A DNA stretch of 45,476 bases, from the NCBI GenBank assembly GCA_017962275.1, contig JAGCVQ010000085.1, positions 1 through 45,476 on the forward strand. The letters run 5' to 3'. Shown one piece after another: positions 1 through 45,476 of this stretch. Source of the DNA: Bacteroidales bacterium (lineage in GTDB: Bacteria > Bacteroidota > Bacteroidia > Bacteroidales > WCHB1-69). The position numbers were made by a program, and so were the translations under genes. The first letter of the stretch is position 1. Every line of letters starts with the position of its first letter. The notes beneath the pieces are model-generated. The model was given only the letters and a program-made list of their open reading frames with translations, was not told the DNA's origin and did no database searches.

Positions 1-290
1 ATAGTCATTGGCTTACGAGTATATTGTCAGCGGGCGGAGGTTCCGCTCGACGCTTTCGCGTCTCACGGAATGACGGTGCCGCGCCAGAGAGGTGCAGGGG
101 AAAAAGAAGGGCGGCGGAGAAAAAGTGTCTGGCAACGGAGCACCCCCATCCGCCGCCCTTCTTTTTCCCTTTTTGCTCCTGCGGCGGTCCGTCATTCCGC
201 CGCGAACGCAGTGAGCGGGCGGAATCTCCAAAGAAACAAGACAATATGTACAACTTTCGCTGATGAGCAGTAGCGTGCCTAACCCTATAA
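1..290. repeat. Long direct repeat, copy 1 (cut by window start)
   Basis: Bases 1 to about 283 match 9568-9850 at a constant offset of 9567 with no insertion or deletion and only about ten substitutions. The copy probably starts before the window, because the sequence just before 9568 includes a palindrome (ATGACTATATAGTCAT type) of which only the tail is seen here. It contains no credible gene. The two copies bracket the five exported-protein genes. The MITE-like palindrome inside it is listed separately. Confidence 0.9.
36..229. mobile_element. MITE-like palindromic element, copy 1
   Basis: The outer arms 36-76 and 189-229 are imperfect 41-bp inverted repeats, beginning GGAGGTTCCGC and ending GCGGAATCTCC, with identical inner ends (CGGAATGACGG and its complement). 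Inside lies a perfect 20-bp inverted repeat, 99-118 with 149-168, with a 30-base loop. No protein is encoded. The structure resembles a non-autonomous transposable element or a large REP-like palindrome; transcribed, it would fold into one long hairpin. Mobility is inferred from a second near-identical copy at 9603-9796. Confidence 0.65.
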
Positions 291-358
291 CCCTGTAACC
301 CTATAACCCCCTAACCCTCTATCAAACACTTTTTGTTGAAAAAAAATTCTTCACCTGC

Positions 359-387
359 TTGCGGAATGAAAAAAAATACTATTTTTG
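359..387 (+). promoter_or_regulatory. Bacteroidota-type promoter of the exported-protein operon
   Basis: A -33 TTG (359-361) is followed after 18 bases by TATTTTTG (380-387), which fits the TAnnTTTG -7 box of the Bacteroidota primary sigma factor. Transcription would start near 394, giving a 5' leader of about 225 bases before the start codon at 619. No known riboswitch was recognised in that leader, which is AT-rich near its end. Bases 280-325 upstream hold CCCTATAAC/CCCTGTAAC-type tandem repeats. Confidence 0.65.
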
Positions 388-618
388 CAAGTTGATAGTT
401 TGTATGTGTAGAACTATATTTTGTATTTGCAACTATCTGAATGTTAGGCAATTGGGGTTTGTTCCCGGTTTGCTGGTTGGTGTTTGTGGGGGAGAAAATG
501 TAACTTTTTGCGCCCGGAAGGACGTATAGGTATAGTGCTGAAAAAGAAAAATTGAAGAAATAAAGAGAAGAAAAGACAAGTTTCAAGACGAAAATAATAA
601 CGTAAAAAAAATATTAAT

Positions 619-1929
619 ATGAAAAAGATTTTAACCCTTTTCGCAATGTCCCTGCTTAGTTGGGGCATGCTTTCCGCTCAAACGAAAGCGACGGCGGATC
701 AACCTGTAGCTGATGATCAACAGGAAGGAATGGAGTTTGTGTTAGAGGAGGATTTCCCCTTCGAACCGACGTTCAACTTCCAGGCGGTGATTCGCGACGC
801 CGACACCCTGTATCACGAACAGACCGTTAACGCTAAAGTGCAGGTTGTTGAGAGACCCGTCCTGCTGCAACTCGTTAACAACGGTACTACTGAAGAGACG
901 ACCGATCAAGGAAATTTTATTCCCGTAGCCAATGTTAATAATAAGATTGTCTATACGGAGTACCATGACGGCCTTAAGACCTCAAAGAACGGTCTTGTCT
1001 CTTTAGTCATCGGTAAAGGCGAAGTCGATGTAGAACAAAATACGATTTACAACTTCTTCCAGGTGAATTGGAGCAACGCTTTCATCGTGGTTACCTTCAC
1101 GGATGAAAATGAATACGAACTGCAAGTGGACACCATCAACGTGACGGCAGTTCCCTACGCTTTGCAGTCCGGCAGCGCCAAGCTCTCCACCGAGCAAATT
1201 GCTGAATATGCGGCCAATGTTCTGGAACAGGCTGATGTGACGGAGATCGTCAACACCATTGTGGCCAACGAGGAACTGAAAGACGCCATCAAGGCGAAGC
1301 TTCTGGATTACCTGAAATCCGCCGACGGCAAGGCTAACGCTATGAAAGTGGCGGAAGATTATCTCACGCATCTCGACAGCATCAACATCCGCGAGGTGTG
1401 CGACGCCCTCGCAGCCAATGCCGAGGTTAAGGAAGCCGTGAAGAATCTTGTGAAGCAGTTCATCATGGATAACCGTGATCTGGCGAAGGATCTGGCTTTC
1501 TGGTTCTTGGAATACCAAGTCACTGACAATGATATCGAAAGAGCTTACAACACCATGATGCAGGTTTCTCCCGCCGTCAAGCAGGCTGTCAGAACCCGCG
1601 TCAAAAACTATCTGCTCGCTCAGAACAACCGTCACTACCTCTACGACCTGGGTGTCTATTACCTCGGTACCATCACGGAAGATCAAGCATTGTATGTCTA
1701 TAATAACTATTTCAGATTCGCCAACCAGAATGGTGTGAAAGCGCACCTGAGATCCGGTCTTGACGAATATATCAATGGTTACCTGGCCCTCACTCCCAAT
1801 GACAATCACAATGTGGAGAAAGCAGCCACGACTTACGCCACAGCTAACCTGCTCCTCATTCCCGCATGTTTTAGCGACATGACCAGAGAAGAGTTGGTGC
1901 AGTTCATTTGCAGCCTTCAACAACACTAA
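619..1929 (+). CDS. Exported VPYAL-domain protein with alpha-helical repeats (operon gene 1)
   Basis: A 436-residue exported protein. It has a clear signal peptide (residues 1-20, ending LSAQ). Residues about 50-190 form a beta-rich domain (FQAVIRDADTLYHEQTVNAKVQV, then VPYALQSG at 178-185) typical of the N-terminal domain of many Bacteroidota extracellular proteins. From about 195 to the end it is helical and built from loose repeats of about 40 residues (N..VKEAVKNLVKQF-type helices followed by YL/YQ..T..D..). It resembles the genes at 3151 and 4275 and is probably a paralogue. No catalytic motif and no type IX sorting tail is seen. It is the first gene of a four-gene tandem (gaps of 65, 34 and 44 bases). 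The function is unknown; a cell-surface or extracellular structural or binding role is inferred from export alone. Confidence 0.85.
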   Translation: MKKILTLFAMSLLSWGMLSAQTKATADQPVADDQQEGMEFVLEEDFPFEPTFNFQAVIRDADTLYHEQTVNAKVQVVERPVLLQLVNNGTTEETTDQGNFIPVANVNNKIVYTEYHDGLKTSKNGLVSLVIGKGEVDVEQNTIYNFFQVNWSNAFIVVTFTDENEYELQVDTINVTAVPYALQSGSAKLSTEQIAEYAANVLEQADVTEIVNTIVANEELKDAIKAKLLDYLKSADGKANAMKVAEDYLTHLDSINIREVCDALAANAEVKEAVKNLVKQFIMDNRDLAKDLAFWFLEYQVTDNDIERAYNTMMQVSPAVKQAVRTRVKNYLLAQNNRHYLYDLGVYYLGTITEDQALYVYNNYFRFANQNGVKAHLRSGLDEYINGYLALTPNDNHNVEKAATTYATANLLLIPACFSDMTREELVQFICSLQQH

Positions 1930-1994
1930 TCATCCCGCTATCGGTTTCTTGTTACGAAGGAGCAATCAATAAAGAATAATAAAAAAATACAGAT

Positions 1995-3116
1995 ATGAAA
2001 AAGACATTGTTCATTTTAGCAATTGTGCTGTGCGGAGTTGGAATGCTTTCCGCACAACGCCCGATGAGAGGCTTCGTGAGCGGCGGTCTCAGCAACGCCG
2101 ATGTGGACGCCTCGTTTGCCACTGTTGTCGCAGGCGAGACCAAGGACAACGGCTACACCGTCAGCGCCGAACTGCCCTTCTCCCACCTTATCCAGACGAA
2201 GTCTGAGGCTACCGTGATGAACGGCGAAAACTACGTTGACGAGTATTTCGTGTTTACCCCTGCTAAGTTCCAGAATGCAGGTGAGCACCATGCCTATTTC
2301 CTCGTGAAAGATTCCAAGAAATTGGACGTCTCCGCCACCCTTGACCTCACGGTGATTAAGTGCGGTGGAAAAGATGATTATGCGGTCTATGCTAAAGGAG
2401 CTAATTATAACTATCCTTCTGTTTACGTGAGCAATCATTGCTGGACCAAAGAGAACATGAAAGAAACGCCGAACGATTTCGCAGATCAAGCTTTCCCGTA
2501 CGACAATGATCCTGCAAATGAAGAAACCTACGGTCTCCTCTACACCTGGAATGCCGCTATGGCTTCTCCTGCAGCCACTGAACCCACTGAACCCACTGAA
2601 CCCGCTGAACCCGCTGAACCCGCTGAAACCGAGGGTGAAGAAGAGTACGCTTTCACGCAAGGTGTCTGTCCCGAGGGATGGCATATTCCCACTCTCGCCG
2701 AGATGGCCGATTTGCGTTCCAATACCGCCTTTAATTTGAACGCTACAACCCTGTGGCAGGGTACCATGGCCAGCCAGAACACCAACGCCACGGGCTTCAC
2801 CGCCCTTCCCGCCGGTATGTTCAACGACGTGCTCAACCGTTTCGAAGGTTTGGGCACCCAGACCGACTGGTGGACCGACAATGGCGGAAATGCCTCCGGG
2901 ACCACTGTCACGGTGACCGAAATCAACTATTATTGCGACCGTCCTGAGGAGAAACAGATGAATGTCCGCAACGCCATCAGCGTGCGCTGTGTGGAAGATA
3001 ATCCCCTCGCGGAACCCCAGTGTCATGAACCTCAGTTGGTGCCTGCTGACGGGGATTATAATGATGTACTTTGTTCCGAAGAAGAAGATGATGATGATGA
3101 ATATGTAGGGGAGTAG
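1995..3116 (+). CDS. Exported FISUMP-domain protein (operon gene 2)
   Basis: A 373-residue exported protein with signal peptide MKKTLFILAIVLCGVGMLSAQ. The C-terminal half looks like a FISUMP (Fibrobacter succinogenes major paralogous) domain: YGLLYTWNAAM at about residue 180, GVCPEGWHIPT after a linker, and a C-terminal ISVRCV. Between these two motifs lies a Pro-Thr/Ala-Glu repeat linker (EPT, EPT, EPA, EPA, EPA) encoded by 9-bp tandem repeats, followed by an acidic stretch. The extreme C terminus is very acidic (EEEDDDDEYVGE). FISUMP proteins are usually surface lipoproteins or secreted proteins of unknown function; there is no lipobox Cys here. It sits between genes encoding VPYAL-type proteins and shares their leader style, but its N-terminal domain (about 25-120) is different and was not recognised. 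Confidence 0.8.
   Translation: MKKTLFILAIVLCGVGMLSAQRPMRGFVSGGLSNADVDASFATVVAGETKDNGYTVSAELPFSHLIQTKSEATVMNGENYVDEYFVFTPAKFQNAGEHHAYFLVKDSKKLDVSATLDLTVIKCGGKDDYAVYAKGANYNYPSVYVSNHCWTKENMKETPNDFADQAFPYDNDPANEETYGLLYTWNAAMASPAATEPTEPTEPAEPAEPAETEGEEEYAFTQGVCPEGWHIPTLAEMADLRSNTAFNLNATTLWQGTMASQNTNATGFTALPAGMFNDVLNRFEGLGTQTDWWTDNGGNASGTTVTVTEINYYCDRPEEKQMNVRNAISVRCVEDNPLAEPQCHEPQLVPADGDYNDVLCSEEEDDDDEYVGE
2575..2627 (+). repeat. 9-bp tandem repeat inside the FISUMP gene
   Basis: Units of the type CCACTGAAC/CCGCTGAAC are repeated about five to six times and encode Pro-Thr-Glu then Pro-Ala-Glu tripeptides. The unit length keeps the reading frame, so copy-number change would only lengthen or shorten the linker between two FISUMP motifs. 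Confidence 0.85.
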
Positions 3117-3150
3117 CCTTATAGTTTCGTAAATAAAAAAAACAGATAAT

Positions 3151-4230
3151 ATGAAAAAGATTTTAACCCTATTAGTGATGCTCCTGTGTGGTTGGGGCAT
3201 CGTGAGCGCTCAAACACCGGCGTTCGGCTATCAGGCTGTGGTCCGTACCGCGGACAACGAAATCGTGGCTGAGCAGACCGTGAGTGCGGTTGTCACCGTG
3301 ACCGCTGGTCAGAATACGTACAGCGAGTCGCATGCCAATCTCATGACGGACAAGTACGGCATGGTGGGCATCTTGGTGGGCACTGGTACCAATGCTCAAG
3401 GCAATCTTGCAGCTATTGATTGGACTGCCGCTACTATTACCACCGCATTCACCGTTGATAACAAAACCGTGACGGTGGAATCCGGCATCAATGCTGTTCC
3501 TTACGCTCTCAAGGCCGGTAGTTCCAAACTCACCACTGGTCAGATTGTGCGTTATCTTAAGGATCCCAACACGACCATTGATGACTATGCGGAAATCATG
3601 CAAGCGTTGTGGAACAATGACAGCAAGAACGAAACTGCTGGCGCCCTTTGGGAGTGGATCAAAGAGAAAATGGTGGAATACATGAAGAACCATAAGGATG
3701 AGGCCGTTGAAGTGGCTGCTTCCTATCTCGCTGGCATGACCGCTGAAGATGTTGAATGGGCATACGAAAAAGCAAGTGAAAATGAGGATGCCATGCGCGC
3801 TGCTGTCAACATCTTGGCCGAGTATGCGATGCAGAACAAGGAATTTGCCATGGATGTGCTGGTCAGCTATGTGGAACAGATGAATAAAAAAGAAGCTGGT
3901 GCTGCTGCCGAGTTAATTATGGCGCATGAACAGGAGATTACTGAACTTGTAGTTCCCTTCCTCAAGGCTCATCGCACCCAAGTGGTCAACCTCGCTGCTG
4001 ATTTCTTCGATACTGCCGATGCTTCCGAGGTTAGCGGTGCGCTTCAAACGTTCAATGGTTCTAACATGAAAAAAGCTTTGGTGAACAATCTGTTCTTCAC
4101 CTATCTGGACGAACATTATGCTACCGCTATCCGCGCCAGAGTCAATGCTGCTTTGGAGAATCAATATTTCAAGAAAGTTCAGTGTGACGGTCAGGATGTT
4201 GACCTCTGTCCTCTGCTGAATAATGATTAA
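3151..4230 (+). CDS. Exported VPYAL-domain protein with alpha-helical repeats (operon gene 3)
   Basis: A 359-residue exported protein with signal peptide MKKILTLLVMLLCGWGIVSAQ. Mature residues 23-115 form the common domain (FGYQAVVRTADNEIVAEQTV, NGM/YGM turn, then INAVPYALKAG with VPYALK at 116-121). From about 130 it is helical, with repeats such as EAVEVAASYLAGMTAEDVEWAYEKA and EFAMDVLVSYVEQMNKKEAG, a period close to 40 residues. A short C-terminal segment carries two Cys (QCDGQDVDLCPLL). It is the closest in size and plan to gene 1 and follows gene 2 by 34 bases. No enzymatic motif is visible. The combination of the N-terminal sandwich with a helical solenoid is seen directly; function is unknown. 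Confidence 0.85.
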   Translation: MKKILTLLVMLLCGWGIVSAQTPAFGYQAVVRTADNEIVAEQTVSAVVTVTAGQNTYSESHANLMTDKYGMVGILVGTGTNAQGNLAAIDWTAATITTAFTVDNKTVTVESGINAVPYALKAGSSKLTTGQIVRYLKDPNTTIDDYAEIMQALWNNDSKNETAGALWEWIKEKMVEYMKNHKDEAVEVAASYLAGMTAEDVEWAYEKASENEDAMRAAVNILAEYAMQNKEFAMDVLVSYVEQMNKKEAGAAAELIMAHEQEITELVVPFLKAHRTQVVNLAADFFDTADASEVSGALQTFNGSNMKKALVNNLFFTYLDEHYATAIRARVNAALENQYFKKVQCDGQDVDLCPLLNND

Positions 4231-4274
4231 TAGATAACCGTACCATAAACATTTATCATTAAAATTAGAAAGAA

Positions 4275-5753
4275 ATGAAAAAGATAATTACTTTAATTAT
4301 GATGTTTGTGCTGTCGGTTAGTTTTCTGATGGCACAAGAGGTGTTCACCTACCAGACTATGGTGGTGGATAATAACGGTGTCCTCGTGGTCAATGAACGT
4401 GTGAGCGGAACTGTGACCATTACCGATGGCATTGCAGATCATATCTATACGAAAACATTCAACGGCAAAACTAGCCCCAATGGTATGCTCACGTTGTCTC
4501 TTGAAGACGACGAAGATGAAATCTTCAAGGCTATTAATTGGCAAAATGCTCAGATTGCTGTTACATTTGATGATGAAGGTGCAAAGAATTACACGGAAAC
4601 GATTCCCGCAGTTCCTTACGCTTTGCAGGCTGGCAGTAATGAGTTGACCACCCAGATGATTGTGGATTACCTCACTGCTCCTAACACGGGTGAGTATGAC
4701 GTTGATGTCATTTGGAATGTCCTTAAAGCTAATCCCGATTTTGACCAGGTGATTGTCGCATTGGTGGATTCCGTCAAGAACAACCGTCTTGCTGCGAAAG
4801 AGATTTTCCTCCACTATATGGCGAATGCCGAAGTGGAAGATGCCGAGGCTTTGTATAACGCTCTGCTCCAAGGCATGGCGAATGAAGGTGTTAAAGATGC
4901 TATGATGGAAGTTGCCAAGAATCTTATCGAAAGCAATAACAATAAGGAGAAGATTTACGACGTTCTTAGCGCCTATTCCACGCAGCTCACCGCCAACGAT
5001 GTGAACAGACTTATTGACGCTGTTCCCGCTGAGGTGATCGACACGCTGGTGGAAATTGCTGTCGAGTATCTGAAAGATCCTGATCATTTCGCGACTTTCC
5101 TTGATGTGTTTGGTGATTATTTGAAGAATGTCACCGTTCCCGAGGTGGATCAGCTTATTTCCGCCCTGCAGAACAATGCACCCGTTTATGCTGTGATGCT
5201 CGAACAATTCTACAAATGGATGGATGAGTATGTAGCCAAGGTTGCCGCTGACATGTACTATGCTAAAACTTGCGGTGAGGGTCCGAATGCAACTATTACT
5301 GCTGACAAACTCTGTGCGTTGGCGAATGGTGGTACTACGACTACTTGTTTGCAAGCTCAGGAGACTTTCTCAATGCCGACTCAATTAGAAGATCAGAATT
5401 ACTACTATACTGCTACTGTTATCTATGGTGGTACCGGAACCCTCACTCTTAATAATATTTCTGAGGTCTTGCGTATCTATAATCCCGGAGGGTATGAACC
5501 AACCACAGGAACAGGTTCTTGGACACAAGAAGATCCAGTGTCAAATGCTAATTATAGGCTTAGTTTAATTGGTAATGGTGAATATTTATTCGCAATCTCG
5601 GCAGATTATATTGAAGAATTCTTTACAAATGTATTCGCAAGTAATCCTGCAGGAGATAGCTCATGTACTATACGGGTTACTTTTTCCAATGTGGACTGTT
5701 TAGGACCCAATGAAACACAACCTTTCGACATTTACCTTATCTATGAGCATTAA
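4275..5753 (+). CDS. Exported VPYAL-domain protein with helical repeats and extra C-terminal domain (operon gene 4)
   Basis: A 492-residue exported protein. The signal peptide (residues 1-20, ending FLMAQ) is followed by the shared sandwich domain (VFTYQTMVVDNNGVLVVNERV, ending AVPYALQAG with VPYALQ at 113-118). Residues about 125-345 carry helical repeats (AAKEIFLHYMANAEVEDAEALYNALLQ-type units). Unlike genes 1 and 3 it continues with about 140 residues rich in Tyr, Gly and beta structure (from CLQAQETFSMPTQ), perhaps a second ligand-binding domain; this part is less GC-rich than the rest of the gene. It is the last gene of the tandem and is followed by a strong terminator. Function is unknown. 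Confidence 0.85.
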   Translation: MKKIITLIMMFVLSVSFLMAQEVFTYQTMVVDNNGVLVVNERVSGTVTITDGIADHIYTKTFNGKTSPNGMLTLSLEDDEDEIFKAINWQNAQIAVTFDDEGAKNYTETIPAVPYALQAGSNELTTQMIVDYLTAPNTGEYDVDVIWNVLKANPDFDQVIVALVDSVKNNRLAAKEIFLHYMANAEVEDAEALYNALLQGMANEGVKDAMMEVAKNLIESNNNKEKIYDVLSAYSTQLTANDVNRLIDAVPAEVIDTLVEIAVEYLKDPDHFATFLDVFGDYLKNVTVPEVDQLISALQNNAPVYAVMLEQFYKWMDEYVAKVAADMYYAKTCGEGPNATITADKLCALANGGTTTTCLQAQETFSMPTQLEDQNYYYTATVIYGGTGTLTLNNISEVLRIYNPGGYEPTTGTGSWTQEDPVSNANYRLSLIGNGEYLFAISADYIEEFFTNVFASNPAGDSSCTIRVTFSNVDCLGPNETQPFDIYLIYEH

Positions 5754-5822
5754 GCAAAGCATTGCTTAAAGCGATAGTGATACAACATAGACGGGCGTCG
5801 CAGTCATCGGCGCCCGTTTTTC
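5750..5822 (+). terminator. Terminator of the exported-protein operon
   Basis: An 8-bp perfect inverted repeat TTAAGCAA/TTGCTTAA (5750-5769) overlaps the stop codon of gene 4. Some 20 bases on, ACGGGCG...CGCCCGT (5791-5817) forms a GC-rich hairpin followed by a run of T (to 5822), a standard intrinsic terminator. Confidence 0.8.
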
Positions 5823-5829
5823 GTAATTA

Positions 5830-6050
5830 AAGGCAAGAGGCAGGAGGCAAGAGGCAAAAGTGGGTGGTCATCGGAGTTAGCCTGCCTTGATCGGAGCTGC
5901 TCGCACTGGCGAGAAACCGCCCCCCCCCTGCCCTTCGGGCATCCCCCCTAAAAGGGGGGAATTAACCACCTTCGATCGGAGCTGCATAGTCACACGTCTC
6001 ACGTCTCACGTTACACGTCATACATCATAAGTTCCACGTCCCAAATCACA
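5830..6050. repeat. Intergenic repeat cluster
   Basis: The space before the next gene holds AGGCAAGAGGCAGG-type short tandem repeats, a double hairpin (GCCCTTCGGGC, then CCCCCC/GGGGGG arms around 5942-5959), and ACGTCTCACGTCTCACGT repeats near 5993-6015. The double hairpin, the following TAGTCGGA/GATCGGAGC words and the ACGTCTCACGTC words recur at 19531-19612 after the glycosyltransferase gene. No gene is seen. Confidence 0.7.
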
Positions 6051-6055
6051 AACCA

Positions 6056-9000
6056 ATGAAAAAGCTAACATTCCTCTTCGTTTTGGCCCTGTATGTTTTG
6101 GGCCTGTCCGCGCAGAATACGGATACCGTTGGGGTGATATTCTGCGAGGTTCCCAGCATTATCGATACGCTTAGGGGCGAGACCCCGGAGTGCCCGGTGC
6201 TCGGTGTCCCTACGGTGACCCTGAATACCACGACCAATCGGGTGGAGTTCAGCTGCCCGATGACAGGAGGCTCGTCGTTTGAGGAGGTGCAGGGCCAGTT
6301 TATGGTGACTATTGACGGAGTGCCGGGACAATTCTTGGTGCAAGGCACGTTTAACGCGAACCACACGGTGCTGTCGGGTTCAGTGGCGGTGAACGGGGAC
6401 AATGCGATGTCGGGATTGGATCTCCGCGACCGCACCCTTCATGTGACGGCACGGATTTCCGGATGCCATCCTGCGGGTGCACAGGATCCTACCTCTTCGG
6501 CCGGTGTTGTTTCCCAAACGGTGACTTACAACGTGCCGGCGGAGTGTCTCTTTGTATTCACTACCAGCCAGTATCAACGGGTCAATGGGGCGTTCCAATT
6601 CAAGGCGAACTTCACGGGCAGTAAGACCGGTATCAGCAACTATCGTTTTATTATCCAAAATGCGGCTGGTGAGACGGTGACGACGGCTTCCGCCAATGTC
6701 ATCGGCAACTCCTTCGTTGCCATGGTCAGCCCTGCTTGGATGGCCTCCAACGGCGTGACGGTGGGCACTTATACCGCTATTCCAGCCGTGAATCCTGTCT
6801 ATGCGAGCTGTCCCTCTACTGGCCAGCCCATGACGTTTGAGATTCTGCCTGCTTGTCCGGAGTTCGGCTCTTTGATGGTCTATACGGACGGCGAGCAGTA
6901 TCAGCTGCGGGCTTACATCGACCTCACCTCGGTAACGTACCAGAACCCCTCGTTCGACATTACGGCTACTTCCGGCCAATATGCAGGTGGATCTTCGTGG
7001 TATGTGGATCCTTCCCATCAGTTTATCGCTACGCCGATGACGGCTCTGCCCACTCAGCAGACGGTGTTGCAGGCCACTGCTACTTTGGATGTGCGCTGTG
7101 GCGTGGATTTGGTGGACAACGGATACGTCTCCCTGAGCAGCGAGACCGTCTCGTTGACCATCCCGATGGCCTGTCCGGTATTTTACAACACGGAGGATGC
7201 CCTCTCCGGAGGTTCCTACCGGATGCTCTCCCACATCGACTTGACGGGCGGTTATGACCACCAAAACGCCCACTTTGTGGTGAAGGAGAGTGCGGATTCC
7301 ACGGACGTTTCTGCGACCTATAATGCCCAGTCGTTGGAAATGGCCAGCGCCTGGATCCCCACCACGCAGAATTTCCCGTGGGCGAACAAGACCATCACCC
7401 TCTACCCGGTGGTGGAGGTGAAGTGCGGACTCAGTATGAGCAATTATATGACCGTAACGGGTCCTGCCATTACGCGGTCGTTTGTTAGCTGTCCGGTGTT
7501 GGGAAACATCTCTTTGAACTCCAACCAGGCACAGGATCCGAATCTTCGCCGGGACACGCTCTTTGTGCAGATTCAAAACTACAATGCCGATTTGATTCAT
7601 CAGATGGTGTTCACCGTGACCAAGTTAGGCACTTCTACCTCGTCGCAATGGGTGGCGGATGGTTGGAGCGCCGCGCACGGTGCCGCCTACAAGGTGCTTT
7701 CGTTGGCCCAGCTGCAGCAGTTGGGACTCTCCACCACGGATATCGTCGCGACGGTGGATGTTCTGATGGAGGTGAATGCGAACAGTGTGGGATGTACCAA
7801 TGCTTCCGTGGACGGACAGGTCACGTTGACCGCCCTTCCCGAGTGTCCCGTTTTTCCGGGAGCTGCGGTTACCCAGGTGACGCAGGATTACGACGGAAAC
7901 ATCACGGTGACGACGCCCGTGCAATATTACAACCCTGCGTTGATTCACCATACCGGGGTGACGGGTCAGGACAGCCTCTACTTTACGGTGTATGTCAACA
8001 CCTCCAGCACCACTCAGATAGGGACCGAGACGGGTACCTTAGATGCGGTGTATAACGCGCAGACGCAGATGATGACCTGTACGATTCCGTTCATCCAGGT
8101 GACGCCTAATGCCCGTTATGACTTTGTGCCGCACATTCACTTGGACGGTTACTGTAATCCCTCCTCCGGCTCTTACGTCACGGTTGACGGTCCTTCTGGA
8201 TCGGTGGTTACCGCCATTTTGTGTCCCGCCTACGGTCCCACCACCAATGCGGTGCGGAACGCTGATGGCAGTGTGACAGTGACGCACCAGTTGGTGAACT
8301 ATAATCCTGCCATGCTGAATCCATCAAGTCTATCGAGAGTATATGGTTACGACAGTACGGGCACGCAGCGTATTAGTAACACGAATGGGGTTACCATCAG
8401 TCAAGACGGTCTGTTGAGCTGTACGCTTCCCGCCAGTAGATTCACAAACTTTGCCTCCCATAACATGATATTCAGACCCCGCATTTACCTCTCTACGACT
8501 TACTGTGCAACGTTGCCGAATAATGCTCCTTTGTCCAACCCGGTTTGCATCCCCTACAGCGACCTGCCGAGTTTCACGGGGGTGAGCCACAGTGACGGGC
8601 TGGGCAAGGTTAACTTGTTCACGAACGAGGGGGTGGTTTTGACCTCTAAGATTGTGGGCAGCGGAGTTTTTGCCGTGAACCAGGTGGCGCAGGCTGGTTA
8701 CTTGCTCTCCCGCGAACCGATTACGGGGTATGATGCCAACAAGGCTGTATTCGGAACCCTCGGAGGCAGCACAGGAGACACGTTGACTTACACGGTGGGC
8801 ATCGATTCCTGCGGCGGTGTCACCTACTATCGTCCGTTCCTCATTATGAAGGGTTGCGACCCGCAGATGGTACTTGGTCCGGAAGGCTCGTTCACAATGT
8901 GGGAGCCCGATTTCACGGTCTCTGCCGATCCGGATCACGTTGCGGCCGGCGGAACGGTCACGCTCAACGCGGTGACCACCATGAATGTGGGGGCTTGGGA

Positions 9001-9385
9001 CCAGCCGACGGGTTACGGTGTCCCCTGCAACAATATCGGCACATTTGTCAACAACTGCGGCCTTACCTATACGGAGGATTGTTCCACCACCAAGAGAATG
9101 GAGGTGTGGATGTATCTGTTGGTCGGGTTGCGGAACTGTCAGATTTTCTGGGATTCGTTCAGTAATGTCATTATCAACACTCTCGGCATGGATCCCGGTT
9201 ATGCGGATTTCCAGTACCGCTGGGAGCGTAATGGCAGTGTGATTTTCAGCACGAGCTCCTCGAGCCAAGCCGGCACGACAACGGTCATGCCCACGTCCAC
9301 CACGACCTACACGGGCGTTTCGGATTTCTCCTACAACGGGGTACACTGCGTGCAGCGGCGGAATGTCACGGTGGCGGTCCCGTGA
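6056..9385 (+). CDS. Large exported protein with repeated Cys-Pro-initiated beta domains
   Basis: A 1,109-residue protein with signal peptide MKKLTFLFVLALYVLGLSAQ. The mature part consists of about seven to eight beta-rich domains of roughly 100-130 residues, most starting with a Cys-Pro signature (ECPVLG, ACPEFG, ACPVFY, SCPVLG, ECPVFP, LCPAYG) and containing a second conserved Cys (RCG/KCG/YCNP). The C-terminal region (about 950-1109) differs, with an Ig/PKD-like segment (DFTVSADPDHVAAGGTVTLNA) and several Cys. There is no recognisable type IX sorting domain or anchor. It follows the four-gene operon in the same direction but after a terminator, so it is probably transcribed separately. The family was not recognised; a secreted or surface multidomain (adhesin-like) protein is the likeliest reading. 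Confidence 0.85.
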   Translation: MKKLTFLFVLALYVLGLSAQNTDTVGVIFCEVPSIIDTLRGETPECPVLGVPTVTLNTTTNRVEFSCPMTGGSSFEEVQGQFMVTIDGVPGQFLVQGTFNANHTVLSGSVAVNGDNAMSGLDLRDRTLHVTARISGCHPAGAQDPTSSAGVVSQTVTYNVPAECLFVFTTSQYQRVNGAFQFKANFTGSKTGISNYRFIIQNAAGETVTTASANVIGNSFVAMVSPAWMASNGVTVGTYTAIPAVNPVYASCPSTGQPMTFEILPACPEFGSLMVYTDGEQYQLRAYIDLTSVTYQNPSFDITATSGQYAGGSSWYVDPSHQFIATPMTALPTQQTVLQATATLDVRCGVDLVDNGYVSLSSETVSLTIPMACPVFYNTEDALSGGSYRMLSHIDLTGGYDHQNAHFVVKESADSTDVSATYNAQSLEMASAWIPTTQNFPWANKTITLYPVVEVKCGLSMSNYMTVTGPAITRSFVSCPVLGNISLNSNQAQDPNLRRDTLFVQIQNYNADLIHQMVFTVTKLGTSTSSQWVADGWSAAHGAAYKVLSLAQLQQLGLSTTDIVATVDVLMEVNANSVGCTNASVDGQVTLTALPECPVFPGAAVTQVTQDYDGNITVTTPVQYYNPALIHHTGVTGQDSLYFTVYVNTSSTTQIGTETGTLDAVYNAQTQMMTCTIPFIQVTPNARYDFVPHIHLDGYCNPSSGSYVTVDGPSGSVVTAILCPAYGPTTNAVRNADGSVTVTHQLVNYNPAMLNPSSLSRVYGYDSTGTQRISNTNGVTISQDGLLSCTLPASRFTNFASHNMIFRPRIYLSTTYCATLPNNAPLSNPVCIPYSDLPSFTGVSHSDGLGKVNLFTNEGVVLTSKIVGSGVFAVNQVAQAGYLLSREPITGYDANKAVFGTLGGSTGDTLTYTVGIDSCGGVTYYRPFLIMKGCDPQMVLGPEGSFTMWEPDFTVSADPDHVAAGGTVTLNAVTTMNVGAWDQPTGYGVPCNNIGTFVNNCGLTYTEDCSTTKRMEVWMYLLVGLRNCQIFWDSFSNVIINTLGMDPGYADFQYRWERNGSVIFSTSSSSQAGTTTVMPTSTTTYTGVSDFSYNGVHCVQRRNVTVAVP

Positions 9386-9407
9386 TCTGCTACTTACCCC
9401 CACCCGG

Positions 9408-9427
9408 CCTCCCCCAAATGGGGGAGG
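9408..9427 (+). terminator. G/C-only hairpin after the large exported-protein gene
   Basis: CCTCCCCC-AAAT-GGGGGAGG is a perfect 8-bp stem 23 bases after the stop codon. It has no following T run, so it may be a dispersed palindrome or an mRNA-stabilising structure rather than a classic terminator. Confidence 0.45.
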
Positions 9428-9567
9428 AGTCCACTGGCTGCAATGTGAGAAGCCGTTAGAGGAGGTCGGTGCCATCCCTCTCCATTTGGGTCTAACGGAC
9501 ATGAAAACACTTCCTGCGTCCTGCCCCCCTAAAAAAAATGACTATATAGTCATCGGCCCACGACTAT

Positions 9568-9857
9568 ATAGTCATTGGCTTACGAGTATATTGTCAGCGG
9601 GCGGAGGTTCCGCTCGACGCTTTCGCGTCTCGCGGAATGACGGTGCCGCGCCAAGGTGGTGTAGGGGAAAAAGAAGGGCGGCGGAGAAAAAGTGTCTGGC
9701 AACGGAGCTCCCCCATCCGCCGCCCTTCTTTTTCCCTTTTTGCTCCTGCGGCGGTCCGTCATTCCGCCGCGAACGCAGTGAGCGAGCGGAATCTCCAAAG
9801 AAATAAGACAATATGTACAATTTTCGCTGATGAGCAGTAGCGTGCCTAACCCTGTAA
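9568..9857. repeat. Long direct repeat, copy 2
   Basis: This is the second copy of the repeat at the window start, matching bases 1-283 without gaps and with about ten substitutions. Just upstream (9537-9576) are two copies of the palindrome GACTATATAGTC separated by CATCGGCCCAC. No gene is seen in 9386-9865. The copy ends just beyond the 3' end of nrdG, so its hairpins may also terminate nrdG transcription from the other strand. Confidence 0.9.
9603..9796. mobile_element. MITE-like palindromic element, copy 2
   Basis: Same architecture as 36-229: 41-bp imperfect outer arms (9603-9643 and 9756-9796) and the perfect 20-bp inner inverted repeat (9666-9685 with 9716-9735). Several differences from copy 1 fall outside the inner inverted repeat, in the spacer between outer and inner arms (CCAAGGTGGTGTA instead of CCAGAGAGGTGCA). 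Confidence 0.65.
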
Positions 9858-9865
9858 CCCCACTA

Positions 9866-10318
9866 TCACCGCCAGAACCGGTTGGTGATATCTTCGGTGC
9901 TCCCGTTGGAGACGCGGAAGAGCTTCTGGTTGGTGGTGCGGGAGTTGAGGCCGCCGAGCTCTTCGCGGTAGCCGCCGATTTTGACGTAGTCGAAAAGGCT
10001 GGCGTAGCGCGGCATGATGTCGTTGCCGGAATACCATGCCACCTTGAGGTTCGTGTGCTGGTGCAGGTGCCGGGCGAGGGTCGCCACGTCTTTCGGCTGG
10101 CGGTCGCCCCCCATGAAGCAGACGCAGGTAATCTGCTTTCCATACTTACTTAACAACCCGTCCAACGCTGCCGCATCCAATGTCTCCCCGATGTTGTGGC
10201 GCAGGTGCGGGCTATGGCACCCCACACACCGGTGCGGGCAGTTGGTGATGTTCACCGCGAGGGTCACCTCGTCGGGAATCTCCTGGAAGACGATGTCGTA
10301 GTTGTAGTACTTGAGCAC
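9866..10318 (-). CDS. nrdG: Anaerobic ribonucleotide reductase activating protein (radical SAM)
   Basis: NrdG generates the glycyl radical on NrdD, using S-adenosylmethionine and a 4Fe-4S cluster. The radical SAM triad is Cys27, Cys31, Cys34 (CPHRCVGC), followed by HSPHL and the MGGDRQP segment equivalent to the SAM-binding GGE/GGD motif. A GTG start at 10318 is chosen because family members begin at the LKYYNYDIVFQEIPDE stretch; a longer ATG frame from 10348 would begin inside the intergenic hairpin region. The protein is about 150 residues, normal for the short NrdG class. It lies 112 bases after nrdD on the same strand and should be co-transcribed with it under the cobalamin riboswitch. 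Confidence 0.9.
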   Translation of the reverse strand: MLKYYNYDIVFQEIPDEVTLAVNITNCPHRCVGCHSPHLRHNIGETLDAAALDGLLSKYGKQITCVCFMGGDRQPKDVATLARHLHQHTNLKVAWYSGNDIMPRYASLFDYVKIGGYREELGGLNSRTTNQKLFRVSNGSTEDITNRFWR

Positions 10319-10341
10319 GGTTATTCTGTTTGTTTGTAAAG

Positions 10342-10399
10342 ACCCCACACTGCGGCTGTCGCCTTGTGTGGGGTTATTAAGATGTTGTCCCTTCGGGAC
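10342..10399. repeat. Dispersed two-hairpin element between nrdD and nrdG
   Basis: ACCCCACAC (10342-10350) pairs with GTGTGGGGT (10366-10374), and GTCCC-TTC-GGGAC follows at 10387-10399. The same two-hairpin arrangement occurs in the opposite orientation at 14451-14517, with the intervening loop also conserved (TGCGGCTGTCGCCTT versus its near complement). In the nrdDG transcript it lies between the cistrons and may act as a processing or stabilising structure. Confidence 0.8.
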
Positions 10400-10430
10400 T
10401 TCTTAAGGAATAAATTACATACTATAACTC

Positions 10431-12521
10431 TTAACCATTGAACCGTTCGTAATGGCGGCGGGAGGCCTCTTCCTGGCGGGCTTGGGAGAAGCTGCTGACG
10501 CGTTTCATGTAGCCGATGACGCGGGTGAGGTAGTCGAGGTCGGTGCTGTGGCATTCGGGGCACTCGTGGAGGTAGCGCTTGTCGATGTGGCCGCAGTGGT
10601 TGCACACGGTGTTGGGGATGTTGAAGGTGAAGTAGTTGCAGCCTTCCTGCGCGGCCACGCGGAGCAACTGGCGGTATTGCGCCTGTGAGAGGTGCTCCTC
10701 CAAGTTGGCGTGCAGGGCAGAACCGCCGGTGAGGTGCGCGATGTAACGCGAACCGTGCAGACGGAACTTGTCGATCAGGTTCAAGGAATCGTCTTCCACG
10801 CGGTAGAAGTAGCTGTTGTAGCAGTCGCGGGGCACGCGGTAGCCGTCCTCGCGGTCCCACTTGGCGTGTTTCACGCCCACGTTCTCGGCGGGAATCATCT
10901 CGCAGTTGAAGAGCAGCTCCTTGGTGCGGTATTGGTGGTTGTATTTCTCGACCAGACCGAGGATGTCCTCGACGAACTTCTGGTACTGCGGGTTGTCGTC
11001 GATCGGGATGCTGAGGAATTCGGCAGCCTCCACCAGACCGTTCACGCCGATGGTGAGGTACTGGCGGTTGATGGCGATGTAGCCGGCGTCGAAGAGCGGC
11101 AGCATGCCTTTGGATTGCAGGTATTTGAGGTTCTCGTTGTAGGCGATCTGGACCTTGTGCATCAGGTCGATGACCTCGCCGACGAACTGGAATTGCGGGA
11201 TGTTGTTGCGGCATTCGTACTGGATGCAGCGGTTGATGTTGATGGTGAGCACGCTCTTGGAGCCGGTGGAGACACCACCCGCGCCGAGGGTGTAGCTGAA
11301 GCCGTTGTCCTGGATCTCGTTGCGCAGACGGCAGCAGCTGCTCAGTGAGTCGGCATTGTCGCTCACGTAGGTGAAGAAGGAGTGGCCGGCGGCGTACATC
11401 TCCGCGGTGAAGTCGGCGTACTCGGTGTCGATGATGTCGCCGTCCTTGCTGAGGAGGGCCATCGTCTCGACGGGGAAGGTGAGTACGGAGCGGAGGCGCT
11501 CCTGGTTGAACCAGCGCATGAACCGTTTCTGCAGCCAGCTGAGGGAATCCCAGATGGGGCGCGTGCCGTCGGGGAAGCGGAATTCGCCGAAGAGGCTCTC
11601 GAAGTAGTAGCGGTCGTAGTAGGCCACGTTCCAGAACACCGACTGGAAGTTGCGGGCGCCGGTGGGCTGGTTGATGGAATAGACCACCTGCTCGAAGCTG
11701 TCGGTGATCATCTTGTCGATGGTGCGCTGGCGGGCGGAAAGATCCACCACCTTGTCGCTCTCTTTATAGTAGTCATCGCCGTACTCCTTGCGGATGAAGT
11801 AGTCCATGTACATCAGGAATTCGGGGGTGGCGCAGGCGCCGCTGAGCATGCTGGAGACCATGAAGACCATGTTGATGAAGCCGCCGCAGTAGGATTTGAG
11901 GTTCGTGGGTGCGGAGGCGTTGCCGCCGATGCTCTTCGTGCCGTCGAGCAGCCACGGGTACATGGTGATGGAGGCGCAGTAGTTGGCGATGCTGGTCTCG
12001 TCGTTCTTGTAGATGAAGTGGTGGTTGAGGAGGTATAAGTATTTGTCGGACAACTCTTTGCCATAGAGATCCTTGATTTTGTCGCACAGCATTCTGCGGT
12101 TGAGGCGGATGAAGTTCGACTTGGGAAGTTCGCCGATGAGGGTGGCGATGTTCTTGCGCTCCACGTTGGCGTTGGCGTCGTATTTGCTGCCGGTGGCGGC
12201 GTTGGAGGCGTTGCAGTAGTTGATGAGGAAGTCGAGTTTCTCCTTGACCTCGCGGTCTTCGTAATGGCGTTGGCGGTAGAGGATGTAGGCTTTGGCCACT
12301 TCATAGTAGCGTTCGGCCATGAGGGAGACCTCCACTTGGTTCTGGATCTCCTCCACGGAGATGCCGTCGTGGATTTTGAGGCGGCTCATGACGTTGATGA
12401 GCACCTCTTGCGTCGCGAAGCTGTTCACGGAGAGGAACGCTTTGGCGATGGCGTTTTTGATTTTTTCGGCCGAGAAGGGCTCCCGTTTGCCGTTACGTTT
12501 GATGATGTACAATTGATCCAT
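10431..12521 (-). CDS. nrdD: Anaerobic (class III) ribonucleoside-triphosphate reductase
   Basis: NrdD reduces ribonucleotides to deoxyribonucleotides under anoxic conditions with a glycyl radical and usually formate. The 696-residue protein has an N-terminal ATP-cone (residues about 3-95, IIKRNGKREPFSAEKIKNAI), the barrel domain (for example SIGGNASAPTNLKSYCGGF and the NQPTGARNFQSVFWN stretch), a C-terminal zinc site (CNHCGH and CPECHS, about 635-655) and the glycyl-radical loop RVIGYMKR with the Gly near 670. Length and motif order are normal. The start ATG at 12521 is followed by the expected MDQLYIIKR. A cobalamin riboswitch lies upstream on the same strand. nrdG follows. Confidence 0.96.
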   Translation of the reverse strand: MDQLYIIKRNGKREPFSAEKIKNAIAKAFLSVNSFATQEVLINVMSRLKIHDGISVEEIQNQVEVSLMAERYYEVAKAYILYRQRHYEDREVKEKLDFLINYCNASNAATGSKYDANANVERKNIATLIGELPKSNFIRLNRRMLCDKIKDLYGKELSDKYLYLLNHHFIYKNDETSIANYCASITMYPWLLDGTKSIGGNASAPTNLKSYCGGFINMVFMVSSMLSGACATPEFLMYMDYFIRKEYGDDYYKESDKVVDLSARQRTIDKMITDSFEQVVYSINQPTGARNFQSVFWNVAYYDRYYFESLFGEFRFPDGTRPIWDSLSWLQKRFMRWFNQERLRSVLTFPVETMALLSKDGDIIDTEYADFTAEMYAAGHSFFTYVSDNADSLSSCCRLRNEIQDNGFSYTLGAGGVSTGSKSVLTININRCIQYECRNNIPQFQFVGEVIDLMHKVQIAYNENLKYLQSKGMLPLFDAGYIAINRQYLTIGVNGLVEAAEFLSIPIDDNPQYQKFVEDILGLVEKYNHQYRTKELLFNCEMIPAENVGVKHAKWDREDGYRVPRDCYNSYFYRVEDDSLNLIDKFRLHGSRYIAHLTGGSALHANLEEHLSQAQYRQLLRVAAQEGCNYFTFNIPNTVCNHCGHIDKRYLHECPECHSTDLDYLTRVIGYMKRVSSFSQARQEEASRRHYERFNG

Positions 12522-12626
12522 ACTATGGTTAAGGTTTTGGTTTCTAATAAAAACAGCTCGGGAGAGGTCACGCGGATAACCGCCGTTCTCGTTTGCTCTT
12601 AGTCCCGAAAGCCACGAACTTCAGGT

Positions 12627-12795
12627 TGCAGGCAGGTCTTCTGGCTCGTTCCCGCTTTTCCCCGTCTTCCCGACCCGAAAAAGTCAGTGACATTATGGAG
12701 AAGGCGCAAATTGGAACTCACAGCTACGGGTATAGCCGCTGATTCTCACAGCGTTCCCTATTATTCTGTTCAGAACCTGAACCCGCCGCAAAGGT
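12627..12795 (-). promoter_or_regulatory. Cobalamin (B12) riboswitch upstream of nrdD-nrdG
   Basis: Read on the minus strand, the region shows the conserved blocks in order: GGTTCAGGTTCTGAACAG near the 5' end, GGGAACGCTGTGAGAATCAGCGGC, TACCCGTAGCTGTGAG, AATGTCACTG, GGGAAGACGGGG, and the family's signature 3' end GCCAGAAGACCTGCCTGCA. Between the aptamer and the nrdD ATG, a possible expression platform has TCGGGA (near 12603-12608) able to pair with TCCCGA before a TTTTT run (near 12549-12553), consistent with ligand-dependent termination. Adenosylcobalamin would be expected to switch nrdDG off. Confidence 0.93.
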
Positions 12796-12887
12796 ACAAA
12801 TTCTCTTTTTGGGTTTTCAGCCTTGCCGGAATAGTTATAAACAGCGTTATTAACATTGCTGGTTTTCAGGGGGTTATAATATTGAGT

Positions 12888-12961
12888 TAGTAGTTAGCAG
12901 TTAGTAGTTAGCAGTTGGTATTGGGGATGGTGCTTTGAACTTTGAACCTTGAACCTTGAAC
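12888..12961. repeat. Short tandem repeats ahead of pepC
   Basis: AGTTAGTAGTTAGC-type repeats (12888-12918) are followed by heptamer repeats GAACCTT/GAACTTT (12935-12961). The heptamer is the complement of the TTCAAGG array at 16352-16407. No gene is seen in this interval apart from the riboswitch. Confidence 0.8.
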
Positions 12962-12972
12962 TAAAAAAATAG

Positions 12973-12980
12973 TATCTTTG
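12973..12980 (+). promoter_or_regulatory. Promoter -7 box of the peptidase gene
   Basis: TATCTTTG fits TAnnTTTG and lies 44 bases before the ATG. No TTG is found at the ideal -33 spacing; the region is occupied by the heptamer repeat. Confidence 0.5.
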
Positions 12981-13023
12981 CCGCCGATATTCTATAGGAG
13001 TATAATTTATAAAGTATAAAACA

Positions 13024-14430
13024 ATGAAAAAAGCATTCTTTCTCCTCTTTGCGACTGTTTTGGCGTTCGCTATGCAGGCGCAGACCATCAACAAGGAAGG
13101 CGGGCTGACGATGCAGCAGATCAACATGCTGCGCGGCTCCTACCAGTCGAACCCGACCAACAAGGCCCTCCGCAACGCCATCAACAGCAATGACATCAAC
13201 AAGTTGGCGGTGAACTACGACAACAACACCGCTTTCGACGAGCATCTGTCGAACACGGTGCCCTCCAAGGCCATCACCAACCAGGAGTCGTCCGGCCGCT
13301 GCTGGATGTTCACCGGCATGAACGTGCTGCGCAACAAGGCCATCCGCAAGTACGACCTCCCGGCCGACTTCCAGTTCTCGCAATGCTACACCTTCTTCTG
13401 GGACCAGCTCGAGAAGGCCAACCTCTTCCTGCAGTCGATCCTCGACACCCGCGCCAAGTCCATGGAGGACGAGACCGTGCAATGGCTCTTCAAGAACCCC
13501 ATCGGCGATGGCGGTCAGTTCACCGGCGTGGCCAACCTGATGAGCAAGTACGGTGCGGTGCCGAAAGAGGCGATGCCCGAGACCTACAACAGCAACCACA
13601 CCTCCAAGATTTCCGAGCTCATCAAGCTGAAACTGCGCGAGGACGGTCTCATCCTGCGCCAGATGAGCAACAACAAGAGCATGACCGAGCAGAAACTGCA
13701 GGCCACCAAGATGGAGATGTTGGAGACGATTTACCGGATGCTGGCTTACGCTTTCGGCGAACCGCCCACCGAGTTCACCTGGACGCAGCGCAACAGCAAG
13801 GGCGAGGTGGTGAGTACCGAGAAATACACCCCGATGTCGTTCTTCAACAAGTTCGTGAACGAGGATTTCTCCACCTATTACATGGTGATGAACGACCCGA
13901 CCCGCGAATACTACAAGGTGTATGAGATCGAGTACGACCGCCACGTCTATGACGGCCAGAACTGGAAGTTCCTCAACCTGCCGATGCCGGAGATCGCCCG
14001 GATGGCCATCTCCTCCATCAAGGACAGCACCATGATGTACTTCTCCTGCGACGTGGCCAAGTTCCTTGACCGCGACAAAGGCTACATGGATGTGAACAAC
14101 TACGACTACGGCTCCCTGTTCGGCACCACCTTCGGCATGGACAAGAAGCAGCGTGTCAGCACCTTCGCCAGCGGCTCCTCGCACGCGATGACGCTCTGCG
14201 GCGTGGACCTCGACGCCAACGGCAACCCCACCAAGTGGATGGTGGAGAACAGCTGGGGCAGCAACCGCGGCCACAACGGCTTCCTCATCATGACCAACGA
14301 ATGGTTCAACGAGTACATGTTCCGTCTCGTGGTGGAATCCAAATACATCCCTTCCGCCACGCTTAAACTTTTCGACCAGAAGCCCATCATGTTACCCGCA
14401 TGGGATCCGTTGTTCGCCCCGGAAGAGTAA
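13024..14430 (+). CDS. pepC: Exported C1-family aminopeptidase C / bleomycin hydrolase
   Basis: A papain-like cysteine aminopeptidase. The catalytic Cys is residue 93 in NQESSGRCWMF, the His is 387 in SSHAMTLCGVDLD, and the Asn is 409 in VENSWGSN, the order and spacing of the bleomycin hydrolase family. The 468-residue length includes an N-terminal signal peptide (MKKAFFLLFATVLAFAMQAQ), so the enzyme probably works in the periplasm or outside the cell rather than in the cytosol as in firmicutes and eukaryotes. Family enzymes trim peptides from the N terminus, as hexamers with the active sites inside. The GC content is high throughout. It is followed by a dispersed hairpin element and the DUF2147 gene. 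Confidence 0.93.
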   Translation: MKKAFFLLFATVLAFAMQAQTINKEGGLTMQQINMLRGSYQSNPTNKALRNAINSNDINKLAVNYDNNTAFDEHLSNTVPSKAITNQESSGRCWMFTGMNVLRNKAIRKYDLPADFQFSQCYTFFWDQLEKANLFLQSILDTRAKSMEDETVQWLFKNPIGDGGQFTGVANLMSKYGAVPKEAMPETYNSNHTSKISELIKLKLREDGLILRQMSNNKSMTEQKLQATKMEMLETIYRMLAYAFGEPPTEFTWTQRNSKGEVVSTEKYTPMSFFNKFVNEDFSTYYMVMNDPTREYYKVYEIEYDRHVYDGQNWKFLNLPMPEIARMAISSIKDSTMMYFSCDVAKFLDRDKGYMDVNNYDYGSLFGTTFGMDKKQRVSTFASGSSHAMTLCGVDLDANGNPTKWMVENSWGSNRGHNGFLIMTNEWFNEYMFRLVVESKYIPSATLKLFDQKPIMLPAWDPLFAPEE

Positions 14431-14450
14431 TAAAAAATATTCCTTGAGCA

Positions 14451-14517
14451 GTCCCGAAGGGACAAGACGCACGAAGTGCTAATAACCCCACACAAGGCGA
14501 TAGCCGCAGTGTGGGGT
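14451..14517. repeat. Dispersed two-hairpin element after pepC
   Basis: GTCCC-GAA-GGGAC (14451-14463) then ACCCCACAC...GTGTGGGGT (14485-14517), the inverted counterpart of 10342-10399. A run of A follows on this strand. It lies between the pepC stop and the next gene and may end pepC transcription or stabilise its 3' end. Confidence 0.8.
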
Positions 14518-14532
14518 AAAAAAGTGAAAAAG

Positions 14533-14952
14533 ATGAAAAAACTTGTAACAACCCTTATCCTCACCGCTTTTGTGCTGGTGAGCTTCGCGCAGAAAGCAGA
14601 CGATATCTGCGGCATTTACCATTCCAAGGACCCGTTCTCCAAGGAAGGTTCCCAATGTGAGATCTACAAGGCTGCCGACGGCACCTACGAGGCCAAGGTG
14701 GTTTGGGTGGAGAACCCGAAGAAGAAGGACAACCTCGGGCTGGTCTTCATGACGGGGTTGAAATACAATGCCAAGGAGAATGAGTATCAGGGCGGGAAGT
14801 TGAAATATCCCGGCAAATCCGGCACGTACAAGACCTACATCCGCTTGGTCAACGACGGGAAGACGATGAAGATGCGAGGCTACCTCGGGGTTTCGCTGTT
14901 CGGCATGACCGTTGACTGGACGCGGGAATCGAAAGTGCGGGAACAGAAGTAA
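14533..14952 (+). CDS. Small exported DUF2147 protein
   Basis: A 139-residue protein with signal peptide MKKLVTTLILTAFVLVSFAQ. The mature part (DDICGIYHSKDP, CEIYKAADGTYEAKVVWV, LGLVFMTGLKY, YKTYIRLVNDGKTMKMRGYLG) matches the pattern of DUF2147 proteins, in which a short periplasmic beta-rich domain has the shape WxxxDxxxGxxxxxxEI...GxLRGY. The ATG at 14533 is chosen over an upstream frame because the upstream part is the hairpin repeat. The function of the family is not known; it is often adjacent to stress or envelope genes. It is followed by a strong bidirectional terminator shared with eno. Confidence 0.8.
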   Translation: MKKLVTTLILTAFVLVSFAQKADDICGIYHSKDPFSKEGSQCEIYKAADGTYEAKVVWVENPKKKDNLGLVFMTGLKYNAKENEYQGGKLKYPGKSGTYKTYIRLVNDGKTMKMRGYLGVSLFGMTVDWTRESKVREQK

Positions 14953-14987
14953 AAAAAAAAACGCGGCATTTAGCCGCGTTTTTTTTA
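14952..14987. terminator. Bidirectional terminator between the DUF2147 gene and eno
   Basis: ACGCGGC-ATTTA-GCCGCGT flanked by a run of A on one side and T on the other. It can terminate the plus-strand DUF2147 gene and the minus-strand eno gene. Confidence 0.9.
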
Positions 14988-15000
14988 TTTGCGTTAGCGA

Positions 15001-16302
<1,302 letters not shown>

Positions 16303-16351
16303 TTAGTCTGTATAAATTTTTAATGCGGCGCGAAAATACATTTTTTTTTGT

Positions 16352-16407
16352 TTCAAGGTTCAAGGTTCAAGGTTCAAAGTTCAAGGTTCAAAGTTCAAAG
16401 TTCAAGG
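16352..16407. repeat. Heptamer tandem array between eno and queE
   Basis: Eight consecutive units of TTCAAGG or TTCAAAG. It lies in the divergent promoter region of eno and queE and is followed by GTAAGGGTTAGGGGG-type repeat words. The same heptamer occurs at 12935-12961 and in a short form near 32809. Confidence 0.9.
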
Positions 16408-16488
16408 TGTAAGGGTTAGGGGGTTATAGGGTTAGCTTATTAGGAATGCTTTGAAGCCTGAAACTTGAATCCTGAACCCAAAAAAATG

Positions 16489-16496
16489 TATTTTTG
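16489..16496 (+). promoter_or_regulatory. Promoter -7 box of queE
   Basis: TATTTTTG fits TAnnTTTG and lies 15 bases before the ATG at 16512. It argues against translation starting at an upstream TTG inside this box. Confidence 0.5.
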
Positions 16497-16511
16497 CCGT
16501 TTCAAAACATA

Positions 16512-17132
16512 ATGAAAGAAATGGATAAGAAAGGACTGTATCTCCCTGTGGTTGAGGAGTTTTACTCTTTGCAGGGCGAGGGCTACCACACGGGGAAGGC
16601 TGCGTGGTTCGTGCGTGTGGGCGGCTGCGAAGTCGGTTGTTCCTTCTGCGACGAGATGCGCACGTGGAACGCCGCCAGATACCCGATGGTGGATGTGGAC
16701 GAGATTGTGGCGCGGGCGGCGGAGAAACCCGCGCGGGCCGTGGTGGTCACCGGAGGCGAGCCGCTGCTCTACGACATGCGGCCGCTTACGAGCAAGATGC
16801 ACAAGCACGGCATCAAGTGCTTCCTCGAAACCTCCGGCTCCGAACCACTCTCCGGCGACTGGGACTGGATCTGTCTCTCCCCGAAGTACGGCGCCGCCCC
16901 GAAACCCGATGTCCTGGCCAAGGCCAACGAACTCAAGGTCATCGTCGGCAGCGAGGAGGATTTCGCCTGGGCCGAGTCGAACTCCCAGAGGGTGAACAGA
17001 CGCTGCCTGCTCCTGCTCCAGCCCGACTGGAACCGCTGCAACGTCATCATGAGCCGCCTTGTGAACTATGTGCTGGAAAACCCCAAATGGCGCGTGTCTC
17101 TGCAAAGCCATAAGTATATGCAAATTTTATAA
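16512..17132 (+). CDS. queE: 7-carboxy-7-deazaguanine synthase (radical SAM)
   Basis: QueE rearranges 6-carboxytetrahydropterin to 7-carboxy-7-deazaguanine in the queuosine pathway. The radical SAM cysteines are Cys39, Cys43 and Cys46 (GGCEVGCSFCD), a CX3CX2C triad, preceded by EEFYSLQGEGYHTGKAAWFVR, the hallmark N terminus of the family. VVTGGEPLL is the SAM-binding GGE motif and FLETSGS, ICLSPKYG and the C-terminal LQSHKYMQIL fit the family. The start at ATG 16512 gives 206 residues, slightly short but in range. The rest of the queuosine pathway is not in this window. Confidence 0.92.
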   Translation: MKEMDKKGLYLPVVEEFYSLQGEGYHTGKAAWFVRVGGCEVGCSFCDEMRTWNAARYPMVDVDEIVARAAEKPARAVVVTGGEPLLYDMRPLTSKMHKHGIKCFLETSGSEPLSGDWDWICLSPKYGAAPKPDVLAKANELKVIVGSEEDFAWAESNSQRVNRRCLLLLQPDWNRCNVIMSRLVNYVLENPKWRVSLQSHKYMQIL

Positions 17133-17144
17133 TGGATAATTGAT

Positions 17145-17228
17145 AATGGATAATTAGGGTTGCTCGTTGCGGAGTGGGCGTAGTATGTTGATGCTTGGGT
17201 CGCCCGTTAACCCCACAACCCTGTAACC
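17145..17228. repeat. Intergenic repeat, copy A (before the DUF721 gene)
   Basis: This 84-bp stretch (GGATAATTAGGGTTGCTCG ... CCACAACCCTGTAACC) recurs at 17577-17660 with an offset of 432 and only about three substitutions. It joins two simple repeats, GATAATG units before it and CCCTATAAC/CCCTGTAAC units after it. Confidence 0.9.
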
Positions 17229-17267
17229 TGATAACCCCATAACCCTATAACCCCTTAACCCTATAAC

Positions 17268-17561
17268 ATGCAACGTGACAACCACGAAATGAACCTTAAG
17301 GAACTGGTCGGGCGGTTCGTGAGCCAGTCGGGGAAGCAGCATCTGATGGACAAGCAGCTGCTATTCGAGCGCTGGCCGGAATACGTCGGGGAGATCTGTG
17401 CGCAGTTCTCGAAGTGCGAGGACCTGCGCAACGGCATCCTCTACGTGCGGGTGCAGAACGCCGCCCTCAAGTTCGAACTGTTCGGACACAAATCGCAGAT
17501 ACTGAAGAAAATGCAGGCGGACTTCGGCCCAATGGTGCGGGATATTATGTTTAGGAATTGA
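17268..17561 (+). CDS. DUF721 (DciA-like) protein
   Basis: A 97-residue cytosolic protein with the DUF721 pattern: short N-terminal helix, LLFERWPEYVGEICAQFSK (the conserved W..VG motif), NGILYVRVQNAALKFELFGHKSQILKKM, as in proteins related to the replicative helicase loader DciA. In Bacteroidota the small versions have not been firmly tied to helicase loading, so that role is only an inference by family. A Met two codons after HE (MNLKEL) is an alternative start. It is flanked by two copies of the same 84-bp intergenic repeat and is transcribed in the same direction as queE and tatA. Confidence 0.8.
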   Translation: MQRDNHEMNLKELVGRFVSQSGKQHLMDKQLLFERWPEYVGEICAQFSKCEDLRNGILYVRVQNAALKFELFGHKSQILKKMQADFGPMVRDIMFRN

Positions 17562-17576
17562 TAATGGATAATGGAT

Positions 17577-17660
17577 AATGGATAATTAGGGTTGCTCGTT
17601 GCGGGGTGTGCGTAGTATGTTGATGCTTGGGTCGCCCGTTAACCCCACAACCCTGTAACC
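17577..17660. repeat. Intergenic repeat, copy B (after the DUF721 gene)
   Basis: Second copy of the 84-bp repeat at 17145-17228. It continues into CCCTATAAC, CCGTGTAAC and CCCTTTAAC units up to the tatA start at 17749. Confidence 0.9.
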
Positions 17661-17748
17661 CCATAACCCTATAACCCTATAACCCTCTAACCGTGTAATC
17701 GTGTAACCGTGTAACCGAGTAACCCTTTAACCCTATAACCCAAAAGAT

Positions 17749-17943
17749 ATGAGAATCGGAATGACAGAAATCATCATTATCGCCCTGATTGTGCTGCTGC
17801 TGTTCGGCGGGAAGAAGATTCCCGAGCTGATGAGCGGGCTGGGGAAGGGCGTGCGCTCCTTCAAGAACGGCATGGACGGCAAGGAAGAGAAGCCGGCCGA
17901 AAAGAAGGAGGAGACTAACGAAACGGCAAACAAGACCGAGTAG
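17749..17943 (+). CDS. tatA: Twin-arginine translocase subunit TatA/E
   Basis: TatA oligomerises to form the pore-like component of the twin-arginine pathway, which exports folded proteins. The 64-residue protein has the expected layout: short N terminus with Thr-Glu (MTEII), one membrane helix (about residues 7-19), the [10 protein letters not shown] hinge with the conserved Phe-Gly, an amphipathic helix ([13 protein letters not shown]) and a charged Lys/Glu-rich tail. The stop codon is directly followed by the tatC ATG, so the two are co-translated. There is no tatB, consistent with the minimal TatAC system of Bacteroidota. Confidence 0.93.
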
Positions 17944-18732
17944 ATGTCCGAGGCGGCGGAAAACAAGTCGTTCTGGGAGCATTTGGAGGATCTGCGCGGC
18001 AGCTTGATCAGGATGCTGATCGCTGCGTTCGTGTTCTCCACGCTGGCGTTTTGTTTCAAGGATCTGCTCTTCCGGATTGTTCTCGCCCCGAAAGACTCCT
18101 CGTTCTTCATGTACAAGCTGTTCGGCGGCGGCGACTTTTCCATCCAGCTGATGAACACCGGCTTGACGGAGCAGTTCATGATCCACCTCAAGACGGCCTG
18201 CGCCTTCGGAATCCTGATGGCCTCCCCGTACATCATCTACGTGCTGTTCGATTTTGTGCGGCCTGCCCTCTATGAGAAGGAGCGGCGGCATTCCGTCAGC
18301 TTGGTGCTGGCCGCCTACGGGATGTTCCTCATCGGGGTGGCGGTCAACTACCTGTTCGTCTTCCCGCTGACGGTGCGCTTTCTCGGCACCTACCAGGTGA
18401 GCGGCGAGGTGCGCAATATGCTGACCCTGCAGTCGTACATGGACACGCTGCTGATGATGAGCTTAGTGTTCGGAATCGTTTTCGAGATCCCGGTCATCAG
18501 TTGGCTGTTGGCGCGTTTCGGACTGCTGAAGGCGGAATGGATGACCCAGTACCGACGCCACGCCATCGTGGCCATCCTCATCCTCGCGGCCATCATCACC
18601 CCCACCGGCGACGCCTTCACCCTCCTCATCGTCTCCCTGCCAATATGGCTGCTGTACGAACTGAGCGTCATCGTGGTGCGACGCACGGGCAAAGACGCAC
18701 GGCCGTGCGTCTCTAACCCTCTAACCCTCTAA
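17944..18732 (+). CDS. tatC: Twin-arginine translocase subunit TatC
   Basis: TatC is the multi-spanning receptor for twin-arginine signal peptides. The 262-residue protein starts with the conserved cytoplasmic SFWEHLEDLRGSLIRML segment and has about six membrane helices, with the conserved Phe/Pro-rich loop VRPALYEKERR and the late motif RRHAIVAILILAAIITPTGD. The last residues KDARPCVSNPLTL do not look like TatC: they are encoded by a 20-bp palindrome (18693-18712) and the following AACCCTCTAACC repeat, which also supplies the stop codon. The core is intact and should be functional. Confidence 0.95.
   Translation: MSEAAENKSFWEHLEDLRGSLIRMLIAAFVFSTLAFCFKDLLFRIVLAPKDSSFFMYKLFGGGDFSIQLMNTGLTEQFMIHLKTACAFGILMASPYIIYVLFDFVRPALYEKERRHSVSLVLAAYGMFLIGVAVNYLFVFPLTVRFLGTYQVSGEVRNMLTLQSYMDTLLMMSLVFGIVFEIPVISWLLARFGLLKAEWMTQYRRHAIVAILILAAIITPTGDAFTLLIVSLPIWLLYELSVIVVRRTGKDARPCVSNPLTL
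18693..18712. repeat. Perfect 20-bp palindrome in the tatC 3' end
   Basis: Arms AGACGCACGG and CCGTGCGTCT. The right-hand GCGTCTCTA resembles the arms of the GTAGAGACGC palindromes at 28339 and 40792, so it seems to be a member of the same family. It is translated as part of tatC and followed directly by CTAACC-type tandem repeats to 18780. Confidence 0.85.
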
Positions 18733-18782
18733 CCGTGTAACCCTATAACCGTGTAACCCTTTAACCCCATAACCCCAAACCA

Positions 18783-19523
18783 ATGCTGAAAGGAAAGAAA
18801 ATCGTAGTCGTGATGCCGGCATACAATGCGGCGCAAACGTTGGAAAAGACTTACCGGGAGGTGCCCGCCGACATCGTGGATGAGGTGATCCTGGTGGATG
18901 ACTGTTCGTCGGACGAGACCGTAGATGTGGCCCGTTCGTTAGGCATCCAGCATGTGATCCGGCACGAGAAGAACAAAGGCTACGGCGCGAACCAGAAGAC
19001 CTGCTATAGCAAGGCGTTGGAACTCGGGGCCGACATCGTGATCATGCTGCACCCTGATTATCAATATACCCCGTTGCTTATTGAGTCCATTTCCTACATG
19101 ATGGTCAACGGGCTGTACCCCGTGGTGTTGGCCTCGCGCATTCTCGGCAACGGCGCGCTGAAAGGCGGGATGCCGCACTACAAGTACTTCTTTAACCGTT
19201 GCCTGACGTGGTTCCAGAACGTGATGGTGGGGCAGAAGCTGTCGGAGTACCATACCGGCTACCGTGCCTTCACCCGCGAGGTGCTGGAGAAGGTGGCGTT
19301 CATGCGAAACTCCGACGATTTCGTGTTCGACAACCAGATGTTGGCGCAGATCATCTACGCCGACTTCGACATCGGGGAGATCACCTGCCCGACCAAATAT
19401 TTCCCGGAGGCCTCTTCCATCAACTTCCGGCGCAGCTGCCGTTACGGGTTGGGTGTGTTGCGCACCTCCGTGCAGTTCCGCCTTCAGAAGTGGCATCTCG
19501 GCCGTTTCGACATCTTCCGGTAG
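18783..19523 (+). CDS. Family 2 glycosyltransferase (dolichol-phosphate-mannose-synthase-like)
   Basis: A 246-residue cytosolic or membrane-associated glycosyltransferase of the GT-A fold. The nucleotide-sugar binding part is clear: KIVVVMPAYNAAQTLEKTY, then VILVDDCSSDETVDVA and the NKGYGANQKT region. The usual DxD site is represented by LHPDYQY. It lacks the C-terminal membrane helices of longer homologues. Proteins of this type are found with polyprenyl-phosphate sugar transfer or polysaccharide synthesis; no sugar can be assigned. It follows tatC after a stretch of CCCTATAAC-type repeats and is probably transcribed with it. Confidence 0.85.
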   Translation: MLKGKKIVVVMPAYNAAQTLEKTYREVPADIVDEVILVDDCSSDETVDVARSLGIQHVIRHEKNKGYGANQKTCYSKALELGADIVIMLHPDYQYTPLLIESISYMMVNGLYPVVLASRILGNGALKGGMPHYKYFFNRCLTWFQNVMVGQKLSEYHTGYRAFTREVLEKVAFMRNSDDFVFDNQMLAQIIYADFDIGEITCPTKYFPEASSINFRRSCRYGLGVLRTSVQFRLQKWHLGRFDIFR

Positions 19524-19530
19524 TTCAGCC

Positions 19531-19612
19531 TCCCCCTGCCTTTCGGGCATCCCCCCTAAGGGGGGAATTAGCCTGCTATAGTCGGAACCAATAATCTCAC
19601 GTCTCACGTCTT
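19531..19612. repeat. Intergenic hairpin repeat after the glycosyltransferase
   Basis: GCCTTTCGGGC then CCCCCC-TAA-GGGGGG (19551-19565) repeats the double hairpin at about 5927-5959, including flanking words AATTA, CCTGC, TCGGA and ACGTCTCACGTC. The hairpins have no T run. Confidence 0.75.
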
Positions 19613-19666
19613 TTATAGCGCGAGTCGGCGAGGTTTTTTTGTGTGCCCAGCTATTTGTAATTTGTG

Positions 19667-19674
19667 TATTTTTG
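19667..19674 (+). promoter_or_regulatory. Promoter -7 box of the giant adhesin gene
   Basis: TATTTTTG fits TAnnTTTG and lies 51 bases before the chosen ATG at 19726. No TTG lies at the ideal -33 spacing. Confidence 0.5.
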
Positions 19675-19725
19675 CACCTTTTTGTGTTAATAACTGTTAT
19701 TTCGAAGTATAATAAAATTACAACT

Positions 19726-22700
19726 ATGAATAAATCTATGATTTTCAAGCAGTTAATGCTTGTTTTGATGACTGCGGCGGTTTCCTTCTGCGGGAAGGTC
19801 TCTGCGCAAAACAACGCCTATCCTGTCGATACGGTGTACCATTCGGTGTTCGGTTGCGACAGCGTCTTGCTGACGGCCAACAGCACGGTCTATCATGGAG
19901 ACACGACGGTTCAGATTCCACACTACACTCCGGTGCAGGGGCAGATTGTGATGGATGTCCTGAACATCTACAACATCACCGTCGGGCAGAGCTATGATGT
20001 GAAGGACACGGTGAATGCAAGGGTTTGCAGCAATGCCCTGCCGTATGCCTTCCGGGATAATTTCTACACCCAGACGGGCAACTACTGGGTGTATGGCTCC
20101 ACGGTGAGCGGTTGCGACAGCTCCAGCACCCTGCTTCAGCTCCAGGTGGTGGAGGGTGCCCACACGACGGTCAATCTGCCGATGTGTCCGGGCCAGGAAT
20201 CGGTCTCCTGCGACGGCATCACCTTCACGGAGCCGGGCAATTTCGACTTTGTGCAGGGTTATGATGCCGATGGGTGTCCTATTGTGAAGACCTACGCGGT
20301 GACGCAGTATCCGCTTGAGTCGGACACGGTTTACGACGAGGTCTGCTACAACAATCTCCCGTACTATTTCATGGGCAACAGCTATGTCAATGCGGGCACT
20401 TTTTCCATCCCTCACACTACTTCCACGGGATGTAACGCCATCACGACGCTGGTGCTGACCGTCCTGCCGTCTTCTTCGCGGGCTGACACGATCAACGCTG
20501 CCGTCTGCCGCACGGATCTGCCCTACGTCTATGACGGTCAGTCGTTCAACGCTGCCGGCTCCTATACGATCAAAAAGCACAACAGCTACGGCTGTGACAG
20601 CTTGACGGTGCTGTTGAATCTCACGGTGACAGAACCGAGTATGGACACGGTGAGGGTGACCCTTTGTCCGGACGCTTTCCCCTATACGTATGACTCTCTG
20701 CATACCTTTGCCGCTCCCGGCACCTATTTTATCAACAAGGATCCCGACACCGCCTGCAGCGACTATACGATGCTGGTGCTCAACGCTTTTGCGTCGGTGC
20801 GTGACACGGTGAACATCTGTACTGCCGACAGTTCCTACACTTTCGGCGACACCACGTTCCGCGTTTCCACGTTGTACACCTACACGCAGACGAACGACAG
20901 CGGCTGCAATGACTATCACACGCTCCGGGTGATGCTGAACGTGAATCCGGGCGTTGACTCGATGAATGTGACCATTTGCGAGGATCAGCGGCCTTACGAC
21001 TTTTACGGCACCTCCTACTATGCGAGCGGTGTTTATTACAAAACCTTGAAGAACCGCTATGGTTGTGACAGTATGAATGTCACTTTGAACCTTACGGTGA
21101 CCCCGAATCAGACGATTAACAACACCGTGACGGTGACGCGGAACGAGATTCCGTACATTTACCGCGGCGTTCCCTACACGGAGAGCGGCATTTATCACCA
21201 GACCGCACCCGCGGCCACGGTTGCCGAATGCGACACGTTCTATACGCTGAATCTCACGGTGAACCAGGTGTATAACACCACTATCGACACGACAGTCTGT
21301 GCGAATGCCACGGTGATGTTCCTCGGAACAGCGATCACCACTGCCGGTTCGCACGTCTTCACTTACCATTTGAACGGTTACGACAGCGTGGTCACGTTGA
21401 ACGTGCACCACAATCCCGTTTATAGGGATGAGACCCTCAATGTTGAGGTGGGTGAGTTTGATCTTCCGTACATTTTCAATGACAGTGCTTACACTACCTC
21501 CGGTTATCACGAGCAGACCCTCACCACGGTGAATGGCTGCGACAGTGTGGTTTCCGTCAATCTGACCATCCATCCGGCCGTGTTCAACTACGATACCATC
21601 TACAGGGAGGTCTGTTCCGACGACATGCCGGTGACCCTGTATGACAGTGTGCTCACCCATGCCGGTGTTTATCGTTACATCGTGCACACCTCTACGGCGT
21701 ATGACTCTGTCTTTTTCGTGAATTTGACGGTGAAAGAGTCTCCTACGCTGATTTTGCCCGACCAGGTCTATTTGTGCGCGGGCAGTACGGTGACCCTGAC
21801 GGCGCAATCCACAGGCAGTGTCTATTTGTGGAACAACGGTGCCACGGAGGCCTCCATCACGGTGAGTTTGGCCGGTCAGTATTCCGTGACGGTGTCGAAC
21901 GCTTTCGGTTGTTCTGCTGCTGATACGGTTCGGGTGGATCCTGCTGCCCTGCCGGGTGCGGAGATTGTGGGCTATGACGAAGTCTGCTACGGCAGCAGTG
22001 TTTTGCTGCAGGCGGTAGGCGGCACGGAGTTCTTGTGGGAGGATGGTTCGACCAACAATGCCCGCACCGTCTCCCCGACGGAGACCACGACCTACACGGT
22101 GACGGTCACGAATGCCTACGGCTGTTCCAAGACGAAGAGCCATACGGTGTCGGTGAACTCGCTGCCCTCCATCTCCATTTCGGGCAACACCAGCATTTGC
22201 GAGGGAGAGTCCCAGCTGTTCATCGCTTTCGGTGCGTCCAGTTACCGCTGGAACACCGGCTCGCGCATAGACCGTATCACGGTGAACACTCAGGGCACCT
22301 ATACGGTGACGGGCACTGACACCAAAGGCTGTGTCAATACGCAGTCGGTGACCTTGGATGTCCATCCGCTTCCCAATGTGAAAATCAACGGCAGAACGAC
22401 TTTCTGTCAGGGTAGCAGCACTACGATTACCGCCACGGGCGCTTCAAGTTACGTGTGGAATTCCGGCGAGGCATCACAGTCGGTGACGGCTTCCTACGCA
22501 GGGACTTACACCGTGACGGGTACCGACCAGTACGGATGTGTCGCCACCAAGAGCGAGAATATAACCCAATCCATCGTGAATGCCTCCATTACCGGAAACC
22601 GTTACTTCTGCCACGGTGAAAGCACCACGATTTCGGTGTCGGGAGATGCAACCAATACTTACCAATGGTTCGATGGCAGTACGTCGAGTGATATCAACAT

Positions 22701-25700
22701 CTCTTCACCCGGTCAGTATAGTGTGACGGTGACGAATGCCTCCGGCTGTCAGAGTACCTTGTCGGCCGTTGTGAGCGAGTATAACACGACTGCCCCGTCC
22801 ATCAGCGGCAATTTGACCATTTGTGAGGGTCAGACGACCACTTTGCGCGCCTCCGGCGGCAACAGTTATGAGTGGGATGATGGTAGCACCAACGCGATGA
22901 TCACGGTGAATGCTACCGGCACCTATACCGTTACGGCCACGAGCACTTACGGTTGTACCGCCACCGCTTCGGCCACTGTTTTGGTGAATCCTGCCCCTGT
23001 GGTCAACATCTTGGCACAGAATGCGATATGCAGAGGCGATGAGGTGACGTTGACGGCCATCACGACGGCCAACACTTTCAATTGGAGTTCTGGCCAGAAC
23101 ACGGCGGCCATTACCGTTTCGCCCTCCGTCACGTCGAATTATACAGTGTTGGTGACCGATGAGAACGGCTGTACTTCCACCGCCGCCACGACGGTTACGG
23201 TGAACCAGTTGCCGTCGGCGTTCGTCAGCGGCTCCACGTCCATTTGTCAGGGCGACACCACCGTGCTGACCGCTTCGGGCGGTGTGGCTTATCAATGGAG
23301 CACTGGCAATTTCGATGACCATATCATCGTTACCAATTCAGGAAATTACACGGTTACCGTTATCGGCACCAACGGCTGTGAGGCTTCGGTGCAGAAGATG
23401 GTGACGGTGAACGCTCTTCCGGTGGCCACGGTTACGGAATCGGTGAGCATTTGTCGTGGACAGCAGGCGTCACTGAGCACGGACGCTCCGGCCGGCAGCA
23501 CCTACGTATGGTCCACGGGCAGCTATCAGAGCCACATCACTGTGACTGAGGCCGGCGACTATCAAGTGACGATTACGAACGCGAACCTCTGTTCACGGGT
23601 CTATCATTCCACCGTGACTGTTTATGAGCTGCCTCAGGTCAGCATTATCGGTACCAGCGAGATTTGTGATGGCCAATCCACGTCGTTGACGGTTGCCGGG
23701 GACGGCATTTCCCAATATGCTTGGAGCAACGGCGACCACAATCCGAGCACGACGGTCAATGCGGGTGGTCAGTACTATGTGACGGTCACCAATATTCACG
23801 GATGTTCCTCCACGGCCTCCCGTGGCGTGGTGGTTCACGATCTCCCTGTCCCGCAGATCAGCGGTAACCTGACCATCTGCAATGGCAAGAGCACCACGCT
23901 CACCGCTACCGGCGGCATCTCTTATATTTGGAATACCGGCAACACGGGCGCCAATATTGCCGTGGCTCCGTCCACCAATCAATCTTACACGGTGACCGCC
24001 AGCAACGCATACGGCTGTATGGCCAGCGCTTCTGCCACCGTGACGGTGAATGCCCTTCCGGTTGTGACCTTCAACGGCAGAACGGAAATTTGTGCCGGCG
24101 AGTCCACGGGCATCACGGCGACGGGTGCGAACACGTATGCTTGGAGCAACGGTGGCCAGAGCGCCACGGTGGTGCTCAGCAATGCCGGTACCTACACGGT
24201 GACGGCCACCGATGTGCAGAACTGCAGCAACAGCGCTTCCGTGACCATCAAGGTGAACGCGAACCCCAATGTCCAGATTTCCGGACCCGAGTATGTTTGT
24301 ATCGGCAATGTAGCCACCCTGACGGCTTCGGGTGCGGAGACGTATTTGTGGAGCAATGACGAGACCACGGCTCAAGTTGACGTGTTGCCTGCCGCCACCT
24401 CCACCTACACGGTGACGGGTTACGATACCAACGGCTGTCACTCCACCTCTTCCAAGGTGGTGAATGTGGAGCCGCTGCCGACGATTTCGGTTTCCGGTGT
24501 GAAGACCATCTGCGCCGGACAGTCCACCACGCTTACGGCAACGGGCGGAACGACCTATCAGTGGAGCAACGGCACCGCGGGCAACAGCATCACGGTGACC
24601 CCGGCGGCTTCACAGGCTTACGTGGTCACGGTGACGAACGCCCACGGTTGCACCACCAGTTTGGAAACCCAGGTGACGGTGAATGCTCTTCCGGAGATCA
24701 CCTTCAGTGGTGCCACGGAGATGTGTGCCGGTAATTCGGTCACGATTACGGCTGCAGGTGGTAATGCCTACCTGTGGTCCACAGGCGCCGTTACCCCGTC
24801 CGTCACACTCTATTCCCAAGGATACTACAAGGTGACGGTCACCAATGACAAGAGCTGTCAGCAGATTGACTCTGTGTATATTAAGGTAAACCAGAATCCC
24901 GATGTTCAGATTACGGGTCCGGATTACATCTGTTTCGGCAATGTGGCCACGCTCACTGCTTCGGGTGCGAATACGTATGCGTGGAGCACCAACGAGACGT
25001 CTGCTTCCATTTCGCCGGCTCCTGCGGCTACCACCACTTATACGGTGACCGGTTATGATGCCAAGGGTTGCCAAACGACGGCTACCAAAGTGCTGAATGT
25101 GGAAGCGTTGCCACAGGTTACAGTTTCTGGTACGAAGACGATTTGCGCTGGTCAGTCCACCACGCTTACGGCTGCTGGCGGTGCTTACTATTTCTGGGAC
25201 AACGGCGCCAACAGCAACAGCATCACGGTGACTCCGGCTACAACGCAGTCATACGTGGTGACGGTGACCAATGCGTTGGGTTGTTCCTCCTCGTTGGTGA
25301 CCGATGTGGTGGTCAACACGCTTCCGGAGATTGCCTTCTCCGGCAATACGACCATCTGCGCCGGCGCCACGGCCACGGTGACCGCTTCCGGTGGGGCCGC
25401 ATATTCTTGGTCCAACGGGGTTTACACTCCTGCCATTAGCGTGACCGAGCCGGGTTACTATGCAGTGACGGTCACGAACGCTCAGAATTGTACCTCTGTC
25501 GACTCCGTCTATGTGACGGTGAATGCGAATCCGGCGGTGCAGATTGCAAGCAGCAACTACGTCTGTGCCGGCGGAATCGCTACGCTGGCCGCTTCGGGAG
25601 CCAATACCTATCTTTGGAATACAGGAGAGATTACGTCATCCATCTCGGTGACGCCTTCCACGGCCACCACCTACACGGTGACGGGTTACGACACCAACGG

Positions 25701-28323
25701 CTGTAGCACCACCGTCAGCCGCGTGATGAACGTGGAGGCACTGCCGGTGATTCAAGTGCTCGGCACGAGAACCATCTGCGCCGGACAGTCCACTACGCTC
25801 ACGGCTACGGGTGGTACGATTTACAACTGGAGCACTGGTGACTCCATCAGCAGTGTGGTGGTGACTCCCGAGAGCACCCAGTCATACGTGGTGACGGTGA
25901 CGAATGCTTACGGTTGTGTGGCCAGTTCCGCCGTCACGATTACTGTGAATGCGTTGCCGCATGTGACCTTCAACGGCAACACCACGATCTGCGCCGGCAA
26001 CACGACGACCATCACCGTTGTCGGTGCCAGCTCTTATCTCTGGAGCACCGGTGCGCAGACCGGCAACGTGAATATCGGCACCACGGGTATGTACTACGTT
26101 ACCGCCACGAATGCTCAGAACTGTTCCAAGACAGATTCCATCTACGTGAAGGTCAATCCGAACCCCGTTGTGCAAATTGAGGGTAACAACCACGTCTGCA
26201 CCGGCACTGCCGTCACACTGACGGCCAGCGGCGCAAATGCATACTTGTGGAACACCGGTGAGGTGTCGGCGGAAATCTCCATTTCGCCGGTCGCCAACAC
26301 TACCTATTCTGTGACGGGTTACGACACCAACGGCTGTTCCACCACCGTGCAGAAGGTGGTGAATGTGGAAGAACTGCCGGTGGTGCAGATTCTCGGTGAA
26401 CGCACCATCTGTCAGGGCCAGTCTTCCGTGCTCACGGCCACGGGCGGTACTTCCTATCTGTGGAGCAACGGCGCCAATACGCAAGACATCGCCGTGTTCC
26501 CCATCATCAGCACTTCCTACACCGTGACGGCCTTCAACGACTTCGGTTGCGCCTCGGTTGCCACGGCCATCGTTACGGTCAATGTGCTGCCTTCCATTAT
26601 CTTCAGCGGCAACACCAGCATTTGTCAGGGCGAGAGCGCCACGATTTCCGTGACCGGCGGCAACAGCTACGTTTGGAGCACCGGTGCCACGGGTAATTCC
26701 ATTACCGTCACGACGCCGGGCGTTTACAAGGTGAACGCCACCAACTCGCTGAACTGTATCCGTACTGATTCGGTTACCGTTGTGGTTTGGGACAACCCCG
26801 TGGTCAGCATCGACGGTCCGAGTTTGGTCTGCCAGGCTGCGGTGACGACGTTGGCGGCCAGCGGCGCGAACAGCTATGTCTGGAACAATGGCGAGGGCGG
26901 TTCCGTCATCACGGTGATGCCGTTGGAGACTACTACCTTCAGTGTGGTTGGTTACGACGAGCACGGTTGTAGCGCCACTATCAGCAAATTGGTGAACGTG
27001 GAGCCCATCCCGGAGGTCTTCATCTCCGGCAACCTCTCCATCTGTCATGGGGAATCCACCACGCTTACGGCTTCCAACGCGGTTTCCTACCTTTGGAGCA
27101 CTGGCGATACCACGGCGGCCATCACGGTTGACGCACAGGGTGCCTACACCGTTACGGCCAGCTCTGTGAACGGTTGTCAGGGTTACGCCTCTGTGACCGT
27201 GATTGACAATCCGGTGCCGTTCTTCACGCTCAACGCGGTGGGCAGCATCTGCGAGAACACTACCGAGGAACTTTCCGTGTCGGGTGACAATACCTACGCG
27301 TGGAGCACCGGTGAGACAGGTACGAGCATCACCATCGCGGAAGGCGGTGTTTACACCGTGACCGCTACCAACGCTTACGGTTGTTCCCAGTCGTCCAGCA
27401 CCTACGTCTCCCAACTGGCCGCGCCCACGCTCGACATCATCGGTGTGGCTGATCTCTGTCAGGGAGACACCACCACGCTCGTGGCTTCTTCCGACGCTGT
27501 GGAGTTCTTGTGGAGCACTGGCGACACTACCCAGTCGGTGGAGGTCGTTCCGGCCAATACTACCTACAGCGTCACCGTGACGGGCGCGAACGGTTGTACT
27601 TCCGAGGCACAGCACCAGATCGTGACGCTGCCGACCTACAACCTCACGGTTACGGGCACTGTCTGCGAGGGACAGCCCTTCTCGCAGTACGGCTTTGACA
27701 TCCCGGTGGCGGATTCTGCCGGCACGTTTACCTATACGCACGAGCTGCAGACGGTGAACGGCTGTGACAGTATCGTCAACCTCCTGCTGACGGTCAACCC
27801 GCTGCCGCGCCTCGACACCATCAACGGCAACCCGAATATCACGCAATACGGCAACGTCTATTACTCCATCAACAACCCGCTGTATGTCAGTAACTACGAG
27901 TGGCGGGTCTCCAATACGAACTGGACCCTGTCGAACACCACCTTCAGCAATGTGACGCTGAATGTGACCATGAACGGTACCGGCAAACTTACCGCCCGTG
28001 GTATCAACAACTGCGGCTACACGGAGACCTCTTTGGACCTCTATTGTAACGTCGGCATTGAGGATTACCCGTCCCAAGCCACGGTCACCCTCTATCCGAA
28101 CCCCGTCCACCAGTCGCTGTACATCAACGTGGAGAACGCTCCCGATGTGAAGATGGTCCGTCTCTATGACGAAACCGGCCGTCTGGTCTATCAAGCCGCC
28201 TGCGACGACACCCATCTCGAAATCGACTGCACCCGCTTCGCCAACGGCCACTACACCGTGCAGTTCCTCAACGAGAAGGGTAGGAGAGTGGAGAGCCGGA
28301 AGATTGTGGTGAATAATAAGTAA
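19726..28323 (+). CDS. Giant type IX-secreted repeat adhesin
   Basis: A 2,865-residue surface protein. The start at ATG 19726 is chosen because it begins a good signal peptide (MNKSMIFKQLMLVLMTAAV...VSAQ) and lies after the -7 box; an upstream in-frame ATG at 19639 lies before that box. Residues about 30-670 contain roughly ten beta domains of about 65-85 residues with a DTV...C..(L/M)PY pattern and a YGCDS or NGCDS motif. Residues about 677-2640 contain 28 Ig/PKD-like domains of 68-72 residues, each with (I/V)C.G, TLTA.G, (V/L)W(S/N)TG, YTVTVTN and GC. A last domain of the first type follows, and residues about 2780-2865 (VTLYPNPVHQSLYIN ... GHYTVQFLNE) form a type A sorting domain for the type IX secretion system. 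It is probably anchored to the outer membrane and acts in adhesion or a surface layer. Confidence 0.95.
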   Translation: MNKSMIFKQLMLVLMTAAVSFCGKVSAQNNAYPVDTVYHSVFGCDSVLLTANSTVYHGDTTVQIPHYTPVQGQIVMDVLNIYNITVGQSYDVKDTVNARVCSNALPYAFRDNFYTQTGNYWVYGSTVSGCDSSSTLLQLQVVEGAHTTVNLPMCPGQESVSCDGITFTEPGNFDFVQGYDADGCPIVKTYAVTQYPLESDTVYDEVCYNNLPYYFMGNSYVNAGTFSIPHTTSTGCNAITTLVLTVLPSSSRADTINAAVCRTDLPYVYDGQSFNAAGSYTIKKHNSYGCDSLTVLLNLTVTEPSMDTVRVTLCPDAFPYTYDSLHTFAAPGTYFINKDPDTACSDYTMLVLNAFASVRDTVNICTADSSYTFGDTTFRVSTLYTYTQTNDSGCNDYHTLRVMLNVNPGVDSMNVTICEDQRPYDFYGTSYYASGVYYKTLKNRYGCDSMNVTLNLTVTPNQTINNTVTVTRNEIPYIYRGVPYTESGIYHQTAPAATVAECDTFYTLNLTVNQVYNTTIDTTVCANATVMFLGTAITTAGSHVFTYHLNGYDSVVTLNVHHNPVYRDETLNVEVGEFDLPYIFNDSAYTTSGYHEQTLTTVNGCDSVVSVNLTIHPAVFNYDTIYREVCSDDMPVTLYDSVLTHAGVYRYIVHTSTAYDSVFFVNLTVKESPTLILPDQVYLCAGSTVTLTAQSTGSVYLWNNGATEASITVSLAGQYSVTVSNAFGCSAADTVRVDPAALPGAEIVGYDEVCYGSSVLLQAVGGTEFLWEDGSTNNARTVSPTETTTYTVTVTNAYGCSKTKSHTVSVNSLPSISISGNTSICEGESQLFIAFGASSYRWNTGSRIDRITVNTQGTYTVTGTDTKGCVNTQSVTLDVHPLPNVKINGRTTFCQGSSTTITATGASSYVWNSGEASQSVTASYAGTYTVTGTDQYGCVATKSENITQSIVNASITGNRYFCHGESTTISVSGDATNTYQWFDGSTSSDINISSPGQYSVTVTNASGCQSTLSAVVSEYNTTAPSISGNLTICEGQTTTLRASGGNSYEWDDGSTNAMITVNATGTYTVTATSTYGCTATASATVLVNPAPVVNILAQNAICRGDEVTLTAITTANTFNWSSGQNTAAITVSPSVTSNYTVLVTDENGCTSTAATTVTVNQLPSAFVSGSTSICQGDTTVLTASGGVAYQWSTGNFDDHIIVTNSGNYTVTVIGTNGCEASVQKMVTVNALPVATVTESVSICRGQQASLSTDAPAGSTYVWSTGSYQSHITVTEAGDYQVTITNANLCSRVYHSTVTVYELPQVSIIGTSEICDGQSTSLTVAGDGISQYAWSNGDHNPSTTVNAGGQYYVTVTNIHGCSSTASRGVVVHDLPVPQISGNLTICNGKSTTLTATGGISYIWNTGNTGANIAVAPSTNQSYTVTASNAYGCMASASATVTVNALPVVTFNGRTEICAGESTGITATGANTYAWSNGGQSATVVLSNAGTYTVTATDVQNCSNSASVTIKVNANPNVQISGPEYVCIGNVATLTASGAETYLWSNDETTAQVDVLPAATSTYTVTGYDTNGCHSTSSKVVNVEPLPTISVSGVKTICAGQSTTLTATGGTTYQWSNGTAGNSITVTPAASQAYVVTVTNAHGCTTSLETQVTVNALPEITFSGATEMCAGNSVTITAAGGNAYLWSTGAVTPSVTLYSQGYYKVTVTNDKSCQQIDSVYIKVNQNPDVQITGPDYICFGNVATLTASGANTYAWSTNETSASISPAPAATTTYTVTGYDAKGCQTTATKVLNVEALPQVTVSGTKTICAGQSTTLTAAGGAYYFWDNGANSNSITVTPATTQSYVVTVTNALGCSSSLVTDVVVNTLPEIAFSGNTTICAGATATVTASGGAAYSWSNGVYTPAISVTEPGYYAVTVTNAQNCTSVDSVYVTVNANPAVQIASSNYVCAGGIATLAASGANTYLWNTGEITSSISVTPSTATTYTVTGYDTNGCSTTVSRVMNVEALPVIQVLGTRTICAGQSTTLTATGGTIYNWSTGDSISSVVVTPESTQSYVVTVTNAYGCVASSAVTITVNALPHVTFNGNTTICAGNTTTITVVGASSYLWSTGAQTGNVNIGTTGMYYVTATNAQNCSKTDSIYVKVNPNPVVQIEGNNHVCTGTAVTLTASGANAYLWNTGEVSAEISISPVANTTYSVTGYDTNGCSTTVQKVVNVEELPVVQILGERTICQGQSSVLTATGGTSYLWSNGANTQDIAVFPIISTSYTVTAFNDFGCASVATAIVTVNVLPSIIFSGNTSICQGESATISVTGGNSYVWSTGATGNSITVTTPGVYKVNATNSLNCIRTDSVTVVVWDNPVVSIDGPSLVCQAAVTTLAASGANSYVWNNGEGGSVITVMPLETTTFSVVGYDEHGCSATISKLVNVEPIPEVFISGNLSICHGESTTLTASNAVSYLWSTGDTTAAITVDAQGAYTVTASSVNGCQGYASVTVIDNPVPFFTLNAVGSICENTTEELSVSGDNTYAWSTGETGTSITIAEGGVYTVTATNAYGCSQSSSTYVSQLAAPTLDIIGVADLCQGDTTTLVASSDAVEFLWSTGDTTQSVEVVPANTTYSVTVTGANGCTSEAQHQIVTLPTYNLTVTGTVCEGQPFSQYGFDIPVADSAGTFTYTHELQTVNGCDSIVNLLLTVNPLPRLDTINGNPNITQYGNVYYSINNPLYVSNYEWRVSNTNWTLSNTTFSNVTLNVTMNGTGKLTARGINNCGYTETSLDLYCNVGIEDYPSQATVTLYPNPVHQSLYINVENAPDVKMVRLYDETGRLVYQAACDDTHLEIDCTRFANGHYTVQFLNEKGRRVESRKIVVNNK
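23860..27024 (+). repeat. Five 633-bp three-domain repeat units inside the adhesin
   Basis: Three domain types, A, B and C, recur in strict order. Type A ends ...TVTNAxGC...VTVNALP, type B ends ...DSVYxKVNxNPxVQI, and type C contains TYTVTGYDTNGC...VVNVExLP. Type A starts at 23860, 24493, 25126, 25759 and 26392, and the next domain starts at 27025, so every unit is exactly 633 bp (211 residues: 71+69+71), although units differ in sequence. Confidence 0.9.
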
Positions 28324-28338
28324 TTGAAAATAAAGGTG

Positions 28339-28370
28339 TTGTAGAGACGCAAAATTTTGCGTCTCTACAA
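28339..28370. repeat. Perfect 32-bp palindrome (GTAGAGACGC family)
   Basis: Arms TTGTAGAGACGCAAAA and TTTTGCGTCTCTACAA, 15 bases after the adhesin stop codon. The inner 28 bases are identical to 40792-40819. It can serve as a terminator-like hairpin for the adhesin gene or as a dispersed palindrome. Confidence 0.9.
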
Positions 28371-28398
28371 TTACAATAACCCATAACCATTCAGAAAT

Positions 28399-31236
28399 AT
28401 GGAATACAACTTCAGAGAAATCGAGAAGAAATGGCAGGAGAAATGGAAAGAAACCGGCCTGTATAAAACCGAAATAGATCACAGCAGACCGAAGTTTTAC
28501 GTGCTGGATATGTTCCCGTACCCGTCGGGCGCGGGCTTGCATGTGGGGCATCCGCTGGGCTATATCGCCTCGGACATCTACGCCCGCTACAAACGGCAGA
28601 AAGGATTCAATGTGCTGCACCCGATGGGTTACGACGCTTTCGGACTGCCGGCAGAGCAATATGCCATCCAGACTGGTCAGCACCCCGCCATCACGACGGA
28701 GAAGAATGTCAACCGCTACCGCGAACAGCTCGACAAAATCGGTTTCTCGTTCGATTGGGACCGCTCGTTCAAGACCTGCGACCCCGACTATTATAAGTGG
28801 ACGCAATGGACGTTCATCCAGCTCTTCAATTCCTACTATTGCTACCAGGCGAATCAGGCCCGCCCGATTTCCGAGCTGATGGAGGCTTTTGCCGCCAACG
28901 GCACGCACGGGTTGCAGGTGGCGCAGACCAAACCGCTGGAGTTTACTGCCGAGGAGTGGAACTCCGCTTCCGAGAAAGAGCAGCAGGAGATGCTGATGAA
29001 CTACCGTCTGGCTTACTTGGCCGACACGTGGGTGAACTGGTGCCCGAAACTCGGCACCGTGCTCGCCAACGATGAGGTGGTGAACGGACTCTCCGTGCGC
29101 GGCGGATTCCCCGTGGAACGCAAGCTGATGCGGCAATGGATACTGCGCGTCTCCGCCTACGCGGAACGTCTGCTGAAGGGGCTCGACACGGTCGATTGGA
29201 CCGACTCTCTGAAGGAAATCCAGCGCAACTGGATCGGCCGTAGCGAAGGTGCCGCCGTCTGGTTCCCATTGGCCAAAGAGGGCCAGTTGGATTGGAAGAA
29301 GATTTACATGGGCGGCAATGTCGAAGGTCTGGAGAATGAGATGGCTTTCGAGATTTTCACGACCCGTCCCGACACCATTTTCGGCGTTACTTTCATGGTC
29401 TTATGCCCTGAGCATGAGATGATTGAGCAGATTACCACGCCCGAACAGAAGGCTGAGGTGGAGGCTTACGTCACGTGGGCCAAGAACCGTTCCGAGCGCG
29501 AGCGTCAGGCTGAGGTCAAGAAGGTGAGCGGCGTCTTTACCGGCGCGTTCGCCATCAACCCCATCACCGAGGAGCGCATCCCCATCTGGATCAGCGATTA
29601 CGTGCTGTCTGACTACGGTACCGGCGCCATCATGGCCGTGCCCGCCCACGACAGTCGCGACTTCGCTTTCGCCCGTCACTTCAACCTGCCCATTCGTCAG
29701 GTGGTGGCACCGGCCGTGGATGAAACCAGCGATCCTGATACGTGGGAGGAGTCCATGGACAGCAAGACGGGTGTGTGCGTCAACTCCGGTTTCATCACCG
29801 GCATGACGGTCAAGGAGGCCGGCAAGGCGGTGATTGAGAAGATCAACACCATGGGTATCGGCTATGGCACCGTCAACTACCGTCTGCGCGACGCCATCTT
29901 CAGTCGCCAGCGTTACTGGGGCGAACCGTTCCCTGTCTATTTCAAAGACGGAATGCCTTATCCCGTGCCCGAATCCGAACTCCCCGTGTTGCTGCCCGAA
30001 GTCGATCAGTTCCTGCCCACTGAGACGGGCGAGCCGCCGTTGGCCCGCGCCAAAGACTGGACCTGGAACGGCTACCCGAGAGAGTACAGCACCATGCCCG
30101 GATTCGCCGGTTCCAGTGCCTACTATCTGCGCTATATGGATCCGAAGAATGATAATGCGTTGGTTTCCAAGGAGGCCGACGAGTATTGGCAGAATGTCGA
30201 TCTCTATGTCGGCGGTGCGGAACACGGCACCGGCCACCTGATTTACGCCCGCTTCTGGAACAAATTCCTCTTCGACCTCGGCATCAGCTGCAAGGACGAG
30301 CCGTTCCAGAAACTCATCAACCAGGGCATGATCCAGGGTCGCTCCAACTTTGTCTATCGTATCGTCGGTACCAACAAGTTCGTGTCGCTCAACCTTCGCA
30401 AAGAGTACGAAACGACCCCGATTCACGTGGATGTCAACATCGTGCACAACGACATCCTCGACATCGAAGCCTTCAAGAACTGGATGCCCGATTTCAAAGA
30501 TGCCGAGTTCATCCTCGAAAACGGACAGTATGTTTGCGGTTGGGAGGTTGAGAAGATGTCGAAATCGAAATACAATGTCCAGAATCCCGACGATTTGGTG
30601 GAGAAGTACGGTGCCGACACGTTGCGTATGTACGAGATGTTCCTCGGTCCGGTGGAGATGGCCAAGCCGTGGGATACCAACGGCATTGAGGGTGTTTCCC
30701 GTTTCATTCGCAAGTTCTGGAAGCTCTACTTCGACGCGGAGGGTAACTTCGCTGTCACGGATGAGGAGCCGACCAAGGCCGAGTGGAAGACTATCCATAA
30801 GACTATCAAGAAGATAGAAGAAGACAACGAACGTTTCTCCTTCAACACGGCGGTGAGTGCGTTCATGATTTGTGCCAACGAGTTAGGCGATGCCAAATGT
30901 CACAAACGCGCCATCTTGGAGCCCCTCTGCATCCTGATGTCCGCCTACGCGCCGCACATCACGGAAGAGTTGTGGTCGCTGCTCGGACACGAGGAATCGA
31001 TTCTGAAAGCTACCTATCCGGCATATAATGAGCAATATATGGTGGAGGATGAATACCTCTATCCCGTTTCTTTCAACGGCAAGATGCGCTTGAAGATGTC
31101 GTTCCCCGCCAGCTACACGCCCAAGGATATTGAGCCGCAGGTGCTCGAAAATCCCGACGTGCAGAAATGGCTTGCCGGCGCCACCCCGAAGAAGGTGATC
31201 ATCGTGCCGAAGAAGATTGTGAATATTGTTTTTTAG
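28399..31236 (+). CDS. leuS: Leucyl-tRNA synthetase
   Basis: LeuS charges tRNA-Leu with leucine. The 945-residue class I synthetase has the HIGH-type motif in [16 protein letters not shown] (about residues 39-54), an editing domain inserted between the catalytic halves ([15 protein letters not shown], ending [15 protein letters not shown]) and the KMSKS motif at residues 719-723. The anticodon-binding domain and the C-terminal domain ([15 protein letters not shown]) are present. Length is typical of Bacteroidota LeuS. It stands alone, with the palindrome of 28339 upstream and the flippase gene downstream. Confidence 0.97.
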
Positions 31237-31239
31237 TGA

Positions 31240-31312
31240 ACAGTGATCAGTGATTAGTGAACAGTGGTGTACAAGGTTAATTGTACATTGTACATTGTAA
31301 ATTGTACATTGT
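31240..31312. repeat. Tandem repeats between leuS and the flippase gene
   Basis: AGTGATCAGTGATTAGTGAACAGTG-type repeats (31238-31266) are followed by TTGTACA/TTGTAAA-type heptamer repeats (31281-31312). The second array runs up to the probable TTG start of the next gene. Confidence 0.85.
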
Positions 31313-31313
31313 T

Positions 31314-32765
31314 TTGAAACAGAAGGACTTCGTCTTCAACCTCTGTCTGCTCATCTTTCTGAACCTCCTGGTCAAGCCGTTTTGGATGCTTGGCGTGGAT
31401 GTGGGGGTGCAGAACAGCGTGGGCGCGGAGAGTTACGGCATCTACTTCTCGATTTTCAACTTCACCATGCTCTTCAGTATGGTGCTCGACATGGGCACCA
31501 CCAACTTCAACAACCGCACCATTGCCCGCAACAACCAGCTGTTGGACAAGCACTTGTCGGGTTACATCATCCTGCGGTTGCTGCTCGCGGTATGCTATTT
31601 CGTGGCGCTTTTCGCTGTGGCATTGATTATCGGGTATAGAGGATTCCAGCTCGAACTCCTGTTCTGGATTGGGCTGAACCAGTTCCTGAATGCTTTCCTG
31701 TTGTATGTGCGGTCCAACATCTCCGCCCTGCTGATGTTCAAGACCGACAGCGTGATTTCCGTGACTGACCGGTTGTTGATGATTCTCTTCTGCGGTTTGC
31801 TGCTGTGGGGGAACATTACCGACGAGCCGTTCCGCATCGAGTGGTTTGTCTGGTGCCAGACCGCGGCCTACCTGATCACCATCGCGATTGCGTTGACCAT
31901 CGTGCTGCGGAAGGCGAATCTGCGGAGACTGCATTGGAACACGGCCTTCTTCCTCGTCATCATCAAGAAAAGCTTGCCGTACGCGCTCATCACTCTGCTG
32001 ATGGCCTGTTACTACCGCATTGATTCGGTGATGCTGGAACGGTTGCTGCCTCGCGACATTGCGGCGGTGCAGGCGGGCGTGTATGCCTCCGCTTTCCGTC
32101 TCCTCGACGCGTTGGTGATGATCGCCTACCTCTTTTCCGTCATCCTGCTGCCGCTCTTCGCTAAGATGCTGAAACAGAAGGAAGACGTGGTGCCCGTGGT
32201 GCGCACCTCGTTCTCGTTCCTGTTCCTCTTTTCGGTCTCCGCCGTCGTGATTTTGTACGTCTATCGCGAGCCCGTCATCCGGCTGTTTTATCCTGAGATC
32301 ACCGAGAGCAGCGTGGCGGTTTTTCGCATCATCATCTTCGGGCTGATTCCGATTTCCATGAATTACCTGTTCGGCACGCTGCTCACCGCCAACGGTAGCA
32401 TGAAGATGCTGAACATCACCGCCGCCATCGGCATTGTTATCAACGTGGCGGTCAACCTGCTGCTGATCCCGCAGATGCACGCTTGCGGTTCCGCTGTGGC
32501 CAGTTTCTGCACCCAGTTCACCGTCTCCGTGCTGCAGTTCCTGTTGGCGTTGCGCATCATCGGCATCCCGTTGAAGTCGCTGCCGTGGCTTCGGTGCCTG
32601 ATCTTCCTGGCCGTCCTCATCCCCGTCACCGTCCTGTCCACCTCCGTCCTGCACGGACACGTGGTCTGGTCGCTCCTCATTGTGGCGCTCTTCGCCCTCA
32701 TGCTCGGTTTCGCCACGGGGCTCATTGACGTGAGAGGAATGAGGGAGTTCAGAATGAAGAATTAA
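31314..32765 (+). CDS. Polysaccharide flippase / oligosaccharide transporter (MOP superfamily)
   Basis: An integral inner-membrane protein of about 483 residues with 12-14 hydrophobic helices, of the Wzx/RfbX type that moves lipid-linked sugar units across the membrane. Early features are FNLCLLIFLNLLVKPFWMLGVDVGVQNSVG and the MVLDMGTTNFNNRTIARN segment; IDSVMLERLLPRDIAAVQAGVYASAFRL is the typical mid-protein motif. No ATG is available at the start; TTG 31314 (KQKDFVFNL) is chosen, since the longer TTG frame from 31281 would be encoded by a tandem repeat. The last residues REFRMKN come from an AGAATGAAGAATTA repeat that continues after the stop. The sugar carried is unknown; the glycosyltransferase at 18783 is the nearest candidate partner. 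Confidence 0.85.
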   Translation: MKQKDFVFNLCLLIFLNLLVKPFWMLGVDVGVQNSVGAESYGIYFSIFNFTMLFSMVLDMGTTNFNNRTIARNNQLLDKHLSGYIILRLLLAVCYFVALFAVALIIGYRGFQLELLFWIGLNQFLNAFLLYVRSNISALLMFKTDSVISVTDRLLMILFCGLLLWGNITDEPFRIEWFVWCQTAAYLITIAIALTIVLRKANLRRLHWNTAFFLVIIKKSLPYALITLLMACYYRIDSVMLERLLPRDIAAVQAGVYASAFRLLDALVMIAYLFSVILLPLFAKMLKQKEDVVPVVRTSFSFLFLFSVSAVVILYVYREPVIRLFYPEITESSVAVFRIIIFGLIPISMNYLFGTLLTANGSMKMLNITAAIGIVINVAVNLLLIPQMHACGSAVASFCTQFTVSVLQFLLALRIIGIPLKSLPWLRCLIFLAVLIPVTVLSTSVLHGHVVWSLLIVALFALMLGFATGLIDVRGMREFRMKN

Positions 32766-32875
32766 GAATGAAGAATTAATAATTAAGAATGCCCCCGAGA
32801 TCCCCCTTGAACCTTGAATCCATAAACAATAACCCTGTAACCGTGTAACCCTTTAACCGTGTAACCCTTCCCCCT
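32752..32875. repeat. Simple repeats after the flippase gene
   Basis: AGAATGAAGAATTA units (32752-32790), a short CCTTGAACCTTGAATCC and then CCCTGTAACC/CCGTGTAACC/CCCTTTAACC units (32830-32870). The first array overlaps the flippase stop codon. Confidence 0.8.
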
Positions 32876-32910
32876 TCTCACCCGTATATTTTTTCAAAAT
32901 AAAAATAATG

Positions 32911-32940
32911 TTGCGCATATAAATAAAAAATGTATCTTTG
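32911..32940 (+). promoter_or_regulatory. Promoter of the TonB_C/OmpA-like protein gene
   Basis: A -33 TTG (32911-32913) is followed after 19 bases by TATCTTTG (32933-32940), a full match to the Bacteroidota promoter. The ATG at 32973 is about 27 bases after the expected transcription start. Confidence 0.75.
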
Positions 32941-32972
32941 CGCCTTGGAATATAATGTAAAATAGTATAGAT

Positions 32973-34061
32973 ATGAAAAGTAACTTTTCCGCATTGAAAT
33001 TCGTGGCCATTGCTGTGTTAATGGCTTGTTTCACAATGGGTTATGCACAGTGCGACCAAGGCAATGTCTATGGTCAGCGCGGCCAGAAGTCCGGCTTCGC
33101 CATCGTGTTCGCCGACTCCAATGGACAGCATGTCACGCCGACGGCTGCCATGACGCTCCCCACTTTCAAGGGTGGCAACAAGGCGATGTGCCGCTACATC
33201 AACAAAACCAAGAAGTATCCCGTCAACCTCAAGAACCAGAAGATTTCCGGCACGACCACCGTGCAGGCCAAGGTTCTGAAAGACAGCACCCTGACGGACA
33301 TCGAGGTGGTCAGCAGCTCCGGTTATGAGGAATTCGACAACGAGGCTCTCCGCGTGGTGAAGTCCTTCCCCAAGATGATCCCCTCCACCCAAAGCTGCGA
33401 GGCACAGGACATGATCGTCCAAATCCCCGTGACCTTCATCTATGAAGAAGAGGTTGCCGCCGACAAGAAGAAAGCCGAGATGGAAGAGGCCAAGAAAGAC
33501 CTCATGAAACCCATCACGCTCTACTTCGAGAACGACCGTCCGGATCCCCGCACCAAGCAGGAGACCACCAACACCGAATATGTCGGTCTGTACAACAACT
33601 ACATGGCTGCGAAGAGCAACTACGTGACCAGCGCGGGCCAAGGCCTGACCGGCACGCAGAAGACCAACGCCCAGAACGCCGTGGAGACCTTCTTCAACGA
33701 CTCCATCCAGACCGGCTACAACCGTCTGGTGAAGATGACCAATTTCATCGTGGAGGCCCTGAAGGACGGTCAGACCGTGGAGTTCACCATCAGCGGTTTC
33801 GCAAGCCCGCTCAGCAACAGCGACTATAACAAGCACCTCTCCGCCCGTCGTATCGAGAGCGTCCTCAACTACATGAGACAAGCGCACGGCGGTTACCTCG
33901 CTCCCTACATTGACGGTTCGAAGTCTGGTCTCACCATCCACAAAGTTCCCGAGGGCCAGGTCAACCACAGCTTCTCCACCACGGCTGTCCGCGAGACTGT
34001 CTATGGTCTCCAGGCCGCAAAGGACAGAAAGATTGTCATCGATCGCATTATTGTCAAATAA
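32973..34061 (+). CDS. Exported protein with TonB C-terminal domain and OmpA-like domain
   Basis: A 362-residue exported protein with a signal peptide (about residues 1-25, ending MGYAQ). Residues about 60-155 look like a TonB C-terminal domain (FKGGNKAMCRYINKTKKYP ... GTTTVQAKVLKDSTLTDIEVVSSSGYEEFDNEALRVVKSFPKM). After a charged helix (ADKKKAEMEEAKKDL) residues about 175-362 have the Bacteroidota OmpA-type pattern: ITLYFENDRPDPRT, a Tyr-rich spacer, and VEFTISGFASPLSNSDYNKHLSARRIESV, matching the peptidoglycan-binding OmpA core. TonB_C domains usually sit on a membrane-anchored TonB; here there is no transmembrane anchor, so the protein is probably periplasmic. It has its own promoter and terminator. 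Confidence 0.75.
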   Translation: MKSNFSALKFVAIAVLMACFTMGYAQCDQGNVYGQRGQKSGFAIVFADSNGQHVTPTAAMTLPTFKGGNKAMCRYINKTKKYPVNLKNQKISGTTTVQAKVLKDSTLTDIEVVSSSGYEEFDNEALRVVKSFPKMIPSTQSCEAQDMIVQIPVTFIYEEEVAADKKKAEMEEAKKDLMKPITLYFENDRPDPRTKQETTNTEYVGLYNNYMAAKSNYVTSAGQGLTGTQKTNAQNAVETFFNDSIQTGYNRLVKMTNFIVEALKDGQTVEFTISGFASPLSNSDYNKHLSARRIESVLNYMRQAHGGYLAPYIDGSKSGLTIHKVPEGQVNHSFSTTAVRETVYGLQAAKDRKIVIDRIIVK

Positions 34062-34083
34062 GATATTACATTATTATATATAG

Positions 34084-34118
34084 AGTTCGGGACGTCAGAA
34101 ATGGCGTCCCTTTTTCGT
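34084..34118 (+). terminator. Terminator after the TonB_C/OmpA-like gene
   Basis: GGGACG...CGTCCC hairpin followed by TTTTT. It separates this gene from the ribosomal operon. Confidence 0.85.
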
Positions 34119-34142
34119 ATGAAAAAAAATATCACCAACCGA

Positions 34143-34171
34143 TTGTGGATAAAGAAAAAAGTGTATTTTTG
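34143..34171 (+). promoter_or_regulatory. Promoter of the rpmD-rplQ ribosomal operon
   Basis: A -33 TTG (34143-34145) and, after 18 bases, TATTTTTG (34164-34171). The leader to rpmD at 34380 would be about 200 bases; no gene is seen in it and no known leader RNA was recognised. It shows that the distal spc genes have their own promoter here. Confidence 0.7.
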
Positions 34172-34379
34172 CAGGCTTTTTGAAGTGGAATGCGTATGCG
34201 GGTGGAAATGCAGGGTTTGAACCGCGTAACTGTTTGATTTCACGGACTGTAATGAAAATAGGGAAGGGTAGAGGAGACTGGTTTTTATGGTTGCGTTTTA
34301 TCAGAATAGTTGCATTTTTCTTCCAAAAATGGACTATTTTTTTTTGAATATTAGTAATAAAAATAAATTTCGAAGGGAA

Positions 34380-34559
34380 ATGAAAAAGATTAAAATCACA
34401 CAAGTCAGAAGCGCGGTTGACAGACCCGCACGTCAGAAAAGATCTTTGGAGGCTCTTGGCCTGCGCAAGATGCATCAAACTGTAGAACATGAGGCAACCC
34501 CCCAAATCCTGGGCATTGTCGATGCTGTCAAACATTTAGTCAGCGTGGAAGAATTATAA
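34380..34559 (+). CDS. rpmD: Ribosomal protein L30
   Basis: The 59-residue protein of the large subunit, starting MKKIKITQVRSAVDRPARQKRSLEALGLRKM, with the family's KITQ.RS and L..LGL.K motifs. ATG 34380 is preceded by a purine-rich CGAAGGGA ribosome binding site; a longer in-frame start upstream is not supported. In most Bacteroidota rpsE (S5) precedes rpmD; here it does not. rplO follows after 27 bases. Confidence 0.95.
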   Translation: MKKIKITQVRSAVDRPARQKRSLEALGLRKMHQTVEHEATPQILGIVDAVKHLVSVEEL

Positions 34560-34586
34560 TTTAGTAACCAATTGAATATCGAAGAG

Positions 34587-35051
34587 ATGGATTTACACAA
34601 TTTAAAACCTGCAAACGGATCAACACACAGAGAACGCAGAATCGGCAGAGGCCAGGGCTCCGGCAAGGGTGGCACATCTACACGTGGTCACAAGGGTGCT
34701 CAGTCCCGCTCCGGTTACAGCCGCAAGATCGGCTTTGAGGGCGGCCAGATGCCTATCTACAGAATATTGCCCAAGAGAGGTTTCAAGAATATCAACCGCG
34801 TGGAATTCAACGCCATCAACGTCAGCACGTTGCAGAAGCTGTCCGAGAAGCTCAATGTGGAGCGCATCGACCGCGAGGTGCTCGTGAACAACGGTCTGGC
34901 TAAGAAGAACGACCGCATCGCCATCCTGGCCAAGGGTGAGCTCACCGCCAAGGTGCATGTGGTGGCCGACAAGTTCTCCGCGAAGGCAAAGGCCATGATC
35001 GAACAGTGCGGCGGCACGGCTGAACTCGTGAACGCCCCCGCAGCCGAGTAA
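34587..35051 (+). CDS. rplO: Ribosomal protein L15
   Basis: The 154-residue large-subunit protein. The chosen start MDLHNLKPANGSTHRERRIGRG matches the family; a TTG five codons earlier is less likely. The Gly-rich segment GRGQGSGKGGTSTRGHKGAQSRSG is present, as are GFEGGQMPIYRILPKRGF and the C-terminal domain. It is placed between rpmD and secY as is universal in the spc operon. Confidence 0.96.
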   Translation: MDLHNLKPANGSTHRERRIGRGQGSGKGGTSTRGHKGAQSRSGYSRKIGFEGGQMPIYRILPKRGFKNINRVEFNAINVSTLQKLSEKLNVERIDREVLVNNGLAKKNDRIAILAKGELTAKVHVVADKFSAKAKAMIEQCGGTAELVNAPAAE

Positions 35052-35072
35052 TATCATTAAAAAGTCTTTACA

Positions 35073-36437
35073 ATGAAAAAATTCATCGAAACCATTAAGA
35101 ACATCTTCAGGATCGAGGATCTGCGTAAGCGTATTCTCTACACGCTCTTCATCATCCTGATATACCGCTTAGGCGCGCACGTGGTGCTTCCGGGTATCAA
35201 CCCCGGCGCCCTCTCCGCCTTCAGCAGCGCGGCCCAGAAAGGTCTGCTCGGTATGCTCGACCTCTTCTCCGGCGGTGCTTTCTCCAACGCTTCCATCTTC
35301 GCACTCGGTATCATGCCCTACATCACGGCTTCCATCGTGGTGCAGCTGTTCACCCTGGCCGTGCCTTATTTCCAGCGCCTGGCCAAGGAAGGTGAGAGCG
35401 GCCGTACGAAGATCAACCAGATCACCCGTTATCTGACCGTCGCCGTCTTGGCTGTGCAGGCTCCCGCCTACATCGCCCAGCTGACCGGCCAGTTCCCCGG
35501 CGCCATCGCCCCCTCCATGCTGGAAACCCGTATTCTCGGCTTCTCCGCATTCGGCATCTGCGCCTTTATCCTTCTGATCTCAGCCACCCTGTTCATCATG
35601 TGGCTCGGTGAGCGTATCACCGACAACGGCATCGGCAACGGTATCTCCATGATCATTATGATCGGTATCATCGCCCGTCTGCCCTTCGCCCTCAAGGCTG
35701 AGTTCACCGCTCGTATCACCGAGATGAACGGCGGTCCTATCATCTTCATCATCGAGATCATCCTCATGATGGTGATCATCGGCCTCTGTATCATGCTCGT
35801 GCAGGGTACCCGCCGCATCCCCGTCCAATACGCCAAGCGCGTGGTCGGCAACAAGCAGTATGGCGGTGTCCGTAACTATCTGCCCCTGAAGGTGAACGCT
35901 GCCGGCGTGATGCCCATCATCTTCGCTCAGGCCCTGATGTTCATCCCCTTGACCTTCGTCAACATCTCTCAAGAGACCACCAGCGGTTTCTGGAGCAGCT
36001 TCATTGACTACAACCGTCTGGGTTACAACGTTGTCTTCTTCCTGATGATTATCGCCTTCACGTATTTCTACACGGCTATCACCATCAACCCGCAGCAGAT
36101 TGCGGAAGACCTCAAGAAGAACAACGGCTTCATCCCCGGTGTGAAACCCGGCAAGCAGACTGCGGAGTACATCGACAAGATCATGTCCCGTATCACCCTG
36201 CCCGGTTCCATCTTCCTCGGTTTCGTGGCTGTCCTGCCCGCTATCGTGCGTCAATTTGGTGTCAACCAACAGTTCGCACAGTTCTTCGGCGGTACCTCCC
36301 TGCTGATTATGGTCGGCGTTGTGCTCGACACGCTCCAGCAGATTGAGAGCCACCTGCTCATGCGCCACTACGACGGTCTCACCAAGTCAGGCCGTATCAA
36401 AGGTCGTACCGGCGGCGGTATCTATGGTACTCACTAA
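35073..36437 (+). CDS. secY: Protein translocase subunit SecY
   Basis: The central pore of the Sec translocon. The 454-residue protein has ten predicted membrane helices; key landmarks are LFIILIYRLGAHVVLPGI at the N terminus, GIMPYITASIVVQL (plug and helix 2 region), LGERITDNGIGNGISMII, and the C-terminal cytosolic loop motifs PVQYAKRVVG and NPQQIAEDLKKNNGFIPGVKPG. It is co-transcribed with rplO and map (gaps of about 20 bases). No abnormality is seen. Confidence 0.97.
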   Translation: MKKFIETIKNIFRIEDLRKRILYTLFIILIYRLGAHVVLPGINPGALSAFSSAAQKGLLGMLDLFSGGAFSNASIFALGIMPYITASIVVQLFTLAVPYFQRLAKEGESGRTKINQITRYLTVAVLAVQAPAYIAQLTGQFPGAIAPSMLETRILGFSAFGICAFILLISATLFIMWLGERITDNGIGNGISMIIMIGIIARLPFALKAEFTARITEMNGGPIIFIIEIILMMVIIGLCIMLVQGTRRIPVQYAKRVVGNKQYGGVRNYLPLKVNAAGVMPIIFAQALMFIPLTFVNISQETTSGFWSSFIDYNRLGYNVVFFLMIIAFTYFYTAITINPQQIAEDLKKNNGFIPGVKPGKQTAEYIDKIMSRITLPGSIFLGFVAVLPAIVRQFGVNQQFAQFFGGTSLLIMVGVVLDTLQQIESHLLMRHYDGLTKSGRIKGRTGGGIYGTH

Positions 36438-36460
36438 CAGATTATAATATAGGTAATACG

Positions 36461-37258
36461 ATGTTCAGAAGAGTGAAATATAAGTCGGCGGCCGAGTTCG
36501 AGAAGCTCAAAGCGAGCGCGAACGTGGTGGCGGTGACCCTGGCCGAAGTGGCCAAGTTCATCAAGCCGGGCGTGCCCCTCACCTATCTCGACCAGATCGG
36601 TGAGCAGTGCATCCGCGACCACCACGCCGTTCCTTCCTTCAAGGGCTATGAAGGCTATCCGGCTTCGCTCTGTCTCTCCGTCAACGATGTGGTGGTGCAC
36701 GGCATTCCGTACCCCAACCAGTATCTCCGCGACGGCGACATCATCTCCGTTGACTGCGGCGCCCTGCTCGATGGCTATCATGGTGACTTTTGCTACACCT
36801 TCGAAGTTGGCGAGGTCTCTCCTGCGGTGCACAATTTATGCGAGCGCACCAAGGAGTCTCTTTACCAGGCCATCGAGGTCGCCAAGGCCGGCAATACCGT
36901 AGGTGACATCGGTTACACGGTGGAGCATTACGTGAGCCAGTTCCATTACGGCGTCGTCAGGGAGTTGTGCGGCCACGGCATCGGCAAGGACATGCACGAG
37001 AAGCCCGACATCACCAACTACGGAAACAAGGGTCAAGGGATGCAACTCGCTCCCGGCATGTGCATCTGCATCGAGCCGATGATCAACATGGGCACGCACA
37101 AGATCGTGATGGAGAACGACGGCTGGACGATCCGTACTCGCGACCGCAAGCCTTCGGCACACTTCGAACATCAGCTGATTATCACCGAAAACGGTACCGA
37201 GGTGATCTCCACCTACAAACTGTTGGGCGAAGTCATTGGAACAGTTGAAAAATATTAA
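36461..37258 (+). CDS. map: Methionine aminopeptidase, type I
   Basis: Removes the N-terminal Met from new proteins. The 265-residue enzyme has all five metal ligands at the positions expected for type I: Asp98 and Asp109 ([14 protein letters not shown]), His172 (CGHGIG), Glu205 (IEPMINMG) and Glu236 (FEHQLI), plus the substrate His80 (VVVHGIP). There is no N-terminal zinc or linker extension. It is part of the distal spc operon between secY and infA. Confidence 0.97.
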
Positions 37259-37269
37259 ACGACAAAGAT

Positions 37270-37491
37270 ATGGCAAAACAAGCAGCAGTTGAAGTTGACG
37301 GAGAAGTCACCGAAGCCTTGGGCAACGGCCTCTACCGTGTGCGACTCGAAAGCGGTCACGAGATCTTGGCCCACCTTTCCGGGAAGATGCGGATGCACTA
37401 CATCAAGATCATCCCGGGCGACCGCGTCCAGGTGGCCATCACGCCCTACGATCTGACGAAAGGTCGTATTACGTACCGTCATAAGAATTAA
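37270..37491 (+). CDS. infA: Translation initiation factor IF-1
   Basis: A 73-residue S1/OB-fold protein that binds the A site of the 30S subunit during initiation. It has the family core [64 protein letters not shown]. Standard length. It starts 12 bases after the map stop. Confidence 0.97.
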
Positions 37492-37499
37492 TCCATGAT

Positions 37500-37513
37500 G
37501 TCCCGTCAGGGAC
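37500..37513. repeat. Small hairpin between infA and rpmJ
   Basis: GTCCC-GTCA-GGGAC, a 5-bp stem of the same word as the second hairpin of the dispersed elements at 10387 and 14451. It lies within the ribosomal operon between two cistrons. Confidence 0.6.
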
Positions 37514-37558
37514 AAAAGCTTGGTAGAGAAAGAATTAAATAATAAAAAATAGAATAAA

Positions 37559-37675
37559 ATGAAAGTCAGAGCATCAGTTAAGAAAAGATCAGAAGATTGC
37601 ATCGTGGTGAGACGCCATGGTGTGGTGTATGTGATTAACAAGAAGAACCCGAAATTCAAACAGCGTCAGGGTTAA
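37559..37675 (+). CDS. rpmJ: Ribosomal protein L36 (zinc-less form)
   Basis: A 38-residue protein starting [19 protein letters not shown] and ending [12 protein letters not shown]. It lacks the Cys4/Cys3-His zinc ribbon of the C+ type: position 11 is Ser and position 27 is Asn, leaving a single Cys14. This zinc-independent form is normal in Bacteroidota. It sits between infA and rpsM, as in most genomes of the group. Confidence 0.95.
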
Positions 37676-37722
37676 TCGAGAAATTAAATTATTATTCATC
37701 ATAAAAAAAACAACAGAGTAAT

Positions 37723-38097
37723 ATGGCAAGAATTGCAGGTATTGATTTACCTAAGAACAAACACGGTGAAATCGGCTTGACCTATATCTACGGAATCGGC
37801 AGAAGCACGGCTCAGCGGATTCTGACCAAAGCCGGCATCAGCTGGGACAAGAAGGTAAATGAATGGAACGACGACGAGTTGGCATTGATTCGCGGTCTGG
37901 TGAATGAGTTGAAGGTAGAGGGACCGCTCAGATCAGAGGAGCAGATGAACATCAAACGTTTGATGGATATCGGTTGCTACAGAGGCATTCGTCACCGTCT
38001 GGGTTTACCGGTACGTGGTCAGAGCACCAAGAACAACGCCCGTACGCGTAAGGGCCGCAAGAAAACTGTCGCCAACAAGAAGAAAGCGACCAAGTAG
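37723..38097 (+). CDS. rpsM: Ribosomal protein S13
   Basis: The 124-residue small-subunit protein that contacts tRNA and the 50S subunit in the head. Family landmarks are [31 protein letters not shown], the [16 protein letters not shown] motif and a basic C-terminal tail [18 protein letters not shown]. It is followed by rpsK after 25 bases. Confidence 0.97.
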
Positions 38098-38122
38098 TAA
38101 TTAACCGTAGAATATAATCAGT

Positions 38123-38512
38123 ATGGCAAAAAATACCAAATCAACGAAAAAGAGAGTCGTTAGAATCGAGGCCTCGGGTAAAGCGTTTATCTACGCCTCC
38201 TTCAACAACGTGATCGTGTCCCTCACCAACAACGACGGTCAGGTGATTTCCTGGTCTTCCGCCGGTAAGATGGGATACAGAGGCTCCAAGAAGAACACCC
38301 CTTACGCTGCCCAGATGGTGGCTCAAGACTGCGCGAAAGTGGCTTACGACCTCGGTCTGCGCAGAGTGAAAGTTTACGTTAAAGGTCCCGGACAAGGCCG
38401 TGAGTCTGCTATCCGTTCCATCAACACCACGGGTATCATCGTGGAGGAGATCACGGATGTCACCCCGCTGCCGCACAATGGCTGCCGTCCTCCCAAACAC
38501 AGAAGAGTATAA
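38123..38512 (+). CDS. rpsK: Ribosomal protein S11
   Basis: The 129-residue protein of the small-subunit platform, with a basic N terminus ([17 protein letters not shown]), the conserved [38 protein letters not shown], and the C-terminal [13 protein letters not shown]. It is co-transcribed with rpsM and rpsD. Confidence 0.97.
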
Positions 38513-38544
38513 TTTATCGTTTCATCATCGAAAAAATATAGAAT

Positions 38545-39150
38545 ATGGCAAGATATACTGGACCCAAAACGAAAATCGCAAGAAAATTCAAGGAACCCAT
38601 CTACGGTCCCGACAAATATTTCGAGAGAAAGAACTATGCCCCGGGTCAGCATGGTCAGTCTCGCAGACGCACGAAACTCTCTGAGTACGGTATGCAGCTG
38701 CAGGAGAAGCAGAAAGCGAAATACACCTACGGTATTCTTGAGCGTCAGTTCCGCAAACTGTTCGACATGGCTTCCCGTAAGAAGGGTGTCACCGGCCAGA
38801 ACTTGATGCAACTCATCGAGAGCCGTCTCGACAACGTGGTGTTCCGCCTCGGCATCGCCCCCACCCGTGACGCTGCCCGTCAGCTCGTCAGCCACCGTCA
38901 CATCACCGTGAACGGCCAGATCTCCAACATCCCGTCCATGCTGCTCAAGCCGGGCGACATCGTGGAGGTTCGCGAGCGTTCCAAATCCCTCGAGGTCATC
39001 GAGAACTCCCTCAGCGGCAAGGCCATGAACTATGGCTGGCTCGAATGGGATGGCAATTTGAAAGTTGGTAAGTTCATGCAATATCCTCAGCGCGAGGAAA
39101 TTCCCGAAACTATCAACGAGCAGGCCATCGTCGAGCTCTATTCAAAATAG
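38545..39150 (+). CDS. rpsD: Ribosomal protein S4
   Basis: The 201-residue primary 16S-binding protein, in other bacteria also the translational repressor of the alpha operon. Landmarks are [38 protein letters not shown], the S4 RNA-binding region [30 protein letters not shown], and the C terminus AIVELYSK. This is the zinc-less type: no Cys cluster in the N-terminal domain. Confidence 0.97.
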
Positions 39151-39173
39151 TAATTAGTTAACGGTGAACCGTT

Positions 39174-39214
39174 TCAGTTGCGCGACTGATCACTGATCAC
39201 TGTTCACTGATCAC
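39174..39214. repeat. Tandem repeats between rpsD and rpoA
   Basis: ACTGATCACTGATCACTG then TTCACTGATCAC, the same type of word as at 31238-31266. The repeat sits inside the ribosomal alpha operon just upstream of the rpoA ribosome binding site. Confidence 0.85.
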
Positions 39215-39230
39215 AAAAAAAACAAGAACA

Positions 39231-40226
39231 ATGGCAATATTAACATTTCAGAAACCCGATAAGGTCATCATGAACGAGGCCGACGATTTTCACGGCATAT
39301 TTGAATTTCGTCCCTTGCAGCAAGGTTTCGGCGTCACCGTCGGTAACGCTTTGCGCCGTGTGCTGCTCTCTTCATTGGAAGGCTATGCCATTACCTCTGT
39401 GAAAATCGAGGGTGTTGCGCAGGAGTTCTCCTCCATCCCTGGCGTGATGGAAGATGTGCTCGACATCGTGCTGAACCTCAAGCAGGTGCGCCTCAAAAAC
39501 AAGGTGGAAGGCTACACTTCCGAGAAGGTGTCCATCGTCATCAGCGGTCAGGACACGTTCAAGGCCGGTGACATGAACCGCTACCTCAACTACTTCCAGG
39601 TGCTGAATCCGGAACTGTTGATCTGCCGCATGGAGCCCACCGTCCGCCTGAACATGGAGATCACCATCGACAAGGGCCGCGGTTATGTGCCCGTGGAGGA
39701 CAACCGCCAGCTGCACGACGGTATCGACGTGATTGCCGTGGATTCCACCCACACCCCGATCAAGAACGTGAAATACACGATCGAGCCCTACCGTGTGGAG
39801 CAGAAGACCGACTTCGAGAAGCTGATTGTGGAGGTGGAGACCGACGGTTCCATCCATCCGAAGGACGCCATCCAGGAGGCTGCGAAAATCCTCATCCAAC
39901 ACTTCATCTTGCTCTCCGACGAGAACATCGCTCTCGACGCTCAGGAACAGCCCGACAGCCCCGAGGTGATTGAGGACAACGAGAAGAACATCCGCCAGAT
40001 GCTGCAGGCCAAGCTGATCGACATGGATTTGTCTGTCAGAGCCTTGAACTGCCTGAAGTCTGCCGAACTGGAGACCTTGGGTGACCTGGTGGCCTTCCAC
40101 AAAGCCGATTTGCTCAAATTCCGCAACTTTGGTAAGAAGTCGCTCGCCGAACTGGAAGAGCTGGTTCACAACAAGGGCCTGGAATTTGGTATGAACGTAG
40201 AAAAGTATAATACAGATAACGAATAG
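39231..40226 (+). CDS. rpoA: RNA polymerase alpha subunit
   Basis: The 331-residue subunit that nucleates RNA polymerase assembly. The N-terminal domain (residues about 1-235) includes [31 protein letters not shown]; after a linker, the C-terminal domain (about 255-331) has the two-helix-hairpin motif [41 protein letters not shown] that contacts UP elements and activators. It is placed between rpsD and rplQ, as normal. Confidence 0.97.
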
Positions 40227-40230
40227 AACA

Positions 40231-40722
40231 ATGAGACACGCGAAGAAAATTAACCATTTAGGTAGAAAAGATGCCCACAGAAAGGCCATGATGTCCAATA
40301 TGGCGACTTCTCTGATCATGCATAAGCGTATCAGCACCACTCTGGCCAAGGCGAAAGCTTTGCGGACGTATGTGGAGCCCATCGTGACCCGTTCCAAGGA
40401 AGACACGACCCACTCCCGTCGTATGGTGTTCTCTGAACTGCAGAACAAATACGCTGTCACCGAGCTCTTCAGAGAGATCTCCCCGAAGATTATGGACCGT
40501 CCCGGCGGCTACACCCGCATCCTGAAAACCGGTTTCCGCAAGGGCGACAACGCCGAGATGTGCATCATCGAGTTTGTAGATTTCAACGAGACCTACACGG
40601 TGGAGAAAACCAAGAAGAAAGCCACCCGTACCCGTCGTAGCAGCAAGAAGACTGCCGCTCCCGCCGAGAACGTGGCTACCGAGGCTCCGGCCGCTGAAGT
40701 GGAAGCTCCCGCTGCCGAGTAG
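40231..40722 (+). CDS. rplQ: Ribosomal protein L17
   Basis: The 163-residue large-subunit protein near the exit tunnel. The conserved core is [50 protein letters not shown] Bacteroidota-type C-terminal extension rich in Lys, then Ala/Pro/Glu ([13 protein letters not shown]), makes it longer than the E. coli protein. It is the last gene of the operon and is followed by a terminator at 40748-40776. Confidence 0.97.
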
Positions 40723-40747
40723 CATCCTTTTAAGTAAAGATTATGAC

Positions 40748-40776
40748 AAAGCGGTGTCTGTCACGATGCCGCTTTT
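40748..40776 (+). terminator. Terminator of the ribosomal operon
   Basis: AAAGCGG...CCGCTTT stem (7 bp) with a T-rich tail after the rplQ stop. Confidence 0.7.
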
Positions 40777-40791
40777 CTTGTATTGACATTC

Positions 40792-40819
40792 GTAGAGACG
40801 CAAAATTTTGCGTCTCTAC
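40792..40819. repeat. Perfect 28-bp palindrome (GTAGAGACGC family)
   Basis: Arms GTAGAGACGCAAAA and TTTTGCGTCTCTAC. Identical in sequence to the inner 28 bp of the palindrome at 28339-28370. It lies between rplQ and the ATP-grasp gene. Confidence 0.9.
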
Positions 40820-40858
40820 AACAGCCAGAAAAGAATAATCAAAGTAAAGACAATTAAA

Positions 40859-41998
40859 ATGGTAATATTGGAGAGACCTTTCGTGTCTGACATGATGGTG
40901 GACACGTTGAAGAAAAACAACATTCCCGTGCTGCGGAATGAGATGTCGGAGCTGCGCGTCGCGGACGGCAATGTGCTTTCAGACCGGGAATTCAGCGAGG
41001 AGTACAACAAGAGAGGCAAGATCTACACCGTGTCGGAGAATGCCCTCGGCTGGATTTACGACCATATCGAGGACAAGCGCTTCTTGGACGGCATCTCCCT
41101 CGTGAAGGACAAATCCGCGTTCCGGAGCATCTGCCACGACATCTATCCCGACTTCTTTTTCAAGGAGGTGGGCATTAACGAACTCGAGCAGCTGGATACC
41201 GACAGCATCGTGTTCCCCTGCGTGATCAAGCCGTCGGTCGGTTTTTTGAGCAAAGGGGTTTTCGTGGTGCACAATCCCGAAGAGTACAAGAAGGCCGCGG
41301 AGTCGCTGTTGAACGATTTCGCCAAAGCCGGTGCCGGATTTCCGGAATTTGTGGTTGGCCGGAGCCGCTTCCTCATTGAGGAGTACATTCACGGCGAGGA
41401 GTATGCCGTGGACACCTATTTCGACGAGAACGAAACGCCCGCGATTTTGAACATCTTCCATCACAAGTTCATGGATGAATCCGACACCTCCGACCGGTTG
41501 TATATGACCAGCAAAGTGCTGTTCGATCGCTATGAGGAGGCGTTCACCCAGTTCCTCATGAACCTTAACAAAACGTTGCATCTGCGGAATTTCCCCATGC
41601 ACATTGAGTTCCGTTACGATGGCAAGAAGGCAGTGCCGATCGAAATCAACCCCCTGCGTTTCACGGGCTTCTGCCTGAACGAGCTGCAGGTCTTCATCAG
41701 CGGGAACCATCCGATGGTGTCCTATCTGCGGGGCACGCATGTGTCGAAGGAGGAGATGTGGCGCGGCAAAGAGAACCTCACCTACGCTTTCACCGTGCTC
41801 GATTTGCCAGCCGGTTGCGAGGACAAGCGTTTCGATGAGGAGAAGTTCCGTGCGGACTTCCCCGGTGTCATCGACGTGCGTCGCGTTCCCGACAAGACCT
41901 CAGGGGTTGCGGCCACCGTTTTCTTGTGCACCGAGACGGCCAACGAGGGGGCGTTTGACCCGATTATGGGGTTGGATATGCGGGAGTATATGCGGTAG
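40859..41998 (+). CDS. ATP-grasp domain protein of unknown substrate
   Basis: A 379-residue protein with an ATP-grasp core: FPCVIKPSVGFLSKGVFVV (Lys of the B subdomain), FLIEEYIHGEEYAVDTYFDE, and the metal-binding MHIEFRYDGKKAVPIEINPLR, in the correct order (about residues 115-280). The N-terminal domain (MVILERPFVSDMMVDTLKKNNIPVL) takes the role of the pre-ATP-grasp domain. Such enzymes ligate a carboxylate to an amine or thiol through an acyl phosphate; no partner gene identifies the substrate here. ATG 40859 is chosen because upstream sequence is the palindrome and an AT-rich leader. It is monocistronic or weakly linked to the convergent minus-strand genes. Confidence 0.8.
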   Translation: MVILERPFVSDMMVDTLKKNNIPVLRNEMSELRVADGNVLSDREFSEEYNKRGKIYTVSENALGWIYDHIEDKRFLDGISLVKDKSAFRSICHDIYPDFFFKEVGINELEQLDTDSIVFPCVIKPSVGFLSKGVFVVHNPEEYKKAAESLLNDFAKAGAGFPEFVVGRSRFLIEEYIHGEEYAVDTYFDENETPAILNIFHHKFMDESDTSDRLYMTSKVLFDRYEEAFTQFLMNLNKTLHLRNFPMHIEFRYDGKKAVPIEINPLRFTGFCLNELQVFISGNHPMVSYLRGTHVSKEEMWRGKENLTYAFTVLDLPAGCEDKRFDEEKFRADFPGVIDVRRVPDKTSGVAATVFLCTETANEGAFDPIMGLDMREYMR

Positions 41999-42033
41999 GC
42001 GCGATGTCCGCATCGTCTCAGCGGCGATGCTTG

Positions 42034-42900
42034 TTAATCGTTTGCCCGCCACACGATGAAGCTCACCTTCTCGTACGTCTTGCTATCATGTTGCACGCCC
42101 CACGTCGTTGTTTCGGCTGGGGCGTTTTCCGTCAGGGTACGGCAGAACCCGTAGGCATCGTCGCCCACGAGGTAGATGGCGTTTTGTACGCCCAAGTCCG
42201 CCAGCGCCTGCGCGAAGTCGTGCAGGGATTCCCTTCCCATGCTGCTCACGGTCACGATGGCGCCGTTATACTCGCAGAGGGCGTGGCGCAAGGCCTTGTT
42301 TTTGGGCTTGTTTTGCACCATTTGGCCATCCAATACCAACGGATATTGCCGGAAGAAGTACCCTTCCTTTTCGATGGTCTCCTCCAGCAGGGGGGTGCTT
42401 TCCGCCATGCCGAGTTGGATTTTGCCGTCGAGGATGGCGCAGAAGCCCTTCTTGGATCGTCCGCGGGACAGCAGTTCGCCTTTGAGGACGAAAGCACCGA
42501 GGATATCATTGTTGTCGGCGCGGACATCGGCCGCCTGGAAGGCCAGTATGAGCGAAGGGTCGTTGGTGCTCGAATAGCCGACGCAGAGTTCAGGCACCGC
42601 GTTCACGGGGGTGTAGAGACGCAGCGGCACGTCGTTCACGGAGGTGTCGCGCACGAGTACGGTTGCGGGCTCCGTGCGCATGATGGTCGGGGCCACGGCT
42701 TCGGATTCGATGTTCGCCGCAGTCATATCCATGGAGGCGGCCAAGTCCCGGTGGTTTTTACGGGTTTGCAGCAGGCCGATTGCGGTTATGGCGATCACCC
42801 CGGCAACTGCCGCCCAGAACCACCATTTGCGGTAGAAAGGCTTTTCCTGCCGGCTGATGATGCGGATTTCATCGTCTTTTATGTCATCAAAGTGCTTCAT
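42034..42900 (-). CDS. Single-pass membrane protein with phosphodiester-glycosidase-like (NAGPA/DUF2233) domain
   Basis: A 288-residue protein: a 25-residue cytosolic N terminus (MKHFDDIKDDEIRIISRQEKPF), one membrane helix (about 26-46, WWFWAAVAGVIAITAIGLL) and an extracytoplasmic domain. The later part resembles the NAGPA/DUF2233 fold: RSKKGFCAILDGKIQLGMAES, a long insert with NKPKNKALRHALC, IVTVSSMGRESLHDFAQALADLGVQNAIYLVGDDAYGF, where family members have an LDGGGS-like end; here the equivalent is LVGDDAYGF, so catalysis is doubtful. The gene begins within the last codons of the LytTR gene (ATGA overlap, 42897-42900), so the two proteins are translationally coupled and probably form a regulatory pair. 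Confidence 0.75.
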   Translation of the reverse strand: MKHFDDIKDDEIRIISRQEKPFYRKWWFWAAVAGVIAITAIGLLQTRKNHRDLAASMDMTAANIESEAVAPTIMRTEPATVLVRDTSVNDVPLRLYTPVNAVPELCVGYSSTNDPSLILAFQAADVRADNNDILGAFVLKGELLSRGRSKKGFCAILDGKIQLGMAESTPLLEETIEKEGYFFRQYPLVLDGQMVQNKPKNKALRHALCEYNGAIVTVSSMGRESLHDFAQALADLGVQNAIYLVGDDAYGFCRTLTENAPAETTTWGVQHDSKTYEKVSFIVWRAND

Positions 42901-43265
42901 AGCTTATATTCCTTTTCAAAATAGTCTTTCAGCAACCGCAAAGCCTCCTTGGATGCTTCGAGGGTGAACTTGAAAGTGTGATTGTCGGACAGAATGATCT
43001 GTTTTTTTGCGGGATTGATGTAATGCAAAAAGCGAAGGTTCACAATCAGGCTCTTTCCGATGCGCACGAGCTCGTCTTCTTTGGAGTGTATCTGTTTGTG
43101 AATCAACTCTTCGATGATTCCTAACTGCAAGGTTACGATGCGATTTTCCCCGTCGCGGGTGTGAATGTCCGAGTAGTTGCCATCGCCGGCGACATAGACC
43201 AAGCTCTCCGCTGCAATGCGGACCAGTTCGTTGGCGTTGGAGAGGGTCAGGTAATCGGACATCAT
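42897..43265 (-). CDS. LytTR-type DNA-binding regulator without receiver domain
   Basis: A 122-residue protein made of little more than a LytTR domain: RIAAESLVYVAGDGNYSDIHTRDGENRIVTLQLGIIEELI, FVRIGKSLIVN-type motif (LVRIGKSLIVNLRFLHYINPAKKQIILSDNHTFKFTLEASKEALRLLKDYF). No receiver or membrane part is encoded. Proteins of this family bind direct repeats of about nine to twelve bases spaced two helical turns. A 12-bp direct repeat with 21-bp spacing lies upstream (43391-43423). It overlaps the membrane protein gene by 4 bases. Two adjacent ATG codons at 43265 and 43262 are possible starts. Confidence 0.88.
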   Translation of the reverse strand: MMSDYLTLSNANELVRIAAESLVYVAGDGNYSDIHTRDGENRIVTLQLGIIEELIHKQIHSKEDELVRIGKSLIVNLRFLHYINPAKKQIILSDNHTFKFTLEASKEALRLLKDYFEKEYKL

Positions 43266-43280
43266 TTACAATTTTGGTGC

Positions 43281-43350
43281 AAAAATACGATTTTTCCTTG
43301 TGTGGGAACGCATGATATTGCCTTCCCGCAAAAATCCGACGGCAAAAATA
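43281..43350 (-). promoter_or_regulatory. Two -7 boxes upstream of the LytTR gene
   Basis: On the minus strand TATTTTTG occurs at 43350-43343 and again at 43288-43281. The first lies about 40 bases downstream of the 12-bp direct repeat and lacks a TTG at the -33 position, as expected of an activator-dependent promoter. The second is 15 bases before the ATG. Confidence 0.5.
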
Positions 43351-43390
43351 CAATTCCTGTCGATCGGTTGTGCGTTGTTGCCTTGCTTGT

Positions 43391-43423
43391 TGTATGAAAT
43401 GGGCGGGTTGGTGTATGAAATGG
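43391..43423 (-). promoter_or_regulatory. Putative LytTR operator (12-bp direct repeat, 21-bp spacing)
   Basis: TGTATGAAATGG occurs at 43391-43402 and again at 43412-43423 (on the minus strand CCATTTCATACA twice), identical copies 21 bases apart start to start with a 9-base gap. This is the geometry known for LytTR-domain binding sites (two helical turns). It ends 40 bases before the -7 box at 43350. Confidence 0.6.
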
Positions 43424-43450
43424 CCGTTGAAGGGTTGTGGTTTTACGGAA

Positions 43451-43507
43451 TCACCAACGCCTCTATCGGCACCGTGCTGTCCATCAGGCCGATGCGGGTG
43501 TCGGAGG
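43451..43507. pseudogene. Gene-tail-like fragment, copy A
   Basis: A 57-bp stretch is shared with 45119-45175 (about 87% identity by eye, no gaps). On the minus strand one frame reads SDTRIGLMDSTVPIEALVIP and then a stop codon. It is interpreted as the 3' end of a lost gene; the family was not recognised. It lies beside the putative LytTR operator. Confidence 0.4.
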
Positions 43508-43522
43508 TTACTCACGAATCCT

Positions 43523-43972
43523 CTATTTCCACACAGGTTCCTTTTCCCAATCACGAGGGAAGCCCATGGCGGCGGAATCCACCTCGGGAAAGGCGGAAAG
43601 AAGCATTTTGAGTTTGGTTGTCATATCGTTGCTTGGTGAGATGACATTGACAAAATATTTGATAATGCAAAGATTGAAATAGATACGAAGAGGGTCGGTC
43701 GCTAAAGTAATCCAAGAAAAATCTATATGATGAGGGATAGATTGATACAGCATCATAACTTGATCAAACGATGTGTTCTCCTTGTAGTGGTGTTCGGTTT
43801 TCGGTTTTCTCAACAGGGGGTACATATACGCTGAAAGCCGATAATAGCCGATGTTCTGAATGTGCCAAACGGCATCCTTAGCATTTCTGATAATCAAACC
43901 TCTTGACCTCAAGAGATTTACAAGTTCTATTGGAGTGTTATATGTCTTGTCGAATGCTTTTCTTGTTCCCAT
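43523..43972 (-). pseudogene. Internally deleted Abi-family (AbiD/F-type) abortive infection gene
   Basis: The N-terminal part (RKAFDKTYNTPIELVNLLRSRGLIIRN, HIQNIGYYRLSAYMYPLLRKP, SFDQVMMLYQ) and the C-terminal part (FNLCIIKYFVNVISPSNDMTTKLKMLLSAFPEV...AMGFPRDWEKEPVW) both fit Abi_2 family proteins, but family members are about 300 residues long and this frame has only 149. The middle, which normally follows the LY.FDR segment, is missing, joining near residue 80 without breaking the frame. It is therefore probably a decayed phage-defence gene. ATG 43972 is the likeliest start; an upstream TTG adds seven residues. A good promoter (44055-44083) is still present. Confidence 0.7.
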
Positions 43973-44054
43973 ATACAATATGTTTGTCTTCAATTAAAAA
44001 AAAACGACCCGCACATTTGAGCATCATAGAGAGGCTTGGCGGGTTCTAGCGGTG

Positions 44055-44083
44055 CAAAAATACATTTTTTTTGAATTGTGCAA
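44055..44083 (-). promoter_or_regulatory. Promoter of the Abi-type gene
   Basis: On the minus strand a TTG (44083-44081) is followed after 18 bases by TATTTTTG (44062-44055), a good Bacteroidota promoter directed at the Abi-type gene. Confidence 0.7.
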
Positions 44084-44107
44084 CATTTTTTGAAAAAAAA
44101 ATTCCTA

Positions 44108-44311
44108 ATTCAGCCCGTCAGGGCTTCCATCTCTGTAGCCCGAGGACGTTCCCGGCCGCGCCCCACAACCCCGTATGGGGTGCACATCGTGCGTGACAAT
44201 GATTTTGCACCCTGTTGAATATGAATCTCCTACGGAGATTTGGCACCGCCCGTGGGCATCCGTTTCTACAGATAGGCATCCCCTAACGGGGATAGGGCAC
44301 CCCGTTCACCA
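44108..44311. repeat. REP-like repeat cassette, copy 1
   Basis: About 204 bp with four or more small palindromes: AGCCCGTCAGGGCT, CCCC..CCGTATGGGG, ATCTCCTACGGAGAT and ATCCCCTAACGGGGAT. It recurs in the same order and orientation at 44920-45123. No gene is seen in 43973-44341 apart from the promoter. Confidence 0.85.
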
Positions 44312-44341
44312 GTGACTCACAGAAAAATTTAAGAAAGAAAA

Positions 44342-44656
44342 CTAATAATAGAGAAAACTATGGACTGCGTCATGGACGACAATCGCTTTTTCTCCATGAG
44401 CGTCAACCGTAATCTCATACGCAAAATGGAAATCCTCGCAAATAAATTCCTGCCAGCCCTTTTTAATCCATTCTTTTTTAAGTCTTGCCTTGGGGAATAT
44501 GGTCGCATAGTTGGCAAGCGATTCCAATCCGTCATAGAGACGATTCTTCTTGCTTTCCACGGTATCAAAACTTAAAGTATGCCAATGTTTCAATATGGCA
44601 GCATCATAGAACGATTCTATGGCTTGATGTACACGCTCTTCAATAAGAATTCTCAT
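44342..44656 (-). CDS. RelE/ParE-superfamily toxin (type II toxin-antitoxin)
   Basis: A 104-residue protein with the RelE/ParE-like pattern common in Bacteroidota: a helical N-terminal half (HQAIESFYDAAILKHWHTLSFDTVESKKNRLYDGLESLANYATIFPKARLKKEWI) and the beta-strand end GWQEFICEDFHFAYEITVDAHGEKAIVVHDAVHSFLYY. Such toxins usually act on mRNA in the ribosome or on gyrase; which applies here cannot be seen. Its start codon overlaps the antitoxin stop (44653-44656), as is typical for such pairs. Confidence 0.8.
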   Translation of the reverse strand: MRILIEERVHQAIESFYDAAILKHWHTLSFDTVESKKNRLYDGLESLANYATIFPKARLKKEWIKKGWQEFICEDFHFAYEITVDAHGEKAIVVHDAVHSFLYY

Positions 44657-44844
44657 GCTTCGGGATGGTAGAACTTGTAGATCTTTTCAGTTAACCGACG
44701 ACGAGATTCTTCGAGCGGAATACATTGTGAAATTTCTTCGTCGGAGATTACCCGATACGTAGTTTTTGCAGCAACTCCATATTCTGCGGTTGGTTCATTA
44801 ACCATCGGATTTTCAGGTTCTTCTGTAGGATAATCTTTTGCCAT
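44653..44844 (-). CDS. Antitoxin partner of the RelE/ParE-type toxin
   Basis: A 63-residue acidic protein encoded directly before the toxin gene and overlapping it by four bases. The C-terminal half (ISDEEISQCIPLEESRRRLTEKIYKFYHPEA) has the charged amphipathic helix expected to wrap the toxin. No DNA-binding fold is obvious in the short N-terminal part. The call rests mainly on operon position and size. On the minus strand TATCTTTG (44874-44867) is a fitting -7 box about 22 bases upstream. Confidence 0.65.
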   Translation of the reverse strand: MAKDYPTEEPENPMVNEPTAEYGVAAKTTYRVISDEEISQCIPLEESRRRLTEKIYKFYHPEA

Positions 44845-44919
44845 ATCAAAGTTTTTTTTTGCAAGGCAAAGATATATTTTTTTTTAATACCTCGTAAGTC
44901 CCGCCCGATCCCTATTCCA

Positions 44920-45123
44920 CCCAAGCCCGTTAGGGCTTCCATATCTGTAGCACGAGGACGTTCCCGACCGCACCCCACAACCCCGTTAGGGGTTGCACAT
45001 CGAACCCGACAATGTTTTGCAATCCATTGAATATGAATCTCCTACGAAGATTTTGAACCGCACGTGGGCATCCGTTTGCTACAGATAGGCATCCCCTAAC
45101 GGGGATAAGTCACCTCATTCACC
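44920..45123. repeat. REP-like repeat cassette, copy 2
   Basis: Second copy of 44108-44311, same orientation, with only one single-base length change (offset 812 at the left end, 813 at the right). Palindromes AGCCCGTTAGGGCT, CCCCGTTAGGGG and ATCCCCTAACGGGGAT are kept. The toxin-antitoxin pair lies between the two copies. The remaining sequence to 45371 holds the fragment at 45119 and no other gene. Confidence 0.85.
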
Positions 45124-45175
45124 AGCGCCTCTATTAGTACCGTGCTGTCCATCAGCCCGATGCGGGTGTCGGAGG
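45119..45175. pseudogene. Gene-tail-like fragment, copy B
   Basis: Matches 43451-43507. The minus-strand frame reads SDTRIGLMDSTVLIEALVN and continues into the repeat cassette instead of stopping, so the copy is cut at its 3' end by the cassette. Confidence 0.4.
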
Positions 45176-45371
45176 CGTGGCGGGTGGAGGCGGTGTGAGA
45201 GAAGATGTTCCCTTTGTCTCAGGAAACTCGCTCTGCTGTGGAGAAATATTTAGCGTAGGAAGTTATCGGTTTCGGAAAAAATGTATTTTCGCGGCCTGTA
45301 AGGGTTCTGTCCCTCACAAGGGAATTCTATTCCCACCCCAAACCCAAAAAAACAAATGCTTGCAAAAAACA

Positions 45372-45476
45372 ATGAACAACGAAATAAGCAACAATTTACC
45401 AAACGAAACTTTCACTTGGCTGAAACCAGGTGCTTGGCGAAAACCGTGCATTGTACATGTGACCATGGTGGCCAAC
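45372..45476 (+). CDS. Partial gene, possible RAYT-type (Y1) transposase
   Basis: The frame from ATG 45372 is open to the window end (35 residues): MNNEISNNLPNETFTWLKP, then GAWRKPCIVHVTMVAN. The HVTMVAN stretch resembles the first beta strand and H.T motif of REP-associated tyrosine transposases, which start with an aromatic/Arg-rich stretch before (Y/H)(H/F)VT. The nearby palindromic cassettes are the kind of target such enzymes use. Too little is visible to be certain, and another frame from ATG 45356 is also open. A weak -7 box (TATTTTCG) is at 45284-45291. Confidence 0.35.
   Translation, partial: MNNEISNNLPNETFTWLKPGAWRKPCIVHVTMVAN

Follow-up and report, generated by a model that had tools for sequence, protein, structure and literature searches.

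LytTR operators are described as paired repeats of 9–11 nt with spacers of 11–13 nt, and the binding target of the E. coli LytTR activator YpdB in the yhjX promoter is a directly repeated GGCATTTCAT (PMC4847170). A related design is that of the LytTR Regulatory Systems (LRS), such as HdrRM and BrsRM of Streptococcus mutans: a soluble LytTR regulator is encoded ahead of its membrane inhibitor, and positive feedback runs through direct repeats that lie immediately before the promoter (PMC6193735). By the account of that 2018 paper, the S. mutans examples were the only characterised ones (PMC6193735).

The window analysed here is the whole of a 45,476-nt stretch of a Bacteroidales genome (assembly GCA_017962275.1, contig JAGCVQ010000085.1), in which a direct repeat precedes a gene for a small LytTR protein (lytTR) and a gene for a membrane protein (the partner). 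The initial annotation took the repeat for a LytTR operator. We consider it likely that it serves as operator for the stand-alone LytTR protein encoded beside it and belongs to a positively autoregulated activator system. The site, its spacing, its promoter geometry, its recurrence, its linkage to lytTR and their co-occurrence are observed directly in the genomes.

The probable operator, the boxes and the gene pair

The features of the locus are as follows; offsets are counted from the first A of ATTTCATACA in half-site 1.

43412..43423, minus strand: operator half-site 1, distal to lytTR, CCATTTCATACA (from the sequence, genus recurrence and the conservation table)
43391..43402, minus strand: operator half-site 2, proximal, CCATTTCATACA, 21 bp from half-site 1 (same three sources)
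43343..43350, minus strand: -7 box TATTTTTG of the operator-linked promoter, starting at offset 71
43280..43287, minus strand: proximal -7 box TATTTTTG, offset 134, 22 nt ahead of the lytTR start
43266..43342, minus strand: stretch that holds just a leader and the proximal box here and other genes (P339–P747 or WG-repeat) in most linked relatives
42897..43265, minus strand: lytTR, 122-aa stand-alone LytTR protein (PF04397 match, no receiver domain found)
42034..42900, minus strand: membrane partner, 288 aa, its start overlapping the lytTR stop (ATGA)

On the plus strand TGTATGAAATGG occurs twice, at 43391–43402 and 43412–43423, and these coordinates bear out the perfect repeat with starts 21 bp apart that had been reported; the likeness extends beyond the 12-mer, 17 of 19 bases being identical between the copies. 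Read gene-ward, on the minus strand, the operator is CCATTTCATACA-N9-CCATTTCATACA, and it is upstream of lytTR because that gene lies on the minus strand (42897–43265). Its 10-nt core ATTTCATACA, its 11-nt spacer and its position upstream of a promoter agree with the form of LytTR operators (repeats of 9–11 nt, spacers of 11–13 nt, upstream of the promoter), and core and spacing are conserved over 30 non-redundant sites with a box at 71. As a control for chance, the window was resampled 60 times (first-order Markov) and perfect non-simple 12-mers repeated 13–40 bp apart were counted: the resampled windows held a mean of 0.07 such repeats and none at exactly spacing 21. The real window contains 19 further comparable repeats (one flagged as low complexity), four of them at spacing 21, and several of the 19 are of short period, for example GTTCAA or TAACCC; because of these, the window repeat by itself is weaker evidence than the resampling implies. 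Recurrence across genomes is strong evidence for an operator and ranks above the resampling control.

The lytTR product matches PF04397 over residues 13–115 with 31.4 bits (cut-off 22.6) and so belongs to the LytTR family; its orthologues suggest the second Met as the start, which would give 121 aa. LytTR was the only Pfam domain found in it and no hydrophobic span was predicted: like the regulators of the LRS, it is apparently soluble and has no receiver domain. As in the LRS, too, a membrane protein gene follows directly, and the overlap of the two genes suggests co-transcription in one operon. The partner has one predicted span (residues 26–44). Its N-terminal tail carries DIKDDEIRII, with D6, I7, D9 and E11–I15 invariant in 10 sequences; this motif can also be made out in other families, in the partners of G119, G242, G364 and G147, and was not seen in that of G329. 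No span was predicted in the partner frame of G149:C4 (143 aa, at a contig end). The C-terminal domain reaches 23.8 bits against NAGPA, under the cut-off of 25, and this sub-cut-off match is the only one in Pfam for the window partner; relatives score 22.7 (L118), 23.8 (G242), 25.0 (G364) and 30.6 (G119). These weak Pfam matches, the sole basis for the assignment, hint at an NAGPA-like fold. NCBIfam profiles list nothing for either window protein, and against the sequences of solved structures the partner gave nothing significant (best E 0.37) and the lytTR product a weak match (E 0.037).

Several other features lie nearby. There are two copies of a roughly 200-bp intergenic element, at 44112–44318 and 44924–45131 (about 812 bp apart; pieces 87–90% identical), flanking two small overlapping ORFs on the minus strand, 44342–44656 (104 aa) and 44653–44844 (63 aa). 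Neither ORF has a Pfam or NCBIfam match; their layout recalls, as an impression only, a small toxin–antitoxin pair. A 57-bp repeat (91%) occurs at 43451–43507 and 45119–45175, with one copy just upstream of the operator. An Abi_2-like ORF of 156 aa (43523–43993, minus strand) also adjoins the operator; it is divergent or truncated, since its best stretch covers only positions 3–39 of the 184-position model.

Recurrence of the site and its place before lytTR

Genomes were searched with the pattern ATTTCATACA-N11-ATTTCATACA, the same pattern read backwards serving as control. At up to three mismatches the own genome (G000; 2.77 Mb, 105 contigs) gave three matches, the window site (0 mismatches), one on C77 (1) and one on C80 (3); about 0.0003 matches with at most one mismatch are expected at equal base frequencies. 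The copy on C77 has its box at 71 and stands ahead of a gene for a WG-repeat protein (PF14903); a search for the same repeat before other genes of this genome had been proposed in the initial annotation. Across 40 genomes of the genus, the own included, at up to two mismatches there are 48 sites in 25 genomes; the backwards control gives 0, and 0.34 are expected at equal base frequencies. A lytTR relative (E <= 1e-12) is present in 26 of the 40. Site and lytTR occur together in 24 genomes, the site alone in one (G025, 68% complete), lytTR alone in two and neither in 13 (p = 1e-7, kinship ignored). One of the two genomes that have lytTR only, by the pattern, is G034, where the P339 gene is preceded by two copies of CATTTTGTACA at a 21-bp period and by a box at 70; this appears to be a co-varied operator. 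The LytTR of the other, G032, is just 34% identical and has a different repeat before it. That repeat (L023), GAAATAATATGTGAA/GAAATAATGTGTGAA, likewise has a 21-bp period, and this divergent LytTR perhaps has its own operator code.

In 22 of the 26 lytTR-bearing genomes of the genus the site heads a gene run with lytTR and partner; this count includes G034, whose operator is the variant, and G006 and G018, where the link was inferred over contig ends. The run begins with lytTR itself in two (the window and G001), with P339–P747 in 15 (13 on a single contig, G034 by the variant, G018 over two contigs) and with the WG-repeat gene in five (G014, G029, G020, G016 and G006; the WG protein of G016 has only 27% identity). 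Genes thus stand between site and lytTR in 20 of the 26, one or two in most linked relatives, and the window site fronts lytTR directly because no gene lies between them in this genome. In four genomes (G002, G011, G012 and G032) lytTR is present and no site was found upstream of it. Absence of the repeat upstream of orthologous loci had been named as grounds for abandoning the operator reading: the immediate lytTR promoters of the close orthologues examined do lack it, so that direct autoregulation is not the commonest layout of the genus, but at the head of the lytTR runs it is present in most. P339 has only sub-cut-off matches, to PBECR4 in Pfam and to a lipoprotein model in NCBIfam, and P747 has no match in either. 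The window's lytTR and partner genes (42034–43265) look like a mosaic of two locus types of the genus, some stretches being nearest to WG-type loci and others to P339-type loci.

Five genomes (G007, G003, G063, G031 and G062) share the window's neighbourhood, an ATP-grasp gene on the rpoA contig, with RpoA 94–96% identical, and carry P339–P747 between site and lytTR. In this genome P747 was not found by a search that matched 17 of the 40 genus genomes, nor was P339, by a search without an internal positive control. For these reasons, the window locus appears to have lost target genes, and its operator–promoter now fronts lytTR; which target formerly stood there is uncertain, since the close relatives G020 (RpoA 96%) and G006 (95%) have the WG layout instead. 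Could the site then be a leftover operator–promoter of lost targets that no longer matters, with the proximal -7 box driving lytTR? The five neighbourhood-sharing genomes and the absence of both genes here would suit this, as would the orthologues, which carry a box at the proximal position, at a similar distance before lytTR as in the window. Such a leftover is nevertheless rather unlikely: the -7 box and the two half-sites are undamaged and keep the customary distance of 71 nt, transcription starting at the distal box would run straight into lytTR, and direct placement recurs in other genomes. The window site is probably an autoregulatory LytTR operator, acting as an activator site.

Such direct placement is found beyond the genus. 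Among 393 sampled genomes of the order, at up to one mismatch, the site was found in 17, a partner match in 17 and both in 10 (p = 2e-11, kinship ignored); the backwards control matched in three genomes. Outside the own genus (389 genomes) the figures are 14, 14 and 7 (p = 4e-8, kinship again ignored), and seven genomes there carry the site without the partner gene. A box at 70–72 accompanies five of the 20 sites found outside the genus (21 loci, L128–L148, were scanned, of which one, L146, is of the own genus); the sites in G036, G142, G177, G224, G244, G336 and G350 have none and may be chance or unrelated. Enlarged stretches were obtained for eight loci from seven of the 14 outside genomes, and these are not a random sample, as they were picked for a LytTR, P339-like or box-bearing neighbour already seen. 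In six outside genomes (G364, G242, G149, G147, G248 and G346) lytTR is immediately preceded by the site or a variant of it, and the box is at 70–71; in G147, G248 and G346 this site has 2–3 mismatches and was found by a targeted look before lytTR. The order search yielded 18 partner loci, with a LytTR gene in the available stretch of 13. Of these 13, six (the window, G242, G364, G346, G147 and G248) have lytTR immediately behind the site or a variant, five (G029, G061, G119, G329 and G149:C1) have the site or a variant ahead of a gene that comes earlier in the run, and in two (G245 and G188) no repeat was found before lytTR; G149:C4, a further direct case, brings the outside genomes to six. 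The site is followed by CreD, then lytTR and partner, in G149:C1, and by a 268-aa ORF, CreD (PF06123), lytTR and partner in G329. These CreD runs (L156 2615–3931 and L155 2771–4099; G149 and G329, of another family) are a lead toward an envelope-related role. In G119, G364 and G346, relatives of P339 and P747 (partly at 22–24% identity) stand behind a site without the TAnnTTTG box.

The autoregulation by LytTR put forward in the initial annotation is supported in that the site is directly before lytTR in the window, in G001 and, in its own or a variant form, in six genomes of other families, where the repeats are just upstream of the operon promoter as in the LRS. Taken alone it is too narrow: the operator also precedes the WG-repeat gene, the pair of a lipoprotein-like and a long protein, and a run with CreD, and its role would accordingly go beyond autoregulation. 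A small regulon seems to share this operator and spacing and to recur in several families.

Alternatively, the site might be bound by a different LytTR protein, such as the response regulator of a two-component system, that controls the operon from outside. This genome has eight LytTR domains, the other seven in frames of 257–442 aa, and these proteins could in principle bind it. Yet LytTR domains are present in all 40 genus genomes, 2–13 in each, while the site is found only alongside this lytTR, bar G025; the site therefore tracks this lytTR, not LytTR proteins generally, and the linkage holds in several families. From this co-occurrence we judge another binder quite unlikely.

Promoter geometry and a proposed circuit

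With the adjacent LytTR protein as the favoured binder, the promoter bears on what it does there. A TAnnTTTG box lies 70–72 nt downstream of 41 of the 48 genus sites, the window's included. For the other 47 it is at 71 in 34, at 70 in five and at 72 in one (40/47), and seven have no box at 70–72; the background density is 0.00046 per position. G001 has its box at 60, not 71, about one helical turn shorter. In the conservation table of the 30 non-redundant sites with a box at 71, both copies of CATTTCATACA stand out, as do the box and the CCGCC behind it; in the window the distal box (43350–43343) is followed by CCGTCG, mostly CCGCCG in relatives. The first ATG of lytTR is at offset 156. A -7 box without a -33 TTG had been noted downstream of the repeat, correctly, and TTG is absent at -33 of both window boxes. 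Among site promoters (box at 70 or 71) one of 39 has this TTG, against 16 of 70 other boxes, taken within 60 nt upstream of ORFs of at least 120 aa in the same genus material (p = 0.005). Its scarcity fits an activator-dependent promoter; it is not special to the operator promoter, because the box nearest lytTR has the TTG in only 1 of 26 loci.

For binding, activation, inhibition, topology and signal, we infer the following circuit. Two LytTR monomers would bind both half-sites, on one helix face and two turns apart. The promoter downstream of them has a good -7 box and lacks a -33 element, and the bound LytTR would recruit RNA polymerase to it; at the window site this would switch on lytTR and the downstream membrane protein, a positive feedback, and at the second copy (G000:C77) it would also switch on the WG-repeat protein. 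The partner, with its short conserved tail, one span and NAGPA-like domain, would most likely hold the regulator inactive and release it on sensing a signal on the outer side of the inner membrane. Its tail would lie inside and its larger part outside that membrane, placing it to relay an outside signal to the regulator.

The LytTR protein could instead repress at the site, with which the present sequence evidence is compatible. However, the site is upstream of the box at a fixed spacing and not over it, which is the usual activator geometry, and the LRS repeats reported as tested in S. mutans activate (PMC6193735), making repression very unlikely. Finally, a chance repeat, or a member of an intergenic repeat family without a regulatory role, is barely conceivable and was rejected on the control pattern (48 sites versus 0 backwards): the window does hold other perfect 21-bp-spaced repeats, of different sequences, but this one recurs with no control match in the genus, a fixed box spacing and gene linkage. 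The operator, the fixed promoter geometry and the conserved gene pair allow regulon prediction in uncultured Bacteroidales from sequence alone, and the lytTR–partner pair would be a simple sensor of two genes, directly testable, whose domain outside the cytoplasm is probable.

Comparison with known systems

Among the literature matches listed, none concerned this Bacteroidales lytTR–partner pair or its operator by title or abstract. The window half-site shares CATTTCAT with the GGCATTTCAT repeat of YpdB (PMC4847170). Unlike the window regulator, YpdB is the response regulator of a histidine kinase system (PMC4847170) rather than a LytTR protein standing alone beside a co-encoded membrane partner. 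The LRS-like operons listed for Bacteroides thetaiotaomicron and B. ovatus are closer in lineage: they too are of Bacteroidales and have direct repeats and a TAnnTTTG promoter, the period there being 22 bp (PMC6193735). They differ in that the LytTR regulator itself has several spans and a membrane protein (NfeD-like and DUF2154) is encoded upstream, whereas the window regulator has no predicted span and comes first; their repeat, given as TCCGGTATTCA/ACCGGAAATCA, is also unlike that of the window (PMC6193735).

The system may represent a separate class in several Bacteroidales families, a proposal that we regard as tentative though quite possible: a single-span NAGPA-like sensor, whose tail D-I-x-D-D/N-E-I-R-I/V would hold a LytTR activator, and one operator code in common (CATTTCATACA at a 21-bp period, with the -7 box at 70–71) that would govern envelope operons (WG-repeat, P339–P747, CreD) and the system itself.

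There are a number of differences from the streptococcal LRS: (i), the partner is single-span and NAGPA-like; (ii), the half-site is CATTTCATACA, against the ACCACTTAT type given for the LRS (PMC6193735); (iii), the promoter is of the Bacteroidetes type; (iv), target genes stand between operator and lytTR in most genus relatives; and (v), the site is about 10 bp further from the promoter box, about 73 nt from the start of repeat 1 (counting from CC) versus about 63 to the -10 in many rows of Table 3 and 67 in B. thetaiotaomicron, distances that are our own arithmetic from the tables of PMC6193735 and depend on the register chosen. The likeness lies in the architecture, in which the gene of a soluble LytTR regulator that stands alone comes first, that of a membrane protein follows, and the operator is upstream of the promoter; some of the LRS operons described carry further genes (PMC6193735), as do the window-type loci of relatives. 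The best explanation of the locus is a system apparently built like the streptococcal LRS but with a single-span, NAGPA-like partner.
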